Source: an uncultured Prevotella sp. (GTDB lineage Bacteria > Bacteroidota > Bacteroidia > Bacteroidales > Bacteroidaceae). From it: DNA of 64,000 nt. Of the stretch, positions 1 to 64,000 are shown one piece after another. The translations under genes were made by a program, and so were the position numbers. The notes below the pieces were generated by a model, which saw nothing but the letters and a program-made list of their open reading frames with translations, was not told the origin of the DNA and did not search any database. Numbering within the stretch: the first letter of the stretch is position 1; each line of letters starts with the position of its first letter. The DNA lies in assembly GCA_934272845.1 (NCBI GenBank), contig CAKQSF010000004.1, forward strand, positions 67,543 to 131,542. The letters are read 5' to 3'.

Positions 1-1403
1 TTAGGAGTGCGTGGGAAAGGAATCACGTCACGTATGTTCTGCATACCAGTAACGAATAGTATGAGACGCTCAAAGCCCAAACCGAAGCCAGCGTGAGGGC
101 ATGAACCGTACTTACGTGTGTCGAGATACCACGTCATATCCTTCATAGGGATGTTACGATCCTCAATCTCCTTCATCAGTTTGTCGTAACTTTCCTCACG
201 AACAGAGCCTCCGATAATCTCGCCAATCTGTGGGAACAGCACGTCAGTACCCTGCACCGTCTGTCCGCTCTTGCCGTTATATCCAGACTCTTCCTCATCA
301 ATCTTCATATAGAAAGCCTTGATAGCCTTAGGATAGTTTGTCATGATAACAGGCTTCTTGAAGTGTTCCTCCACGAGGAAACGCTCGTGCTCAGATGCAA
401 GGTCATCGCCCCACTCGCATGGGAACTCAAACTTCTTACCGTTCTTGATAGCCTCCTGGAGTATGCGTATGCCTTCAGTGTAAGGCAGATGTACGAATTC
501 AGAGTTGAGGACGCCCTCTAAGCGTTCTATCAAGCCCTTGTCTATCATCTTGTTAAGGAAAGCAATGTCGTCCTTACAGTTGTCGAGTGCCCATTTGATA
601 CAGAACTTAATGAAGTCCTCTTCCAACTCCATCAGTTCAGGAAGATCCATGAATGCTACTTCAGGCTCTACCATCCAGAATTCAGCAAGGTGGCGAGGAG
701 TGTTAGAATTCTCTGCGCGGAATGTAGGACCGAAGGTGTAGATGGAGCCCAATGCGGTAGCGCCTAACTCGCCTTCCAACTGTCCTGACACGGTAAGAGA
801 GGTCTGTTTGCCGAAGAAGTCGTCAGAATAGTCAATCTTTCCGTTCTCGTCCTTCTTCAGGTCATAGAGGTTCTTAGTAGTAACCTGGAACATCTGGCCT
901 GCTCCCTCACAGTCACTGGCAGTAATAAGCGGAGTGTTGAAGTAGAAATATCCATGCTGATGGAAATAAGTATGTATCGCCATCGCCATGTTGTGACGTA
1001 TTCTCATCACTGCGCCGAATGTGTTGGTACGCAGACGTAGGTGAGCATACTGTCTCATGTACTCGAAGGTTTGTCCCTTCTTCTGCATAGGATAGTCGTT
1101 GCCACACAGTCCGTATATCTCGATGTCAGTAGCCTGAATCTCAGAACTCTGTCCTTTACCGAGGCTTTCCACCAGTGTTCCCTGTACGTGTATGCAGGCA
1201 CCGGTAGTAATCTGCTTCAGCATTTCAGCGTCAAACTTAGTAGGGTCTACTACAATCTGTATGTTGTTGATGGTAGATCCATCGTTAAGAGCGATGAAGT
1301 CCACCGCTTTGCTTGAACGATGGGTGCGTACCCATCCTTTTACGTCAATAGCCTTGCCAAAGTCTTTTTGTGCAAGAGCGTCAGCAATCTTTGTCCTTTT
1401 CAT
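1..1403 (-). CDS. asnS: Asparagine-tRNA ligase, C-terminus cut by window edge
   Basis: Charges tRNA-Asn with asparagine in the cytoplasm. Translating the minus strand gives a continuous class IIb synthetase: an N-terminal OB-fold anticodon-binding domain (about residues 1-110, with [12 protein letters not shown]), the motif 2 region [15 protein letters not shown] near residue 228, and motif 3 GFGLGFERL near residue 438. It reads to [10 protein letters not shown] at the window edge without a stop. The family usually ends a few residues later, so about 467 codons are present and only the extreme C-terminus is missing. The ATG is preceded by an A/C-rich leader with no Shine-Dalgarno. The gene follows the pseudouridine synthase gene on the same strand after about 200 bp. 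Identity is very sure. Confidence 0.95.
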
Positions 1404-1606
1404 TGTTAATTTTGTTGTTTGGTTGTTTTGTTGTTTAGTTGTTTAGTTGTTTGTGTTGTTTCGTAATTGGGTTTTAAAGTCTTTTGGTTAGTAAGTTGTG
1501 TGTATTTCTTTTTTCAAGAAATATTCAAGTAACCAAATAGAAATAACTAAATAATCAAATAACGAAACGACAAAACCACTAAACCACCAAACAACTAATC
1601 TACAAA
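1404..1606. repeat. Low-complexity inverted arms between rluB-like gene and asnS
   Basis: The 203-bp spacer is made of two low-complexity arms. The left arm (about 1408-1462) is rich in TTGTTTGGTTG and TTTAGTTG. The right arm (about 1550-1598) reads CGAAACGACAAAACC and CTAAACCACCAAACAAC. The arms are roughly inverted copies, so the asnS leader on the minus strand is a C/A-rich stretch of CAAACAAC-like units. No clear promoter or terminator is visible. Similar leaders precede gltD, thiC and thiG in this window. Confidence 0.6.
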
Positions 1607-3073
1607 CTATTCAAAAGCGCCCATGCGGAGCATGTCTACTTCCTTCTCAGTAAGGAAGCGCCAGTCGCCGCGACGCAAGTTCTTCTTAGTTAGACCAGCA
1701 AACTGTACACGATCCAGTTTTGTCACTCTGTAGCCTAGGCTCTCGAAGATACGGCGCACGATGCGGTTCTTTCCTGAGTGAATCTCTATGCCTACCTGCT
1801 TTTTGTCGGTTGGACTTGCGTACTCGATTGCGTCAGCCTTAATTACGCCATCGTCCAGTTCTATGCCTTCTGCTATCTTGTTGAGGTCGTTAAGTGTAAC
1901 GTTCTTGTCAAGATATACGTGGTACACCTTCTTCTTTAAGAACTTAGGGTGAGTAAGTTTAGAAGCGAGGTCGCCATCGTTAGTAAGCAACAGTACGCCA
2001 GTAGTGTTACGGTCAAGGCGTCCTACAGGGTAGATACGCTCAGGACAAGCGTCCTTTACGAGGTCCATTACGGTCTTGCGCTGTTGTGGGTCGTCGCTGG
2101 TAGTAACGTAATCCTTTGGCTTATTGAGCAATACGTAAACCTTCTTCTCCAGTGTAACAGGCTGGTCGTGGAACTTAACCTCGTCTGTACGCATAATCTT
2201 AGTACCGAGTTCAGTTACCACCTTGCCGTTAACCGTTACTACGCCTGCCTCTATGAAGTCGTCAGCCTCACGACGGCTGCACACTCCTGCGTTAGCGAGG
2301 AACTTGTTAAGGCGTACTGGCTGTGTAGGGTCAATATTCTTTTCGTTGTACTCTATACGTTTCTTCATAGAGTACTTAGCGTTCGGGTCGTAGTCAGAAG
2401 AGTGCTGGCGATATCCGTATCCACCTCCGCGGTTGTTGTTATATCCGCCCTGACGGTTTCCGTAACCGCCGCGCTGCTGGTATCCACCTTGACGGTTTCC
2501 GTATCCGCCTCGCTGCTGATATCCACCTTGACGGTTCTGTCCGTATCCGCCTTGGCGCTGGTATCCGCCTTGGCGCTGCTGGTATCCGCCTTGCTCCTGA
2601 TTGTTCTCTCCGTTATTGTCGTTATTGTACTGGCGGTAAGGACGTTGCTGGTATCCGCCCTGCTGTCCATATCCACCGCGGTTCTGTCCGTAGCCACCCT
2701 GACGGTTGCCGTATCCGCCTTGGCGCTGGTATCCTCCTTGGCGCTGCTGATATCCGCCCTGGCGCTGGTAACCGCCCTGACGCTGCTGGTAACCGCCGCG
2801 CTGCTGGTATCCGCCTTCGTTGTTGTCCTGACTACGTGTGCCGGTCAATGCAGAACCGAAGCCCTCTGGCATGAAACCGCCATCGTTGTTGTTACGGTTG
2901 TAGGAAGTTCTTGTACGGTCGCCATACTGTGGACGTTCACCGTATCCTGCGCGTGCTGCTGAGATGCGTACGCGTTGTCTTGGCTGCCTTGGCTGCATGC
3001 CGCCCTCACGGGTAGAGTCGTTGCCAGTATTGGCAGTACCCTGATCCTGAAATTTTTCGTTCTCTGTTTCCAT
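1607..3073 (-). CDS. RluB/RsuA-family pseudouridine synthase with long GYQQR-repeat N-terminal tail
   Basis: Predicted to isomerise a uridine in rRNA to pseudouridine. Residues about 250-295 form an S4 RNA-binding domain (RLNKFLANAGVCSRREADDF). The catalytic domain follows, with the family motif GRLDRNTTGVLLLTNDGDLA near residue 353 holding the catalytic Asp. Family members are usually about 230-300 residues. Here about 245 extra N-terminal residues form a low-complexity tail of GGYQQR, GGYQRQ and GGYGNR units, flanked by acidic, Asn-rich stretches. Such Arg/Gly/Tyr/Gln tails resemble disordered RNA-binding regions (inference). Which rRNA position it modifies cannot be told from sequence. A 337-residue plus-strand reading frame across the repeats is a mirror of the tail and not a gene. 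Confidence 0.9.
   Translation of the reverse strand: METENEKFQDQGTANTGNDSTREGGMQPRQPRQRVRISAARAGYGERPQYGDRTRTSYNRNNNDGGFMPEGFGSALTGTRSQDNNEGGYQQRGGYQQRQGGYQRQGGYQQRQGGYQRQGGYGNRQGGYGQNRGGYGQQGGYQQRPYRQYNNDNNGENNQEQGGYQQRQGGYQRQGGYGQNRQGGYQQRGGYGNRQGGYQQRGGYGNRQGGYNNNRGGGYGYRQHSSDYDPNAKYSMKKRIEYNEKNIDPTQPVRLNKFLANAGVCSRREADDFIEAGVVTVNGKVVTELGTKIMRTDEVKFHDQPVTLEKKVYVLLNKPKDYVTTSDDPQQRKTVMDLVKDACPERIYPVGRLDRNTTGVLLLTNDGDLASKLTHPKFLKKKVYHVYLDKNVTLNDLNKIAEGIELDDGVIKADAIEYASPTDKKQVGIEIHSGKNRIVRRIFESLGYRVTKLDRVQFAGLTKKNLRRGDWRFLTEKEVDMLRMGAFE
2400..2830 (-). repeat. Coding tandem repeats for the GYQQR tail
   Basis: About 430 bp of imperfect tandem units of 15-24 bp (such as GGATATCCGCCTTGGCG and GGTATCCGCC on the plus strand) encode the Gly-Tyr-Gln-Arg tail of the pseudouridine synthase. 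Unit order is irregular and interrupted near 2600-2640 by an Asn-rich insert. This kind of array commonly changes length by slippage between strains. Confidence 0.85.
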
Positions 3074-3459
3074 TGAATCTGGTGTTTAAATGTAATTAAT
3101 ATAGGTTTAATTGTGAAGTTGTTGATGGCCTCACGGCCTAAAAGTTATTCTTGTGATACTTTTGTTTTATACTTCTTCAACAAAAATGTTACTTGCTTTT
3201 TCGGTGGGTTATGGGTGTTGCGCTTTGCGCTATGTCTGTAACATTAATCACCATTAATCTAATATTAATCTTTCATTATTTTTTTCCTTATTCATTCTTC
3301 TGGTCTTTCTCCTTATTTACACATTGCGTTATGTAAAAATGATTAATGAAAGATTAATGTTCGATTAATGGCGATTAATGTTTGAGTTTTACAGCATACC
3401 AGTGAAGGTATATTGTATTTTCGTTTTATAATGTTCTTAAACTATGTTTCTTTCGTTCT
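3074..3459. other. Intergenic region between purB and rluB-like gene
   Basis: This 386-bp spacer holds one large inverted repeat of phased ATTAATC units (annotated separately). The remainder is A/T-rich. I see no open reading frame, no RNA gene and no confident promoter for the pseudouridine synthase gene downstream. Confidence 0.6.
3241..3381. repeat. Phased ATTAATC palindromic element, copy 1
   Basis: Two inverted arms of about 38 bp flank a loop of about 60 bp. Each arm holds three to four ATTAATC-like heptamers spaced 10-11 bp apart (left arm starts ACATTAATCACCATTAATC, right arm ends GATTAATGGCGATTAATGT). Two more copies lie at 56831-56957 and 58961-59086. It occupies the gap between purB and the pseudouridine synthase gene. 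Confidence 0.85.
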
Positions 3460-4827
3460 TTAGATGCCTGTATAGTTGCTTGGTGTTATCGCCATCAACT
3501 CAGCCTTTACTGCATCGCTAACCTCCAGCGTCTTGATGAAGTTGTGAATGGTCTCCTCGTCCATGTGTTTATTGGTGCGTGTCAGAGCCTTCAGAGCCTC
3601 GTATGGGTGTGGATAAGCCTCGCGGCGCAGTATGGTCTGTATTGCCTCTGCCACTACAGCCCATGTGTTGTCAAGGTCTTTCTGCAGTGCCTCCTCGTTA
3701 AGGATGAGTTTACGCAGGCCTTTCAGTGTGCTCTGTATGGCGATAATGCTGTGGCCGAGAGGCACACCGATGTTACGAAGCACGGTAGAGTCTGTAAGGT
3801 CACGCTGCAAGCGGCTTATAGGCAACTTCTGGGCGAGGAATTGCAGGATGGCGTTGGCGATGCCAAGGTTGCCCTCAGAGTTCTCATAGTCAATAGGGTT
3901 AACCTTATGAGGCATTGCGCTTGAGCCTACTTCGCCAGCCTTAATCTTTTGTTTGAAGTACTCCATGGAGATGTACATCCAGAAGTCGCGGTCGAGGTCG
4001 ATTATTATTGTGTTGATACGGCGCACAGCATCGAAGATGGCTCCGAGGTGGTCGTAGTTTGAAATCTGCGTAGTGTACTGCTCACGCTGCAGTCCTAACT
4101 TCTCGCTTACGAACTTATTGCCGAACTCCCTCCAGTCATACTCAGGGTATGCCACGTGGTGAGCGTTGAAGTTGCCAGTCGCTCCGCCAAACTTAGCGGT
4201 GTATTTACACTGCTTTAACAGGTCGAGTTGTTCCTGCAAACGGTACACGAATACCATAATCTCTTTGCCCAAACGTGTTGGAGAGGCAGGCTGACCGTGT
4301 GTTTTCGCAAGCATTGGCACATCTTTCCATTCCGTAGCGTATTCGTTAAGTTGCGCTATCAACTCCTCTACTTGTGGAATATAAACCTCAGCGAGGGCTT
4401 CCTTTACAGACAGAGGCACACTGGTGTTGTTAATATCCTGCGAAGTTAAACCAAAGTGGATAAACTCGCGGCTCTGTTCGAAGTAACCCTTACCGAGTTT
4501 CTCGTTCTCTAAGGCATCGAGTTTCTCCTTTATGAAATACTCTACAGCCTTAACGTCGTGGTTGGTCACCTTCTCTATGTCCTTTACGCGCTGTGCGTCT
4601 TCCTCAGAGAAGTTCTGGTATATGTCGCGTAACAGTGGGAAGATACCTTTGTCGAAGTCTTTCAACTGCGGCAGAGGCAGTTCGCATAGTGTTATGAAAT
4701 ATTCAATTTCTACACGCACCCTGTACTTGATGAGGGCGTACTCAGAGAAGAAACGTGCCAGTTCTTCTGTCTTTCCACGGTAGCGACCGTCGATAGGTGA
4801 GATGGCTGTAAGTAGATCGAGATTCAT
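3460..4827 (-). CDS. purB: Adenylosuccinate lyase
   Basis: Fumarase/aspartase-superfamily enzyme acting twice in purine synthesis: it splits SAICAR to AICAR plus fumarate and adenylosuccinate to AMP plus fumarate. The start of the mature frame, MNLDLLTAISPIDGRY, matches the usual PurB N-terminus, and the superfamily signature GSSAMPHKVNP lies near residue 300. The 455-residue length is normal. A longer frame with an upstream ATG at 4863 exists. I reject it because a good -7 promoter box (TACCTTTG on the minus strand, 4861-4868) overlaps that ATG and would place the transcript start between the two. It appears to be a single-gene unit or the first gene ahead of the pseudouridine synthase gene. 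Confidence 0.95.
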   Translation of the reverse strand: MNLDLLTAISPIDGRYRGKTEELARFFSEYALIKYRVRVEIEYFITLCELPLPQLKDFDKGIFPLLRDIYQNFSEEDAQRVKDIEKVTNHDVKAVEYFIKEKLDALENEKLGKGYFEQSREFIHFGLTSQDINNTSVPLSVKEALAEVYIPQVEELIAQLNEYATEWKDVPMLAKTHGQPASPTRLGKEIMVFVYRLQEQLDLLKQCKYTAKFGGATGNFNAHHVAYPEYDWREFGNKFVSEKLGLQREQYTTQISNYDHLGAIFDAVRRINTIIIDLDRDFWMYISMEYFKQKIKAGEVGSSAMPHKVNPIDYENSEGNLGIANAILQFLAQKLPISRLQRDLTDSTVLRNIGVPLGHSIIAIQSTLKGLRKLILNEEALQKDLDNTWAVVAEAIQTILRREAYPHPYEALKALTRTNKHMDEETIHNFIKTLEVSDAVKAELMAITPSNYTGI

Positions 4828-4860
4828 GTCTTTTAGTGTGATTATATGATAAAATCGCGA

Positions 4861-4868
4861 CAAAGGTA
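4861..4868 (-). promoter_or_regulatory. Promoter -7 box for purB
   Basis: On the minus strand this reads TACCTTTG, a perfect match to the Bacteroidetes -7 consensus TAnnTTTG, about 34 bases before the chosen purB start. A clear TTG -33 box at the expected distance is not visible, so the promoter is moderately supported. Confidence 0.6.
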
Positions 4869-5047
4869 CAAAAAAAACTTGTAACAGCCTAACGTGTTGG
4901 CATGTTTTTTTTGTTTTTAACTATAATATTGAGTTCGTGTGCGCGTAAACGCTTGCGGTGTTTAGTGGGTTTACCGATAGTTCTTCGCTGTGAGGATTAT
5001 GTCGATTGACGTGAGGTGTTGCAGTGGATGCTGCTGTGAATAAAAAT

Positions 5048-5367
5048 GTAACTATTCAGTGATAATTTAAGGGTGATTATATGCAAAGTGAAGATAGAAT
5101 TAGCCTGGAAGGCTATGCTTTGAGTAACCGTGGGCAAAGCCTACGGATTATGATAGCGTGGAGGAACATCTGTTTGGAAGGCAGTACTTAATCTGCTGTG
5201 TACTGCCTTCCAGGCAGCAGATAGTGTCCTTTTTTAATATCCGTAGGCTTCGCCCACGGTTACTCATAAGTGTTGGCTTCCAGCCAAAAAAGTTTAACTG
5301 TGACATGGTGAGAAAGCGCGCACGTAAATGAAGGCTTTGGTTAATGCGACTGCTGCTGAATAGTTAT
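5048..5367. repeat. Nested palindromic repeat, copy 1
   Basis: The ends GTAACTATTCAG and CTGAATAGTTAT are inverted. Inside are TAACCGTGGGC...CCTACGGAT and its mirror ATCCGTAGGC...GCCCACGGTTA, and a central stem formed by GGAAGGCAGTAC and GTACTGCCTTCC. AGCCTGGAAGGCTA near the left end is itself a short palindrome. A second copy lies at about 26010-26340. The pattern resembles REP/BIME-like sequences (inference). No transposase of the matching kind is in the window. Confidence 0.8.
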
Positions 5368-5562
5368 GTAAAAATAACAGAATGTAAACGAAAACGAAGT
5401 AAAAGTGACAAAATGATATTGAAGAAAAGATAATAAAAAATAAAGAAATAGAGATTGCTTGGTGCTCGTTATGTGTAATGGTGTGGTATAAATGTCGTAA
5501 TAACATGCTTTAATTTCTGTTGAGTACCAAAATCGGTGCTTTTGGATTGTTATTTGGGCCCT

Positions 5563-5615
5563 TTTACAATGTGATTGGTATGCTTTTGTCTTGTAATTAA
5601 GTGCTAATTACAAGG
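5563..5615. repeat. TGTAAT/ATTACA dyad cluster
   Basis: CTTGTAATTAAGTGCTAATT and ACAAGGTAAAAGC form a short palindrome next to CTTTTACAATGTGATT. Related dyads occur near 25618-25688, 38917-38970 and 49758-49833. Function is unknown. Confidence 0.45.
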
Positions 5616-5927
5616 TAAAAGCATATCTTTTGTCAGTAGAAAACGGGAATTGTAAATGAGCACTGGTTCTTAATGTGCTGATTTATAGGTAATTCCGAGA
5701 ATGTTTGAGAATTGCGAATTTTGGACGAAATCTTTTGTGTTTTTCTGTGCTTAAACTGCGAAGGGGTAGTAGAAATCAAAATGTTATAGAAAACGATGGT
5801 TTTGTGACATTTTGTTAAGGTGTGTATTGGGTGCGAGGGGAAATTGTTGCAAACGGCAACAAATGTGTCTTAAACAGAAAGATTGAAGTAGTTTGTGGTG
5901 CATTTTGAGGAAAAAAGTTAATAAATA

Positions 5928-5959
5928 TTTGCACAGAATTTTTTTTATTCTTACCTTTG
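5928..5959 (+). promoter_or_regulatory. Promoter of the lipoprotein/OmpA gene cluster
   Basis: TTTG at 5928-5931, 20 bases, then TACCTTTG at 5952-5959 match the Bacteroidetes -33/-7 consensus. The inferred leader is about 140 bases, long enough for post-transcriptional control, but no known riboswitch is recognisable in it. Confidence 0.75.
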
Positions 5960-6106
5960 CAACTGAATATATTCATTAAAATCTGTTAGAAAGTTTATTG
6001 CATTACTATATAAAATGTTTTTGCGCACGCACGAGAGAAAATCTGTGTAAAACGTAAACCGTAAATCAGAAAGAAAATTATATATTAACTCTTAATTAAC
6101 AAAACA

Positions 6107-8887
6107 ATGAGAATCATTACAAAATTCATGCTCGCATGTGCAGTTGTTGGTTCTGCTGCGTCTCTTACATCTTGTAAGGATTATTCAGAGGAGGACGGTA
6201 ACGAAATCCGCGTTAATCTGCAGGATCAGAAGAAGGCAATGGAGGACTTGCAACAGCAGATTAGCGATTTGGCTGCAAAGTTGCAGGCTATTAATTCATG
6301 TAATTGTGATCCTGTTTCTATCACTAAGAATGCGGATGGTACCTACACCATTAAGCAGGGAAGCAACGAAGTTAAGGTGACTTCTAATCAGATTATGAAG
6401 GATGCTGACGGTAACTTTGTTGATAATGCAGGTAATAGGCTTTATATTCCTACTTATGTAACTGAGGGTGATAAGGATTATATAGTTATTGGCGGTGAAA
6501 AGTATCAGTTGAATCCAACACATACTGTGACAATTTCTCCAGACCAGAAGACTATAACAATTACTGATGAAAACGGCAAGACATGGACCTATACTATATC
6601 TTCTGCTGGTGCTACATGCTCTTGTAAGGTAGAATATAACGAGACAACAGGAAAGTATAAGATTACTGATAGCACAGGCCATTCTGAGGAAATAGAGCCA
6701 GGAACAATCTCTACATTCACTGAGAGCGAAGACAGGGATAAGGTTACTTTCACTGTTGGTAAGTCAGGCGAAGATGGTTTCAAGGCTGTAACCTTGAAGA
6801 AGGTTAAGTCAGAAGTTACTGTTTCTGCGGACAAGAAGACTCTGTATATCCAGAAGTATGACGAAAACGGAAACAAGGTTGGTGATCCAGAAGAAGTTAC
6901 TATCCCAGAGTCAGTTGATATCACTCCTATCCTTAACGAACTTTATGGTGTAGAAGGTTCAAAGGATGATCCTAAGGAAGGTTCTGTAATTGATCGTCTT
7001 AATAAGGGTGAGAATATTATTAAGGATATCTATGGTGAAAATGGTAATGCAGAAAACCCAGCAGAGGGTTCTATCGCATATCGCTTGAACACTGTAGAGG
7101 ATCAGATTGATGATCTTATTGAGCGTGTAGGTAAACTTGAAGATGCTCGCGCTAAGCAGGTAACAGGTATTATCGTTCAGCAGGTTGTTAACCCAGCATT
7201 CGGTTCTTACAACTCTGTTATGACAAACTTGCAGACCAATATGCTCGTAGCATACTATGGCGTGGCAACACAGAATGTGTCATTCCCAGGAAATGGCGAT
7301 ACAAGTGTTGAACCTATTCGTCTGAAGTCTAACTCTGTTCTTATGAACGGTAAGGCTGGTCAACTCTATGTTACTATCAACCCTAACACCGTTGACTTCG
7401 AAGGCATGAATGGCTTGTCACTCGTTAATAGCCAGGACGAGGAGTGCGCAGTTAAACTTGGTGCAATCCAAAAGACTGACGATGTACTCCACTTCGGTGC
7501 TACTGCTCCAACTCGTGCTGCAGACAATGGTTTCTACACCGTCTCTGCAACAATCGATCAGGCTGGTCTCGGTGATCCTAACGTACATCTTAATATAGAC
7601 AAGAGCAAGATTAAGACTGCTCTTAAGGATCTCGTTAGCGTAAGAGATAAGTCTGGTGCTAAGATTGCTCTTCAGGACTTTGCAAAGGTTGCTGTAGATG
7701 TTGCACAGGCTATGCAACTCGACGCTCAGGGCGTTAAGTGTGCTTGGACTGACAAGTATGGTGAGCACGCTGTTTACTCTAACTACAACGTTGCTGCTCT
7801 CGCAGTTTCTCCACTCGGCTTCAATACTGTTGATGGAGTATTCGCTGACGGTGGTAAGTACTGGAAGGCATATAACAACGCTAAGAGTCTTATCTCTAAG
7901 GCTTCTAAGAAACTTGGTAAGGAAATCTCTGACCAGATCAACAAGCAGTTCATGCTTGACAAGATTACTGGCGATATCGCTGACATCCAGTCTAAGTTTA
8001 ACCACGTTAATGAGATTAAGCCTGCTGACGGTAAGGTTATCTTGAATGCTAATGTAACCGTTGGTCCATTCGTGGATATCCCAGTTGGTCCATTCACTCA
8101 GGATGTTACAGTCACAGTTCCTTCACAGAACGTTTCTACTGGTGATAAGACGGTTTCTACAACAGTAATGATTGACGTTCCAGAGTCATACGATCCCGCT
8201 AATGGTAATTTCACTACACGTAAGGAACCACGTGAGGTTACAGTTGTTATACCATCTACTTCTATCACTGTTCCTGGTCAGGAGATTACAGTTCCTGTAA
8301 CAATTCCTGTACAGTACGTAACAATCCCTGCTCAGAATGTTAATATAAATGTTGACGTTACAGAGAGTGTTAACGGTATCTTCAATAGCATGCTGGGCGA
8401 CATCAACCAGAACTTCAAGGACGTTAATGACCTTATCGACGCTCTTAACGAGGCTCTCGTTGACGTGAACCTTGTACTCGATAACATTCGTAACCTCCAG
8501 GAGAAGATTGAGTCTAACGGCGTTCTCCCACAGCGCGTATTTGCTTATCTCGACAAGGCTGCTGCTAAGGTCGCTAAGTACACTCCAGAACTCTTCAAGC
8601 CTACATTGCTCATCAACTCTGACAATGGTCTCGGTGTCTGCGGTTTCTATGGCGCTCCTTCTTCTGTAAAGGGTAATGTTACTATCATTCCTACTACATG
8701 GACAGGCGAACTCCTTTCTCCTATCTATAAGAAGTACATCCGCGTAAACGGTGGCAACGGTCAGTATGTTGAAGGCAACAGCATTGATATTACTTCACAA
8801 CTTAAGTCTGGTGTCAACACTATCGAGTATCGTGCTCTTGACTACCAAGGCGTAGAGTGGGTTGGTTACTATCAGGTTGTACGCTAA
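6107..8887 (+). CDS. Large surface lipoprotein with coiled coils, function unknown
   Basis: The 926-residue protein starts with a signal peptide and lipobox LTSC with acylated Cys at residue 23, so it is a lipoprotein. A coiled coil follows (about residues 36-65, QQQISDLAAKLQAI), then Ser/Thr/Gly-rich beta units with paired Cys motifs (CNCD, CSCK) and a second coiled coil near residues 325-350. The middle has repeated VTVP/VPxQxV strands (about 660-760), then another helical segment and an Ig-like C-terminus. The N-terminal plan resembles Bacteroidetes surface lipoproteins that begin with a coiled coil before beta domains, but I cannot name a family. The next gene starts 23 bp downstream, so it probably shares a transcript with the lipocalin-like and OmpA-like genes. 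A structural or binding role at the outer membrane is inference. Confidence 0.85.
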   Translation: MRIITKFMLACAVVGSAASLTSCKDYSEEDGNEIRVNLQDQKKAMEDLQQQISDLAAKLQAINSCNCDPVSITKNADGTYTIKQGSNEVKVTSNQIMKDADGNFVDNAGNRLYIPTYVTEGDKDYIVIGGEKYQLNPTHTVTISPDQKTITITDENGKTWTYTISSAGATCSCKVEYNETTGKYKITDSTGHSEEIEPGTISTFTESEDRDKVTFTVGKSGEDGFKAVTLKKVKSEVTVSADKKTLYIQKYDENGNKVGDPEEVTIPESVDITPILNELYGVEGSKDDPKEGSVIDRLNKGENIIKDIYGENGNAENPAEGSIAYRLNTVEDQIDDLIERVGKLEDARAKQVTGIIVQQVVNPAFGSYNSVMTNLQTNMLVAYYGVATQNVSFPGNGDTSVEPIRLKSNSVLMNGKAGQLYVTINPNTVDFEGMNGLSLVNSQDEECAVKLGAIQKTDDVLHFGATAPTRAADNGFYTVSATIDQAGLGDPNVHLNIDKSKIKTALKDLVSVRDKSGAKIALQDFAKVAVDVAQAMQLDAQGVKCAWTDKYGEHAVYSNYNVAALAVSPLGFNTVDGVFADGGKYWKAYNNAKSLISKASKKLGKEISDQINKQFMLDKITGDIADIQSKFNHVNEIKPADGKVILNANVTVGPFVDIPVGPFTQDVTVTVPSQNVSTGDKTVSTTVMIDVPESYDPANGNFTTRKEPREVTVVIPSTSITVPGQEITVPVTIPVQYVTIPAQNVNINVDVTESVNGIFNSMLGDINQNFKDVNDLIDALNEALVDVNLVLDNIRNLQEKIESNGVLPQRVFAYLDKAAAKVAKYTPELFKPTLLINSDNGLGVCGFYGAPSSVKGNVTIIPTTWTGELLSPIYKKYIRVNGGNGQYVEGNSIDITSQLKSGVNTIEYRALDYQGVEWVGYYQVVR

Positions 8888-8910
8888 TTGACCGTAAAGG
8901 TATAGATTAA

Positions 8911-9567
8911 ATGTATCGCAGGTTATTATATAATATACCAGTATTGATTATGTCTCTTCTTCTTGCTGCCTGCAATGGTTGCAGCAACAGCAAGAAGAAC
9001 GGGCAACAGGCTGGCGAAAGCCCTATTAACCCTATGGTGGAGGAACTGGACGAAACACCAGACGAGGCTTTCCTCGTTACGCTGGATAACTTCGACAGCG
9101 ACTCCATGTATGTCACTACAGTGAGGGGACACCGCAAAATGGCTATGGCATACGCCGATGCTATGGATAATGGGTCCTTTCATGGCACGATAAAGAAGGG
9201 AGACAGATACTCTGTATTGCCAACGAAACGTAGCCGAGTGGTGAAGATTGCGGTAAATACTACCGAACTGCAAGGACGGTGGATATTCGATGAAGCGCAG
9301 CATAGGGGAATAGACTTTAACGAAGGAGGGGGAATGTCGAGTATTAACTCACAGGATATCTGCTTCAGAGAGTGGAAGTTGCTCAATGGAAAGATGTATA
9401 TCTACTATGTGGATATGCAGCAGTTGGCAAGTGACAGACATCAGTACTTGGTCGAGGAGGCTTACATAACAACCCTCACTGACCGAGAATTGATAATACA
9501 GTTCAAGGGGGAGAGTTATCAATGTAAGCGACCTTCAAAGCAACCTTTGAAAATACAGGCACACTAA
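8911..9567 (+). CDS. Lipocalin-like lipoprotein
   Basis: This 218-residue lipoprotein has a signal peptide ending LAAC (Cys at residue 21). The C-terminal half, starting at LQGRWIFDEAQHRGIDF and continuing with beta strands (FREWKLLNGKMYIYYVD, TDRELIIQF), matches the pattern of Bacteroidetes lipocalin-like lipoproteins: a GxW strand followed by regular beta strands. The N-terminal part is low in recognisable motifs. It sits between the large lipoprotein and the OmpA-like gene, consistent with an envelope operon. The ligand is unknown. Confidence 0.75.
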   Translation: MYRRLLYNIPVLIMSLLLAACNGCSNSKKNGQQAGESPINPMVEELDETPDEAFLVTLDNFDSDSMYVTTVRGHRKMAMAYADAMDNGSFHGTIKKGDRYSVLPTKRSRVVKIAVNTTELQGRWIFDEAQHRGIDFNEGGGMSSINSQDICFREWKLLNGKMYIYYVDMQQLASDRHQYLVEEAYITTLTDRELIIQFKGESYQCKRPSKQPLKIQAH

Positions 9568-9643
9568 ACAGTACTGCCATGATATGAAAAAGGCAATAAT
9601 CACTTCGTGATACATAAACATTAATTATACAACAATTCAGATT

Positions 9644-10819
9644 ATGAATATCAAGAAATCACTTTTCATGACACTGCTTGGTGGTGTTGCTGTCAGCGCT
9701 TCTGCTCAATGTGAGGCGCAGGCAGGCGCAGACGCTGCTCAATGCTGCGGAAAGACCGAGTATGTGTTCCAGCCACACGCTTACGTACAGGCGCAGTTTG
9801 GTGCCCAGTACACGCTTGGTGAGATTGGCATGGGAGACCTTATTTCTCCTAACGCTCAGATAGGTGTAGGCTATAACTTCGGAAAGGTAGTAGGTGCTCG
9901 CTTCATTGTTAATGCATGGCAGAGCAAGGGAGGTTCTGAACTCTTCGGTGAGACATACAAGTGGAAGTACAACTATGTTGCTCCTATGGTGGATGTTTCG
10001 TTCAACCTCTCTAACCTTATATCTGGTGTTAACCCTAATCGCCTTGTTGATGTTACTGCATTCGTCGGTGGAGGTGTAAACATCGCATTCAGCAATGGTG
10101 AGGCTGCTGATGTTAACAATCAGTTGATAAACAATTATGGCACTCTGCCACAGGTTAACGAATACGAGGCAAGCCAGTATCTGCGTTACCTTTGGACAGG
10201 TACTAAGGCACGTGCCGTAGGTCATGCTGCTCTTGCTGCTGACTTTAAAGTTGCTAAACAGTGGACTGTAGGTGCTGAGGTTTCTGCTAATGTTACTACA
10301 GATAAATACAACTCTAAGAAGGCTGGTAATGCTGACTGGTACTTTAATGCTCTTGTTGGCGTTAAGTATGCATTCGGTGAGACTTACAAGGAGAAGAAGA
10401 TTGAACCAGTTGCTCCAAAGATTGTTTATCGCGACCGTATCGTAGAGAAGATTGTTGAGAAGCCTGTTGAGACTAAGAAGGTTGAAACGGCTGTCGAGCC
10501 ACTGCGTATGGACATCTTCTTCAACATCTCTGGTACTAAACTTCTTGCTTCTGAGGCACAGAAGGTGGGCGAGGTTGCTGAGTACATGAAGAAGTATCCT
10601 GACACAAAGGTTACTATAACAGGTCTTGCTGATAAGGGAACAGGTAACGATAAAATCAATATCCCTCTCTCACAGAAGCGTGCTGAGATGGTTAAGGATA
10701 CTCTTATCAAGAAGTATGGCATTGCTGCCGACCGCATCACTGCAGAGGGTAAGGGCTCTTCTGAGCAGCCTTACACTATTCCTGAGTTGAACCGTGTCAG
10801 CATCTGTATCGCTAAGTAA
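9644..10819 (+). CDS. OmpA-family outer membrane protein
   Basis: This 391-residue protein has a signal peptide (cleavage near VSASAQC), an N-terminal beta-barrel of about 230 residues, a charged Val/Glu/Lys linker (VYRDRIVEKIVEKPVETKK) and a C-terminal OmpA/MotB-like peptidoglycan-binding domain (about 285-391, with FNISGTKLLASEAQKVGEVA and LSQKRAEMVKDTLIKKYGI). It is expected to anchor the outer membrane to peptidoglycan. The typical NxxLSxxRA motif appears as NIPLSQKRA. It is the last gene of the three-gene envelope cluster and is followed by a strong inverted repeat. Confidence 0.9.
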   Translation: MNIKKSLFMTLLGGVAVSASAQCEAQAGADAAQCCGKTEYVFQPHAYVQAQFGAQYTLGEIGMGDLISPNAQIGVGYNFGKVVGARFIVNAWQSKGGSELFGETYKWKYNYVAPMVDVSFNLSNLISGVNPNRLVDVTAFVGGGVNIAFSNGEAADVNNQLINNYGTLPQVNEYEASQYLRYLWTGTKARAVGHAALAADFKVAKQWTVGAEVSANVTTDKYNSKKAGNADWYFNALVGVKYAFGETYKEKKIEPVAPKIVYRDRIVEKIVEKPVETKKVETAVEPLRMDIFFNISGTKLLASEAQKVGEVAEYMKKYPDTKVTITGLADKGTGNDKINIPLSQKRAEMVKDTLIKKYGIAADRITAEGKGSSEQPYTIPELNRVSICIAK

Positions 10820-10888
10820 AGTCTCCTGATGAATTTGTAATGTTCCCTTGGAGAGGAGATAGTACCCTTTTGGGGGGAATATAATATA

Positions 10889-10953
10889 GGCAGGTTCCGT
10901 GAATGTTCATGGATGATATTAATAATGTTCATGTAACGTTTACGGAACTTGCC
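10889..10953. promoter_or_regulatory. Long inverted repeat upstream of secreted-protein gene
   Basis: GGCAGGTTCCGTGAATGTTC and GAACTTGCC/TACGGAAC form an imperfect stem of about 22 bp around a 20-base loop. No T-run follows on either strand, so it is not a typical intrinsic terminator. It may be a processing or regulatory hairpin between the OmpA-like gene and the following gene. Confidence 0.55.
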
Positions 10954-10989
10954 ACTTTAAGATATTAATTAGTAAGGAGAGAATTGAAT

Positions 10990-12174
10990 ATGATGAAGAA
11001 ATTTTTACTCGCTATTATTGCTTCTGCAATGACCGTTGGTGTTAATGCGCAGGTAAACGGTGACGGTTACTACCGTGTTACAAACCTTGGATACAAATAT
11101 ATGGGTTCGCCAAACAGGAATACATATGTTTTCGTAGACCACGATAAGGCTCTTATCAGCACCACGGCAGGCACAGGACAGAACTTTCAGGCAATAACAT
11201 TGTATGAGGATGTCAACAGATCACCGATTAGTGATCCTGCAAGTGTTATTTATGCTAAGATTAATGGAAACAATGTAGATCTAGAAGGACAGGGAACAAG
11301 TGTCTCAAGAATGACTGATGCTAAACTTACACTGACTCAGAATAACAAAGCAAACAGTTATCAGTTGTCGGCTGTTAAGTCTGGAATGACATTGTATCTT
11401 TGGGCTTCCACTTGGAATTTATGGGATAATTTCGCAATAACAACAACTATATCTAATAGTAAGGTCGCGTTTAAATATTGGGCTATATATCCTATATCAT
11501 CAAGTTCTTCTGACAATTACTTCGGTGTTAAACCAACATTAAATGCTGGTGGTAAGTATTATGCACCGTTCTATGCTTCTTTCCCATTCAAGTTTGCTTC
11601 TACAGGAATGAAGGCATATTATGTTAAGAGTTATGATACAGAGCATTTTGCTCTTGAAGAAATAACATCAGAGGTTAAACCTGGAGGTACTCCTATGCTG
11701 ATAGAGTGTAGTTCTGAGGATCCTTCTAACAATCGTTTGGACCTTCTTTATGGTAACTATGGTACTGTAAGCGGCAACAAACTCTCAGGGGTTTATTTCT
11801 GTAATGACTTTGTTGATGGATATGCTAATGCACGTGTTACGTTTGATGCAAAGACAATGCGCGTTTGGAACGTAGAAAATGGTCAATTAGTTCTTTCTAC
11901 TGCTACTGATAACCTTCACTCAAGCGCTTATACCAATGAGTTAAAGCATGGTTATCTCAACGCCAATCAGTCTTATCTGAAGGTTTCTTCAAATGTTAAC
12001 AGTACTTTGACGATTGGTACAACAGGCGTAGAGGGTGTTAAATCATATGACGAAAACGCTGAGCCTGTATCATACACAACTATAGGTGGCGTTAAGATTG
12101 ACGCACCAAAGGCAGGTATGGGCATCGTTGTTGTAAAGTATAGCGATGGTACCGTTCGTAAGGTGACATATTAA
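10990..12174 (+). CDS. Secreted protein of unknown function with Prevotella-type C-terminal tail
   Basis: This 394-residue protein has a clear signal peptide (MMKKFLLAIIASAMTVGVNAQ). A TTG two codons upstream could also start the frame, but the ATG fits the signal peptide better. The body is Thr/Asn/Tyr-rich with predicted beta strands (DGYYRVTNLGYKYMG). No enzyme motif is visible. The last residues (YTTIGGVKIDAPKAGMGIVV, then KYSDGTVRKVTY) follow a pattern common at the ends of Prevotella/Bacteroides secreted proteins and reminiscent of a sorting or beta-sandwich tail (inference). It is followed by a strong bidirectional terminator. Confidence 0.8.
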   Translation: MMKKFLLAIIASAMTVGVNAQVNGDGYYRVTNLGYKYMGSPNRNTYVFVDHDKALISTTAGTGQNFQAITLYEDVNRSPISDPASVIYAKINGNNVDLEGQGTSVSRMTDAKLTLTQNNKANSYQLSAVKSGMTLYLWASTWNLWDNFAITTTISNSKVAFKYWAIYPISSSSSDNYFGVKPTLNAGGKYYAPFYASFPFKFASTGMKAYYVKSYDTEHFALEEITSEVKPGGTPMLIECSSEDPSNNRLDLLYGNYGTVSGNKLSGVYFCNDFVDGYANARVTFDAKTMRVWNVENGQLVLSTATDNLHSSAYTNELKHGYLNANQSYLKVSSNVNSTLTIGTTGVEGVKSYDENAEPVSYTTIGGVKIDAPKAGMGIVVVKYSDGTVRKVTY

Positions 12175-12231
12175 TCGACAAATATAAATCAGTATTATTA
12201 CGTTTATTGTGAAGCAATGGTACTGATAATA

Positions 12232-12286
12232 TTAAACAAACAATCCAGCAGAGGGATATCCCCTTTGCTGGATTGTTTGTTTAATA
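12232..12286. terminator. Strong palindromic terminator
   Basis: TTAAACAAACAATCCAGCA pairs with TGCTGGATTGTTTGTTTAA around GAGGGATATCCCCTT. The stem is followed by T-rich sequence and lies 58 bases after the secreted-protein stop codon. It could act in both directions. Confidence 0.8.
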
Positions 12287-12326
12287 ATATGCCTTCGGAT
12301 GTTTACACAGTGTTTAACCATCGGGC

Positions 12327-12650
12327 AATCACCGTCTAGTTTAAACGTAATCATCGGACAATCACCGTCTAGTTTAAACGTAATCATCGGCAATCACTGT
12401 CTAATATAACCGTAATCATCCGATAATCACCGTCTTGTTTAAACGTAATCATCGGCAATCACCGTCTTATATAACCGTAATCATCCATAAATCACCGTCT
12501 TGTTTAAACGTAATCATCGGCAATCACTGTCTAATATAACCGTAATCATCCGACAATCACCGTCTGGTTTAAGCGTAACCATAGGAAAATTACCGTCTAA
12601 TATAACCGTAAACATCTGAAAAATCACCGTCTAATATAAACAAAAAACTC
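12327..12650. repeat. Tandem array of about 33-bp units, two alternating types
   Basis: Ten units begin AATCACCGTC or a close variant, spaced 33,32,33,32,33,32,33,33,34 bp. Two types mostly alternate: one carries GTTTAAACGTAATCATCGG, the other ATATAACCGTAATCATCC. The array is contiguous, without unique spacers. The last unit runs into a hairpin (AAAAAACTCGC...GCGAGTTTTTT) and an inverted half unit (about 12690-12715, TATGAGACGGTGATT). It fills the gap between the convergent secreted-protein and DUF1846 genes. Confidence 0.9.
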
Positions 12651-12677
12651 GCAAGTGAAGAACTCGCGAGTTTTTTA
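12643..12677. terminator. Terminator hairpin at end of tandem array
   Basis: AAAAAACTCGCAAGTG and AACTCGCGAGTTTTTT form a stem with A-run before and T-run after, a bidirectional terminator between convergent genes. Confidence 0.65.
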
Positions 12678-12739
12678 AAAGTTTATATGAGACGGTGATT
12701 TGTGCCTGGTTACGTTAAAGGGTGGGGATGATGTCCCGC

Positions 12740-14203
12740 CTATTTCTTCTTAACAGGGTCACATGTGAGCCCTATTCCCAGTTTCTTGAATATCTTATGG
12801 TCTACCTCTGATAGCATTACTGTAGAGTGAACCTGGCAACCACGCAGGGCAGGGAGTTGCGCAAGAGCCTTGCGACAGTTCTCATCAGCCTGACTAAGTA
12901 CTGATAAAGCAACGAGAACCTCATCGGTATGAAGGCGTGGGTTGTTACCACCAAGATAGTCTATCTTCGTCTTCTGGATAGGTTCTATCATGTTTTGCGG
13001 TATAAGACGCACGTTATGGTCAATGCCTGCAAGATACTTTGTAGCGTTAAGCAACAGTGCTGCGCTTGGACCAAGGAGGTCTGTAGACTTTGATGTAATC
13101 ATAGTACCATCGGCAAGTTCAATTGCTGCGCATGGAGTACCTGTCTCATCACGGCGTTGTTTAGCCACAGTAGTAACCTTACGGGTTGCTGTAGTAATCT
13201 TAGCCTGGTTGAAGAGCATCTGAATCTTCTGCACTTCGCTCTCGTTGTCGGCACCATTAGCGAACTTATTGGTGGCTGCATAGTAACGACGTATTATCTC
13301 ATCCTTTGATGCTTGACAGCAAACTTCATCGTCAGAGATGCAGAATCCTACCATGTTCACGCCCATATCGGTTGGTGATTTGTATGGATTGCTGCCGTAT
13401 ATGCCTTCGAAGAGGGCGTTGAGGACAGGGAATATCTCTATGTCACGGTTGTAATTGATGGCTATCTTGTTGTAGGCCTCAAGGTGGAACGGATCAATCA
13501 TGTTCACATCGTTAAGGTCTGCCGTTGCGGCTTCGTACGCAATGTTTACTGGATGCTTCAAAGGAAGGTTCCAAACAGGGAATGTTTCGAACTTAGCATA
13601 TCCTGCCTCTACACCACGTTTGTGCTCATTGTAGAGTTGGGATAGGCATACTGCCATCTTACCAGAGCCTGGTCCAGGTGCAGTAACGATGACAAGAGGG
13701 CGCTCGGTCTCTACATAGTCGTTCTTGCCGAAACCTTCATCGCTGGCGATAAGGTCCACATTGTGTGGGTAACCGTCAATAAGGTAGTGTACGTAAGACT
13801 TGATACCGAGACGAGTAAGACGTTGGCGGAATGCATCGGCAGAGTGTTGTCCACTGTAGTGGGTCAATACTACAGAGCCAACGTAGAAACCGCGTTTGAT
13901 GAACTCATCGCGAAGGCGCAACACGTCCTCATCGTATGTAATGCCAAGGTCAGCACGTACCTTGTTCTTCTCAATGTCTTCAGCGCTGATAACGATAACA
14001 ATCTCGATGTGATCGCTCAACTTATGGAACATTCTCAGTTTAGAGTCAGGCTGGAAACCTGGCAGCACTCGGCTTGCATGATGGTCATCGAAGAGTTTTC
14101 CTCCAAGTTCAAGGTAGAGTTTTCCACTGAACTTTGCGATGCGTTCCTTGATGTGTTCAGACTGAATACGTATGTATTTGTCGTTGTCAAAACCTATCTT
14201 CAT
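12740..14203 (-). CDS. DUF1846 family protein
   Basis: This 487-residue cytoplasmic protein matches the DUF1846 family (MKIGFDNDKYIRIQSEHIKE at the N-terminus, ELGGKLFDDHHASRVLPGFQ nearby, both characteristic). A glycine-rich loop TAPGPGSGKMAVCLSQLY near residue 180 resembles a nucleotide-binding loop. Family proteins are widespread in Firmicutes and Bacteroidetes and their biochemical role is not settled as far as I know. The gene starts 12 bp after ribH on the same strand, so it probably shares the riboflavin transcript. A link to flavin or nucleotide metabolism is inference from position only. Confidence 0.93.
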   Translation of the reverse strand: MKIGFDNDKYIRIQSEHIKERIAKFSGKLYLELGGKLFDDHHASRVLPGFQPDSKLRMFHKLSDHIEIVIVISAEDIEKNKVRADLGITYDEDVLRLRDEFIKRGFYVGSVVLTHYSGQHSADAFRQRLTRLGIKSYVHYLIDGYPHNVDLIASDEGFGKNDYVETERPLVIVTAPGPGSGKMAVCLSQLYNEHKRGVEAGYAKFETFPVWNLPLKHPVNIAYEAATADLNDVNMIDPFHLEAYNKIAINYNRDIEIFPVLNALFEGIYGSNPYKSPTDMGVNMVGFCISDDEVCCQASKDEIIRRYYAATNKFANGADNESEVQKIQMLFNQAKITTATRKVTTVAKQRRDETGTPCAAIELADGTMITSKSTDLLGPSAALLLNATKYLAGIDHNVRLIPQNMIEPIQKTKIDYLGGNNPRLHTDEVLVALSVLSQADENCRKALAQLPALRGCQVHSTVMLSEVDHKIFKKLGIGLTCDPVKKK

Positions 14204-14215
14204 TATCTCTTCGTA

Positions 14216-14677
14216 TTAGAAGTTCTTGTTGAGGTTTATCATTTCTATGGCTGATATCATGGCGTCTGCGCCCTTATTGCCAGCCTTTGTGCCAGCGCGT
14301 TCTACTGCTTGTTCTATGCTGTCGGTAGTAAGGATGCCGTTAAGTACAGGTATTCCGCTCTTCATCGCAGCCTGTGCTATGCCCTTTGCAGACTCGTTAG
14401 CAACCATATCAAAGTGAGGTGTTGCGCCACGTATTACTGCTCCGAGGCATACTACGGCGTCAAACTTGCCAGATTCAGCCATTTTCTGTGCGGTGAGAGG
14501 TATCTCAAAAGCACCAGGAACGTATGCAAGGGTGAGGTTGTCAGTATCACCGCCATGGCGAACGAAACAGTCTTCTGCTCCTGTTATGAGGTGAGAAACG
14601 ATGAAATCATTAAAACGAGAGGCTACAATGCCTATCTTTTGGCCTTCTGCGACCAGTTTTCCTTCTACTATCTTCAT
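14216..14677 (-). CDS. ribH: 6,7-dimethyl-8-ribityllumazine synthase
   Basis: Condenses 5-amino-6-ribitylaminouracil with 3,4-dihydroxy-2-butanone 4-phosphate, the penultimate step of riboflavin synthesis. The 153-residue length is normal. Conserved parts are visible: [15 protein letters not shown] near the N-terminus, [15 protein letters not shown], and [20 protein letters not shown] with the phosphate-binding and catalytic His region. It lies downstream of ribBA after a 433-bp spacer filled by a 44-bp tandem array, and directly upstream of the DUF1846 gene. Confidence 0.96.
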
Positions 14678-15110
14678 ATCGATTGGTTTGTTTGTGTATT
14701 TTTTTTAAAGGGAAGAGAACAGTACATTAAGATGGTAATGCTATTGCATTCACTGGTGTTCTTAATATTGTTAACAGCCTTAGTTGTTCTTCTTTCTAAC
14801 AGTTTGTTATGAAAATTATAGTCTAAGTTGTTTCTTTTTCTAACAGTTTGTTACGAAAAATACAGCCTTAGTTGTTCTTCTTTCTAACAGTTTGTTACGA
14901 AAAATACAGCCTTAGTTGTTCTTCATTCTAACAGTTTGTTACGAAAAATACAGCCTTAGTTGTTCTTCATTCTAACAGTTTGTAACGAAAAATACAACCT
15001 TAGTTGTTCTTCTTTCTAACAGTTTGTTACGAAAATTGTAGTCTAATTTTTTTCTTTTTCTAACAGTTTGTTATGGAATTCGGTGCTGTTAACATCTCTT
15101 GAACAGTCTG
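14678..15110. other. Spacer between ribBA and ribH
   Basis: The 433-bp gap in the riboflavin cluster consists mainly of a tandem array (14775-15075). I see no gene and no promoter with both boxes in the remainder. Confidence 0.6.
14775..15075. repeat. Tandem array of seven 44-bp units
   Basis: Units contain CTAACAGTTTGTTACGAAAA and CAGCCTTAGTTGTTCTTC. CTAACAGTTT recurs every 44 bp seven times from about 14797 to 15060. The outer units are more diverged (AGTCTAAGTTGTTTC, GTCTAATTTTTTTC) than the inner ones, which are nearly identical. No spacers, so not CRISPR. It lies inside the riboflavin cluster, where it would be transcribed if the genes form one operon. Confidence 0.9.
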
Positions 15111-16337
15111 TTATTTATTCTTAGGCTTCTTAACGTGTAGCAGATGTCCCATCTTTGCGTACTTAGTGTACATATAGAATTCATCCTTTTCGTTACAAGT
15201 CATTTCTATAGGTTCGCGTGAAACGACCTTAAGTCCGAATCCATCAATGCCAGAAATCTTCAGTGGATTGTTGGTCATGAGTATCAGTTCCTTAATGCCC
15301 AGGTCGGCAAGGATGCTTGCTCCAGTGCCATATTCGCGCAAATCAGCCGCAAATCCCAGTGCAATGTTAGCCTCCACAGTATCCATTCCCTGGTCTTGCA
15401 GGTGGTAAGCACGCAGTTTGTTGATAAGACCTATGCCGCGACCTTCCTGTCGCAGATATAGCAATACGCCCCTTCCACGTTTCTCTATGCGCTTTAACGC
15501 CTCTGCAAGTTGCTCACCGCAGTCGCAACGAAGGCTACCGAAGGCATCGCCCGTAAGACATTCAGAGTGTACACGGCACAGAACAGGCTCAGGAGTGGTA
15601 ACATCTCCCTTTACCAATGCTACGTGATGTTCTCCCGTAATCTTGTTGATGAAGCCCACAGCGCGGAACGTTCCATATTTGGTTGGTAATTCGGCATCAG
15701 TTACTTTCTCAATAAGTTTCTCCGTACGGCGGCGATATTCTACGAGAGATTTTACCGTAATGCAGACTAATTCGTGTTCAGCAGCCAGTTCCTTCAGTTC
15801 TTTTGTGCGCATCATGGTTCCGTCTTCGCGCATCACTTCGCAGCACAGTCCAGCCTCTACGAGTCCAGCCATGCGGCATAGGTCAACGGTAGCCTCTGTG
15901 TGTCCGGTACGAACCAGTACGCCCCCTTCCCTTGCTTGCAGCGGGAACATGTGTCCAGGACGTCGGAAGTCGATAGGCTTAGAGTTAGGGTCAGCAATGG
16001 CACGTGCCGTAATGCCGCGTTCGACAGCAGAGATACCCGTTGTCGTTGTGATGTGGTCTACGCTAACAGTGAAAGCCGTTTGGTGGTTATCGCTGTTGTG
16101 CATGACCATCTGTGGTAGATCAAGTTTCTCGCATAACGCCTTGCTCATAGGCATACAGATAAGTCCTTTAGCAATGCTTGCCATCATATTAACGTTCTCT
16201 GTCGTTGCGAACTGTGCCGCACAGATAAGGTCTCCCTCGTTTTCGCGGTCGGGATCATCTATAACGAGGATGCATTTTCCAGCCTTCAGAGCCTCAAGAG
16301 CCTCGTCAACGGTATTGAATTGAAAATCTTCTTGCAT
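15111..16337 (-). CDS. ribBA: Bifunctional 3,4-dihydroxy-2-butanone 4-phosphate synthase / GTP cyclohydrolase II
   Basis: Supplies both precursors of riboflavin. Residues 1-205 are the RibB domain (acidic metal site [26 protein letters not shown]). Residues about 206-408 are the RibA domain, with zinc ligands in [20 protein letters not shown] (C-x10-C-x-C), the nucleotide-binding [10 protein letters not shown] and the C-terminal TNNPLKI. Length is typical for the fusion. Start ATG lies 30 bp after ribE on the same strand, supporting cotranscription. Confidence 0.96.
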
Positions 16338-16367
16338 GTTTTTAGTTCCAAGTAAAAGGTGTGTAAA

Positions 16368-17045
16368 CTACCTATTGTTCATAAAATTACGATACATGCT
16401 AATCTTCTTTTCATTATCAGCATGATTATTCTTAGTGTCGTTATCCTTTGTGTGGGTATTTGGTATGAGTAATTTCTCTACATATTTCGCCAAGACATCA
16501 TTCTCAATGTTCACCGTATCGCCCACTTTTGCAGCGTGAAGTGTCGTAGCCCCCTGTGTATGTGGGATTAGAGAAACAGCGAATGATGTTTCCTTAACCT
16601 TGGCAACGGTAAGACTTACGCCTTGAATCGTTACGCTACCTTTCTCTATGATGTAGTGCATCAAGGTGTTAGAGCAATCTATCCACAACCAGATGGCGTT
16701 ATCGTCATTAATGCGTTGACATATTTTTCCAGTTCCGTCAACATGTCCTTGCACGATGTGTCCGCCCAAACGTGATTGTAATGTTAATGCTCTTTCAAGG
16801 TTAACCTCGCTTCCTGGTTTCAGAGAAGCGAGTGATGTGCGTTTAACGGTCTCAGGCATTACGTCAGCCGTGAAGCCAGTTGGTGTCATAGAGGTTACCG
16901 TAAGACATACACCGTTGGTAGCGATACTATCTCCAACCAGTGTGCCTTGCATAACCAGCGAAGCCTCTATCTCCAGTGTGATGCTTTTAACACCCCGTCG
17001 TATAGCCTTAATCCGCCCTATTTCTTCTACAATTCCTGTGAACAT
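16368..17045 (-). CDS. ribE: Riboflavin synthase alpha subunit
   Basis: Dismutates two 6,7-dimethyl-8-ribityllumazine molecules to riboflavin. It starts with the family hallmark MFTGIVEEIG, and the two lumazine-binding repeats are visible (residues 1-95 and 96-195, with GGHIVQGHVDGTG between them). At 225 residues it has an extra charged tail of about 28 residues (THTKDNDTKNNHADNEKK) beyond the usual end. The start codon sits three bases from the end of a 239-bp hairpin element that separates it from ribD, so its leader is provided by that element. Confidence 0.95.
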   Translation of the reverse strand: MFTGIVEEIGRIKAIRRGVKSITLEIEASLVMQGTLVGDSIATNGVCLTVTSMTPTGFTADVMPETVKRTSLASLKPGSEVNLERALTLQSRLGGHIVQGHVDGTGKICQRINDDNAIWLWIDCSNTLMHYIIEKGSVTIQGVSLTVAKVKETSFAVSLIPHTQGATTLHAAKVGDTVNIENDVLAKYVEKLLIPNTHTKDNDTKNNHADNEKKISMYRNFMNNR

Positions 17046-17047
17046 TT

Positions 17048-17286
17048 AGTAATGTTAAAAAAATAACTTGATTATTTTATAAATGTTAGAGTAATGTTAT
17101 TTTGTACTGTTTTTATTTCACCTTGCTGGCTATTTTATGGCTATTAATCAGTCCCGAAGCGCGCATCGCCCCCCTCTGTTTTCGCTTCTCCCCCGTTTGT
17201 TGGTGGATGGCACCCATGTTTATATTCCCACAAATATCTCAGCAATCTGAGACAAGAACTGCACAAGTTATTTCTTCAACATTACT
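17048..17286 (-). repeat. Hairpin element (AGTAATG family), copy A, between ribD and ribE
   Basis: The ends AGTAATGTTAAAAAAATAAC and TTATTTCTTCAACATTACT are terminal inverted repeats. The interior matches the other copies in reverse orientation (core GCTATTAATCAGTCCCGA) with about 40 bp of extra sequence near the centre. It fills the ribE-ribD gap exactly: one end begins 3 bp from the ribE start codon and the other touches the ribD stop codon. Confidence 0.85.
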
Positions 17287-18473
17287 TAATCTTCGTTATG
17301 AATGTTGGCAGAACCGTTAATGATAGAATTATTAACCAATCCGCTAATGAGAATATCTTCCCCAATAGGCATAACGACCCTGTCGTGCAGCGTAATGGCA
17401 TCTGCCATCATCTCTATTCCGTCACCTTCAACAGGTGTTTTTGCCATTTTTCCGCCGATAATCTTAGGTGCGATAAACGCCATAACCTCGTCAATCAGCC
17501 CTTCCTTGAGTAGTGCTTCGCTCAGTGTACCACCGCTTTCCAGCAGTATGCTGTCTATTTTTTCGGCTCGAGCGCGTTGTGTTAGTTCCTTAAGCGTATT
17601 GCAGTTCCATAATACTACGCCTGCTTCTCTCAGCATTTGCAGTTTTTCCTCGTCCGCCCCATCAGCGTAAACCACCACTGTTGTAATCTCCCTTGCAGTG
17701 CTAACCAGTTGGCTTTCCATCGGAATGCGAGCCTGTCTGTCAGCCACAATGCGTATAGGGTGGCGTACTTCATGTTCCATCAGTCCCATACTCTCTAACA
17801 CCTCGGGGCTTAATCTGACGTTAAGCATAGGGTCATCGGCAATCACCGTGCCAATGCCGCATAGTATAGCAGCGTTAATTCTGCGCACCTTATGCACATA
17901 TTCACGTGCTTTCTCTCCCGTTACCCATCTGCTGTCACCTGTTGTAGTGGCAATTTTACCATCAAGAGTCATTGCCCATTTCGCGGTAATCCATGGTGCA
18001 TCTGTAGTGATATACTTCAGAAAAGCCCTGTTCTGCGTACGCAATTGTTTAACAAGGGCCTCCGCAATAGGTGTTCCCTCCATTACGTCTACCTCAATAC
18101 CAGCCTTTCTCAGTATCTCCAGTCCTTTGCCCGCAACGAGAGGGTTAGGGTCGTTCAGTCCAACAACAACGCGTGCTATGCCATGCTCTATGATGGCATC
18201 GGTACATGGAGGTTGGTGACCTTCGTGACAGCAAGGCTCCAGTGTTACATACATAGTGGCCCCTTTACAGTCAACTCCCTTCTCTTCCGCATCCTTAAAT
18301 GCAGCCCTTTCTGCGTGTAACTCACCGTATTTTGCGTGATACCCTTTGGCTATCACCTCGTCATCTCTTACCACCAGTGCCCCGACAAGCGGATTGGGGT
18401 TTACCCAACCTTCGCCTTTCTGCGCCAGAAGCATGGCATCCTGCATCAGTAATAAATCGTCGTCTGTTATCAT
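17286..18473 (-). CDS. ribD: Bifunctional diaminohydroxyphosphoribosylaminopyrimidine deaminase / 5-amino-6-(5-phosphoribosylamino)uracil reductase
   Basis: Carries out the second and third steps of the pyrimidine branch of riboflavin synthesis. The N-terminal cytidine-deaminase-like domain has zinc ligands in GELHAERAAF and LEPCCHEGHQPPC. The C-terminal reductase (about 150-380) has ITAKWAMTLDGKIATTTGDS and RWVTGEKAREYVH. Length 395 is slightly above typical. It is the first gene of the riboflavin cluster, with a good promoter just upstream, and no FMN riboswitch is recognisable in its leader. Confidence 0.95.
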   Translation of the reverse strand: MITDDDLLLMQDAMLLAQKGEGWVNPNPLVGALVVRDDEVIAKGYHAKYGELHAERAAFKDAEEKGVDCKGATMYVTLEPCCHEGHQPPCTDAIIEHGIARVVVGLNDPNPLVAGKGLEILRKAGIEVDVMEGTPIAEALVKQLRTQNRAFLKYITTDAPWITAKWAMTLDGKIATTTGDSRWVTGEKAREYVHKVRRINAAILCGIGTVIADDPMLNVRLSPEVLESMGLMEHEVRHPIRIVADRQARIPMESQLVSTAREITTVVVYADGADEEKLQMLREAGVVLWNCNTLKELTQRARAEKIDSILLESGGTLSEALLKEGLIDEVMAFIAPKIIGGKMAKTPVEGDGIEMMADAITLHDRVVMPIGEDILISGLVNNSIINGSANIHNED

Positions 18474-18530
18474 TTTGTTGATGTATCGTTACATAGTACA
18501 AGTTTAAATGCACCATATAAATATAGTTTG

Positions 18531-18561
18531 CAAAGTTAAGGAATAAATCTTAAACAGCAAA
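18531..18561 (-). promoter_or_regulatory. Promoter of the riboflavin cluster
   Basis: On the minus strand: TTTG at 18558-18561 and TAACTTTG at 18531-18538, with 19 bases between. It lies about 58 bases upstream of the ribD start. It is divergent to the promoter of the outer-membrane paralogs. Confidence 0.75.
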
Positions 18562-18631
18562 ATTTCACTGTTGTTTTTTGTCCTTTTTACATAAATGTAA
18601 GTAACTTGCAAACAAGAAATCTGTTATTTGC

Positions 18632-18662
18632 TTGTGTGTGTAAGATTTTTTTCATAACTTTG
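18632..18662 (+). promoter_or_regulatory. Promoter of outer-membrane paralog pair
   Basis: TTG at 18632-18634, 20 bases, then TAACTTTG at 18655-18662. The leader to the chosen start is about 115 bases. Together with the divergent ribD promoter this accounts for the 311-bp spacer 18474-18784, in which I see nothing else. Confidence 0.75.
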
Positions 18663-18784
18663 CCGAACTATTTCTACTATATTGTCAACCTATGACAGTC
18701 ATGAGGAAAGAAAAACCATGTTATAAAGCATAAAGAAACGAGGCGTTATCTCTGTTAATGGATAGTTTCTGTAATACAAAAGTG

Positions 18785-19933
18785 ATGAAAAAAATAACGA
18801 CAATATTGCTCGGACTAGGCATAACGGCTAATGTTATGGCTCAGAATGTCAACAATAATACTTCGGCAGAATCCCAGTGCACGATGAGTAAAAATGGAGT
18901 GTTCAACCATTTCGATGCTTCTTTTACTCTCGGCACTACAGGTTTCGGCTTTGACGTAGCAACACCCATAACAGACTGGGTGCGTCTTCGTGCAGGTGGC
19001 ACGTTTCGTTTGCCCAGTCATCACTCTGCCACTATCGGGACAGAAATAGCCTCTGGTGTATCAGAAGAAGAACAAACACGCCGTTTTGAGAAACTGTCAA
19101 GCATGATGGAGTCATTCATGGGTACTGCTCCATCGCGCACAGTGGAACTGGAAGGCAGTGAGAGAATGAACAACTTCAAGTTTCTCGTTGACGTGTTCCC
19201 ATTTAAGAATAATCGTCATTGGCGCGTTACAGCGGGCTTCTTCATCGGCAACGGCACTATAGTAGAGGGTCACAACACCTCGTTGAGCGTTAATACGCTT
19301 GCGGCTATGAGTTCGTATAACGCAATGTATGAGCAGGCTCGTCGTGGTGAGTTTGTTGACCTCTCAGAGTTAGGCATAGATATTGATGCTGATATGGAGA
19401 GCAAAATTATCAACAAACTGCGCAGTTGGGGCGAGACGACCGATGCCAGTGGCAATGCGACGTATGCCGAATACGGTATCAGCATGCCGATAGGAACATA
19501 TGCCCATGATGTTATTGCTCAGCAAGATATATACGATTTAAAAGGAAACCTCGTTCATCGCAAGGGCGAAGTGATACGTAGTAAAGACGAAACCGTACGT
19601 CTTGTGCCTGATGATGACGACATGGTGCGCGTTGATGTGCATGTTAATAAGTTCAAGCCATACCTTGGTTTAGGCTATGAGTTTGCTGCTTCTAAGGACA
19701 AACGCAGTAGTATAGGTATAGACGCAGGTGTGCTCTTCTGGGGCGGCAGTCCCGTGTTCGACGTTAAACTGCCTGTTGGTATGGACGCAAGCGGTAATGT
19801 GTTAACTCAGAATTTAGACCTTGTGCGTGACGTAAACAATATCACCGGTTCCCTTGGTGACCATGTAAAGACGGCAGACAACTATACCGTTTATCCCGAG
19901 ATAAGCGTGCGTTTCACGCGACGTCTATGGTAA
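18785..19933 (+). CDS. Outer membrane beta-barrel protein, paralog 1
   Basis: This 382-residue protein has a signal peptide MKKITTILLGLGITANVMAQ. I chose this start over an ATG nine codons upstream because the signal peptide then begins normally. Segments FNHFDASFTLGTTGFGFDVA, MNNFKFLVDVFPFKNN and KFKPYLGLGYEF are shared almost word for word with the next gene. The C-terminus ends in an aromatic residue (RFTRRLW), as beta-barrel proteins recognised by BamA do. No known family name comes to mind, and a transport or structural role is unproven. Confidence 0.8.
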   Translation: MKKITTILLGLGITANVMAQNVNNNTSAESQCTMSKNGVFNHFDASFTLGTTGFGFDVATPITDWVRLRAGGTFRLPSHHSATIGTEIASGVSEEEQTRRFEKLSSMMESFMGTAPSRTVELEGSERMNNFKFLVDVFPFKNNRHWRVTAGFFIGNGTIVEGHNTSLSVNTLAAMSSYNAMYEQARRGEFVDLSELGIDIDADMESKIINKLRSWGETTDASGNATYAEYGISMPIGTYAHDVIAQQDIYDLKGNLVHRKGEVIRSKDETVRLVPDDDDMVRVDVHVNKFKPYLGLGYEFAASKDKRSSIGIDAGVLFWGGSPVFDVKLPVGMDASGNVLTQNLDLVRDVNNITGSLGDHVKTADNYTVYPEISVRFTRRLW

Positions 19934-20001
19934 ACCGTTGTTAAAAGTTGCCTAAGGAGAGATAATAGAAGTAAGAATACTATATCATATAGATTAGAAT
20001 A

Positions 20002-21312
20002 ATGAAAAAAAACATAATAGCCCTTGCCCTTCTCTGTTTGTCTGCCACGGCCAGCGCACAGGAAAATGCGGCAATCGCACAGCCAAAGACGACAGAGAAG
20101 AATGGATGGTTTAACCATTTTGATGTCGCTTTTACTGTTGGCACCAGCGGCTTAGGCTTTGATCTGGCTACACCGATGAGCGAGTGGGCGCGTCTTCGCA
20201 TGGGCGGTGTGTTCCGTCCGCTTTATAGGTATGACGCCAGTTTTAACATGGAGGTATCAGAGGACCTTACTGCCGATGAGCAGGACCATCGCTTTGAGAG
20301 AATGTCTAAGACGCTAAAAGCACTTACAGGCAAAACGCCTAACAGAACAGTAGACATGCAGGGCGACTTAAAGATGAACAACTTTAAATTTCTTGTCGAT
20401 GTCTTCCCATTCAAAAACTTCCGTAAACTGCATGTCACCATGGGCTTCTACTATGGTAATGACGTTATAGTCGACGTACAGAATACCCCCGAAAGCGTGC
20501 GTAACCTTGAGGCGATAAACGCATATAACTCTATGTATAAAAAGGCCTTGGCAAAAGAAAGCCTTATAGACCTCGGCTCTATGGGTGTAGACAATGCAGG
20601 TGACGGAACCTTTGAGATAGCCAATTCACGCCTACGCTATTGGGGAGCGCGCGCAGAAGGTGCAGTAGAGAAAGGGTATAATAAGGGTGATGTGCCAAGC
20701 GAGATGAACGAACTGTTAGGCATAGACCCGTCAGACAATAGATATTACTCCGAGTTTGGCATGTCATTGCCTATAGGAACGATGACCCGAGATATCATAG
20801 CAGACCAAGATATCTACTATGACTACAGCGAGAAACTTGATAATCCATACTACGTTGGTGAGGGAGACGATATGCGCCAGGTAGAATATCGTACCGATGC
20901 CAACGGTAGAGTGAAGAAAACAGGCGAGATACGTTACAAAAAAGGTGAGGTGATACGCCATGCTGGTGAGACACTGCGCTTCGTTCCCGATGAGGATAAC
21001 TCCATAGTAGCAGCGGCACGAGTAAACAAGTTTAAGCCATACCTCGGCTTAGGATTCGATACACCGATAACGAAAGATAAACGAACAAGCATAGCCATAG
21101 ACGCAGGCGTAATGTTCTGGGGAGGCAAACCTAGTGTTGATATCAGCACACCGGTGGGCGTAGACGCAGAAGGTAATAAGGTATATTGTACCGTTAACCT
21201 CGTGAAAGACGTAACGAACCTTCCTTCTAACATAGCGCGATACGTAGATTCAGTTAAGAAATACAGCGTATTCCCCGAGATAAGCCTACGCATCTCACAG
21301 CGACTGTGGTAA
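20002..21312 (+). CDS. Outer membrane beta-barrel protein, paralog 2
   Basis: This 436-residue tandem paralog of the preceding gene starts 68 bp downstream. It has a signal peptide (MKKNIIALALLCLSATASAQ), the shared segments FNHFDVAFTVGTSGLGFDLA, MNNFKFLVDVFPFKNF and KFKPYLGLGFDT, and the same final strand ending RISQRLW. The extra length lies mainly in an insertion around residues 200-310 with acidic/Tyr-rich sequence, presumably a surface loop. The pair likely arose by duplication and is cotranscribed. Confidence 0.8.
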   Translation: MKKNIIALALLCLSATASAQENAAIAQPKTTEKNGWFNHFDVAFTVGTSGLGFDLATPMSEWARLRMGGVFRPLYRYDASFNMEVSEDLTADEQDHRFERMSKTLKALTGKTPNRTVDMQGDLKMNNFKFLVDVFPFKNFRKLHVTMGFYYGNDVIVDVQNTPESVRNLEAINAYNSMYKKALAKESLIDLGSMGVDNAGDGTFEIANSRLRYWGARAEGAVEKGYNKGDVPSEMNELLGIDPSDNRYYSEFGMSLPIGTMTRDIIADQDIYYDYSEKLDNPYYVGEGDDMRQVEYRTDANGRVKKTGEIRYKKGEVIRHAGETLRFVPDEDNSIVAAARVNKFKPYLGLGFDTPITKDKRTSIAIDAGVMFWGGKPSVDISTPVGVDAEGNKVYCTVNLVKDVTNLPSNIARYVDSVKKYSVFPEISLRISQRLW

Positions 21313-21363
21313 AAACTTGTAACTAACTGTGACTAAGTAATAAACCTTAAATATAACTAACCA

Positions 21364-21435
21364 ATGACAATGACAATTTTTAAAATGCTGACATTGACCA
21401 CAGCAGTGGGACTTGGCATCGTAATACTGATGTAG
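21364..21435 (+). CDS. Possible 23-residue hydrophobic small protein
   Basis: ATG to TAG encodes MTMTIFKMLTLTTAVGLGIV followed by ILM, a single hydrophobic segment able to span a membrane. It lies 51 bp after the second outer-membrane paralog and before that transcript's terminator, so it would be transcribed. There is no Shine-Dalgarno, but that is normal here. The frame is too short to be judged by composition, so this is a tentative call. Confidence 0.3.
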   Translation: MTMTIFKMLTLTTAVGLGIVILM

Positions 21436-21480
21436 TCCGTTGCAAGGCATAGCAGTAAGTAACTTTCTTAGAGGTTACGA

Positions 21481-21518
21481 AAAAGGCAATACCATGGAGT
21501 ATTGCCTTTTTTTTGTGT
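21481..21518 (+). terminator. Intrinsic terminator after outer-membrane paralog pair
   Basis: AAAAGGCAATAC and GTATTGCCTTTT form a 12-bp stem around CATGGA, followed by a run of T. Confidence 0.85.
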
Positions 21519-21536
21519 TACAAAAGTATAAAAATA

Positions 21537-21567
21537 TTGTGTGAAAAAGATTTTTTTCTTAACTTTG
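21537..21567 (+). promoter_or_regulatory. Promoter of amidase gene
   Basis: TTG at 21537-21539, 20 bases, then TAACTTTG at 21560-21567, about 73 bases before the amidase start. Confidence 0.75.
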
Positions 21568-21640
21568 CACAATATATGTGACAATGAATAAATGCCACGT
21601 ATGCGTGAAAAAGACGGAAAACGACCTGTAATAACCATAT

Positions 21641-22849
21641 ATGCAACGTATTATAAGAACTATACTGGCTCTGTTGGTGTGCTGCGCTTTCGTGTGCGCT
21701 GCACAGGCAAAGCAGTTTACACTCGTTATAGATGCCGGTCATGGCGGTCATGATGCTGGTGCGATAGGCACATTTTCAAAAGAGAAGGACATAAATCTGC
21801 GCACGGCATTGGCATTCGGAGGTTACGTAGAACGTAACTGTCCAGATGTAAAGGTGATATACACACGTAAGAGTGACGTCTTCGTAACGTTACATGGTCG
21901 TGCAGATATAGCAAACAAGGCTAAGGCAGACCTATTCATAAGCATACACACCAACTCCCTGCCTGGTGGTAAAACCGCGCGAGGGCTGGAAACATATACC
22001 CTAGGAATGCACCGTGCAGCGGATAACTTCGATATAGCGAAGCGAGAGAATAGCGTAATTCTCGTAGAAAAAGATTATGAGGAACGTTATCAGGGCTTTA
22101 ACCCAAATTCCGAGGAGAGTTATATCATCTTCGAACTGATGCAGGATAAGAATATGCATAAGTCCGTAGAACTCGCTAAACTGGTGCAACAGAATGTCTG
22201 CGCAGAGGCGTTACGCCCAAACAAAGGCGTGAAGCAGGCGGGGTTCCTAGTACTGAGAGAAACAGGAATGCCTAGTTGTCTGATTGAATTAGGCTTTATC
22301 TCTACCCCAGACGAGGAGCGTTTGCTCAATGATGACGCACAGGTGGACAACATAGCAAGAGGCATCTATCAGGCATTCTATGCATATAGAGCAAAGTATG
22401 ACGCCACGGCACGTCCGCCATACATAGCACGCAGTCGGCAGGAAGGCAACATTCCTAACATCGTGCCACCGGCACCTGCAACAAGAAGCACAGAAGAAAC
22501 TGCCGCACCAGCCAAGGAACCAGAGAAAAAAGTAGAGCCACAGAAGGCAGAAGTGGTGAAGACCGTAACAGAAACAGACGGCAAACCTGTGTTTAAACTG
22601 CAGATATTCGTGGCAGAGAAGGTATTGCGCTCCAATGATTCACGCTTTAAAGGCGAGAAGGATGCACAATATTATAAAGAGAACGGCATGGTAAAATATA
22701 CCATAGGTGCCTCTGCCAACTACAACGAGATATATAAACTGCGTAAGGAATTGATAAATAAGTTCCCCGATTGTTTCATCATTGCCTTCAAGAATGGCGA
22801 GAAAATGAACATCAATGAGGCAATACGCGAGTTTAAAACGAATAAGTAA
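21641..22849 (+). CDS. N-acetylmuramoyl-L-alanine amidase with C-terminal SPOR-like domain
   Basis: Exported zinc hydrolase that cleaves the bond between MurNAc and the peptide in peptidoglycan, typically for daughter-cell separation. A signal peptide (residues 1-24) is followed by an Amidase_3 catalytic domain (about 25-255): zinc-site residues in VIDAGHGGHDAG, the Glu in SKEKDINLRTA, the His in LFISIHTNS and the catalytic Glu in CLIELGFIS. A Pro/Glu/Ala-rich linker (about 270-315) leads to a terminal domain (about 318-402, KPVFKLQIFVAEKV) that resembles the septal-targeting SPOR domains of other amidases. It lies upstream of the MlaD gene across a hairpin element. Confidence 0.92.
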   Translation: MQRIIRTILALLVCCAFVCAAQAKQFTLVIDAGHGGHDAGAIGTFSKEKDINLRTALAFGGYVERNCPDVKVIYTRKSDVFVTLHGRADIANKAKADLFISIHTNSLPGGKTARGLETYTLGMHRAADNFDIAKRENSVILVEKDYEERYQGFNPNSEESYIIFELMQDKNMHKSVELAKLVQQNVCAEALRPNKGVKQAGFLVLRETGMPSCLIELGFISTPDEERLLNDDAQVDNIARGIYQAFYAYRAKYDATARPPYIARSRQEGNIPNIVPPAPATRSTEETAAPAKEPEKKVEPQKAEVVKTVTETDGKPVFKLQIFVAEKVLRSNDSRFKGEKDAQYYKENGMVKYTIGASANYNEIYKLRKELINKFPDCFIIAFKNGEKMNINEAIREFKTNK

Positions 22850-22870
22850 AAACGGCATGCAAGGGGCGTA

Positions 22871-23068
22871 AGTAATGTTGAAAAAATAACTTTCGCAGTT
22901 TTTATCTTAGATTGCTGAGATATTTTGGGGATATGAAGAAGGAGCGATGCGGGCATCGTGACTGATGAATAGCCACAAAATAGCCAGCAAGATAAGATAA
23001 AAAATGCGTAAGAAAACATTACTCTAACAATATAAAAAGAATGAATAAGTTATTTTTTTAACATTACT
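22871..23068 (+). repeat. Hairpin element (AGTAATG family), copy B
   Basis: A 198-bp element with terminal inverted repeats AGTAATGTTGAAAAAATAAC and GTTATTTTTTTAACATTACT. The halves are imperfect inverted copies meeting at GCGATGCGGGCATCG, so the whole element can fold as one long hairpin. It lies between the amidase and mlaD-like genes. Confidence 0.9.
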
Positions 23069-23098
23069 AATGCTCAAGAAAAGCAAAAAGTCAAGAAG

Positions 23099-24004
23099 AT
23101 GAAAACATATTTTACAAAAGAAGTAAAGATAGCCATTGTAGCCATAGTGGGGCTTGTGGCACTGTTCTTCGGAATGAATTTCCTCAAGGGATTGTCGCTC
23201 TTCAGTAGTGACAACACATATTATATGTCGTTCCCCGACGTAAAAGGGCTGGCAAAGTCTACCGCCATCTATGCTGACGGCTATAAGGTAGGTACAGTGA
23301 CCAATATAAACTACGACTATGAAAAGTCTGGAAACATCACCGTAGAGGTAGCGCTCGACAAAAACTTGCGTGTACCAGCCGGTTCAACGGCTATGATAGA
23401 GACCGACCTCATGGGCAATATGAAGGTGTCGCTGTTGCTTGCCACAAATCCTCGTGAACGTATAAATCCTGGTGAGGTGATACCTGGAGTAGAAGAAAGT
23501 GGACTGATGAGCGGAGTGTCAGAGATGATGCCGCAGGTGCAGGCTATGCTTCCTAAACTTGATAGCATCGTGACCTCGCTCAACACACTATTGGCTGACC
23601 CAGCGATAGCAAACATGTTGCACAACGTGGAGGATATGTCAGCAAACCTAAAGAAGTCAACAGCAGAACTCAACATGATGATGGTAGGAGTCAACAAAAC
23701 CCTACCTGGAGTTATGCAGCACGCCAGCAACACACTCGCCAATACCGAGGTGCTTACAGACAACCTTACGCAGATAGACCTGCAGGGCACTATGGCTAAG
23801 GTGAACCGCACACTCGACAACGTGGAGCAGTTGACAAAGACGCTTAATAGCAACGAAGGCTCACTCGGACTGTTGATGCACGACAATACGCTGTACAACA
23901 ATCTCAATAGCGTTGTGGGTAATGCAGACTCTCTCGTGATAGACCTCAAAGCACACCCCAAGCGCTATGTACACTTCTCTGTGTTTGGAAAGAAAGATAA
24001 ATAA
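23099..24004 (+). CDS. MlaD/MCE-family lipid transport protein
   Basis: Substrate-binding component of an MCE-type phospholipid transporter, anchored in the inner membrane. There is an N-terminal membrane segment (about residues 10-27, KIAIVAIVGLVALFFGMNFL), an MCE domain (about 36-115: SFPDVKGLAKSTAIYADGYK, then GTVTNI) and a C-terminal helical region rich in Leu/Asn/Thr heptads (about 140-285) that may oligomerise. Partner ATPase and permease genes (MlaF/MlaE type) are not in this window. dnaA starts 24 bp downstream. Confidence 0.93.
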   Translation: MKTYFTKEVKIAIVAIVGLVALFFGMNFLKGLSLFSSDNTYYMSFPDVKGLAKSTAIYADGYKVGTVTNINYDYEKSGNITVEVALDKNLRVPAGSTAMIETDLMGNMKVSLLLATNPRERINPGEVIPGVEESGLMSGVSEMMPQVQAMLPKLDSIVTSLNTLLADPAIANMLHNVEDMSANLKKSTAELNMMMVGVNKTLPGVMQHASNTLANTEVLTDNLTQIDLQGTMAKVNRTLDNVEQLTKTLNSNEGSLGLLMHDNTLYNNLNSVVGNADSLVIDLKAHPKRYVHFSVFGKKDK

Positions 24005-24028
24005 TAACGAATATACACTACACGCATT

Positions 24029-25462
24029 TTGCTACAAGATACCAAGTCACTCTGGACGTCATGCCAGAAATACATTCATGAGAACGTAACGGTCGAAGAT
24101 TACGAGCGACTGTTCTCGCATGTCACGTTGCAAGCCTATAAAGTTGCAACGAAGACACTAGTATTGGCAGTGCCCAGTTCGTATATATGCGAAGAGATAG
24201 AAAAAAGATATCTTAACGTGATGCGTGTGGCAATCTTCAATACCTTTGGCAGGATAAACCTTGACTGGTACATAAAGGTGGTGGAAGACCAGCCCAGCGG
24301 CAAGGGAAAAGCGTTGATTGTTGATGGTAGCGAGAACACTGCCGACATGGCAGCCAATACTGATGCCACTGCGCATGCAGGAGTAGAAGCGCCAGGAACA
24401 GGCAAAGTAACGGGGCTACCACAAATAGATTCGCATCTCGATGCACGACAAACATTCAGCACCTTTATCGAGGGCAATAGCAATAAACTGTCGCGCTCCG
24501 TCGGACTGTCAATTGCCGAGCACCCACAGGGCACACAGTTCAACCCAATGTTCATCTTCGGCCCCTCAGGATGTGGCAAGACCCACCTTGTCAATGCCAT
24601 AGGAAACCACTGCAAGAAGATGTATCGCGAGAAACGAGTGCTATATGTCAGTGCAAGAACCTTTCAGGTGCAGTTCAGTAATGCCACAAAAGAAGGTAAG
24701 ATAAACGACTTCATTGGCTTCTATCAGACAATAGATATGCTCATCGTTGACGACGTGCAGGAGTGGATATCAGCCAAGGGTACGCAAGACACCTTTTTCC
24801 ATATCTTCAACCACCTCTTCCGCAACGGCAGGCGCATAATACTTATCAGCGACCGCCCACCAGTAGAACTGGAAGGCATGAACAAACGTTTGCTCACGCG
24901 TTTCTCCTGCGGTCTGCTCGCAGAGATGGAAAAGCCAAACGAGCAGTTGTGCGTGGATATACTAAAGAAGAAAATAGCACGCGACGGACTTAAGGTGCCC
25001 GAGGAAGTGGTACGCTACATAGCACAGAAGGCAAACGGCTCAGTGCGCGACCTAGAAGGAGTTATCAACTCGCTCCTTGCCTACAGTATTGTGTATAACT
25101 GCAGTATAGATATGCGCTTGGTGGAGCGCGTAGTGCAACGTGCGGTGAAGACAGACGGAATACCGATAACCGTAGACGATATACTCGACAGAGTATGTCG
25201 CCATTACGAGGTGACACCAAACTCGGTAAAGGGACGTTCACGCAAACGAGAGTTTATCATTCCGCGCCAACTCACCATGTATCTGGCAAAGAAATACACT
25301 AACATCCCAGCATCGAGAATAGGACGCATGATAGGCTCAAGAGACCATAGCACGGTGCTGCACAGCATAGATATAATGGAGAAGAAGATCAAGAAAGACA
25401 AGGAGTTCGCGGCAGAAGTAGAGCGCATAGTAAAGGCGATGGACCTAAAAGCAGCCGGCTGA
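24029..25462 (+). CDS. dnaA: Chromosomal replication initiator DnaA
   Basis: Binds DnaA boxes and melts the origin. Domain I is at the N-terminus (LWTSCQKYIHENV). A variable linker runs from about residue 95 to 140. The AAA+ core has Walker A GPSGCGKTH, Walker B MLIVDDVQE, sensor SDRPP and the RLLTRFSCGL arginine region. Domain IV carries the DnaA signature RIGRMIGSRDHSTVLHSI. The 477-residue length is typical. No ATG is available between the upstream in-frame stop and the conserved N-terminus. TTG is the likely start and ATT just before it an alternative. It follows the mlaD-like gene by 24 bp, which suggests cotranscription. I see no DnaA-box cluster next to it. Confidence 0.96.
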   Translation: MLQDTKSLWTSCQKYIHENVTVEDYERLFSHVTLQAYKVATKTLVLAVPSSYICEEIEKRYLNVMRVAIFNTFGRINLDWYIKVVEDQPSGKGKALIVDGSENTADMAANTDATAHAGVEAPGTGKVTGLPQIDSHLDARQTFSTFIEGNSNKLSRSVGLSIAEHPQGTQFNPMFIFGPSGCGKTHLVNAIGNHCKKMYREKRVLYVSARTFQVQFSNATKEGKINDFIGFYQTIDMLIVDDVQEWISAKGTQDTFFHIFNHLFRNGRRIILISDRPPVELEGMNKRLLTRFSCGLLAEMEKPNEQLCVDILKKKIARDGLKVPEEVVRYIAQKANGSVRDLEGVINSLLAYSIVYNCSIDMRLVERVVQRAVKTDGIPITVDDILDRVCRHYEVTPNSVKGRSRKREFIIPRQLTMYLAKKYTNIPASRIGRMIGSRDHSTVLHSIDIMEKKIKKDKEFAAEVERIVKAMDLKAAG

Positions 25463-25497
25463 GACAATGCAATAGAGTAGGAAGGAGAAAATGCCTG

Positions 25498-25709
25498 TTT
25501 CCAAAATTTACCATTTTTGAGATAAAAATTATAAATGAGCGCAATGCATTGAAAATAAGGAAGATATGTAATAGTCTTCCGAGAATTATGAAAATACGAT
25601 GTAATTAAGCCCAAATAACAAAGTAATCAGGGCTTAATCACACAGTAAAAGGGGCTTAATCACAGCGTGATTAAGCCCCTTTTACTGTATTTCCCAAATT
25701 TACCATTTT
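25498..25709. repeat. Paired TTTACCATTTT motif
   Basis: TTTCCAAAATTTACCATTTT (25498-25517) and TTTCCCAAATTTACCATTTT (25690-25709) flank the palindrome. The second form recurs exactly, inverted, at 60230-60249. Confidence 0.6.
25642..25688. terminator. Strong palindrome after dnaA, probable bidirectional terminator
   Basis: A perfect 22-bp stem around AGC (arm ends ACAGTAAAAGGGGC and GCCCCTTTTACTGT). A second partial half site (AATCAGGGCTTAATCACAC) lies just upstream. It resembles the TGTAAT/ATTACA dyads elsewhere in the window. Confidence 0.6.
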
Positions 25710-25823
25710 CCTACTATACATTGCCTCGCCTTGTATTATTAACGCGTTGGAGGAATTAGCGGGCAGAAAGCCCAAACCATACGTAGCCCAGTGACATCGC
25801 TCCGAGAATATGTGTTATAGATA

Positions 25824-25893
25824 ATGCGCCCTGTAAGGACAGCAGTTTATCTATATAAGATAGGATAAGAACTTTTGCACATACAGGGCGCAT
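25824..25893. other. Perfect 12-bp inverted repeat
   Basis: ATGCGCCCTGTA and TACAGGGCGCAT are separated by 46 bp. It could be a structured RNA or a short mobile-element remnant. No known RNA family is recognised. Confidence 0.4.
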
Positions 25894-26009
25894 GGCGTAA
25901 AATGTACCATCAGTCCACAGGGCGATGCACAGGACTATGTACTTATCGGGCATCTTGCTAAGGCAAGCAGCAAAGCCGAGCGATAGTCAGCACCTACTGC
26001 AGAATAGTT

Positions 26010-26340
26010 ACGAGAGAGTGTAACAATCCTGCGGTAATTTAAGGGTGATTATGGGCTAAGCATAGACAGAGTTAGCCTGGAAGGCTATACTGTTAGTAAC
26101 CGTGGGTGCAGCCTACGGATAAGATGGCGTGTAGGAGCATCTGCCTGGAGGGCAGTACATAATCAGCAGCGTACTGCCTTCCAGGCAGCAAACAATGTTT
26201 TGCGCCTAACAACCGTAGGCTGCGCCCACGGTTACTAACGGTATTGGCTTCCAGCCAAAGAAAATCTAACATTGCCATGGTGAGAAAGCGTGTACGTAAG
26301 TGAATAATCTAGTTAGACGTAATCATCACTGAATAGTTAC
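26010..26340. repeat. Nested palindromic repeat, copy 2
   Basis: Shares with copy 1 the block TAATTTAAGGGTGATTAT, the AGCCTGGAAGGCTA palindrome, TAACCGTGGGTGCAGCCTAC and its mirror, the central GTACTGCCTTCCAGGCAG and the end CTGAATAGTTAC. The stems are kept while loop bases differ, as expected for selection on, or mobilisation of, a structured sequence. Confidence 0.8.
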
Positions 26341-26418
26341 TAGAGAGTTTATTAAAGCAAAAAAATACTAAAATACAGCACAAATGTTAACGTAAAACTG
26401 CAAAATGTGAAAAAGAAG

Positions 26419-26449
26419 TTGGATATTTCATAATTTTTTTGTAACTTTG
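26419..26449 (+). promoter_or_regulatory. Promoter of M23 peptidase gene
   Basis: TTG at 26419-26421, 20 bases, then TAACTTTG at 26442-26449, about 90 bases before the start codon. Confidence 0.75.
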
Positions 26450-26539
26450 CATTGATTTCGTGTTAAACAAATGTTTCGGAAACGCCTAGCATTGTGATGG
26501 AGGCTTGGAACAATCAAAAATAAAAGGAGATACTAACCA

Positions 26540-27502
26540 ATGAGTCTGAAAAAGATACATGTACTATTTACAATCGCGTTGTTAACCCTTATTGCTGTGC
26601 CTTCGATGGCTCAGGATTTGCTTGCCAAACAGGCGCCGGTAGACAGACGCATGAAAATGGTGGACACACTGATGCTCCGCCCAGCAATGGAGAACGAAGA
26701 AGCGGCACTTACCGCAAATGCTCTCTATGAAGAATGGAATAACAAATATGCTCATAAAGCAACTGAGTTGCCTGACTCTTTCCGCATAAACTTAAAACAC
26801 TTCTGTATGCCTACAACAAGCAGAGTGGTGACAAGTAACTTCGGCGCACGCTGGGGTAGGGCACATAAAGGACTTGACATTAAGGTCTACATAGGCGATA
26901 CAATCCGCGCTGCATTCTCAGGAAAGGTGCGCATCGTTAATTATGAGGCTGCAGGATATGGTAAGTACGTGGTGATAAGACACCACAACGGACTGGAAAC
27001 TATATATGGTCACATGAGTGACTGGCTCGTAAAGGAAAACGAGAACGTGAAGGCTGGACAGCCTATAGGATTGGGTGGCAATACTGGTCGAAGCACAGGT
27101 TCACACCTTCACTTTGAAACACGTCTCTGTGGCGTAGCATTGAACCCCGCTCTTATGTTCGACTTCCGTAATCAGGACGTGGTAGACGATTACTATATGT
27201 TCCGTAAAGATCGCTATGAGCGTGAAGGACTTGCTGCTAATGCTGTCAGAGGTAAAATCGGAAACGGTGGTTATGTGGCTTCTGACGTAAGAGGAGAAAC
27301 TTATGGCGGAGGAAAGACTGTACAGCAGGCAAGAAAAATGGAAGAGGGAAATATAGAGAAACGTTATCATAAGGTGGCTGCAGGAGAAACTCTCTACAGC
27401 ATCGCTAAACGTAGAAAGGTTACAGTTGACGATCTCTGCCGACTTAACCATCTCACACGTGACATCAAGGTGCGCCCTGGTCAGTTGCTGAGATACTCAT
27501 AA
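26540..27502 (+). CDS. M23 family metallopeptidase with C-terminal LysM domain
   Basis: Predicted exported zinc endopeptidase acting on peptidoglycan cross-links. It has a signal peptide (residues 1-24, ending SMAQ) and a LytM/M23 domain (about 95-210) with zinc ligands in HKGLDIKV (HxxxD) and GSHLHFETR (HxH). A Gly/Tyr/Arg-rich linker leads to one LysM (about 275-320, YHKVAAGETLYSIAKRRKVT) for peptidoglycan binding. The catalytic set looks intact. It is monocistronic or leads into the ThiD-AraC gene, with a possible hairpin between. Confidence 0.93.
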   Translation: MSLKKIHVLFTIALLTLIAVPSMAQDLLAKQAPVDRRMKMVDTLMLRPAMENEEAALTANALYEEWNNKYAHKATELPDSFRINLKHFCMPTTSRVVTSNFGARWGRAHKGLDIKVYIGDTIRAAFSGKVRIVNYEAAGYGKYVVIRHHNGLETIYGHMSDWLVKENENVKAGQPIGLGGNTGRSTGSHLHFETRLCGVALNPALMFDFRNQDVVDDYYMFRKDRYEREGLAANAVRGKIGNGGYVASDVRGETYGGGKTVQQARKMEEGNIEKRYHKVAAGETLYSIAKRRKVTVDDLCRLNHLTRDIKVRPGQLLRYS

Positions 27503-27540
27503 AGATACTTCATAAGACAAACAACCAATAAAGAAATGAA

Positions 27541-27585
27541 AGAAGCGGAAGGAATGATGAATAGTCATACTTTTCGCTTCTTCTG
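27541..27585 (+). terminator. Weak hairpin between peptidase and ThiD-AraC genes
   Basis: AGAAGCG and CGCTTCT form a short stem around a 27-base loop, followed by T-rich sequence and then the next start codon. It could be a weak terminator or attenuator. Confidence 0.35.
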
Positions 27586-27594
27586 CTTTTACAC

Positions 27595-28665
27595 ATGTTT
27601 CCTATTCTGACAATAACAGGTTCTGACAGCACTGGCGGCTCAGGCATACAGGCGGACATACGTACTATTACGGCATTGGGAGGACATCCCTTGACTGCCA
27701 TAACATCGGTAACAGTACAGGACAGCAACGGCATACGCAGAATACACAACCTGCCATTCGACTTGGTAACAGATCAGGTACGCTCCGTGATGCAGGAGAC
27801 GCATCCCTTGGCGGTGAAAGTAGGACTCGTACGTGACGTGGAGACCATTAAAGCACTGCGCAATGACATCATTGCGTGTCGCAGTATTGTGTGTGACCCT
27901 GGCTTCCTCTCATCACATGGTACACAACTGGTACCTGATGAGGCTGTGGAGGCTGTCAAGCAATTTCTTGTTCCAGAGGCTGCGCTACTTTTGTTACGCT
28001 GCAACGAAGCCGAGAGACTTGTGGGATACACAGTGGCCACAGACGATGATATGCTGAAAGCAGCACGCGAACTTATGGCTATGGGAGCAAAGGCAGTACT
28101 GCTAAGAGGTGGAAGGCAGACCGACGGAATGCTGACAGCACTATTGGCGACAACGAACGAGCATACGTTTTATACCTCACGCAACACTGACGGATGGCAG
28201 AGACATGGAGTAGGAGGAGCACTGTCAACTGCGATAACGACACGATTAGCGTTCGGAGACGACCTGAAGACAGCGATAAAGAGGGCACATGACTATATGC
28301 ACCGGCTCGTAACGTATTCTGTAACAGCACGCACTAAGGGAGAAAGACCTGCTGATTTGTATAATAAGTTTATGTCGTTGCTGGCGCAAAACTATCGCTA
28401 CGAACACGGAGTGGCGTTTTATGCTGATGCTTTGGCTATCAGCACACGTTATCTTTCGCAGATAACAGAGAAAGTAATGAGCCGCACACCGAAGCAAATA
28501 ATAGCCGACTACCTAATGCAGGAAGCACGCGCTATGCTCGAAACATCAACACTCACCATACAGGAGGTGGCAGACAAATTAGGATTCCTGTCGCAGTCAC
28601 AGTTCTCTAACTTCTTCCATTTTCAACAAAAATGCACACCTAAGGAATACAGAGAAAAGAAATAA
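27595..28665 (+). CDS. ThiD-like kinase domain fused to AraC-type DNA-binding domain, probable pdxST regulator
   Basis: Residues 1 to about 245 align with ThiD/PdxK-type vitamin kinases (ILTITGSDSTGGSGIQADIR at the N-terminus). Residues about 262-356 are an AraC helix-turn-helix pair (TIQEVADKLGFLSQSQFSNF, CTPKEYREKK). Compared with the intact ThiD at 52320-53096, three conserved sites are changed: HGTGCTLSSAI is HGVGGALSTAI (Thr and catalytic Cys lost), CDPVMISTSG is CDPGFLSSHG, and TPNIPEA is LRCNEAE. The kinase-like part is therefore probably inactive and serves as a ligand sensor (inference). pdxS and pdxT follow downstream, and a 21-bp-spaced direct repeat lies right after this gene. Alternative: an active kinase with relaxed motifs. 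Confidence 0.85.
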   Translation: MFPILTITGSDSTGGSGIQADIRTITALGGHPLTAITSVTVQDSNGIRRIHNLPFDLVTDQVRSVMQETHPLAVKVGLVRDVETIKALRNDIIACRSIVCDPGFLSSHGTQLVPDEAVEAVKQFLVPEAALLLLRCNEAERLVGYTVATDDDMLKAARELMAMGAKAVLLRGGRQTDGMLTALLATTNEHTFYTSRNTDGWQRHGVGGALSTAITTRLAFGDDLKTAIKRAHDYMHRLVTYSVTARTKGERPADLYNKFMSLLAQNYRYEHGVAFYADALAISTRYLSQITEKVMSRTPKQIIADYLMQEARAMLETSTLTIQEVADKLGFLSQSQFSNFFHFQQKCTPKEYREKK

Positions 28666-28671
28666 GTTTAT

Positions 28672-28707
28672 ATTTTAGGAACAGTATTTTATAAAATAGG
28701 AACATAT
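28672..28707 (+). promoter_or_regulatory. Direct repeat, candidate AraC-type operator for pdxST
   Basis: ATTTTAGGAACAGTA (28672-28686) and AAAATAGGAACATAT (28693-28707) share AGGAACA exactly 21 bp apart, two helical turns. This is the usual geometry for AraC-family dimers. The downstream half overlaps a TATCTTTG box. Confidence 0.6.
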
Positions 28708-28740
28708 CTTTGCATGGTTCTATATTTGTTCGTACTTTTG
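28705..28740 (+). promoter_or_regulatory. Overlapping promoter boxes upstream of pdxS
   Basis: TATCTTTG at 28705-28712 and TACTTTTG at 28733-28740 both fit the -7 consensus. TTTG of the first box is 20 bases before the second, so it can serve as the second promoter's -33. A hairpin element lies between this promoter and pdxS. Confidence 0.65.
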
Positions 28741-28748
28741 CAGGCGTA

Positions 28749-28944
28749 AGTGACGGTGAAAAAATAAATTGGTATAATTTATGTCATAGATTTTTGAGAT
28801 AGTTTGGAGACATGAAGATGGAACAATGCGAGCATTGTGACTGATGAATGGCTCCAAAATATCCAAAAAGATGTGACAAGACAACTTTATCTTAGACATT
28901 ATTTACCTCGTTAAATTGTACCAAGTTATTTTTTTACCGTCACT
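28749..28944 (+). repeat. Hairpin element (AGTAATG family), copy C, in pdxS leader
   Basis: A 196-bp element. Ends AGTGACGGTGAAAAAATAAA and TTATTTTTTTACCGTCACT carry the same changes at both ends relative to copies B and D. The core TGGAACAATGCGAGCATTGT is conserved. It makes up most of the 309-bp gap before pdxS and would form the 5' leader of the pdxST transcript. Confidence 0.88.
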
Positions 28945-28974
28945 AAATAGTAAAACAAATAAATAAAGAAAACG

Positions 28975-29847
28975 ATGGAAGATAGAACAACCCTTAACCG
29001 TAACCTGGCACAGATGCTGAAGGGCGGAGTTATCATGGACGTTACAACACCTGAACAGGCACGCATAGCAGAGGCTGCTGGTGCTTGCGCAGTAATGGCA
29101 TTAGAGCGTATTCCTGCTGACATACGTGCTGCAGGAGGCGTAAGCCGTATGAGCGATCCTAAGATGATTAAGGGAATTCAGGAAGCAGTGAGCATTCCTG
29201 TAATGGCAAAGTGCCGTATAGGTCATTTCGTTGAGGCTCAGATTCTTGAGGCTATAGAGATTGACTACATTGACGAGAGTGAGGTACTGTCACCTGCTGA
29301 CGATGTTTACCACATCAACAAGCGTGAGTTTAAGGTTCCGTTCGTATGCGGAGCGAAAGACCTTGGCGAGGCATTGCGCCGCATCAACGAGGGTGCTACG
29401 ATGATTCGTACCAAGGGAGAACCAGGAACTGGTGACGTAATACAGGCTGTTCGCCACATGCGCATGATGCAGAGCGAGATGCGCCGACTTGTTTCTATGT
29501 CAGAAGATGAACTCTATGAGGCAGCAAAGCAGTTGCGCGTGCCTTACGACCTCGTTAAGTACGTTCACGAGAACGGTAAACTTCCTGTTGTTAACTTTGC
29601 TGCTGGTGGCGTTGCTACACCTGCTGACGCTGCGCTGATGATGCAACTTGGCGCTGAGGGCGTATTCGTAGGAAGCGGCATATTCAAGAGCGGTAACCCA
29701 GAGAAACGTGCACAGGCTATCGTGAAGGCTGTGACAAACTATCAGAATCCTAAGATTATAGCAGAACTTTCTGAAGACCTCGGTGAGGCTATGGTAGGCA
29801 TCAACGAGAGCGAAATAGAACTGCTCATGGCAGAGAGAGGCAAGTAA
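28975..29847 (+). CDS. pdxS: Pyridoxal 5'-phosphate synthase, lyase subunit
   Basis: Makes PLP from ribulose/ribose 5-phosphate, glyceraldehyde 3-phosphate and ammonia supplied by PdxT, as a large ring of PdxS subunits decorated with PdxT. The 290-residue length is normal. Conserved parts: [32 protein letters not shown], the lysine site [21 protein letters not shown] and [10 protein letters not shown]. Its stop overlaps the pdxT start by one base (TAATG), so the two are translationally coupled. Confidence 0.97.
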
Positions 29848-30431
29848 TGAAAAGAGTTGCTATACTTGCTCTGCAAGGAGCGTTTGCTGAACACGAGCAG
29901 ATGTTGCACCGCTTAGGAGCGGAAACCATGCAGATACGTAACCTTGCCGACTGGAATGAGTTTCTTGGCGAGGCTGGATTGGCAGGCGACTTCAAAGGGC
30001 TCGGATTGATAATACCTGGTGGTGAGAGCACTGCCATGATGCGTATAATGCGCGATGAGGCTCTCTTTGACCCCTTGCAGAAAGCCATCCGTGCAGGACT
30101 GCCAGTCTTTGGCACTTGTGCCGGACTGATATTGCTCGACAAGGTACACCTCGACACGATGAACATCACTGCACTGCGCAATGCTTACGGACGCCAATTG
30201 GGTAGTTTCTACACCGAAGCGGAGTTTAAGGGCATTGACTCTAAGGTGCCAATGACATTCATTCGTGCGCCATACATAAGTGAAGTGGGAGAGGGCGTTG
30301 ATGTACTCGCCACGGTAGACGGACGTATCATTGCGGCACGTCAGGGCAACCAACTCGTGACTGCGTTCCATCCAGAACTGAATGAAGACACACGTGTACA
30401 CGAATACTTCCTTAGTTTCGTGACAGAATAA
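29847..30431 (+). CDS. pdxT: Pyridoxal 5'-phosphate synthase, glutaminase subunit
   Basis: Hydrolyses glutamine and channels ammonia to PdxS. Class I glutamine amidotransferase fold of 194 residues: the nucleophile Cys in FGTCAGLILL near residue 91, PGGESTAMMRI for glutamine binding, and the His-Glu pair in AFHPELNED. It overlaps pdxS by one base and is followed by a hairpin element and a terminator. Confidence 0.97.
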   Translation: MKRVAILALQGAFAEHEQMLHRLGAETMQIRNLADWNEFLGEAGLAGDFKGLGLIIPGGESTAMMRIMRDEALFDPLQKAIRAGLPVFGTCAGLILLDKVHLDTMNITALRNAYGRQLGSFYTEAEFKGIDSKVPMTFIRAPYISEVGEGVDVLATVDGRIIAARQGNQLVTAFHPELNEDTRVHEYFLSFVTE

Positions 30432-30439
30432 ATACTTTA

Positions 30440-30635
30440 AGTAATATTGAAAAAATAACTTACGCAGTTTTTACCTCAGATTGCTGAGATATTTTGGGGA
30501 TATGAAGATGGAGCGATGCGAGCATCGTGACTGATGAATAGCCACAAAATAGCCAGCAAGATGAGATAAAAAATGCGCAAGAAAACATTACTCTAACAAT
30601 ATAAAAATTGAATAAGTTATTTTTTTAATATTACT
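30440..30635 (+). repeat. Hairpin element (AGTAATG family), copy D
   Basis: A 196-bp element, nearly identical to copy B inside. The ends AGTAATATTGAAAAAATAAC and GTTATTTTTTTAATATTACT share a G-to-A change on both sides. TA lies directly outside each end, compatible with a TA target duplication. It starts 9 bases after the pdxT stop codon. Confidence 0.9.
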
Positions 30636-30682
30636 TAGGTATGCAAATGAATACATGCCATTAAAGAAAAGAAAGAAATAAA

Positions 30683-30718
30683 GAAATGACCGTTATGCAA
30701 GTGCATAGCGGTCATTTC
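30683..30718 (+). terminator. Terminator after pdxST
   Basis: GAAATGACCGTTATGCA pairs with TGCATAGCGGTCATTTC, with a mostly AT context. It lies in the 419-bp spacer after pdxT, which otherwise holds copy D and the next promoter. Confidence 0.7.
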
Positions 30719-30794
30719 GTGTGTATACTTGTATTTGTACTTCTTTGTTAGTAATATTTAAGCCACTGATTAATGTTTTTTATACAAGAAACAC

Positions 30795-30824
30795 TTGTAG
30801 TTCGCATTAAAAACACTATCTTTG
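30795..30824 (+). promoter_or_regulatory. Promoter of GT2 gene
   Basis: TTG at 30795-30797 and TATCTTTG at 30817-30824 are separated by 19 bases, 27 bases before the start codon. Confidence 0.7.
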
Positions 30825-30850
30825 CAATGTTTTGTTAAAACAAATGTTCT

Positions 30851-31825
30851 ATGGTTACGTTTTCAATAGTTATTCCTATATATAATACAGAGAAGTACTT
30901 GCGTGCTTGTCTTGACAGCATTGTGGCACAATCATATGCTGATTTTGAGGCTATCATGATAGACGACGGCTCTGATGATGGCAGTGCCGCGATATGTAAG
31001 GAATATGCAGAGCGTGACCATCGCTTCATATACTGTTACAAAGAGAACGGTGGCGTAAGCACTGCACGTAACGCTGGCATCGAGATGGCGAAGGGAGAGT
31101 GGATGCTCTTCATTGACTCTGACGATAGGTTGCTACCTGACAGTCTCGCGATATTTGCGAAGATGTGCAGCAAAGCAGGGACAGACATGGTGATGGGAAC
31201 ATATATTCTTGACAGTTTTATACCAAAGGAATGTTTTAAGGAGAGCCAGACATTCAACATGTTGCTTGATAAAAATGCCGTGATGGAGTTGATGTTCCTC
31301 ACCCATAAGTACAATTATCAAGGCTATGTATGGAATAAAGCCTTTCGTACCAGTATCATAAAGAAGAACAAACTGCACTTTGATACAGCGATATATTTTA
31401 ACGAAGACCGCCTCTTCTGTGTGGAATATATCTGTAAGATGACAGGAAAGGCACACTTCTCTTCGCTTCCTGTGTATCATTATTATAAGCGTCAGACGGG
31501 AGTCATGGGTAGTATTACGCAGAAATACAATCATAATCTCATGACAGACTATGACTCTTCCGTCACCATCCTGCGCCTTTTAGTTTCTAATAATTTCCCG
31601 ACAGCGGTAGTAAGGTTAGGACGTGACAGGCTGATAGACTCTTACGACATCATTCGTCACGCCATGAAGAATATGCGTTACGAATACGCTGACGAGAAGA
31701 TAGAGGCGTTAAGAGACCGCACTATTGCTGCGGTAGGACACCGTTTTTATGTAGGTTGCCGCATACGCCGCTTCCTTTCAAAGCAGTATTACAACGTGTT
31801 TAAGAAGCGAGTGTATCTTAGATAA
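30851..31825 (+). CDS. Family 2 glycosyltransferase
   Basis: Predicted to transfer a nucleotide-activated sugar during surface polysaccharide assembly. GT-A domain at residues 1-215: FSIVIPIYNTEKYLRACLDS, FEAIMIDDGSDDGSA, the metal-binding DSDDR after WMLFI, and CVEYICK further on. The C-terminal 100 residues are basic and end RVYLR, perhaps membrane associated. It is transcribed toward a minus-strand glycosyltransferase group. Sugar specificity cannot be read from sequence. Confidence 0.9.
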   Translation: MVTFSIVIPIYNTEKYLRACLDSIVAQSYADFEAIMIDDGSDDGSAAICKEYAERDHRFIYCYKENGGVSTARNAGIEMAKGEWMLFIDSDDRLLPDSLAIFAKMCSKAGTDMVMGTYILDSFIPKECFKESQTFNMLLDKNAVMELMFLTHKYNYQGYVWNKAFRTSIIKKNKLHFDTAIYFNEDRLFCVEYICKMTGKAHFSSLPVYHYYKRQTGVMGSITQKYNHNLMTDYDSSVTILRLLVSNNFPTAVVRLGRDRLIDSYDIIRHAMKNMRYEYADEKIEALRDRTIAAVGHRFYVGCRIRRFLSKQYYNVFKKRVYLR

Positions 31826-31849
31826 GGTGGGGAGAGGTTCTTTTCAACT

Positions 31850-32854
31850 CTATTGTAAGATTAAAGAGATGAAGAAATAAACCAATATTACTATCGTTTC
31901 GAGGGAGAATAATATTATAAATACATTGGCTCTGCGTATGTGCTTGTGCCTTTTTCTGCGCTCAAGACTTTCAAGTGTTGTTAAATATTCTTGAGAATCA
32001 GCCTCCCATGTTGCTTTTGTGAAAATAGGCTTTGCATCATTCTTGTTTGAAAATATAAACTGTTCATATTCATGGTAGAGCGACTTAAGAGGGTGAGGAC
32101 ATACTTTTGACCATGGCTTGTCATGTCCAGTGTAGTGTAAAATGACAGGAGATAGCAGTGCATCTTCTATCTTTATCCATTTATTCTGGTGTACTTTCCA
32201 TCTGTCTTTAGGCATAAACCAGTTCTCTTGCACGTTATATTTGCATGAAAGTTCTAGTATCTGGTCTCCTACGACCTTATTGATAGCGTCTTGATCTGGG
32301 TAAAGGCAACATTGCGGAAAGTCCTTCATGAATGCCATTACCTTATCTGCTATATTATCTTTACGCCACAATTCGAGGTTCATGAGCATCACGCCAGCGT
32401 TGTAGTAGGTATGATTGTGAGAATAAATTCTGTTGTGTAATGTAATATCATCACAGTCTTGGTCCATAATCATGCCACAAACGTAGCCAGTAATGTCCGT
32501 GTTCCATAGTGGAGAGATATCTCTATTGACAATAATATCACAATCTAAATACAGTACTTTCTTAAAGTCGTATATCTGAGGAACAAGCAAACGGAAGAAA
32601 TTGGCTATAGGAAAACGTGAGGAAGTGATGGCACTCTTTAGCAAAGCATTGTTATCTATGATGTCAAGAGATATTGTTGCTTCGCAGAAGCGTTCTCTAA
32701 TGCGGTTCAGAATGGTCAAGTTTCTTTCGTTGAACCCTTCCGTTAGTATGTGTAAGTCACAGTCTTTGGAGTCAGTATTGTATAATAGCGATGCCATAGC
32801 AACCATACATGGCATCGCATAATTATTGTCTGAAGCAAAGATTATGTGTTTCAT
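31850..32854 (-). CDS. Family 8 glycosyltransferase with C-terminal membrane anchor
   Basis: This 334-residue retaining glycosyltransferase is of the kind that adds glucose or galactose to lipopolysaccharide cores. Motifs: IIFASDNNYAMPCMVAMASL at the N-terminus, the DxD site YLDCDIIVN near residue 105, YYNAGVMLMNLELWR, and HYTGHDKPW near residue 250. The last 25 residues form a membrane helix (FIILFSLETIVILVYFFI), uncommon for the family. It begins 5 bp after the stop codon of the upstream 830-residue glycosyltransferase gene, so they are cotranscribed. Confidence 0.9.
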   Translation of the reverse strand: MKHIIFASDNNYAMPCMVAMASLLYNTDSKDCDLHILTEGFNERNLTILNRIRERFCEATISLDIIDNNALLKSAITSSRFPIANFFRLLVPQIYDFKKVLYLDCDIIVNRDISPLWNTDITGYVCGMIMDQDCDDITLHNRIYSHNHTYYNAGVMLMNLELWRKDNIADKVMAFMKDFPQCCLYPDQDAINKVVGDQILELSCKYNVQENWFMPKDRWKVHQNKWIKIEDALLSPVILHYTGHDKPWSKVCPHPLKSLYHEYEQFIFSNKNDAKPIFTKATWEADSQEYLTTLESLERRKRHKHIRRANVFIILFSLETIVILVYFFISLILQ

Positions 32855-32859
32855 TGTTT

Positions 32860-35352
32860 TTAGTTGAAAATCTCTTTTATTTTGATATAGAAACTGTTGA
32901 ATGAGAATTTTTTTTCAAAAACCTTTCTGCCTTCTGCTCCCATGTCAGCGAAATTTGCCCTATTGTTGTAGGCGTTGACTATAGTTTGGGCGAGAGTTCG
33001 TGGTTCTTCATTTTTTATTACATATCCGTTCTTGCCGTCTTTAGTAAGTGCTGCCGTTCCAGTATTTATTCCAACGATAATAGGTTTTGAAAGCATGAAT
33101 GCCTCAGTGCAAACTATTGGCATAGGATCATCAATGGAAGGGCATAGCAATATGTCCATCTCTTTCATAAGTTTGAGTAGCGTATCGTGTGAAACCGAAC
33201 CGTGTAGTTTTAAGCATTTGTACTTACTGTGTTTCAGTCTTTCGTATATTCCGTGCTCAACGGTACTGCCCACGATGTCAATCTCGATATTCTCCCTTAT
33301 GTTTTCTGGTATATATTTTATGCTATCCAACAGTACTTCCTGACCTTTCCTCTTTTCAATAGTACCGGCAAGTACCATTTTCATCTTCCCATTATTGGTT
33401 GTTTGTTCTGGTTTAGAAGTCTTTTTGTTATCGTCAATGTAATACAATAGAGAGTCAATAACTGTGTTGTTATCGCAGAATTTTCTTGTAATCTGCTTGC
33501 AATATTCTCCTACTACATAGATTTTGTCATAGAGTTTAAGTGCATCTTTAATCATGTCTGTGTGTGGACAGTAATGATATCCGATGCTACCTTCATGAAT
33601 CCAGCAAATTTTCTGGGCATTATTGCTCGCAAATTTGTATACCAAAGGAATAGAAAGTATAGTGTTAAAGACAATATAGTCAAAGTGTTTAGCGTACTCT
33701 ATGAGTTTATTGCTGCCGTTATCATTATTGTTCATAATAGAATATACGGTATAATCCACTTTGCATATAATGCCTTTGTCCTCTATTTCTTTCATAAGCG
33801 GTCCGCGTTTATTTGATATAATCACGGGTACTTTACCTATTTCTTTAATAGCATAGGCCATATTAGCGAGTGCGCGTGGTGCTCCTGTCAGAGAAAGTTC
33901 ATGGCTAATGAGCAGCACTGTCTCCCTGTCTTTGTGTAGATTCTTTATTTCTTTAATGTCGTTATCATTAATCTCAAGTTGTTTTGCTTCAGAAATAGAT
34001 AGTATTTCACGCTTTTCTTTTGCCCCAGCCATTATGTAGTGCACCAATGGGCAGATGTCAGCGTTGTTTAAATCTGGGTACATAGCAAGATAGGCTTTAC
34101 CAGAGAAGCGTTCAGAAGGTTCCAATCCTATTCGCCATCCTATATAATAATAATGTGTAGCAGCAGATATTCCGGGTACAGTTTCGTTCATCTGGCTTAG
34201 GTAATACTGCTCATCGAAGAAAGTAGATTGCTCTATTGCCTTTATTTCATTGTTGTAAGCGAACTCTGTTTTAATTCCTAATAGCAAATCGCTTGATGAA
34301 ATGAACTCGAAAAGTTTTTTGGAAAACTTCTCAGAGTTGGCAGGAGAATTATATGAATTATGCTGCCGCCAAAACGTCAGTTTGCTGTCTACAAAATATA
34401 AAATATGCTTGTTCAGAATCTGTCTATATAGCCAGAAGTCTATCCAAGCAGGTATAGGAGTAGAGAAGTTGAGTGAACGCAAAACGTCAGTCCTTATCAT
34501 TACAGATGACAAGGTAGGGATATAGTTCATGCTTTTGTTGTATCTGATGTCGATAGGAGTACCTCCAGGGTAAACAAGTTTCTTTATATCATCAATGTAT
34601 TTCGTTCTGTCCTTAACGGAAGTCTCATCGCCAAAGAGTTGGATGTCGTTTGAAATGATAGCAACGTCGTCGTATTTGTTTATCACTTCCACCTTCTTCT
34701 CTAGATATTCAGGTGCCCAATAGTCATCACTCTCACAGAAAGCAATGTACGTTCCTTTTGCTTTCTCTATGCCCAACTGCATTGATGGTACAAGTCCCTT
34801 GTTCTGTTGACCAAGATGAGTGTAGAGTTGTATGTTGTTATGTGCAGCAATGTATTCTTTGATTACGTTGACAGAGTTGTCCTTTGAGCCATCATCAACA
34901 ACAATAACCTCAAAGTTTCGGTAAGTTTGTTTTGTTAAAGAGTCCAGCGTTTGTATAATATATTGCTCATAGTTGTAACTTGTTACTATGATGCTTATAA
35001 GTGGTTGCTGGTGGGTTTTATTTGGCTTTAAAGTTCCCATTCCCATTGTTGAATAGCAGAATCTACCTTGTTTCCTACCTTTTTTTATATAATGCAGTAA
35101 TGGATTGCTGTAACTTTGCTTTACATCGGGATAGGCGCAGGTATATCTTTCAGTAGAGAATGAGGTGGAAGGGTTATAATTTTGTTTATATCCCACTTTT
35201 AGGTAATGTGACAAAGGTGACTTTTTATAGTCCTTGACGCATGGGTATTGGCTAACATACCAATCTTTGTCGAATAGATTTAGGTGTTGTATCAACAGAG
35301 AATTGTATGATTTCTCTATAGCATGTCTTATGAATTTCGGTAATATTTGCAT
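32860..35352 (-). CDS. Two-domain glycosyltransferase (GT2 plus GT4) with repeat modules
   Basis: 830 residues. N-terminal copies of a short module (DKDWYVSQYPCVKDYKKSPL, TERYTCAYPDVKQS) occur before a GT2 domain (about 115-340: LISIIVTSYNYEQYI, FEVIVVDDGSKDNS, ESDDYWAPEYL). Another module copy (YLAMYPDLNNADICPLVHYI, near 405) is followed by a GT4-type domain (about 460-830: ISHELSLTGAPRALANMAYA, GTIEKRKGQEVLLDSI, DPMPIVCTEAFMLSKPIIVG). It probably adds two successive sugars to one surface glycan (inference). The modules resemble the YxxxYPDV repeats found in other polysaccharide transferases. Confidence 0.88.
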   Translation of the reverse strand: MQILPKFIRHAIEKSYNSLLIQHLNLFDKDWYVSQYPCVKDYKKSPLSHYLKVGYKQNYNPSTSFSTERYTCAYPDVKQSYSNPLLHYIKKGRKQGRFCYSTMGMGTLKPNKTHQQPLISIIVTSYNYEQYIIQTLDSLTKQTYRNFEVIVVDDGSKDNSVNVIKEYIAAHNNIQLYTHLGQQNKGLVPSMQLGIEKAKGTYIAFCESDDYWAPEYLEKKVEVINKYDDVAIISNDIQLFGDETSVKDRTKYIDDIKKLVYPGGTPIDIRYNKSMNYIPTLSSVMIRTDVLRSLNFSTPIPAWIDFWLYRQILNKHILYFVDSKLTFWRQHNSYNSPANSEKFSKKLFEFISSSDLLLGIKTEFAYNNEIKAIEQSTFFDEQYYLSQMNETVPGISAATHYYYIGWRIGLEPSERFSGKAYLAMYPDLNNADICPLVHYIMAGAKEKREILSISEAKQLEINDNDIKEIKNLHKDRETVLLISHELSLTGAPRALANMAYAIKEIGKVPVIISNKRGPLMKEIEDKGIICKVDYTVYSIMNNNDNGSNKLIEYAKHFDYIVFNTILSIPLVYKFASNNAQKICWIHEGSIGYHYCPHTDMIKDALKLYDKIYVVGEYCKQITRKFCDNNTVIDSLLYYIDDNKKTSKPEQTTNNGKMKMVLAGTIEKRKGQEVLLDSIKYIPENIRENIEIDIVGSTVEHGIYERLKHSKYKCLKLHGSVSHDTLLKLMKEMDILLCPSIDDPMPIVCTEAFMLSKPIIVGINTGTAALTKDGKNGYVIKNEEPRTLAQTIVNAYNNRANFADMGAEGRKVFEKKFSFNSFYIKIKEIFN

Positions 35353-35412
35353 AATAGTTGATGTTAAAGGCTTATTGGGTGTTGATATGTTCTTGAGGAC
35401 TTTCTATTCTTA

Positions 35413-35607
35413 AGGGTCGAAGATAAATAACTGTATATAATTTAACGAAGTGAATTTCTTAATAGATATTGTTTTGGTGTTGTTTCTTTTGGACTATGTT
35501 GAAGCCATCCATCAGTCACAATGCCTGCATTGTTCCGTCTTTATTTCTCCAAGATAACTAAAAAACACATCACATAAATTATATAAATTTATTCTTTCAT
35601 CGTCATT
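35413..35607 (-). repeat. Hairpin element (AGTAATG family), degenerate copy F
   Basis: The core ATCAGTCACAATGCCTGCAT matches copy C in reverse, and the flanking stretches (ATAATTTAACGA, ACATAAATTATATAA) line up with it to both ends. Termini are AGGGTCGAAGATAAATAAC and TTTATTCTTTCATCGTCATT. It is diverged but full length, in the gap between the GT2/GT4 gene and the acyltransferase gene. Confidence 0.75.
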
Positions 35608-35618
35608 GTCGAGTTTAA

Positions 35619-36509
35619 TTATTGTAATTTCCTTATTAGTTTTGCAGGGCAACCAGCGATAATAGAGTTCGCCTCAAACGAGTGAGTAACAACAGCATTG
35701 GTACCAACAATAACGTTATCTCCAAGTGTTACTCCTGGCATTATGCTTACTCCCTCGCCTATCCATACGTTTTTGCCAATTTTTACAGGTTTTGTTGAGA
35801 GAAGTCTTTTTGCTGGAGCGCTTTCCAGATCGTGCTTAGTAATGTTACCATGGAAATGGTCTGTGATAAAGACTTTACTAGCAATAAGCGTATTATCTCC
35901 TATTTCTATATTCTCAGCACAACCAATGTGGCAGTGGTCTTCAAAAGATACGTTGTTGCCGATAATCATATTGGGGTTAAAGAGTTGGTCACCATATCTG
36001 TCTACTGCTTGAATGCGTAAGTTGAAACCAGCATGAAAATTATCACCAATGGTAATATGTTCCCCACAGTATATCTGTGCTCCGTATGCGATGTGAAGAT
36101 TTTTGCCATGGTTAGGTAACATGACGTTATAGTCATTCTGTATCGCGTTGTTCAGTCTGTGTTGTATGTTGTTTACACCTCCGTTACGTTCCAAGACAGA
36201 TAAAGTATCAGACACGAGACCTAAGAGTTCTTCGTCTGTTCGTCCCAATTCCCTAATACGGTTATACAGGTCTTTTATTGTTTCTGGCTGTTGTTGTAAA
36301 CTCTGTATGTCATGGAATAACTCAAGAAGTTCGACCTTTTGTTTTCTATATGCTTTTAGTTGGCAATATAGAGTCTTCATGTTTTCTTCGTTATGTCCAT
36401 AGTTTGTTATTGCTGTTGATAGTTGAATAAGATTCTTCTGCCGCAACAATTCATTAAAGAAAGCCTGAAAGTGTTTATTGAAGTATTTCTCCTTTAATTT
36501 CTTGAACAT
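35619..36509 (-). CDS. Hexapeptide-repeat acyltransferase with N-terminal helical domain
   Basis: Residues about 130-296 form a left-handed beta helix of the serine/maltose O-acetyltransferase type (IGNNVSFEDHCHIG, VFITDHFHG, KIGKNVWIGEGVSIMPGVTL, GDNVIVGTNAVVTHSF, ending AGCPAKLIRKLQ). The first 120 residues are charged and helical (LKEKYFNKHFQAFFNELL, YRKQKVELLELFHDI), an extension that simple members lack. Likely acetylates a sugar of the surface polysaccharide made by the neighbouring glycosyltransferases (inference from context). Confidence 0.85.
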   Translation of the reverse strand: MFKKLKEKYFNKHFQAFFNELLRQKNLIQLSTAITNYGHNEENMKTLYCQLKAYRKQKVELLELFHDIQSLQQQPETIKDLYNRIRELGRTDEELLGLVSDTLSVLERNGGVNNIQHRLNNAIQNDYNVMLPNHGKNLHIAYGAQIYCGEHITIGDNFHAGFNLRIQAVDRYGDQLFNPNMIIGNNVSFEDHCHIGCAENIEIGDNTLIASKVFITDHFHGNITKHDLESAPAKRLLSTKPVKIGKNVWIGEGVSIMPGVTLGDNVIVGTNAVVTHSFEANSIIAGCPAKLIRKLQ

Positions 36510-36769
36510 ATTAATTTCTTTGCTTTTACTCTCCTGCCTTCTTCTATTTCCATAGCAGTCGCAGTATGTTCCTCGCAGTTACGGTTTGTGCTAACGAAGA
36601 CCATCGTGAGGTAGAGTATAGGTAACAAAATATGGGGATTATCTTAAAGCAAGTAGTACGGTTCGTCTTCTTTCTTAAGAATATTCAAGCATTTTTGTTC
36701 ATACTTTTCCCTTATCACTGTTGGCGATTTGCTTTCATACCCCAACTTGTGACTATCTTGTAAGTTGTC

Positions 36770-38605
36770 TTACAACTGCTGCATGTCATACAGACGCTTG
36801 TAGTATCCGTCCTTAGCAATCAGTTCCTCGTGCTGTCCGTGCTCTACTATCTCGCCTTCATAGAGTACATATATCTCGTCTGCGTTCTTGATTGTAGAGA
36901 GGCGGTGGGCAATAGCAACCGTTGTACGGCTCTTCATTAGTCGGTCAAGAGCCTCCTGTACGAGGTGCTCCGACTCGGTATCGAGTGCCGATGTAGCCTC
37001 GTCGAGAATAAGGATAGGAGGGTTCTTCAGTATGGCGCGGGCTATGCTGACACGCTGACGCTGTCCGCCAGACAAACGACCACCACGGTCGCCTATCATA
37101 GTGTCGTAGCCATGCTCCGTCTCCATGATAAACTCATGGGCGTTAGCAATCTTCGCTGCCTCGATCACCTGTTCCATAGTAGCGTTTTCTACACCAAAGG
37201 TGATGTTGTTATAGAACGTATCGTTGAACAGGATAGCCTCCTGGTTCACGTTGCCTATCAGCGTGCGCAGGTCGTGAATACGCACATCGCGCACGTCTTT
37301 TCCGTCTATCAGTATGCGTCCTCCCGTCACGTCGTGGTAACGAGGAATGAGGTCTACCATCGTAGACTTGCCCGAGCCAGACTGTCCCACCAATGCGATG
37401 GTCTTGCCCTTAGGTATGGTCAGGTTAATATGCTTCAGCACTTCCTGTCCCTCGTTGTAGTGGAAGGACACGTCTTGCAGTTCTACCTTGTCCTCAAAAC
37501 TGTCGAGTGGCTTTGGTTGGTCAAGTTCCTTGATAGGGTTCTCTGCCTTCAGAATGTAGTCAATGCGGTCCATTGACGCCAAGCCAAGAGGTATCATGTA
37601 CGCCTGTCGGGTAAGGTCCTTGATAGGGTTGATAACACTGTAGAGGATTACCATGTAGAATATGAAGGTTGAGGCATCAATAAATCCCTCGCCCTCCAGT
37701 ATCAGCCAACCGCCAAAGAGCAGTACTATCACGATGATAAGGGTGCCCATAGACTCTGAAACTGGGTGAGCAGCGTTTATTCTCATCATCATGCTAATCA
37801 TGCCGCGGCGAAATTCGTTGTTGATAAAGTTGAAACGCTTAGCCATCTTGTCCTCTGCAATGAACGCCTTGATAATGCGCAGACCGCCAAGTGTCTCCTC
37901 TATCTGTGCCATAATCTCAGAGAGTCCTGCCTGCACGTTAGAAGACTGGTTTTTTAATCGCTTAGTCACGCTGCCCATCACCCACGCTGCTGGTGGCGTT
38001 ACCACGAGAACGAATAGCGTTAACTGCCAACTGGTGGCGAAGAGTGTGATGAAACAGATGATGATAGCGATAGGTTGCTGTATCAGGGTGCTGATGGCAG
38101 ACGTCACAGAGTTCTCCACCACCTGTATGTCGGTACTCATGCGTACGATGATGTCGCCCTTGCGCTCGGCTGAAAAGAAACTGAGTGGCAGACGCATAAT
38201 CTTGCTGTACATGGCCATACGTATGTCTCTCACCACGCCTGTGCTTAGAGGCATCATTATGTTCTGTGCTCCCCAGTAGCCAGTACATTTCAGACAGGTC
38301 ATGAATACCAGTATGCTACCCATCATGCACAGCGTTAGGAAGGCGCCATGGTTAGCAATCAGTTCCTGCACAAGTGCGTAACCGTTGTTCGTAATGATGT
38401 CCTTGTTAAGCGTAGACCATGTCCACTCCTTGTAGTGATAAACCGTTTGGTCAATCTTGAAGAGTATGTTAAGAATAGGAATGAGCACAACGAACGAGAA
38501 CACGTTAAGCCACTGTGCCACGAAGTTAAGTACAATCGCCCATACTATGTACATTCGGTACGGTTTAAAGTATCTGGTTACGATGTCAAGAAACTGTTTT
38601 ATCAT
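36770..38605 (-). CDS. MsbA-like ABC exporter (permease fused to ATPase)
   Basis: 611-residue half-transporter that works as a dimer. The membrane domain (about 1-330) has six predicted helices, beginning MYIVWAIVLNFVAQWLNVFS. The ATPase domain (about 370-611) has Walker A LVGQSGSGKST, the Q-loop in GNVNQEAILFND, signature RLSGGQRQRVSIARA, Walker B ILILDEATSALD and the switch His in AIAHRLS. The family exports lipids, lipid A or peptides. Position beside glycosyltransferases and an acyltransferase suggests lipid-linked glycan or lipid A export (inference). Confidence 0.92.
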   Translation of the reverse strand: MIKQFLDIVTRYFKPYRMYIVWAIVLNFVAQWLNVFSFVVLIPILNILFKIDQTVYHYKEWTWSTLNKDIITNNGYALVQELIANHGAFLTLCMMGSILVFMTCLKCTGYWGAQNIMMPLSTGVVRDIRMAMYSKIMRLPLSFFSAERKGDIIVRMSTDIQVVENSVTSAISTLIQQPIAIIICFITLFATSWQLTLFVLVVTPPAAWVMGSVTKRLKNQSSNVQAGLSEIMAQIEETLGGLRIIKAFIAEDKMAKRFNFINNEFRRGMISMMMRINAAHPVSESMGTLIIVIVLLFGGWLILEGEGFIDASTFIFYMVILYSVINPIKDLTRQAYMIPLGLASMDRIDYILKAENPIKELDQPKPLDSFEDKVELQDVSFHYNEGQEVLKHINLTIPKGKTIALVGQSGSGKSTMVDLIPRYHDVTGGRILIDGKDVRDVRIHDLRTLIGNVNQEAILFNDTFYNNITFGVENATMEQVIEAAKIANAHEFIMETEHGYDTMIGDRGGRLSGGQRQRVSIARAILKNPPILILDEATSALDTESEHLVQEALDRLMKSRTTVAIAHRLSTIKNADEIYVLYEGEIVEHGQHEELIAKDGYYKRLYDMQQL

Positions 38606-38657
38606 ATGTGATTTTTAATGTTTTATTTTTCTTTATTATAATATGTATAATTCTTTG

Positions 38658-38665
38658 CAAAGTTA
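38658..38665 (-). promoter_or_regulatory. -7 box for ABC exporter gene
   Basis: On the minus strand TAACTTTG, about 53 bases before the start codon. A good -33 box is not visible at the expected position. Confidence 0.5.
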
Positions 38666-38916
38666 ATAAAAAAATGTTTCATTTACTAATTTCTTGGTAT
38701 GTTTTTTTAAAAACGTAGTAACTCGTATTTTACACTTTGCTTCTCTTCATGCCTTTTTGATGATATTTTGAATTTTTGTAATGCCTGATGAGTGGCGTTA
38801 AAATCATGAAATGATATTTTATTCGTGAATTCTTGGATTATGAAGTGTTTTGGTAATATGTTGACTAGTAAGTAGTTAGGCGTAAGAGGAACGGGTTTGT
38901 ATATCTTTGGTCTTGT

Positions 38917-38970
38917 AATTAGGCCCTGATTACATTGTGATTAGGCCCTGATTACATTGTGATTAGGGCT
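38917..38970. repeat. Tandem TGTAAT/ATTACA dyads
   Basis: TTGTAATTAGGCCCTGATTA is followed by two near-identical units GTGATTAGGCCCTGATTACA and GTGATTAGGGCTTAATTG. It is related to dyads near 5563, 25618 and 49758. Confidence 0.55.
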
Positions 38971-39416
38971 TAATTGCTGAGCAAACAGACATAAAAAATA
39001 CTTAGAAATTATCGTTTGACATACTAATAGGTACGCAATACCGTAATATATAATACCTAACGTCCCCATAATCTCGCCCTATAACCTCTTGCGTTGCTCT
39101 GTTTTCGTTTTCTTGGCGTATATTCTTCAAAAGTCAAAATGTCACGAAATATCCCTTTTTGTTAGCATTTTGATATTTTAAATAAAACGTCAATGCGTTG
39201 TAAAACTATTTTTATGCCGCGAAAAACTAAAACTGTTAACGATAACAGTACGTAATGTTAAAATCGCGAAAATCTAAAAAAATGACCAAAAAGTGATTTT
39301 GTAAGGAAAATTATCTGTATTTATTACAATCTGTAACCTAAAACCATAAAATTCCTTACAGATTGACAAAATATACTAAAATGTAGGTAAAAAGAAAATA
39401 AAAAATTGCAGAAAGA

Positions 39417-39448
39417 TTTGTCATAATGCACAAAAAATCGTAATTTTG
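39417..39448 (+). promoter_or_regulatory. Promoter of gltBD
   Basis: TTTG at 39417-39420, 20 bases, then TAATTTTG at 39441-39448. The leader is about 80 bases. Confidence 0.75.
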
Positions 39449-39536
39449 CAATCGGATTGATGCAAAAACACTGCTTTTTGTGACGTTATGTAAATCACGG
39501 AGCAGTAACGAGAGACAACAACACACATAAAACTTA

Positions 39537-42500
39537 ATGGATATGAGAGATGGATTGTATAGTGCCCAATACGAGCATGATGCTTGCGGAGTGGGCATGG
39601 TGGTTAACATCCACGGAAACAAAAGCCATGATTTGGTTGACAACGCCCTAAAGGTGCTCGAAAACATGGAGCATCGTGGTGCCGAGACTCGTGACAAAAC
39701 GGGTGACGGTGCAGGTATTCTGTTGCAGATTCCTCATGAGTTTATACTGCTGCAGGGTATTCCGGTGCCTGAGAAGGGTAAGTACGGAACAGGTCTTGTT
39801 TTCTTGCCAAAGGAAGCAAAACGCCAGGACGAGATCCTCTCGGTTATGATAGAGGAGATTGAGCGTGAAGGACTTACGCTGATGCATCTGCGCACTGTGC
39901 CTACCTGTCCAGAGGTATTAGGCGTTGGCGCGCGTGCCGTTGAGCCTGACATAAAGCAGGTTTTCGTTACGGGTGTGTCTGACGAGAATGCCGAAAACTT
40001 CGAGCGTATATTATATAAGGTGCGCAAGAAGATTGAAAAACGTATTACCGACGAGGACTTCTATATCTGTTCTCTCTCGAGCAAGGATATAGTTTATAAA
40101 GGAATGTTGACGTCTGGTCAACTCCGTCGTTATTATCCAGACCTTTCTAACAATTACTTTACCAGCGGACTGGCGCTTGTTCACTCACGCTTCTCTACTA
40201 ACACCTTCCCTAAGTGGAAGTTGGCTCAGCCGTTCCGTCTGCTCTGTCATAACGGTGAGATTAACACCGTGCGCGGCAACCGCGGTTGGATGAAGGCACG
40301 TGAGAGTGTCCTCTCTTCTGAGACTTTGGGCGATGTAAAGGAGATAAGCCCTATACTTCAGGAGGGAATGTCAGACTCTGCCAGCCTCGACAACGTCTTC
40401 GAGTTCTTCGTACAGAGCGGAATGTCATTGCCACAGGCTATGGCTATCCTTGTGCCAGAGTCATTCAACGACAAGAACCCTATATCAGAAGACCTTAAGG
40501 CGTTCTACGAATATTACTCTATCCTTATGGAACCATGGGACGGTCCTGCTGCTCTCATGTTCTCTGATGGTCGTTTCGCTGGCGGAATGCTCGACCGAAA
40601 CGGTCTCCGTCCGTCACGTTATACCATCACGAAGAGTGGACTTATGGTAGTTGCTTCTGAGGTAGGTGTAATGGATTTCGAACCAAGCGACATCGTCAGC
40701 AAGGGCAGATTGCAGCCTGGTAAGATACTCCTCATTGATACAGAAGAGGGCAAAATATACTACGATGGCGAGATAAAAGAGAAGTTAGCAAGTGAGCATC
40801 CTTACCGCCAGTGGCTCTCTACCAACCGTATTCAGTTAGAGAAACTGAAGTCAGGACGTAAGGTTGACAATGCCGTTGAGAACTACGACCGCAAACTTAT
40901 CAGTTTCGGCTTTGGTCAGGAAGACATCGATAAGACCGTCATACCTATGTGTACCAAGGGCCAGGAGCCTGTTGCAGCCATGGGTAACGATACACCGTTG
41001 GCAGTAATATCAGACAAACCACAGATATTCTTCAACTACTTCCGTCAGCAGTTTGCGCAGGTTACTAACCCTGCTATCGACCCTATACGTGAGGAACTCG
41101 TAATGTCACTGACCGAATACATCGGTCGTGTAGGCTCAGGCATACTGAACCCAGACGAGTCTAACTGTAAGATGGTGCGCCTGCCACAGCCAGTGCTGAC
41201 CAACAACGAACTCGACATTCTCTGTAACATACGTTACAAGGGATTCAAAACCAAGAAACTACCAATACTCTTCAATGTCGCTGACGGTGAAGCAGGACTG
41301 TCAAAGGCTCTGAATGACCTATGCAAGGCAGCAGAACAGTCAGTAGACGAGGGTGTGAACTATATCATCCTCTCTGACCGCGACATCGACGACAAGCAGG
41401 CGGCAATACCGTCTCTGCTCGCTGTTAGTGCCGTTCACCACTACCTTATCTCTGTTGGTAAGCGCGTACAGACCGCACTTATCGTTGAGTCTGGTGAGAT
41501 ACGTGAGGTGATGCACGCAGCGTTGCTACTTGGTTATGGTGCGTCTGCCATTAACCCTTACATGACATTCGCTGTCATTGACGACCTCGTAAAGAAACAC
41601 AAGGTACAGGAAGAGTACACCACAGCCGAGAAAAACTATATCAAGGCAGTAGACAAGGGTCTGAAGAAGATAATGTCTAAGATGGGTATATCTACCATCC
41701 GCTCTTATCGTGGAGCCAAAATATTTGAGGCAGTAGGACTCTCTGAGGAACTGCTCCAGACATACTTCGGCACCGACATCTCTACCATTGGAGGTATAGG
41801 ACTGCGCGACATCGCTCGTGATGCTATCCGTCTGCACGATAATGCCTTCGTGCCAAAGAAGTTAAGTCCGTTCCTTCCTAACACAGGTCTGTTCAACTAT
41901 CGTAAGGATGGCATAGACCATGCGTGGAACCCAGATACCATTGCCAACCTGCAACTTGCCACACGACTGGGCTCTTACAAGAAGTTCCAAGAGTGGGAGC
42001 ATATCGTTGACACTAAGGAGAAGCCAATATTCCTGCGCGACTTCATGACGTTTAAGAAGGCAGCAAAGCCTACACCTATCGACGAAGTGGAGCCAGTAGA
42101 GTCTATTGTTAAGCACTTCGTAACGGGTGCCATGTCTTTCGGTGCACTGTCTATTGAGGCACACGAGGCTCTTGCCTTGGCGATGAACAAACTCGGAGCA
42201 CGTTCTAACACTGGTGAGGGAGGTGAAGACAACGTACGTTACCACACAGAGGTAGACGGAGTGAGCCTTTCTTCAAAGACAAAGCAGATAGCATCAGGAC
42301 GTTTCGGCGTAACGGCTGAATACCTCGTAAATGCAGAGGAACTGCAGATTAAGGTGGCTCAAGGTGCTAAACCAGGTGAGGGCGGACAGTTGCCAGGCTT
42401 TAAGGTCAACAAGATTATTGCCAAGACACGTAACGCTATACCTGGAATCACATTGATTTCACCACCACCTCATCACGATATCTATTCTATTGAGGACCTC

Positions 42501-44027
42501 GCACAACTTATATACGACCTGAAGAACATCAACCCTACGGCTGCCGTTTCAGTGAAACTCGTTGCCGAGAGTGGTGTGGGCACCATTGCAGCAGGTGTTG
42601 CTAAGGCAAAGGCAGACCTCATAGTAATCTCTGGTGCAGAAGGTGGTACGGGTGCATCACCAGCATCTTCTATGCGTTTCGCTGGTATATCACCAGAGAT
42701 AGGACTTGCAGAGACACAGCAGACACTCGTAAAGAACGGACTGCGTAACCAGGTAAGACTACAGACCGACGGTCAGTTGAAGACCGCAAAGGACGTCATC
42801 CTCATGGCTATGCTTGGTGCAGACGAGTTCTCTTTCGGCACATTGCCACTGATAGTACTTGGCTGTCTGATGATGCGTAAGTGTAATACCAACACCTGTC
42901 CGGTAGGTGTCGCTACGCAGGATGAGCGTCTTCGCGCTAAGTTCCGCGGTCGTGCGGAGTACGTTGTTAACTTCTTCACATTCCTTGCACAGCAAACTCG
43001 TGAGTATCTTGCAGAGATAGGCGTGAAGAGTTTGAAGGAGATTATCGGACGCACAGACCTTATCGAGGTTCACAAAGCAGACCCAACAACAAAGCAAGGC
43101 ACCATAGACTTCTCACGTTTGCTCTTCAAGCCTGAGACAGACAAGCCTCTCTGCTGGGATCGTGAGGCGTTCACCAAGGTGGAAGGCGTTAAGGATCTTG
43201 AGATAATAAAGGAGTGTGAGAAGGCCATAGAGAATAAGGAAGAAGTGAACCTTGATTACGCTATCAAGAACACTGACCGTGCCGTGGGCACCATGTTGAG
43301 CGGTGTCATAGCCAAGAAGTATGGCGAAGAAGGATTGCCAGACAACACTATAAACATCAAGTTCAAAGGCTCTGCAGGTCAGTCATTCGGTGCTTTTGCT
43401 GTGAATGGTGTGAACCTGAAACTCGAAGGCGAGACAAACGACTACTTCGGCAAGGGACTTTCTGGTGGCCGCATAGCCATATTGCCACCTGCACGTGTTA
43501 ATGCCGACTTCGTAGCAGAGGATAATATCATTGCTGGTAATACCGGTCTCTACGGTGCTACTACTGGCGAACTGTACGTTAACGGTAAGGTTGGTGAGCG
43601 TTTCGCAGTGCGTAACTCTGGTGCCATTGCCGTTGTGGAGGGTGCAGGAGACCACTGCTGTGAGTATATGACAGGCGGTCGCGTGGTAGTTCTTGGTGAA
43701 ACAGGACGTAACTTCGCTGCTGGTATGTCAGGAGGTGTAGCATACGTTTGGGACAAGAACCATAACTTCGATTACTTCTGTAACATGGATCAGGTGGAGA
43801 TAAACCTCGTTGAGGAAGCAGCCCACCGTAAAGAACTGAAGGAACTTATCCGTAAGCATTACCTTTACACAGGTTCTGCACTGGCAGGCAAGATGCTTGA
43901 CGACTGGAACCACTACGTGGAGGACTTTATTCAGATTGTTCCTATCGAGTATAAGCGTGTGCTTCAGGAGGAGCAGATGCGCAAGTTGCAGGAGAAGATT
44001 GCTAATATGCAGTTGATAAACAATTAA
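39537..44027 (+). CDS. gltB: Glutamate synthase large subunit
   Basis: Converts 2-oxoglutarate and glutamine to two glutamates, the main ammonia-assimilation route with glutamine synthetase. 1496 residues. The N-terminal amidotransferase domain has its nucleophile Cys at position 17 (HDACGVGMVV). If the first 16 residues are a propeptide, as in the family, Cys becomes the mature N-terminus. Then come the central domain, the FMN-binding synthase domain (SAEGGTGASPASSMRFAG-like, here GAEGGTGASPASS), the iron-sulfur cysteines in CLMMRKCNTNTCPVGVATQD and the C-terminal beta-helix (GAVNGVNLKL-like glycine-rich strands). gltD follows after 137 bp. Confidence 0.97.
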   Translation: MDMRDGLYSAQYEHDACGVGMVVNIHGNKSHDLVDNALKVLENMEHRGAETRDKTGDGAGILLQIPHEFILLQGIPVPEKGKYGTGLVFLPKEAKRQDEILSVMIEEIEREGLTLMHLRTVPTCPEVLGVGARAVEPDIKQVFVTGVSDENAENFERILYKVRKKIEKRITDEDFYICSLSSKDIVYKGMLTSGQLRRYYPDLSNNYFTSGLALVHSRFSTNTFPKWKLAQPFRLLCHNGEINTVRGNRGWMKARESVLSSETLGDVKEISPILQEGMSDSASLDNVFEFFVQSGMSLPQAMAILVPESFNDKNPISEDLKAFYEYYSILMEPWDGPAALMFSDGRFAGGMLDRNGLRPSRYTITKSGLMVVASEVGVMDFEPSDIVSKGRLQPGKILLIDTEEGKIYYDGEIKEKLASEHPYRQWLSTNRIQLEKLKSGRKVDNAVENYDRKLISFGFGQEDIDKTVIPMCTKGQEPVAAMGNDTPLAVISDKPQIFFNYFRQQFAQVTNPAIDPIREELVMSLTEYIGRVGSGILNPDESNCKMVRLPQPVLTNNELDILCNIRYKGFKTKKLPILFNVADGEAGLSKALNDLCKAAEQSVDEGVNYIILSDRDIDDKQAAIPSLLAVSAVHHYLISVGKRVQTALIVESGEIREVMHAALLLGYGASAINPYMTFAVIDDLVKKHKVQEEYTTAEKNYIKAVDKGLKKIMSKMGISTIRSYRGAKIFEAVGLSEELLQTYFGTDISTIGGIGLRDIARDAIRLHDNAFVPKKLSPFLPNTGLFNYRKDGIDHAWNPDTIANLQLATRLGSYKKFQEWEHIVDTKEKPIFLRDFMTFKKAAKPTPIDEVEPVESIVKHFVTGAMSFGALSIEAHEALALAMNKLGARSNTGEGGEDNVRYHTEVDGVSLSSKTKQIASGRFGVTAEYLVNAEELQIKVAQGAKPGEGGQLPGFKVNKIIAKTRNAIPGITLISPPPHHDIYSIEDLAQLIYDLKNINPTAAVSVKLVAESGVGTIAAGVAKAKADLIVISGAEGGTGASPASSMRFAGISPEIGLAETQQTLVKNGLRNQVRLQTDGQLKTAKDVILMAMLGADEFSFGTLPLIVLGCLMMRKCNTNTCPVGVATQDERLRAKFRGRAEYVVNFFTFLAQQTREYLAEIGVKSLKEIIGRTDLIEVHKADPTTKQGTIDFSRLLFKPETDKPLCWDREAFTKVEGVKDLEIIKECEKAIENKEEVNLDYAIKNTDRAVGTMLSGVIAKKYGEEGLPDNTINIKFKGSAGQSFGAFAVNGVNLKLEGETNDYFGKGLSGGRIAILPPARVNADFVAEDNIIAGNTGLYGATTGELYVNGKVGERFAVRNSGAIAVVEGAGDHCCEYMTGGRVVVLGETGRNFAAGMSGGVAYVWDKNHNFDYFCNMDQVEINLVEEAAHRKELKELIRKHYLYTGSALAGKMLDDWNHYVEDFIQIVPIEYKRVLQEEQMRKLQEKIANMQLINN

Positions 44028-44164
44028 TATGGTGATTTGATTGGTTAGTGGTTTGGTTGTTTTGTTAAGTGAATTAGATTGCTGTCATAATAAGATTTTG
44101 CAGTATTTTCATTAACAAAACAACTAAACAACAAAGCCATCAACCAACAAAAAACGACACAACT
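44028..44164. repeat. Low-complexity inverted arms between gltB and gltD
   Basis: TTAGTGGTTTGGTTGTTTTG at the left and CAAAACAACTAAACAAC, then CATCAACCAACAAAAAACG at the right are roughly inverted. The gltD leader is thus C/A-rich and unstructured just before its ATG, like the asnS, thiC and thiG leaders. Confidence 0.55.
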
Positions 44165-45529
44165 ATGGGAGACCCTAAAGCATTCCTTACTATACATAGA
44201 AAAGAGGCCGGATATAGAGACCTCCATGACAGAGTTCAGGACTTCGGTGAAGTGGAACAAACGCTGAACTCTCACGATAGAAAACTACAGGCAAGCCGCT
44301 GCATGGACTGCGGTGTTCCGTTCTGTCACTGGGCTTGTCCGCTTGGCAATAAGCCACCAGAGTATAACGATGCACTCTATAAAGGCGACTGGGCACTGGC
44401 ATATAACTTGCTTAACGCTACCAACGACTTCCCTGAGTTCACTGGACGCATCTGCCCAGCACTGTGTGAAAAGGCGTGTGTACTTAACCTTACGGACCAC
44501 GAACCCGTTACAAACCGTGAGGATGAGTGCGCTATCACCGAGGGAGCATGGCGTGAGAATATCATACAGCCACAGCAGTATGAGCGCAATGGCAAGACTG
44601 TAGCCGTGATAGGTGCAGGTCCTTCAGGACTTGTTGCAGCCAACCGCCTTAACAAAATGGGCTATAAGGTAACGGTATTCGATAAGAACGAGGCTGCTGG
44701 TGGATTGCTTCGCTACGGTATTCCTAACTTTAAACTGAACAAGAAGGTTATTGATCGCCGCATGGACTTGCTCGTTGAGGAGGGAATAGAGTTCGTATAC
44801 AATGCAGATATAGACCTTAACGCACTGGCAAAGGACGGAAAACTGCCACAGGGTGAGTTTGATGCCTACGTTGTCAGCACCGGAACGCCAACCGCTCGTG
44901 ACCTGAAGATACCAGGACGTGAACTGAAAGGCGTTCACCTTGCACTGGAACTGCTCTCGCAGCAGAACCGCGTGCTGGCAGGAAAAGAATACTCTAAGGA
45001 AGAGCGTGTAACGGCAAAGGGCAAGGATGTCCTCGTGATTGGTGGTGGTGATACAGGTTCTGACTGTATCGGTACGTCACATCGTCAGGGCTGTCTCAGC
45101 GTTACTCAGATAGAGATAATGCCAAAGCCCGTTGAAGGCCCAGAGGATCCGAAGAATCCTTGGCCTAACTGGCCACGCACATTGAAGACTACTTCTTCAC
45201 ATGAAGAGGGCTGTACGCGCCGTTGGAACATCAATTCTCTTGAGTTCCTTGGTAAGGATGGCAAGTTGACAGGTGTGAAGGTGCAGCCTATTGACTGGGA
45301 ACCAAACCCAGAAGGTGGCAGACCTAAGATGGTAGTAGCAGGCGAGCCTGAGGTAATTAAGTGCGAAATATGCTTCCTTGCCATGGGCTTTCTGAAGCCA
45401 GAGCAGCCACAGTTTGGTGAGAACGTATTCGTTTGTGGCGATGCTGCCAACGGTGCCTCACTTGTAGTACGTGCTATGGCGAGCGGCAGAGACGCAGCAA
45501 AGAAGGTTAACGCCTTCCTTACAAAGTAA
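44165..45529 (+). CDS. gltD: Glutamate synthase small subunit
   Basis: NADPH-dependent reductase partner of GltB. 454 residues. N-terminal iron-sulfur cluster ligands are in CMDCGVPFCHWACPLGN and CPALCEKACVLN. The FAD site is AVIGAGPSGLVAANRLNKMG and the NADPH site VLVIGGGDTGSDCIG. The C-terminal FAD contact is NVFVCGDAANGASLVVRAMA. It is cotranscribed with gltB and followed by a clear terminator. Confidence 0.96.
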   Translation: MGDPKAFLTIHRKEAGYRDLHDRVQDFGEVEQTLNSHDRKLQASRCMDCGVPFCHWACPLGNKPPEYNDALYKGDWALAYNLLNATNDFPEFTGRICPALCEKACVLNLTDHEPVTNREDECAITEGAWRENIIQPQQYERNGKTVAVIGAGPSGLVAANRLNKMGYKVTVFDKNEAAGGLLRYGIPNFKLNKKVIDRRMDLLVEEGIEFVYNADIDLNALAKDGKLPQGEFDAYVVSTGTPTARDLKIPGRELKGVHLALELLSQQNRVLAGKEYSKEERVTAKGKDVLVIGGGDTGSDCIGTSHRQGCLSVTQIEIMPKPVEGPEDPKNPWPNWPRTLKTTSSHEEGCTRRWNINSLEFLGKDGKLTGVKVQPIDWEPNPEGGRPKMVVAGEPEVIKCEICFLAMGFLKPEQPQFGENVFVCGDAANGASLVVRAMASGRDAAKKVNAFLTK

Positions 45530-45563
45530 CATCCATTCTCTCATAATTATCATTTTCTTTTAG

Positions 45564-45604
45564 GCGGGCATTCTCTTTGGTAGAGAGTGCCCGCTGTTTT
45601 GTTC
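45564..45604 (+). terminator. Terminator of gltBD
   Basis: GCGGGCATTCTC pairs with GAGAGTGCCCGC around TTTGGTA, followed by TGTTTTGTTCTTTT. Confidence 0.85.
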
Positions 45605-45638
45605 TTTTCCCCCGTGCGCTTTAACCCTATTACTAGTA

Positions 45639-45842
45639 CGTATTAGCCTTCTTCTCTGTTCGTATTAGTCTTTCTCTCCGTTCGTATTAGCCTTCTTCTT
45701 CGAGCGTATTAGCCTTCTTCTCTGTTCGTATTAGTCTTTCTCTTCGAGCGTATTAGCCTTCTTCTTCGAGCGTGTTAGCCTTCTTTTCCGTTTGTATTAG
45801 TCTTTCTCTTCGAGCGTATTAGCCTTCTTCTCCGTACGTTGG
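45639..45842. repeat. Tandem array of nine 22-bp units
   Basis: Units CGTATTAGCCTTCTTCTCTGTT and relatives repeat with exact 22-bp spacing (GTATTAG at 45640, 45662, 45684 and so on). Two classes alternate irregularly: one has GCCTTCTTC, the other GTCTTTCTC, each ending in TGTT, CGTT or CGAG. There are no spacers. It sits between convergent terminators, where transcription should be low. Confidence 0.9.
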
Positions 45843-45879
45843 CGTTTCTACGTCATTGCTTAGAGGTCGTTCTTTAAAA

Positions 45880-45921
45880 ACACCCAGCCCCTTACATCGG
45901 TGTGAGGTAAAGGGCTGGGCG
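45880..45921 (-). terminator. Terminator of the GT25-GT90 transcript
   Basis: On the minus strand CGCCCAGCCCTTTACC pairs with GTAAGGGGCTGGGTG, followed by TTTTTAAAG. Confidence 0.85.
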
Positions 45922-45926
45922 CATGG

Positions 45927-47987
45927 TTAAATTCCTTTTAGTGCTTCACGCAGGTAGTCTCCGTGGCGCAGTTTGGTGCCAACTCGGCGTGCGTTGGCTA
46001 TCATTGTAGCGTATTCTTCATCAGAAATATCAGCAATGCGTTTGCTCAGGTCGTGTAAATTACTGATGGTGATGCCGATGTTCTCCTTAATTACAATGTC
46101 TGCAAGTGCAGATTCGCTCCATACTATCAGCGGGATGCCACAGGCAAGGTATAGAGAATTTTTGTGGGATGAATTATATCGCAGGTAGTCTCCATAGTCA
46201 CCAGTACAGGAGTCAATGCTATCACCGTCCCATACAAGTCCCCACCCACCGGTTATGCTGCCAGTATTGGCAGGTTGAAACACGCCGCAGTAGGTGAAGA
46301 GAGGGTAGGAGGAGATGTCCAAATCACCGAGAATGCCATAGAGACGGAAGCGAATGTCATTGTTACTGTTATCTTTGCCGAGTTCATTAAGAAAGACGCT
46401 CTTTGTCAGATTGCCAGCAAAGACTATTTCGTTCTTATGCTTTTGTATCTCTTCAGCAGGTATCATAGGGTCGTCGGAGTAGTAATCGAAGAGGTTTATC
46501 ACCCTCATTGGTTTCGTAACGCCTAATGATCGCAGTTTGTCTTTCATCGCTTGCGTGTGTACCAGTAACATGCTGGCATTGTTAATCTGTTCTACCTCAT
46601 TGGTTTTTATATCGAAACGAATGCACTGTATGTCGTGTACTAACAGTATAACCTTTGCTTTTTGTATCATGCTATGCGTTGCAATGTACTGCATATGGTC
46701 AAGATGGAAATCTTGAATGAACACGATGTCCCCAGGTTTTATGCCTTTTATAACACGTTTTGCCTGTCGTTTTGCGAAGAAATTGGTTATGATGGGGTAG
46801 TGATGATAGGCCTTGTATTTGCCCCACGAGTATTTTCTGTTGACTATGTTGCATACTTTATACCCCATGTTTTGTAGTGTTTCTACCACGTCTTCGCGGG
46901 CTTTGCTCTGTGCATTGACCTGTTGTGAGGCATTAAGTTTAACGAGGTCGTTGATGATATAGTGCTTTTTGTTTGCGGCAAAGCCTTGTTGTTGCCCTGT
47001 AAGAGTAAAGTATTTGTCGAGCACCATGAGCGAAATCAGTTTCTCTCTGCGTTTGTTACGGAACTGAGATGTCCACTCATGAGCGTGCTGTATGATAGCC
47101 TTCGCCTCGTCGGGGTGGTTTTCGTAGTACATCACGCGGTCTATAAGGTCGTGGTAGTCCGCTGCTATCTCGATGTAATGGTAGTTAGGAATGAGTTTTC
47201 CCTCCATGTACCACGTCTCGCAAGTGGGCCTTGGCATAACGGCAATGGAGTTACTTGACATCACCCATTTAAGGTTTGAGGCCACATCATTGCCTTCAAG
47301 AGCCATGATATACTTATAGTATAGGTGGTCATAGAGCGTCATGTTGCCTGTACTTGCTAGGTCACACATCGGGTGTTGGCTCCACATCTCAAGGAATTTG
47401 ATACGCCTTGGCTTGTTTCTTACGTCGCCGCGGAACAGAATTTTGCTTTCTTTATCCTCCCATTTGATGGGGTCGTGAACCCATGTAAAGTGCCTTACCT
47501 TATCAAGATTAAGCAGAATGTTATTGCGGTTGCCATCGTCAGGAGTGATAGGACGGCTCTTCGTTATCTCTGGTAGGGGGAAAAGGTAGTTCACATCGCC
47601 TGGGTTGTAAGCCCATTTGAAGTACTTAGGGAAGTAGCGTGTGTATTCATAAGCGTCAAAAAAGTACGCGCTATTGACATAGTCGTGTACGTATGACTGC
47701 CTTTTATTTATCGTAAACTCTCGCAATGTGCTTGCGTCGGCAGGTAGAAAGATACTATCCTTGAACTTACAATAGTAGTCAATTCTTTCCAATAAGTACT
47801 TCTGTTCCCACTCATGAAGTTTATAGAATCGTGCAAGGATGTTTTCACGGCGATAGCGTGTAAACTTTCTCGGAGTGAGATAGCGCAGGTATCCCCACAT
47901 GTAAAATATCATGTGGTTGTTCTTTCTGGTATGGTGTGCAATGGCATACCATAGTCCTTTAAGTTTCTCTTGTATGTTATGGGTCAT
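45927..47987 (-). CDS. GT90-like and galactofuranosyltransferase-like fusion protein
   Basis: 686 residues. The first half (about 1-345) resembles the CAP10/GT90 family of LPS glycosyltransferases: KILFRGDVRNKPRRIKFLEM, HLYYKYIMALEGNDVASNLKW, LIPNYHYIEIAADYHDL and DKYF at its end. The second half (about 365-686) resembles bacterial beta-1,6-galactofuranosyltransferases: VLLVHDIQCIRF, EIVFAGNLTKSVFLNEL, GGWGLVWDGDSIDSCTGDYG and LYLACGIPLIVWSESALAD. I know both families as separate enzymes. One polypeptide could add two adjacent sugars. The gene follows the GT25 gene by 27 bp. Confidence 0.85.
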   Translation of the reverse strand: MTHNIQEKLKGLWYAIAHHTRKNNHMIFYMWGYLRYLTPRKFTRYRRENILARFYKLHEWEQKYLLERIDYYCKFKDSIFLPADASTLREFTINKRQSYVHDYVNSAYFFDAYEYTRYFPKYFKWAYNPGDVNYLFPLPEITKSRPITPDDGNRNNILLNLDKVRHFTWVHDPIKWEDKESKILFRGDVRNKPRRIKFLEMWSQHPMCDLASTGNMTLYDHLYYKYIMALEGNDVASNLKWVMSSNSIAVMPRPTCETWYMEGKLIPNYHYIEIAADYHDLIDRVMYYENHPDEAKAIIQHAHEWTSQFRNKRREKLISLMVLDKYFTLTGQQQGFAANKKHYIINDLVKLNASQQVNAQSKAREDVVETLQNMGYKVCNIVNRKYSWGKYKAYHHYPIITNFFAKRQAKRVIKGIKPGDIVFIQDFHLDHMQYIATHSMIQKAKVILLVHDIQCIRFDIKTNEVEQINNASMLLVHTQAMKDKLRSLGVTKPMRVINLFDYYSDDPMIPAEEIQKHKNEIVFAGNLTKSVFLNELGKDNSNNDIRFRLYGILGDLDISSYPLFTYCGVFQPANTGSITGGWGLVWDGDSIDSCTGDYGDYLRYNSSHKNSLYLACGIPLIVWSESALADIVIKENIGITISNLHDLSKRIADISDEEYATMIANARRVGTKLRHGDYLREALKGI

Positions 47988-48014
47988 TGGTTGTTAGGTA
48001 GTGTAGAGTATGTT

Positions 48015-48764
48015 TTATCTGAAGAAGTATAGAATAGTTTTGTATATCTTCTTGTAAAACCATTTTAGTCGTTTGTAAGGGCGTGGCTTTGTAGGTATCA
48101 TAGTGGGCATACTGCCATCGCAACTGCACTGACACGCTATGCAGGGGTGTGACCAATAATAGGTTATTACGCCCTCTTTTATGAGAGTATTGTGTAAAAC
48201 GTCACTGGTGTATTGTGACTTATGCTCTGCTATATAGGCGAGAATGGCCTCCGCAGCAACCTTTGTTATATACATACAGCCAGCAAAACGGTCGCGCTCT
48301 GCCTTATACAGCACTCTGCCTTTGCGTCTTTTGCTGCGCGGAACAAGCATAAGGCTACTCTCTTCGTAGTTCACTATGCACGCCTCTCCGTTGTGCTCAT
48401 TTTCTAACTCCGTAAGGCTTTGCGTGAAGATAGTTTTGAATAAAGGCTTCAAGCGTATGTCATCCTCCAACACCAGGGCCCCAGGCAGATTGTTATTAAC
48501 GATATACTGCATGGCAAGAATATGCTTATAGGCACAACTGGTGCGTGGAAAGGCACCGTGCATAGTGTCTTTCTCACCATTATCAGCAAAGTAACGGTCA
48601 ATGATTTCTGGCGTAAGGTCTTCCACATTGCCGTCGTTGATAAAGGTGTAGGGCATTGCTAAAGGGGCTATCTGTCCCTCTACGTAACGCCTTCGTTCCT
48701 CGTTGCCGCGGACATGGATAATAAGTATCTGTGTGTTCTGTTCCGTAGTGTTAGTTGGTTTCAT
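48015..48764 (-). CDS. Family 25 glycosyltransferase (LPS type)
   Basis: 249 residues. The family pattern is visible: IIHVRGNEERRRYVEGQI near the N-terminus, GAFPRTSCAYKHILAMQYI and the acidic LVLEDDIRLKP, then CIVNYEESSLMLVPRSKRRK. It is the kind of enzyme that adds galactose or a similar sugar to LPS or capsule. Likely cotranscribed with the downstream GT90 fusion from the promoter at 48773-48803. A basic C-terminus (YKRLKWFYKKIYKTILYF) could touch the membrane. Confidence 0.88.
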   Translation of the reverse strand: MKPTNTTEQNTQILIIHVRGNEERRRYVEGQIAPLAMPYTFINDGNVEDLTPEIIDRYFADNGEKDTMHGAFPRTSCAYKHILAMQYIVNNNLPGALVLEDDIRLKPLFKTIFTQSLTELENEHNGEACIVNYEESSLMLVPRSKRRKGRVLYKAERDRFAGCMYITKVAAEAILAYIAEHKSQYTSDVLHNTLIKEGVITYYWSHPCIACQCSCDGSMPTMIPTKPRPYKRLKWFYKKIYKTILYFFR

Positions 48765-48772
48765 AGTAATTG

Positions 48773-48803
48773 CAAAGGTACATAATAAAATTCAAATTAC
48801 CAA
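48773..48803 (-). promoter_or_regulatory. Promoter of GT25-GT90 transcript
   Basis: On the minus strand: TTG at 48801-48803 and TACCTTTG at 48773-48780, 20 bases apart. It is divergent from the GT32 promoter. Confidence 0.75.
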
Positions 48804-48829
48804 TGTAAGGCAAAAAAAACATCGTTTTA

Positions 48830-48861
48830 TTTGTTTAAGTGGCATATTTCGCTTAACTTTG
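48830..48861 (+). promoter_or_regulatory. Promoter of GT32 gene
   Basis: TTTG at 48830-48833, 20 bases, then TAACTTTG at 48854-48861, 36 bases before the start codon. Confidence 0.75.
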
Positions 48862-48897
48862 TATTCTTAATAGCCAAATAGTTAAACGAAACGCACT

Positions 48898-49644
48898 ATG
48901 ATTCCAAAGATAATACATTACTGTTGGCTCAGCGACGAGCCTTTTCCTGCCAAGATAAAGAAGTGTATGGACACATGGCAGAAGACGCATCCAGATTATA
49001 CCGTGAAGCGATGGAGTACTAAGAATTTCGACATCAACTCCGTGCCTTACGTAAAGGAGGCTTTTGACGCACGCAAATGGGCTTTTGCAGCGGACTATAT
49101 CCGTATGTATGCGCTTTACACTGAGGGTGGAATATACCTCGACTCTGATGTTCTTTTGCTTAAGAAGTTCGACTGTTTCCTTGACAATTCCTTCTTCTCC
49201 AGCATGGAGTATCACCCCACACAGGTAGAGAAGAGTGGGGCATTGCAGCATCTTGACGCAGAGGGGCACCGCACTGACGATGCCTTCATTGAGGGAATAC
49301 AGATACAGGCGGCTGTGATGGGAGCGGAGAAGGGTAGTCCATTCATCAAGGAAGTGCTCGACTGGTATGCTGACAAGCATTTCTTGAAGCCTGACGGCAC
49401 ATTGATGACAGACGTGCTATCACCTTATATCTACGCAAGAGTGGCTGAAAAGCGAGGCTTTGTGTATAAGGACATCGACCAACAGTTGCCTGGTCGCATA
49501 CACATATACCCCTCAGAGACCTTCGCTGGCAACAAACACGAGGTGACACCGAATAGTTATGCCATTCATTATTGCGCCCACAGTTGGCACCCTACGGTAA
49601 AAGAGAAACTTAAGAAGTTTATTCATAAACTGCGAATAAAGTAG
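48898..49644 (+). CDS. Family 32 glycosyltransferase
   Basis: 248 residues. It starts with the typical IPKIIHYCWLSDEPFP and has the DxD region AADYIRMYALYTEGGIYLDS then DVLL, as in capsular and mannosyl transferases of GT32. The C-terminal NSYAIHYCAHSW is also family-like. Divergent from the GT25-GT90 pair and probably part of the same surface-glycan function. Confidence 0.9.
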   Translation: MIPKIIHYCWLSDEPFPAKIKKCMDTWQKTHPDYTVKRWSTKNFDINSVPYVKEAFDARKWAFAADYIRMYALYTEGGIYLDSDVLLLKKFDCFLDNSFFSSMEYHPTQVEKSGALQHLDAEGHRTDDAFIEGIQIQAAVMGAEKGSPFIKEVLDWYADKHFLKPDGTLMTDVLSPYIYARVAEKRGFVYKDIDQQLPGRIHIYPSETFAGNKHEVTPNSYAIHYCAHSWHPTVKEKLKKFIHKLRIK

Positions 49645-49757
49645 TAGGTGTAGTAGCAAAAAAATACGATAAGTATTCTGGGAGTGTAAAGGCGAGTTTT
49701 CAAAAATACGCCATTCTGCTGAAAAAATAATATAGTAAACTGCTATTAAGGATTGTT

Positions 49758-49833
49758 TTACACTGTAATCAGATACCGATTACAATGTAAAAGGATAGTT
49801 ATAGCAGTGTAATAAGGTACTAATTGCAATGTA
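49758..49833. repeat. TGTAAT/ATTACA dyad cluster
   Basis: ACTGTAATCAGATACCGATT and ACAATGTAAAAGG, then AGTGTAATAAGGTACTAATT and GCAATGTAAAAGC form two successive imperfect dyads, closely like the one at 5563-5615. Confidence 0.5.
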
Positions 49834-49880
49834 AAAGCATATGCTTTAGTGGAGAAATAGCCTCCAATAGCGATGCTAAA

Positions 49881-49920
49881 AAAAACGGTCAAAAACGCCA
49901 TCGTGTTTTTGACCGTTTTT
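49881..49920 (+). terminator. Terminator of GT32 gene
   Basis: AAAAACGGTCAAAAAC pairs with GTTTTTGACCGTTTTT around GCCATCGT. The T-run is part of the stem. Confidence 0.8.
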
Positions 49921-50072
49921 AGGCTCTATGAGATTGTGATGACGAAAGTGGAATAATGGCAGGCTATCTCTAAAATAAAGCATTAGAATGAGTTTTCACT
50001 TTTTGTTCTAAAATAATACGATAACTGTGAATACCCCATGACTTATATAGAATAATGTTATGCCCAAAACAA

Positions 50073-50113
50073 AGAACCTCCGTCAATTCGCAGTGTGAAT
50101 TGACGGAGGTTCT
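50073..50113 (-). terminator. Terminator of GH43-pectinesterase transcript
   Basis: AGAACCTCCGTCAATTC pairs perfectly with GAATTGACGGAGGTTCT; on the minus strand TTTGTTTTG follows. Confidence 0.85.
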
Positions 50114-50135
50114 CTTTATATGCAACAGTGGTAGT

Positions 50136-51107
50136 TCAGAATTTACAGTTCCACCACTCAGGCTTGTCTTTGTCTTCGAGCACCTTTTCTATAGTGTAGT
50201 CATCAGCCTTCACCTGCTTGCTCCATGTTACTCGTTTGCTAACGTCGACAGGTTTGCCGTCAAGCGTCATGGACCCACACTCTGCATAGAAGGCGGTCTT
50301 CTCCTTTTCTACGCCCCAGTTAAACCAACCTACGGGGTCAATGTGCTTGCCCATGCGACAGTTTACATACACCGTCTTTGCGAATGGACGCCAAGGACGC
50401 CCTAACATGGTGCGTTCTACACCAGCAGCGGCAGTCAGTCGGCAGTTGTTCAGTACGTAACCGTAAGGCACTCCCTCAAGAGTTGAGGCGGCAGTGAGGT
50501 AACCTCTGCTGAGGCTGTGAATCTCACAACCATCGAAGAAAGCCGTTGACGAACCGAAGATGAAGTCTACCGTGCCCTCAATGTAGCAGTTCTTGTAATA
50601 CTGCTTAGACTGTTTGCCGTAGGTGTACAGCGTGTCTTGGTAACCAAGAAAGCGGCAGTTGACGAACACAGCGCGTGTGCCTGCTACGAAAACTGCTACT
50701 GCCTGACCTACAGGACCAGAGGAATTAGCAAACGTAATGTTCTTGGCGTGGAAGTCAGGACCATAGATGTAGAATGACGAAGAGCCAGAAGTGCCCTTGT
50801 TTTCACCAAAGATGTTAGGCTTATTGGCATAATCATCGTAGGTGAGTATGGTGCCTTCTACACTCTCACCTATAAGGGTAACATTGAGTTTGCACTCTGC
50901 CAGTACCAGTTTCTCTTTGTAAACACCGTTGCGTATGAATATGCGCGTCTCGTTATTCTTACGAAAATCGGGCACGGCATTGATGGCTTCTTGCACAGTT
51001 CGATAGTCGCCGCTACCATCTTGCGCCACGATGATGTCATAGTCCTTAGCCTGTGTGCCGATGATTGCGATGAGGGCGAGGAAGAGTGACGTTAAAAATC
51101 TTTTCAT
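50136..51107 (-). CDS. Pectinesterase (CE8)
   Basis: Removes methyl esters from pectin, preparing it for lyases or hydrolases. 323 residues with a signal peptide ending GTQAK. CE8 motifs: GQAVAVFVAGTRAVFVNCRF, GYQDTLYTYG, EGTVDFIFGSSTAFF with a catalytic Asp, and LGRPWRPFAKTVYV with the conserved Arg. The catalytic set is complete. It lies 64 bp downstream of the GH43 gene in a two-gene plant-polysaccharide unit. No SusC/SusD genes are in the window, so it is not a full utilisation locus as far as can be seen. Confidence 0.95.
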   Translation of the reverse strand: MKRFLTSLFLALIAIIGTQAKDYDIIVAQDGSGDYRTVQEAINAVPDFRKNNETRIFIRNGVYKEKLVLAECKLNVTLIGESVEGTILTYDDYANKPNIFGENKGTSGSSSFYIYGPDFHAKNITFANSSGPVGQAVAVFVAGTRAVFVNCRFLGYQDTLYTYGKQSKQYYKNCYIEGTVDFIFGSSTAFFDGCEIHSLSRGYLTAASTLEGVPYGYVLNNCRLTAAAGVERTMLGRPWRPFAKTVYVNCRMGKHIDPVGWFNWGVEKEKTAFYAECGSMTLDGKPVDVSKRVTWSKQVKADDYTIEKVLEDKDKPEWWNCKF

Positions 51108-51171
51108 TTATTGTTCGTTGTTCGTTATAATTGCTTTGTCATAACCGAGGAATAGAAGGCTCGGCTCCATA

Positions 51172-52233
51172 TCATTTCTTTTCCGCGGCACGCTTAGCCC
51201 AGTACTTTTGCAGTTTCTTAGCCTCCTTAACGGTCAGCCAACATACAGCACCGTGCTTCTGTTCTTGGAAGTTAGTGCGCTTCATCTCGCCAGAGTCAAA
51301 GCGTCCGAGTGGCTTAAACATCTTGAAGTCTGTAGTCTCCATGAAGCCGAAGTTGTGTGGTTTGATGCTGTAGATGTCGTACATCAGAATCCATCTGTCC
51401 TGACCTATGAGTTTGAACACGTGCGGAGCCTCGCATCCTCCCTTTTCATTATCAAGGTATTCTGGTGCATATTCCCATGGACCATATATGTTGTCGCTCG
51501 TGGCTTGCTTAATGCCCGCAGTGCCGTCGTGTGCACAATAGAACAGGTGGTACTTGCCTTGGGCGTAGCATATGTCACCATCAATAGCGGAAATGCCTTC
51601 CTTTGGATAAACGAACAGTTCCTTTGGAAGCGTCTCAACCTTGTCAAACTCATCGTTAACGTAGCAATAATACAGTTTGTTCATGCCCACGCCGTGGCGC
51701 ATTGTGAAGTAAATTACGAGTTTGTTCTTCGCGTAATCGTATGCCGTTTCGGGTGCCCATACGCAGCCAATGTCAGCAAGTGAGGGGGACATAGTGTCGA
51801 AACGCACGTTGGTGCGCTTCCAGTGTATGAGGTCATCAGACTTCATCAGCACCAGCGCACGGTTGTTTCCCCAACCAAACTTCTTGCCGTCGCGCTCCCA
51901 TTCGGTATCTCTTCCTGCCTGTTCCTTATATATATTAAGGTCGGTCATGGCGATATAGAACGAGCCGTTGGGCGCACGGAAGATGTGAGGGTCACGTATT
52001 CCCTTCTGCAACGCTATGGTATCGCCAGCCATTATGGGCGTGTCACCGTTCAGGGACGTAAAGGTGTGACCGTCATAACTAACCGCCATGTACAGTCCGT
52101 GGGTGGCATCCTTGTGGTAAACCATTAGATATGCACCCATATCCTTTTCCGCTGGCGCTTTCTTCTTAGCCGAAACAGGCGCACAAATCAGCATAGTCGC
52201 AAGAGCGACAAGTGTTAAAAAGAGTTTTTTCAT
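51172..52233 (-). CDS. GH43-like glycoside hydrolase
   Basis: 353 residues with a signal peptide (ending PVSAK). Five-bladed propeller features of GH43: catalytic base region GIRDPHIFRAPNGSFYIAMT, the WAPE motif (GCVWAPETAYDYAKN) and the general-acid region GGCEAPHVFKL. Members act on arabinan, xylan or galactan side chains. Beside a pectinesterase, an arabinosidase- or galactanase-type role on pectin side chains is likely (inference). Confidence 0.9.
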   Translation of the reverse strand: MKKLFLTLVALATMLICAPVSAKKKAPAEKDMGAYLMVYHKDATHGLYMAVSYDGHTFTSLNGDTPIMAGDTIALQKGIRDPHIFRAPNGSFYIAMTDLNIYKEQAGRDTEWERDGKKFGWGNNRALVLMKSDDLIHWKRTNVRFDTMSPSLADIGCVWAPETAYDYAKNKLVIYFTMRHGVGMNKLYYCYVNDEFDKVETLPKELFVYPKEGISAIDGDICYAQGKYHLFYCAHDGTAGIKQATSDNIYGPWEYAPEYLDNEKGGCEAPHVFKLIGQDRWILMYDIYSIKPHNFGFMETTDFKMFKPLGRFDSGEMKRTNFQEQKHGAVCWLTVKEAKKLQKYWAKRAAEKK

Positions 52234-52265
52234 CGTAGTTTTAGTATTGTTTAGTATCAGTACTG

Positions 52266-52296
52266 CAAAGGTAATGCTTTTTTCTCACAATGGCAA
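52266..52296 (-). promoter_or_regulatory. Promoter of GH43-pectinesterase unit
   Basis: On the minus strand: TTG at 52294-52296 and TACCTTTG at 52266-52273, 20 bases apart, 32 bases before the GH43 start. Confidence 0.75.
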
Positions 52297-52319
52297 GAAA
52301 TTCCAATCATTACTCTCTA

Positions 52320-53096
52320 CTAAAACAACCACAGCGGTCCGTTGCCCTTTCCGATGTGTAGGTTGCGCCCTCCGTTGATGCCTTTGTCTATCACCTCCTT
52401 GCCCACCTTTACCGCTTCAGGCAGCGAGAGCCCAGTGGCGAGTCCCGTAGCGATGGCACTCGACAGCGTGCATCCAGTGCCGTGAAGGTTCGTTGTCGTT
52501 ATGCGTGGCGAGCAATATTCGTGCGTTGTGCCATCAGTCGTGAAGAGAACATCGCGCATTATGCTTCCCTCACCGTGTCCTCCCTTTAAGAGAAAGGCAA
52601 TACCATATTCCTTTACGAGTACGTGCCCTATCTTTTCAAGGTCGTATTCGCCCTCGTTGCCACTGAGACGCAGAGCCTCTGGTATGTTAGGCGTGACGAG
52701 AGTGCAGAGTGGGAAGAGTTCTTTCTTGATGTACTCCACACATTCGTTGCTCATCAACTGTGTGCCACTGGTAGATATCATCACAGGGTCGCAGACGGTG
52801 GGGAGACCGAATTGCTTTATGAATTTTACGATGACGCGCGCTGACTCCACGCAAGGTATCATGCCAATCTTTATCGCCTCCACATTGATGTCGCTGAAGA
52901 CAGATTGCAACTGCGCCTCTAACATATCCTCAGGCACCGTCATTACCCTTTGCACCCCTACGGTGTTCTGCGCCGTAAGAGCCGTGGGCACGGTCACGGC
53001 ATAATGCCCTAACGACGTAATAGTCTTCAAATCCTGCTGTATTCCAGCCCCCGCCGATGTATCACTACCTGCTATTGTAAGGATTATATTCTTCAT
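52320..53096 (-). CDS. thiD: Hydroxymethylpyrimidine/phosphomethylpyrimidine kinase
   Basis: Phosphorylates HMP to HMP-PP for thiamine synthesis. The ThiD motifs are intact: LTIAGSDTSAGAGIQQDLKT, TVCDPVMISTSGTQL, LVTPNIPEALRLSG, the GG loop LLKGGHGEG and HGTGCTLSSAIATGLA with the catalytic Cys. I chose the ATG giving a 4-base ATGA overlap with the upstream gene; a start three codons earlier is possible. Last gene of the thi operon. It serves as the internal reference for the degenerate ThiD-like domain upstream of pdxS. Confidence 0.95.
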   Translation of the reverse strand: MKNIILTIAGSDTSAGAGIQQDLKTITSLGHYAVTVPTALTAQNTVGVQRVMTVPEDMLEAQLQSVFSDINVEAIKIGMIPCVESARVIVKFIKQFGLPTVCDPVMISTSGTQLMSNECVEYIKKELFPLCTLVTPNIPEALRLSGNEGEYDLEKIGHVLVKEYGIAFLLKGGHGEGSIMRDVLFTTDGTTHEYCSPRITTTNLHGTGCTLSSAIATGLATGLSLPEAVKVGKEVIDKGINGGRNLHIGKGNGPLWLF

Positions 53097-53635
53097 TTTC
53101 TCCATGCATCGCCTAATATCATTGCTCCCCCAAAGCCCATATCCTCTACCTCTTTCATGCGGTTGAAGGTGACACCGCCAAGTGCAAAGACCTTATTGTC
53201 TATCACTCCATGCGCCTTTGCCGCCAATATCTCCTCGCGACTGAAGGCGGAATGATAACCTATCTTAGAGATAGAGTCGTAGATAGGCGACAGACTAACG
53301 TAATTGCAGCGGTCTTTCCACTCTTCAACCTCTGCCAAACTGTGGCAACTTTTGCTCACGCTGCCCGTCCAACCAGCAGGTGGTTGGGGATTGCGCGAGT
53401 TGAGATGTACACCGTAAAGACCGTATTTCACGGCGAGAGAATGATGGTCGTGCAGTACGAGTCGGTCCCAACAATCACGCGGTATCTCGTTAATCAGTCG
53501 TTCTACCTCCTCTTTCGTAGCCTGAGGTTTGCGTATATGCAGCAAGTCCACATTGCCTTGACGGAGCAGACAGGCTATGCGCTCTGCCTCACCGCCAAAG
53601 AATGTGGGCTTGGTTATTATCACTGTAGTGAACAT
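53093..53635 (-). CDS. Second thiamine phosphate synthase-like protein (ThiE/TenI type)
   Basis: 180 residues, shorter than typical ThiE (about 210). The fold pattern is clear: LLHIRKPQATKEEVERLINE, LHDHHSLAVKYGLYGVHLNS, YVSLSPIYDSISKIGYHSAF and VFALGGVTFNRMKEVEDMGF. The substrate-binding patterns are changed: QLRxK of the other ThiE is HIRKP, and the acidic HLGKKD is HLNSRN. It may be a TenI-like thiazole tautomerase or a diverged synthase. It starts directly after thiH and overlaps thiD. Confidence 0.85.
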   Translation of the reverse strand: MFTTVIITKPTFFGGEAERIACLLRQGNVDLLHIRKPQATKEEVERLINEIPRDCWDRLVLHDHHSLAVKYGLYGVHLNSRNPQPPAGWTGSVSKSCHSLAEVEEWKDRCNYVSLSPIYDSISKIGYHSAFSREEILAAKAHGVIDNKVFALGGVTFNRMKEVEDMGFGGAMILGDAWRK

Positions 53636-54784
53636 TTATCCTACTTTAGTTTCAACGTTCTTGCCGAACAGGTCGAAGGAAGCGTCCCAATCCTTCCATA
53701 CTGGCTCACGTCCTAACTCCTTCAAGCGGCGGTTTATCTCCTTCGCTGTGCGGTCATCAGACACCGTAAACTGCTCAAGTGCCTGTGGATATGTATGGTA
53801 TCCGCCTGGGTTCACCTTTGATTCGGCAGACATTGTGGTAACGCCCAGAGTACACATGTTATCTCTTATGAACTGAGGCTCACGTGTGCTGTACGAGATG
53901 TCAACGTCATGGTCGAAGATACGCATAGCGAACGTAACCTGTGCCAGTTCCTTATCGCTTACGAAACAGTTGGGTTGGAAGCCCTCATTCTGTGCAGGAC
54001 GCATACGAGGGAAGTTTACTGAGTACTTAGTTTTCCAGTAATGCTTCTGAAGATAACGCAGATGGTGAGCCATCATCACCACATCCGTACGCCATTCCTT
54101 TTCCAATCCGAGCAGCGCACCCATGCCAATGGAGTGAACACCAGCCTGTCCCATGCGGTCAAAGCCATTGACACGCCACTCAAACTTAGACTTCATGCCG
54201 GCTGGATGGTACAACTTATAGTTGTCGCGGTGGTACGTTTCTTGGAAGCAAATAACGCCATTAAGTCCGTGTTTGGTAAGTTCGTAATACTCTTCAGCCT
54301 TCAATGGCATCACCTCTATCTTGATATTAGAGAAGTACTTCTTCGCTATGTCGATAGCCTTTGCAAGGTATGGCACGCCAGCCTTAGCGGGATTCTCGCC
54401 AGTAACGAGGAGAATGTTCTCGAATGGAGCCAACTTCTTAATGGCTTTATATTCATCTTCTATCTGCTCTGGCGTGAGAATGGTGCGCGCCATAGGGTTA
54501 CTGCGGTGGAAACCACAGTATACGCAGGAGTTAGAACATGAGTTTGTGATGTAAAGAGGAATGAACATCGACATCGTTTTGCCAAAACGTTCCTCGGTAT
54601 ATTTGCGTGATAGTTGCGCCATCTGCTCCAAGTACGGCTCTGCGGCAGGTGAAATCATAGCCATAAAGTCGTTAACGTCGCAGTTACTCTTGCCCAAAGC
54701 GCGCCTTACATCAACGTCAGTCATCTGAGCAATGCGCTCTGTGGTCTCGTCCCAACTTATCTTTTCTAATTCGTCTGAAAACAT
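53636..54784 (-). CDS. thiH: 2-iminoacetate synthase
   Basis: Radical-SAM enzyme that splits tyrosine to give dehydroglycine for thiazole formation by ThiG. 382 residues. The iron-sulfur motif CSNSCVYCGF (CxxxCxxC) lies near residue 81, then ILLVTGENPAKAGVPYLAKA and GMGALLGLEKEWRTDVVMMA. The C-terminus is typical of ThiH. It lies between thiC and the second thiE-like gene in the thi operon. Confidence 0.96.
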   Translation of the reverse strand: MFSDELEKISWDETTERIAQMTDVDVRRALGKSNCDVNDFMAMISPAAEPYLEQMAQLSRKYTEERFGKTMSMFIPLYITNSCSNSCVYCGFHRSNPMARTILTPEQIEDEYKAIKKLAPFENILLVTGENPAKAGVPYLAKAIDIAKKYFSNIKIEVMPLKAEEYYELTKHGLNGVICFQETYHRDNYKLYHPAGMKSKFEWRVNGFDRMGQAGVHSIGMGALLGLEKEWRTDVVMMAHHLRYLQKHYWKTKYSVNFPRMRPAQNEGFQPNCFVSDKELAQVTFAMRIFDHDVDISYSTREPQFIRDNMCTLGVTTMSAESKVNPGGYHTYPQALEQFTVSDDRTAKEINRRLKELGREPVWKDWDASFDLFGKNVETKVG

Positions 54785-54807
54785 TTTTTCTTGTTTTTTT
54801 ATTAAGT

Positions 54808-54998
54808 GGTGGTTCTATAAATTAACTTTGTTATATTTAGAGACTATTCTCGAGGTCAAAGTGTAAGTGAGTGATGGAGTTATGCAGTGCATAACGACAG
54901 AACGAACTCATGCTTTGAATCGAAAAGAAACCAAAAGATAACAAAACGTTATCATGTTATAGAAGTTCTATTTTACGGTGGTAATTTATGGAACCACC
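54808..54998. repeat. Element-like inverted repeat between thiC and thiH
   Basis: Arms GGTGGTTCTATAAATTA and TAATTTATGGAACCACC match in 16 of 17 positions, 191 bp overall, filling most of the thiC-thiH gap. It looks like a small non-autonomous element. The sequence AAGTGGTG...TAAATTA at 63864-63886 may be one related end. Confidence 0.6.
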
Positions 54999-55017
54999 CT
55001 GAATTCCGTTTGCCGTC

Positions 55018-56980
<1,963 letters not shown>

Positions 56981-57751
56981 TTAATTCAAGAAAGCGGTAA
57001 GAGGCGAACTTGCCTGGGCAGAGTCGCTGATGGCACCGAGTCCTGCTTCGTATGCGCGACGACCCGCAATGACAGCCTCTTTGAACGCAGTAGCCATCTG
57101 AACAGGGTCACCTGCTACGGCAATAGCGGTATTAACAAGGCAGCAGTCGGCACCCATCTCCATTGCTTCAGCCGCATGACTTGGTGCACCGATACCTGCG
57201 TCTACTACAACAGGAACAGTAGCCTGCTCTATTATAATCTGAAGGAAGTCCTTCATGCGCAGTCCTTTGTTTGTTCCGATAGGCGCAGCGAGTGGCATTA
57301 CGGTAGCAGCGCCAGCCTCTTCAAGGTGCTTACAGAGGGTAGGGTCAGCCTGACAGTAAGGCAATACCACGAAGCCCATCTTCACGAGTTGCTCAGTTGC
57401 CTTCAGCGTCTCTATAGAGTCAGGCAGGAGGTAGCGTGGGTCTGGGTGTATTTCGAGTTTAAGCCAGTTGGTACCAAATGCCTCACGTGACATCTGAGCA
57501 GCGAAAACAGCCTCCTCAGCGGTTCTTACGCCAGATGTATTAGGCAGCAGTTGTATGTTAGGGTTTTGTGTTATGTGTGTTAGGAGGTCGTCATGCTTGT
57601 CCTCCAGTTCCACGCGCTTCATGGCAACAGTTACCATTTCTGTTTCACTTGCTTTGATGGCGTCAGCCATTACTGTGTTGTTGTTAAACTTACCTGTACC
57701 GAGGAAGAGGCGAGAGTTAAACTCTCTGCCTGCTATTACTAATTTGCTCAT
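56981..57751 (-). CDS. thiG: Thiazole synthase
   Basis: Forms the thiazole ring from DXP, ThiS-thiocarboxylate and dehydroglycine. 256 residues. The Schiff-base Lys lies in [12 protein letters not shown], with the phosphate loop [21 protein letters not shown], then CCLVNTAIA and [13 protein letters not shown] ([10 protein letters not shown]). Complete. It starts 36 bp after thiE. Confidence 0.96.
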
Positions 57752-57787
57752 ATTTGTTGTTTGTTATTTTGTAGTTTCGTTGTATTG

Positions 57788-58414
57788 TTATTTCTTGGCG
57801 TTCTCTATAACCTTCAGCAGTCTTTGCATCTCTTTCACCGGGTCATCTGCCCTTAGCACCGTTCCGCTGAGGGCTATACCCGTCACTCCTGTCGCCATGA
57901 TGTCAGGAATATCCTCTGCCGTTATGCCTCCGATGGCAACGATAGGGAGGTCTATCCCCTCCGCTTTCATACCACTGACGATACTCTTGTAGCCGTCAAT
58001 ACCGAGCACAGGTGATAGCCCTTTCTTCGTAGTAGTGAAGCGAAACGGTCCGCAACCAATGTAGTTTGCACCGTTACGGTAATGCGCCCTTACGTCATCG
58101 AGCGTGTTTGCCGTACCACCTATTATATAATTACTGCCCAGTATCTCCCTTGCTTCAGCGATAGGCATATCCTTTTTGCCCAGATGCACACCGTCAGCGT
58201 GCAGTTCCTTTACCAAAGCCACGTGGTCGTCAATGATGAATGTAGCCCCCTTCGCCTTACATAGAGCCTGTGCCTGAAGTGCAATAGGACGTATCTCGTC
58301 GTCAGAAGCATCCTTCATGCGCAGTTGAACCCAGCGGCAACCGCCGTCGAGAGCCATGCGGATGGAGTCGAGATACGAGTAATGTTCAGTAAAATGTGAA
58401 ATAAATTGCAGCAT
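57788..58414 (-). CDS. thiE: Thiamine phosphate synthase
   Basis: Couples HMP-PP and thiazole phosphate to thiamine monophosphate. 208 residues. QLRMKDASDDE, FIIDDHVALVKELHADGVHL, the GPFRFTTTK loop and VAIGGITAEDIPDIMATG are the expected substrate-binding motifs. It starts 4 bases after thiS. Confidence 0.96.
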   Translation of the reverse strand: MLQFISHFTEHYSYLDSIRMALDGGCRWVQLRMKDASDDEIRPIALQAQALCKAKGATFIIDDHVALVKELHADGVHLGKKDMPIAEAREILGSNYIIGGTANTLDDVRAHYRNGANYIGCGPFRFTTTKKGLSPVLGIDGYKSIVSGMKAEGIDLPIVAIGGITAEDIPDIMATGVTGIALSGTVLRADDPVKEMQRLLKVIENAKK

Positions 58415-58418
58415 AGTT

Positions 58419-58616
58419 TTATCCTCCGCAAGCCGCTACAATGATGGTGACGTTATCATTTTCCTTTAATATAGTCTCCTCCCAGTCGGTGCGTTGCACC
58501 ATCTGCATGTCGATAGCGACCGCTACTCCGCGTTCAGGCATGGAGAGTTCTTTGATAAGTTCTGCCACATTATGTGCGTTAGTGTCAGAGGGTTTGTTGT
58601 TGATGATAATCTTCAT
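58419..58616 (-). CDS. thiS: Sulfur carrier protein ThiS
   Basis: Ubiquitin-like carrier that brings sulfur to ThiG as a C-terminal thiocarboxylate. 65 residues from the chosen ATG (MKIIINNKPSDTNAHNVAEL), ending in the required Gly-Gly (IIVAACGG). An upstream in-frame ATG at 58652 would lie at the foot of the riboswitch terminator, so it is rejected. First gene of the thi operon. Confidence 0.95.
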   Translation of the reverse strand: MKIIINNKPSDTNAHNVAELIKELSMPERGVAVAIDMQMVQRTDWEETILKENDNVTIIVAACGG

Positions 58617-58655
58617 AGAGTAAAAAATGTAAGTGGAAGGTACCAACAACAAAAC

Positions 58656-58691
58656 AAAAACCCGGCTAATGACTATGCGCCATTACCCGGG
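58656..58691 (-). terminator. Riboswitch-controlled terminator
   Basis: On the minus strand ACCCGGGTAATGGC pairs with ATTAGCCGGGT, followed by TTTTTG. It lies between the TPP aptamer and thiS, so thiamine pyrophosphate binding probably ends transcription here. Confidence 0.85.
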
Positions 58692-58718
58692 TAATTCTTT
58701 GAAAGTCTTAAAAATTAT

Positions 58719-58822
58719 CTCATTTCCTACGGCAGCATTACCTGCATCAGGTCAATGGGTGTAATCTCAGCCTTTGTCTTCGTCAGCCTATAGCATAAGA
58801 AGACTTCTGGCACCCCCGAGTG
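58719..58822 (-). promoter_or_regulatory. TPP riboswitch
   Basis: The minus strand shows the THI-box consensus in order: CTCGGGGGTGCC, GGCTGAGATTACACCCATTG, ACCTGATGCAGGTAATGCTG and CGTAGGAAATGAG. The ligand is thiamine pyrophosphate. It controls the thiSEGCH-thiE2-thiD transcript. Confidence 0.95.
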
Positions 58823-58830
58823 TTTATATT

Positions 58831-58866
58831 GTTGCAAAGTTACTTATTATTTTTCTTTTCTCCAAA
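58831..58866 (-). promoter_or_regulatory. Promoter of thi operon
   Basis: On the minus strand TAACTTTG at the -7 position (about 58834-58841), with TTTGG about 20 bases upstream. The transcript would begin just before the riboswitch. Confidence 0.7.
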
Positions 58867-58960
58867 TTTATTGTAGAGAAATTGTGTGTTTAGCGTTTAT
58901 TTGTAGCCAAACAGCCATGGCGTAAAAAAGCATTAATTGTGCTTCGCACTATTTTTTATA

Positions 58961-59086
58961 ACATTAATCATCATTAATCTAACATTAATCTCTCATTAAT
59001 ACTGTTGGTTTTGTTCTTATGACACGCCATATCTCGCCAGAGATAGATTAATGAAAGATTAATGTTAGATTAATGGAGATTAACGT
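58961..59086. repeat. Phased ATTAATC palindromic element, copy 3
   Basis: Left arm ACATTAATCATCATTAATC, then TAACATTAATCTCTCATTAA; right arm GATTAATGAAAGATTAATG, then TTAGATTAATGGAGATTAAC. It lies between the end of the LpxL-like gene and the thi promoter. The 504-bp stretch 58617-59120 otherwise holds only the riboswitch, its terminator and the promoter. Confidence 0.85.
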
Positions 59087-59120
59087 TAAAAAGAAACGTC
59101 CAAACCATTTTTGTTAGGGT

Positions 59121-60062
59121 TTACTTTCCGCCCGTTATGCGTATCCACTCCTCTTTCGTTCTCTTCCAGCGGTTATGGCTCCACAACCAGTATGCTGGTG
59201 CACGGTTAATGGTCTCCTCCATCATGCGTGTGTATTGCTCCGTAATCCAGAATTCAGGATGTTCGTTAGGCGTAGTGGTTATGCGTTTGTATTCAGCGAT
59301 ATACTTTCCTCTCTTCATACGTGTGATGTCGAGGTAATAGACGTCCATGTCAAACTTCCTCATGATGCGCTCCGCCCCAGTGAACACAGGTGTTTCGGGG
59401 TGGTTAAGGAAGTTAGTCCAGTAGTGAATGTCGCGCCACCATGGTGTCTGGTCAGCGACAAAGCCTATTATTAGTGGAATACCAGCTTTACTGTGTTTTA
59501 CCAATTCTCTTATAGATTGGTTGGCAGGGATGCTTATTCCACCGAAACGCTGGCGAGTATAGTATATTAATTTATCGGTAACAAGGTTCTCCAATGGGTG
59601 ATAAAGTTGTGCGGTATGTCCGAGTTTCGGGTTTATCCATAGTGGCATACTGCTTGGCCATTCCCAGTTGCCGTAATGACCTAAATATATTCCGCATGAT
59701 TTTCCCCTATGACAGGAATCTTCCACGAGTTCAACCCCACGGAATTCCATTCTTTTCTTGAGTTCTTTTTGGGAAATAGAAAAGAACTTTACACTTTCTA
59801 TCATAATGTCGCAGAAGTGTGAATAGAAGTCTTTTTCTATCTGTAGTCTTTCTTTTTCTGAGAGAGTGGGGTATGAGTCGTATATATTTTTTCTAACAAT
59901 GTTCCTTCTATACTTGACGCAATGGTACACAATGAAGTAAGCGATGTCAGAGAATACATACAGGACCTGTAATGGTAGATGCGATACAGTGTACCATACA
60001 GCAAAAAGTATATAGTAAGCAATGTTCTTTAATGTGCGGTATCTTTCTTTGTTATATCCCAT
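59121..60062 (-). CDS. LpxL/HtrB-like lipid A acyltransferase
   Basis: 313 residues, inner-membrane associated. An N-terminal hydrophobic segment (AYYILFAVWYTVSHLPLQVL, about 15-35) precedes the acyltransferase core. The catalytic motif is YLGHYGNWEW (HxxxxE form as in LpxL/LpxM), followed by GGISIPANQS and GFVADQTPWW. The family adds a secondary fatty acid to lipid A. It is on the same strand as the thi operon and upstream of it, separated by copy 3 of the ATTAATC element. Confidence 0.9.
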   Translation of the reverse strand: MGYNKERYRTLKNIAYYILFAVWYTVSHLPLQVLYVFSDIAYFIVYHCVKYRRNIVRKNIYDSYPTLSEKERLQIEKDFYSHFCDIMIESVKFFSISQKELKKRMEFRGVELVEDSCHRGKSCGIYLGHYGNWEWPSSMPLWINPKLGHTAQLYHPLENLVTDKLIYYTRQRFGGISIPANQSIRELVKHSKAGIPLIIGFVADQTPWWRDIHYWTNFLNHPETPVFTGAERIMRKFDMDVYYLDITRMKRGKYIAEYKRITTTPNEHPEFWITEQYTRMMEETINRAPAYWLWSHNRWKRTKEEWIRITGGK

Positions 60063-60400
60063 TCTTTAATGTTTTATTTGTTCAATTCATCTGGGTTGAT
60101 GATAAAAATACTTTATGACTACAAAATTACTACTTTTACATTAAAGATAAGGTAATATAATCCTTGTTTTATGCTATTTTAACGTTGTGTAATGTCTGTG
60201 TTTGCCAGACAATATTTTAACTGTTGTAAAAATGGTAAATTTGGGAAATCAACATTTTGAAGAGGTAAAGCAAAAAGTATGTGAAAACAATAAAAAAAGT
60301 AGGAAATAGTTGTCTAAAAGGAAGAAAATGTGTATTTTTGCAGATGGAAAGATTCTCCTTTCAATAAAGAAATAATAACAGAAGAAAATATAGTTAAGAA
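60063..60400. other. Divergent spacer before toxin-antitoxin pair
   Basis: This 338-bp A/T-rich spacer contains an inverted copy of the 20-bp motif found after dnaA (60230-60249), a minus-strand TAATTTTG (60122-60129) that could be the acyltransferase -7 box, and the plus-strand promoter. No gene is seen. Confidence 0.6.
60310..60340 (+). promoter_or_regulatory. Promoter of toxin-antitoxin/sulfatase unit
   Basis: TTG at 60310-60312, 20 bases, then TATTTTTG at 60333-60340, about 60 bases before the antitoxin start. Confidence 0.7.
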
Positions 60401-60664
60401 ATGATGGATGTCAATACAGCGATGAATATGGACGGGATTATGAATGTTAGTCCGCTTGATGCGTTGTGGGCGTTGTTTAAAAGTCAACCCCAAAGTATAA
60501 GAAAAGCTTTTATTGAACGTGTGTTACAGGCAGACGTGGAGGCAAAAACTATGCGCAATAAACTGTATATAAAACAGACTCTGACGCAATCGTTAAAGGA
60601 AATGAAGGCAGCAGACGCAGCAGGTGTGGAGTTACCTGATGCTCACGACTTGTTCAAAAAATAG
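60401..60664 (+). CDS. Putative antitoxin
   Basis: 87-residue acidic/helical protein with the feel of an antitoxin: ALWALFKSQPQSIRKAFIER then an amphipathic helix ending LKEMKAADAAGVELPDAHDL. A small partner gene follows after 11 bp, the usual order for type II modules. A DNA-binding fold is not obvious by eye. An alternative start three codons or more inside the frame is possible because several Met occur near the N-terminus. Confidence 0.65.
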   Translation: MMDVNTAMNMDGIMNVSPLDALWALFKSQPQSIRKAFIERVLQADVEAKTMRNKLYIKQTLTQSLKEMKAADAAGVELPDAHDLFKK

Positions 60665-60675
60665 ACACTCATTTT

Positions 60676-61017
60676 ATGGTAAGTATTACCTATACAGAAG
60701 AGTTTAAGCGGTTAGCGAAGGCTTTTGCGAAGAAGTACAGGTCTTTTGAAAAAGATTATGCTACGTTTCTTACATACTTAGAGGCTAATCCTTTTTGTGG
60801 CGTTTCATTAGGACATGATGTCTATAAAATACGTATGGCGATAGCGTCAAAGGGGAAAGGCAAGAGCGGTGGTGCACGTGTGCTAAGTTATAATGTGAAA
60901 ATGATAGATCCTGACTGTGTGAGGATAACTTTGTTGTCTATATATGATAAAAGCGAGTTGGACAATGTAAGTGATAAATATATTAAATCATTGGTTGAAC
61001 AGGTAGAAAAGAGTTAG
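60676..61017 (+). CDS. RelE/ParE-superfamily toxin-like protein
   Basis: 113 residues: ITYTEEFKRLAKAFAKKYRS, then YKIRMAIASKGKGKSGGARV and LLSIYDKSELDNVSDKYIKS. The basic strand with the invariant-like GGARV and the final IYDKSE are typical of Bacteroidetes RelE-like mRNA interferase relatives. Catalytic residues cannot be fixed without alignment. It is 14 bp before the sulfatase gene, so a stable transcript may cover both. Confidence 0.75.
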   Translation: MVSITYTEEFKRLAKAFAKKYRSFEKDYATFLTYLEANPFCGVSLGHDVYKIRMAIASKGKGKSGGARVLSYNVKMIDPDCVRITLLSIYDKSELDNVSDKYIKSLVEQVEKS

Positions 61018-61031
61018 TTTTAAAAATAAAA

Positions 61032-62861
61032 ATGAATCAACTAAAGAACCTATTAAAAGTATTTGTAAAGTGGACCATAATAGGTCTGCTGAGTAAAGTA
61101 TTATTTCTGCTGATTTACAATAATCGTCTTGAGGATACAGAATATTCTGATTGGCTGCTTATTTTGTGGCACGGACTGCGTTTGGACCTCGCAGTAGCGG
61201 CATATCTGACGGTTATTCCTGGAATAATAATGATATTCTACCTTTGGTATAGCAACAAGACCTTGCGTTGGGTGTGGGATACCTGGACAGGCATAGCATC
61301 GGTATTGTGTAGTGTTGCGTACGTCTCAAATATCGCGTTATATTTCTATTGGGGCTTCCCCCTTGACAGTACACCGTTGCTTTACCTTACAACCTCACCA
61401 GGGCTAGCACTGGCGAGTATGGCGGTGTGGCAAATGACGGTAATACCTCTAGGCATAGTAGCGGCTGCAACAGTGATATTCATGTGCTTCAGTAGGGAAG
61501 AAATGAACCTTGAGGGGTCAATAAACAATACCAAAAAGAAGCGTATCATAGAGTCGGTAGTGATGGCATTGTGCCTCATAGCGTTGATAATACCTATGCG
61601 CGGAGGCTTTACTACTGGTACTAACCATACGGGAAGTGTGTTCTATTCAAAGAACATAAGACATAACCACATAGCGGTAAATCCAATATTCAGTTTCGTT
61701 GAGTCTGTATTGCATAAAGAAGAGATTGCTACCCGTTACCGTTTTATGGACGATAAAAAAGCAACAGCACTCTTTAATAAAATGACTTGTACCAGATTAC
61801 GTCCTGATGCAGTGAAGCATGACTATAATGTAGTACTCATTTGCCTTGAGAGTTTCTCGAAGTACATAATGACTGAGGGCGGACACGTAAAGGGGGTGAC
61901 CCCTAATCTGGACCGCTTTACGAACGAAGGACTGTACTTTACAAATATCTATGCAAGCAGTTTCCGCACCGACCGCGGTCTGGTATCAGTGTTAAGTGGA
62001 CTACCAGCCCAGCCAACAATGAGCGTAATGGATATTCCTCGCATCAGTACCTCGTTGCCATCACTGGCAAACAGTTTGGGTAAGGTAGGCTATGCAACGC
62101 ATTTCTATTACGGAGGCGATACCAATTTCAGTAATATGCGCTCATACTTGATAGGCAGTGGCTTCATGGATGTAACGTCACAGAGCGATTTTTCTATGAG
62201 GGATGCTACAGGAAAGTGGGGCGTTGCCGATGAACCCGTGTTCGACCGAATGATGGGAGATATACAGAGAGAAATGTATAACGGTTCGAAGCCCTTCTTC
62301 AAGGCATTCATGACGAGCAGCAGTCATGAGCCTTTTGATGTGCCAGATTATGAAAAACTCGATTCTCCAGAACTGAATGCCTTCTCGTATACGGATCACT
62401 GTCTCGGTAAGTTTATAGAGACCTTGAGCCATATGCCGTGCTGGAAGAAGACGCTTGTGGTAATAGTGCCCGATCATCTCGGTGCTTACCCGGCGCAGAT
62501 AGACAACTATCAGCCGTGGCGTTACGAGATACCGCTCATCATTATGGGCGGACCTATAAAGCAACCGCAGCGTATCAATACCGTAGGCTCGCAGACCGAC
62601 ATCTGTGCAACGGTGCTCGCTATGCTCGGAAGAGAGCACAAGGAGTTTACCTATTCAAAGGACTTGCTTGACAATAGTGCCCCACACTTTGCCTTCTTCT
62701 CATTCCCTGACGCTATGGGTATGGCTGATGCCGACAGTTATCTCTACTATGACAATACGTCAAAGAAGCCTATTGTAGAGAAGGGTAAGAACCCTTCGGC
62801 ATTGCTTCCTAATGCGAAGGCATACTTACAAAAACTGTATGATGACCTTGGAAGGAGATAA
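61032..62861 (+). CDS. LTA synthase-family membrane sulfatase/phosphoethanolamine-type transferase
   Basis: 609 residues. Five membrane helices lie in the first 200 residues (WTIIGLLSKVLFLLIY, YLTVIPGIIMIFYLWY, others). A periplasmic alkaline-phosphatase-fold domain follows (about 265-600): VVLICLESFSKYI (metal site), SSFRTDRGLVSVLSGLPAQP with the likely catalytic Thr, SSSHEPFDVPDY and VVIVPDHLGAYP. Homologues build lipoteichoic acid or transfer phospho-groups to lipid A or glycans. In a Gram-negative, a phosphoglycerol/phosphoethanolamine-type transfer to envelope glycolipid is more likely (inference). Confidence 0.9.
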   Translation: MNQLKNLLKVFVKWTIIGLLSKVLFLLIYNNRLEDTEYSDWLLILWHGLRLDLAVAAYLTVIPGIIMIFYLWYSNKTLRWVWDTWTGIASVLCSVAYVSNIALYFYWGFPLDSTPLLYLTTSPGLALASMAVWQMTVIPLGIVAAATVIFMCFSREEMNLEGSINNTKKKRIIESVVMALCLIALIIPMRGGFTTGTNHTGSVFYSKNIRHNHIAVNPIFSFVESVLHKEEIATRYRFMDDKKATALFNKMTCTRLRPDAVKHDYNVVLICLESFSKYIMTEGGHVKGVTPNLDRFTNEGLYFTNIYASSFRTDRGLVSVLSGLPAQPTMSVMDIPRISTSLPSLANSLGKVGYATHFYYGGDTNFSNMRSYLIGSGFMDVTSQSDFSMRDATGKWGVADEPVFDRMMGDIQREMYNGSKPFFKAFMTSSSHEPFDVPDYEKLDSPELNAFSYTDHCLGKFIETLSHMPCWKKTLVVIVPDHLGAYPAQIDNYQPWRYEIPLIIMGGPIKQPQRINTVGSQTDICATVLAMLGREHKEFTYSKDLLDNSAPHFAFFSFPDAMGMADADSYLYYDNTSKKPIVEKGKNPSALLPNAKAYLQKLYDDLGRR

Positions 62862-62875
62862 TATGTTATAGACTT

Positions 62876-63865
62876 ATGAATATTTTGATTTCAATGAACG
62901 CTCATCTGCCAGTGATAACATATGGAGGGACGGAGCGGGTTATATGGTATCTAGCACATGAATTATCGAAAATGGGACATCATGTGTATATGTTGGTAGC
63001 AGAAGGCAGCGAGTGTCCTTTCGCTAAATGCTTGTATTATGATAGTAGACGGTCGATAGAAGCACAGATACCGTCTGATGTAGACGTGATACATTTTCAA
63101 AATACTAATATGGGGTATTCTGGAGAAATACCGTATATAGTAACGTATCATGGAAATTATTTAACAGATATAGACCGAAATGCTGTGTTTGTTTCCAAGA
63201 ATCATGCGTTGAGAAATAATTCAGAAAGTTATGTTTACAATGGTTTAGATTGGGATGACTATGATAAGTTTGAGACAAACATAAAGCGAGATTTTTTTCA
63301 TTTCTTGGGAAAAGCGGCGTGGCGAGTAAAGAATGTTGTAGGTGCAATAAATGTAGTCAACGCACTTCCTGGCGAGAAACTGTTGGTTTTGGGTGGTAAC
63401 AGGTTAAATTTAAAAATGGGATTTAGGTTTACTTGGTCAAGACAAATAGATTTTAAAGGGTTGGTAGGCGGACAAGAAAAGATAAATTATTTGAAACACA
63501 GTAAGGGATTGATATTCCCAGTGAGGTGGGATGAGCCTTTTGGATTAGCAATTACAGAGAGTTTGTTCTGTGGTTGTCCTGTCTTTGGCACCCCTTATGG
63601 TTCCTTGCCAGAATTAGTGCCTTCAGAAGTAGGTTTCTTAACGTCCAATAAGCAGAAAATGATAGATGAGATAAGAGACAGATTAGGAAGTTATAAGAAC
63701 GTAACTTGCCATGAATATGCACGGGATTTGTTTAATTCGCGTTTGATGGCTGAACGTTATGTTGAAAAATATGAGAAGGTATTAAATGGCGAATATTTAA
63801 ACAAGGAACGTCCTGTAGCACAGAATAGCGAAACAAGGAATAGAGAAAATTATCCTTTTTACTAA
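62876..63865 (+). CDS. Family 4 glycosyltransferase
   Basis: 329 residues. ILISMNAHLPVITYGGTERV opens a GT-B fold; FHFLGKAAWRVKNVVGAINV is the hinge side and FPVRWDEPFGLAITESLFCG then CPVFGTPYGSLPELVP is the nucleotide-sugar motif with the paired Glu. It follows the sulfatase by 14 bp. A two-codon frame (ATG TTA TAG, 62863-62871) lies between, just after a GGAAGGAGA stretch, so initiation at the glycosyltransferase ATG may be coupled. Sugar specificity unknown. Confidence 0.92.
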   Translation: MNILISMNAHLPVITYGGTERVIWYLAHELSKMGHHVYMLVAEGSECPFAKCLYYDSRRSIEAQIPSDVDVIHFQNTNMGYSGEIPYIVTYHGNYLTDIDRNAVFVSKNHALRNNSESYVYNGLDWDDYDKFETNIKRDFFHFLGKAAWRVKNVVGAINVVNALPGEKLLVLGGNRLNLKMGFRFTWSRQIDFKGLVGGQEKINYLKHSKGLIFPVRWDEPFGLAITESLFCGCPVFGTPYGSLPELVPSEVGFLTSNKQKMIDEIRDRLGSYKNVTCHEYARDLFNSRLMAERYVEKYEKVLNGEYLNKERPVAQNSETRNRENYPFY

Positions 63866-63890
63866 GTGGTGCCCCCCAATAAATTAGTAT

Positions 63891-63924
63891 AGTAATGTTG
63901 AAAAAATAACTTGCGTGTTTTTTT
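63891..63924 (+). repeat. One end of AGTAATG-family hairpin element
   Basis: AGTAATGTTGAAAAAATAAC and TTGCGTGTTTTTTT match the left end of copy B for about 33 bp and then diverge before the window edge. A solo end or a truncated copy. Confidence 0.6.
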
Positions 63925-63969
63925 GGGTCACTAGTAAAACCCTGTGTTTGATTCTTTGATAGATAATGC

Positions 63970-63998
63970 TTGTTTCTCGAAAATTGCTAGTACTTTTG
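63970..63998 (+). promoter_or_regulatory. Promoter at window edge
   Basis: TTG at 63970-63972 and TACTTTTG at 63991-63998, 18 bases apart. It would drive a plus-strand gene outside the window. Confidence 0.55.
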
Positions 63999-64000
63999 CA

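Follow-up and report, generated by a model that had tools for sequence, protein, structure and literature searches.

A ThiD-like domain fused to an AraC-type domain as a predicted vitamin B6-responsive regulator of pdxS and pdxT in gut and rumen Bacteroidales

The conversion of an enzyme fold into a sensor is a principle already known from the PdxR, ThiR, NrtR and ROK regulators. The ROK repressors NagC and Mlc use a kinase-fold domain with the fold of sugar kinases as a ligand sensor and combine it with a winged HTH, and the sensor domain of the NrtR family is a Nudix domain. Archaea contain regulators of this kind, ThiR and RbkR. These proteins carry a vitamin-pathway enzyme domain inside a transcription factor, and titles cited in PMC6593275 present them as relatives of thiamine phosphate synthase or as having two functions in the metabolism of riboflavin. 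The NrtR family member BtAraR is a transcription factor with an enzyme-like sensor domain from a Bacteroidales gut species, Bacteroides thetaiotaomicron (excerpt of PMC4666351). A known regulator of the pdxS and pdxT genes (pdxST) is PdxR, of the MocR/GntR kind. According to excerpts of PMC5320631, apo-PdxR activates pdxST and PLP functions as an anti-activator; the same excerpts describe PdxR control of pdxST mostly in Proteobacteria, Firmicutes and Actinobacteria and also place some MocR regulators among Bacteroidetes, in 11 genomes. Among the best matches in the open-licence PMC literature, none described a regulator of the pdxST genes in gut and rumen Bacteroidales, and none reported the fusion presented here or any AraC-type pdxST regulator; neither "AraC" nor "Bacteroid" occurs in the main text of PMC9997740.

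The window, a 64,000-nucleotide stretch of DNA from an uncultured Prevotella sp., contains a gene that joins a kinase-like domain and an AraC-type DNA-binding domain in one reading frame and is followed on the same strand by pdxS and pdxT (Table 1). The first-pass annotation had described this arrangement, and both domains and both downstream genes passed their Pfam or NCBIfam cut-offs. The regulator belongs to PF08543, with the domain over the cut-off and a ThiD fold, and its C-terminal HTH_18 domain (PF12833) is complete (profile positions 1–79 of 80). The AlphaFold2 model of the regulator has a mean pLDDT of 88.6.

Table 1. Features of the regulator–pdxST region, in window coordinates
Feature	Position	Strand	Basis
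Regulator gene, putative ThiD-fold pseudokinase with AraC-type HTH	27595..28665	+	356 aa, open ORF, Pfam/NCBIfam, AlphaFold2
Phos_pyr_kin (ThiD-like) domain, residues 11–246	27625..28332	+	Pfam 195.7 bits, cut-off 27
Changed anion-hole/catalytic motif HGVGG (for HGTGC), residues 204–208	28204..28218	+	
AraC-type HTH_18 domain, residues 276–354	28420..28656	+	Pfam 66.5 bits, cut-off 33.6
Predicted operator half-site 1, GGAACA	28678..28683	+	
Predicted operator half-site 2, GGAACA, offset by 21 bp from half-site 1	28699..28704	+	
pdxS promoter, predicted −33 element (TTTG)	28709..28712	+	Consensus, excerpt of PMC7366714
pdxS promoter, predicted −7 element TACTTTTG (TAnnTTTG), 34 bp from the first base of half-site 2	28733..28740	+	Consensus, excerpt of PMC7366714
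pdxS, PLP synthase lyase subunit, predicted target	28975..29847	+	NF003215 514.3 bits (cut-off 395), TIGR00343 508.3 (438.45)
pdxT, PLP synthase glutaminase subunit, predicted target	29847..30431	+	TIGR03800 206.3 bits (cut-off 105.55)

Among the known proteins closest to the fusion are ThiD and PdxK2 (HMP-P kinase; COG0351 pyridoxal kinases such as B. subtilis 2i5b and S. aureus 4c5j-n). Unlike these enzymes, the fusion lacks the anion-hole Thr and Cys, the NxxE Asn and the LLKGG Lys, carries an added AraC domain and falls below the cut-off of the ThiD model TIGR00097 (190.9 bits, cut-off 204.95). The pyridoxal-kinase models were all missed as well (NF009077, 113.4 bits, cut-off 385; TIGR00687, 42.8, cut-off 144.5; NF004398, 42.3, cut-off 292). 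The fusion resembles PdxR in its presumed job, that of a dedicated pdxST regulator with an enzyme-fold sensor that would bind PLP, but neither a GntR HTH nor an aminotransferase-like domain was found among its Pfam matches (up to E 0.01), and the likeness would be convergent at most. ThiR and RbkR differ in their domains, their vitamins and their archaeal hosts, and RbkR is titled bifunctional, whereas the fusion is not expected to be. The NrtR family uses another fold in another pathway, and the ROK proteins are built on sugar kinases, not vitamin kinases.

The fusion appears to be a dedicated switch for pdxS and pdxT in gut and rumen Bacteroidales. It is probably a dead ThiD/PdxK2-derived kinase that, through its AraC domain, works as a dedicated, B6-sensing regulator of pdxST, most likely as an activator whose action is ended by PLP or pyridoxal. 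The N-terminal domain would descend from a ThiD/PdxK2-type vitamin kinase, and because phosphate transfer is apparently lost while the substrate-facing part of the fold is largely kept, we propose that the domain serves as a vitamin B6 sensor. The AraC-type domain would bind two direct GGAAC half-sites placed 21 bp apart, the promoter-proximal of which adjoins the predicted −33 element of the pdxS promoter in the arrangement of a class II activator. The ligand-free regulator would most likely activate pdxST, and PLP, the product of PdxST, or pyridoxal would end activation by occupying the pocket of the dead kinase, as PLP does with the unrelated PdxR; PLP seems the likelier ligand. The first-pass annotation had also read the gene as a dead kinase in control of pdxST, and that reading is strengthened by the loss of the catalytic Cys throughout the family, the near-obligatory linkage to pdxST and the operator-like repeat at the pdxS promoter, all described below. 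The domains, the motif loss across the family, the ATP-side deletion in a sister clade, the linkage and the repeat with its promoter spacing are computed results; we infer the loss of activity, DNA binding by the regulator, the sign of control and the identity of the ligand, for which the first-pass annotation had named pyridoxal or something akin to it.

AraC/XylS regulators use direct half-sites in tandem, spaced by about two turns of the helix and located upstream of the promoter they control, and the proximal half-site of class II activators of this type stands beside the −33 element. Predicted sites of this layout accompany the long forms of the fusion, to which the window's regulator belongs. 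The pdxS upstream regions have in common a direct pair of GGAAC half-sites at a distance of 21 bp, with TTTG and then TAnnTTTG downstream of the pair, and the latter two motifs match the Bacteroides housekeeping promoter consensus of TTTG at −33 and TAnnTTTG at −7 (excerpt of PMC7366714). The repeat and promoter of the window (28678–28740) are additions of the present analysis to the first-pass annotation. A 30-column matrix was evaluated by holding out each 65%-identity regulator cluster in turn, with 200 shuffles per region. In this test, which has a mild leak from site positions picked with the all-sequence matrix, 74 of the 85 regions, all non-identical, outscored 99% or more of the shuffles, and such a member was present in 23 of 29 clusters. 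Eleven regions failed; in three of these cases (L086, L097 and L099) a site precedes the regulator gene instead. The distance from the start of half-site 2 to the first TAnnTTTG is 34 bp in 42 of the passing regions and 35 bp in three; a match at 34 bp occurs as the second match in L003 and L028 and as a later match in the window, and 26 of the 74 have no perfect TAnnTTTG downstream.

The repeat follows pdxS and not only the position of the regulator. In eight genomes whose pdxS lies outside the fetched locus, the repeat precedes pdxS in all eight (0/300 shuffles each), counting seven new genomes since L193 duplicates L025, with relatives of most already in the matrix. The repeat was found in none of the eight pdxS loci without a fusion nearby (p 0.58–0.875). 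In the short forms, a sister clade in which the ATP-side segment of the kinase domain is deleted outright and the gene linkage is retained, the regulator usually starts the operon, and a related repeat with a similar half-site 2 stands before the regulator or before a pdxS with its own promoter. Taking the better of two regions for each of 36 short-form loci, and with no correction, the long-form matrix gave p<0.01 in 9 loci and p<0.05 in 18, and likeness in the remaining loci was judged by eye.

A strict pattern found 22 sites in 21 of 35 genomes, 21 of them pdxS promoter sites, and its reverse found no sites in the same genomes. Because the pattern was derived from these sites, their recovery proves nothing; what the search does show is that strong sites elsewhere are rare. 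Even the pdxS site escapes the pattern in 14 of the 35 genomes and in G1094, so weaker targets would be overlooked too. The sole match outside a pdxS promoter in the 35 genomes belongs to L183 (G1094). General autoregulation in the long forms was considered and rejected, as only 5 of 64 co-directional loci have a site ahead of the regulator gene.

Two other structures accompany the predicted operator. Half-site 2 often forms one arm of a hairpin of the GGAACGGA...TCCGTTCC type that is followed by a T run (L002, L004, L027, L029, L032 and other co-directional loci); it may terminate the regulator transcript or act as an attenuator, is weak in the window and was not seen in the divergent locus L048. 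The window also contains five MITE-like intergenic elements of about 180–240 bp with inverted arms of 19–38 nt (17048–17286, 22866–23073, 28749–28944, 30438–30637 and 35425–35605). Four are clearly alike by blastn, and the element at 17048 matches weakly (E 0.034) with similar ends. Two of them flank pdxST, at 28749–28944 between the predicted promoter and pdxS, an element that the first-pass annotation had overlooked, and at 30438–30637 downstream. The inverted repeat at 28749–28944 was rejected as an operator, as it is a member of this element set and lies downstream of the predicted promoter; blastn found no copies of it in loci L001–L103 at E≤0.001.

The operator geometry by itself is compatible with repression too. 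End-product repression is a usual logic of biosynthetic operons, and half-site 2 is near enough to the −33 element for a bound protein to block polymerase, so that the same regulator could repress pdxST with a B6 vitamer as corepressor. We regard this alternative as unlikely. The long-form repeat is located upstream of, not across, the region from −33 to +1, mostly at the fixed spacing from the −7 element expected of class II activation; in the short forms, a like repeat precedes the regulator–pdxST operon itself; and the unrelated PdxR is an activator (excerpt of PMC5320631).

Residues D11, D21 and G205 are conserved in 393 of 393 fusion rows, and K75 and H204 in 392 each. Gln42, which we expect to contact the substrate, is retained in all short-form rows (120/120 and 36/36) but is not fixed in the long forms (101/120 and 76/117), which counts against the B6-sensor reading. 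The pocket might instead read a thiamine intermediate, HMP or HMP-P, and couple B1 and B6 supply, given that the kinase domain is closer in sequence to ThiD than to other kinases by the TIGR00097 and NF009077 scores above. Such a sensor is improbable. The repeat and the gene linkage point to pdxST, the thi cluster of the window has its own TPP riboswitch at its 5′ side (58707–58827, minus strand; 55.9 bits, gathering 54.3), and ThiD-type proteins bind PL and PLP as well (titles of structures 4c5l, 4c5n and 4ywr).

The kinase motifs were compared with those of the window's own intact ThiD (52320–53105, minus strand), which is encoded amid thiamine genes named from their ORFs. Alignment bore out the changes of HGTGC to HGVGG and of CDPVM to CDPGF that had been reported for the regulator; HGTGC forms the anion hole with the catalytic Cys in ThiD. 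A third reported change, of TPNIPEA to LRCNEAE, is real but was placed in the wrong register, the right pairing being TPNIPEAL with LLRCNEAE. The NxxE Asn is thereby replaced by Arg135, and Glu138 is retained. A further change, overlooked earlier, converts LLKGG to LLRGG through replacement of the Lys by Arg171.

Motif columns were counted in 120 long-form and 120 short-form proteins, in 117 long-form and 36 short or intermediate locus rows, which are redundant in that some genomes were entered twice, and in 5 ThiD rows. The proteins are the best 120 of 1270 long-form matches and the best 120 of 3116 short-form matches, so more remote family members lie outside the count. The catalytic Cys is present in 0 of 393 fusion rows, redundancy included, versus 5 of 5 ThiD rows, in agreement with the earlier statement that the Thr and the catalytic Cys are gone. 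The Lys of LLKGG is likewise found in 0 of 393 fusion rows, being replaced in the long forms and deleted in the short forms, versus 5 of 5 ThiD rows. The anion-hole Thr is missing from all 357 rows of the two protein sets and the long-form locus set, and in the 36 locus short forms the tally covers the eight commonest residues (30 rows). Loss of the motifs across the whole family indicates more than a single decayed gene: the fold was kept and the chemistry was dropped. Among the fusions counted, none with intact motifs and no pdxST linkage appeared.

These counts suggest that kinase activity has been lost in the fusion family. The long forms do keep the entire fold and much of the pocket, and five of 18 fusion genomes (G001 Hallella seregens, G995, G1034, G953 and G1033) have only weak or partial matches in place of a separate full-length ThiD-type protein, as might be expected of a bifunctional enzyme–regulator that retains slow phosphorylation of pyridoxal or HMP. 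That the fusion is such an enzyme is very improbable, since every long-form row counted has other residues in place of the Cys, Thr, Asn and Lys that belong to the catalytic and ATP sites, short forms without the ATP-side segment keep the gene linkage, and 11 of the 18 fusion genomes carry a separate full-length ThiD-type match, with a split or partial one in two more (G824 and G002). Where database names are given among the best matches, long and short forms are both called HMP/HMP-P kinase, a naming that may place a false ThiD in metabolic reconstructions of gut bacteria.

Titled genome records contained 123 confirmed relatives, and 80 of their loci were retained to assess linkage to pdxS. 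The pdxS gene is present in 67 of the 80 loci, co-directional within 500 bp in 42, divergent within 500 bp in 11 and co-directional at 0.9–6.3 kb in 14. The other 13 loci lack pdxS; eight of these genomes have it elsewhere and five, of unstated assembly completeness, show none. In L076, the 8 kb on both sides of the regulator contain no pdxS and no strong site. L076 (G006) and L065 (G1113), with a long-form regulator and no pdxS found, may be assemblies that lack some sequence, or their regulator may be an orphan that acts on a different target.

The association was also examined in 301 Bacteroidaceae genomes, the family of Hallella seregens (G001), with the same draw used for the fusion and pdxS searches. 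The pdxS gene occurs in 59 of the 301, and the fusion in 51 of these 59 and in none of the 242 genomes without pdxS (Fisher's exact p 1e-49, with kinship ignored and few candidates scored per genome). Long forms account for 16 genomes after two ThiD-alone rows (G811 and G833) were discarded; long and short forms together reach 50 genomes by threshold and 51 with G911, which was read from locus L105. The eight pdxS genomes without a fusion in the stretch fetched are represented by L104, L139, L141, L142, L144, L145, L146 and L147. Wider genome searches placed the fusion in at least 1 of 395 genomes class-wide (the search centre itself) and in at least 6 of 393 order-wide (centre included); class, order and family counts are all lower bounds, because the search scores the best 5–7 candidates per genome. 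In the plasmid collection, 60 records matched, all below 60% identity and none covering 80% of the query, and among the 10 matches listed, seven are annotated as ThiD or phosphomethylpyrimidine kinase and the rest carry no annotation. That an unrelated AraC regulator merely neighbours pdxST by hitch-hiking, as the loci with a regulator in a glycogen operon and pdxS 0.9–4.1 kb off or outside the locus might suggest, is scarcely credible, given that the link holds in divergent, co-directional and unlinked layouts with the repeat accompanying pdxS in each and that no fusion was found in the 242 genomes without pdxS.

Control of pdxST by a GntR/MocR regulator was considered and rejected. GntR domains were searched because PdxR-type regulators carry the GntR HTH on a long protein, and a frame of MocR size was found once in the 18 fusion genomes and not at all in the eight pdxS genomes without a fusion nearby. 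The only GntR match over the cut-off in a frame of at least 400 aa is a 548-aa protein of G881 on contig C95, with pdxS on C156; the other frames have 119–338 aa.

On balance, we slightly favour a broader scenario in which the fusion is the main B6 regulator of PdxST-using Bacteroidales and, after loss of the catalytic residues, its ATP segment was also cut out in parts of the lineage, perhaps several times independently, leaving a ligand-only mini-ThiD. If so, no earlier AraC-family regulator is known to use a ribokinase-fold pseudokinase for sensing PLP, and the family would provide a natural deletion series of an enzyme turned sensor. The long, intermediate and short forms offer a natural series for asking which part of the kinase ligand sensing needs, and with the predicted operator placed to the base, the proposal is directly testable in vitro.

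Several loci show additional arrangements. G972 contains two pdxS loci (L109 and L110), each with its own short-form regulator. In L142 and L144, which have pdxS and no fusion nearby, pdxS is located beside a similar 534-aa gene, identified by Pfam in L144 as an ATP-type PEP carboxykinase. In a further subgroup (L027, L029, L038, L039, L041, L044–L047, L050–L052, L055, L061, L063 and L071), the regulator is the last gene of a putative glycogen operon encoding a debranching enzyme, a glycosyltransferase and a GH57 protein (names read from sequence), often with a 4-bp overlap with the GH57 gene; pdxST adjoins the regulator in L027 and is 0.9–4.1 kb off in the others or outside the locus.
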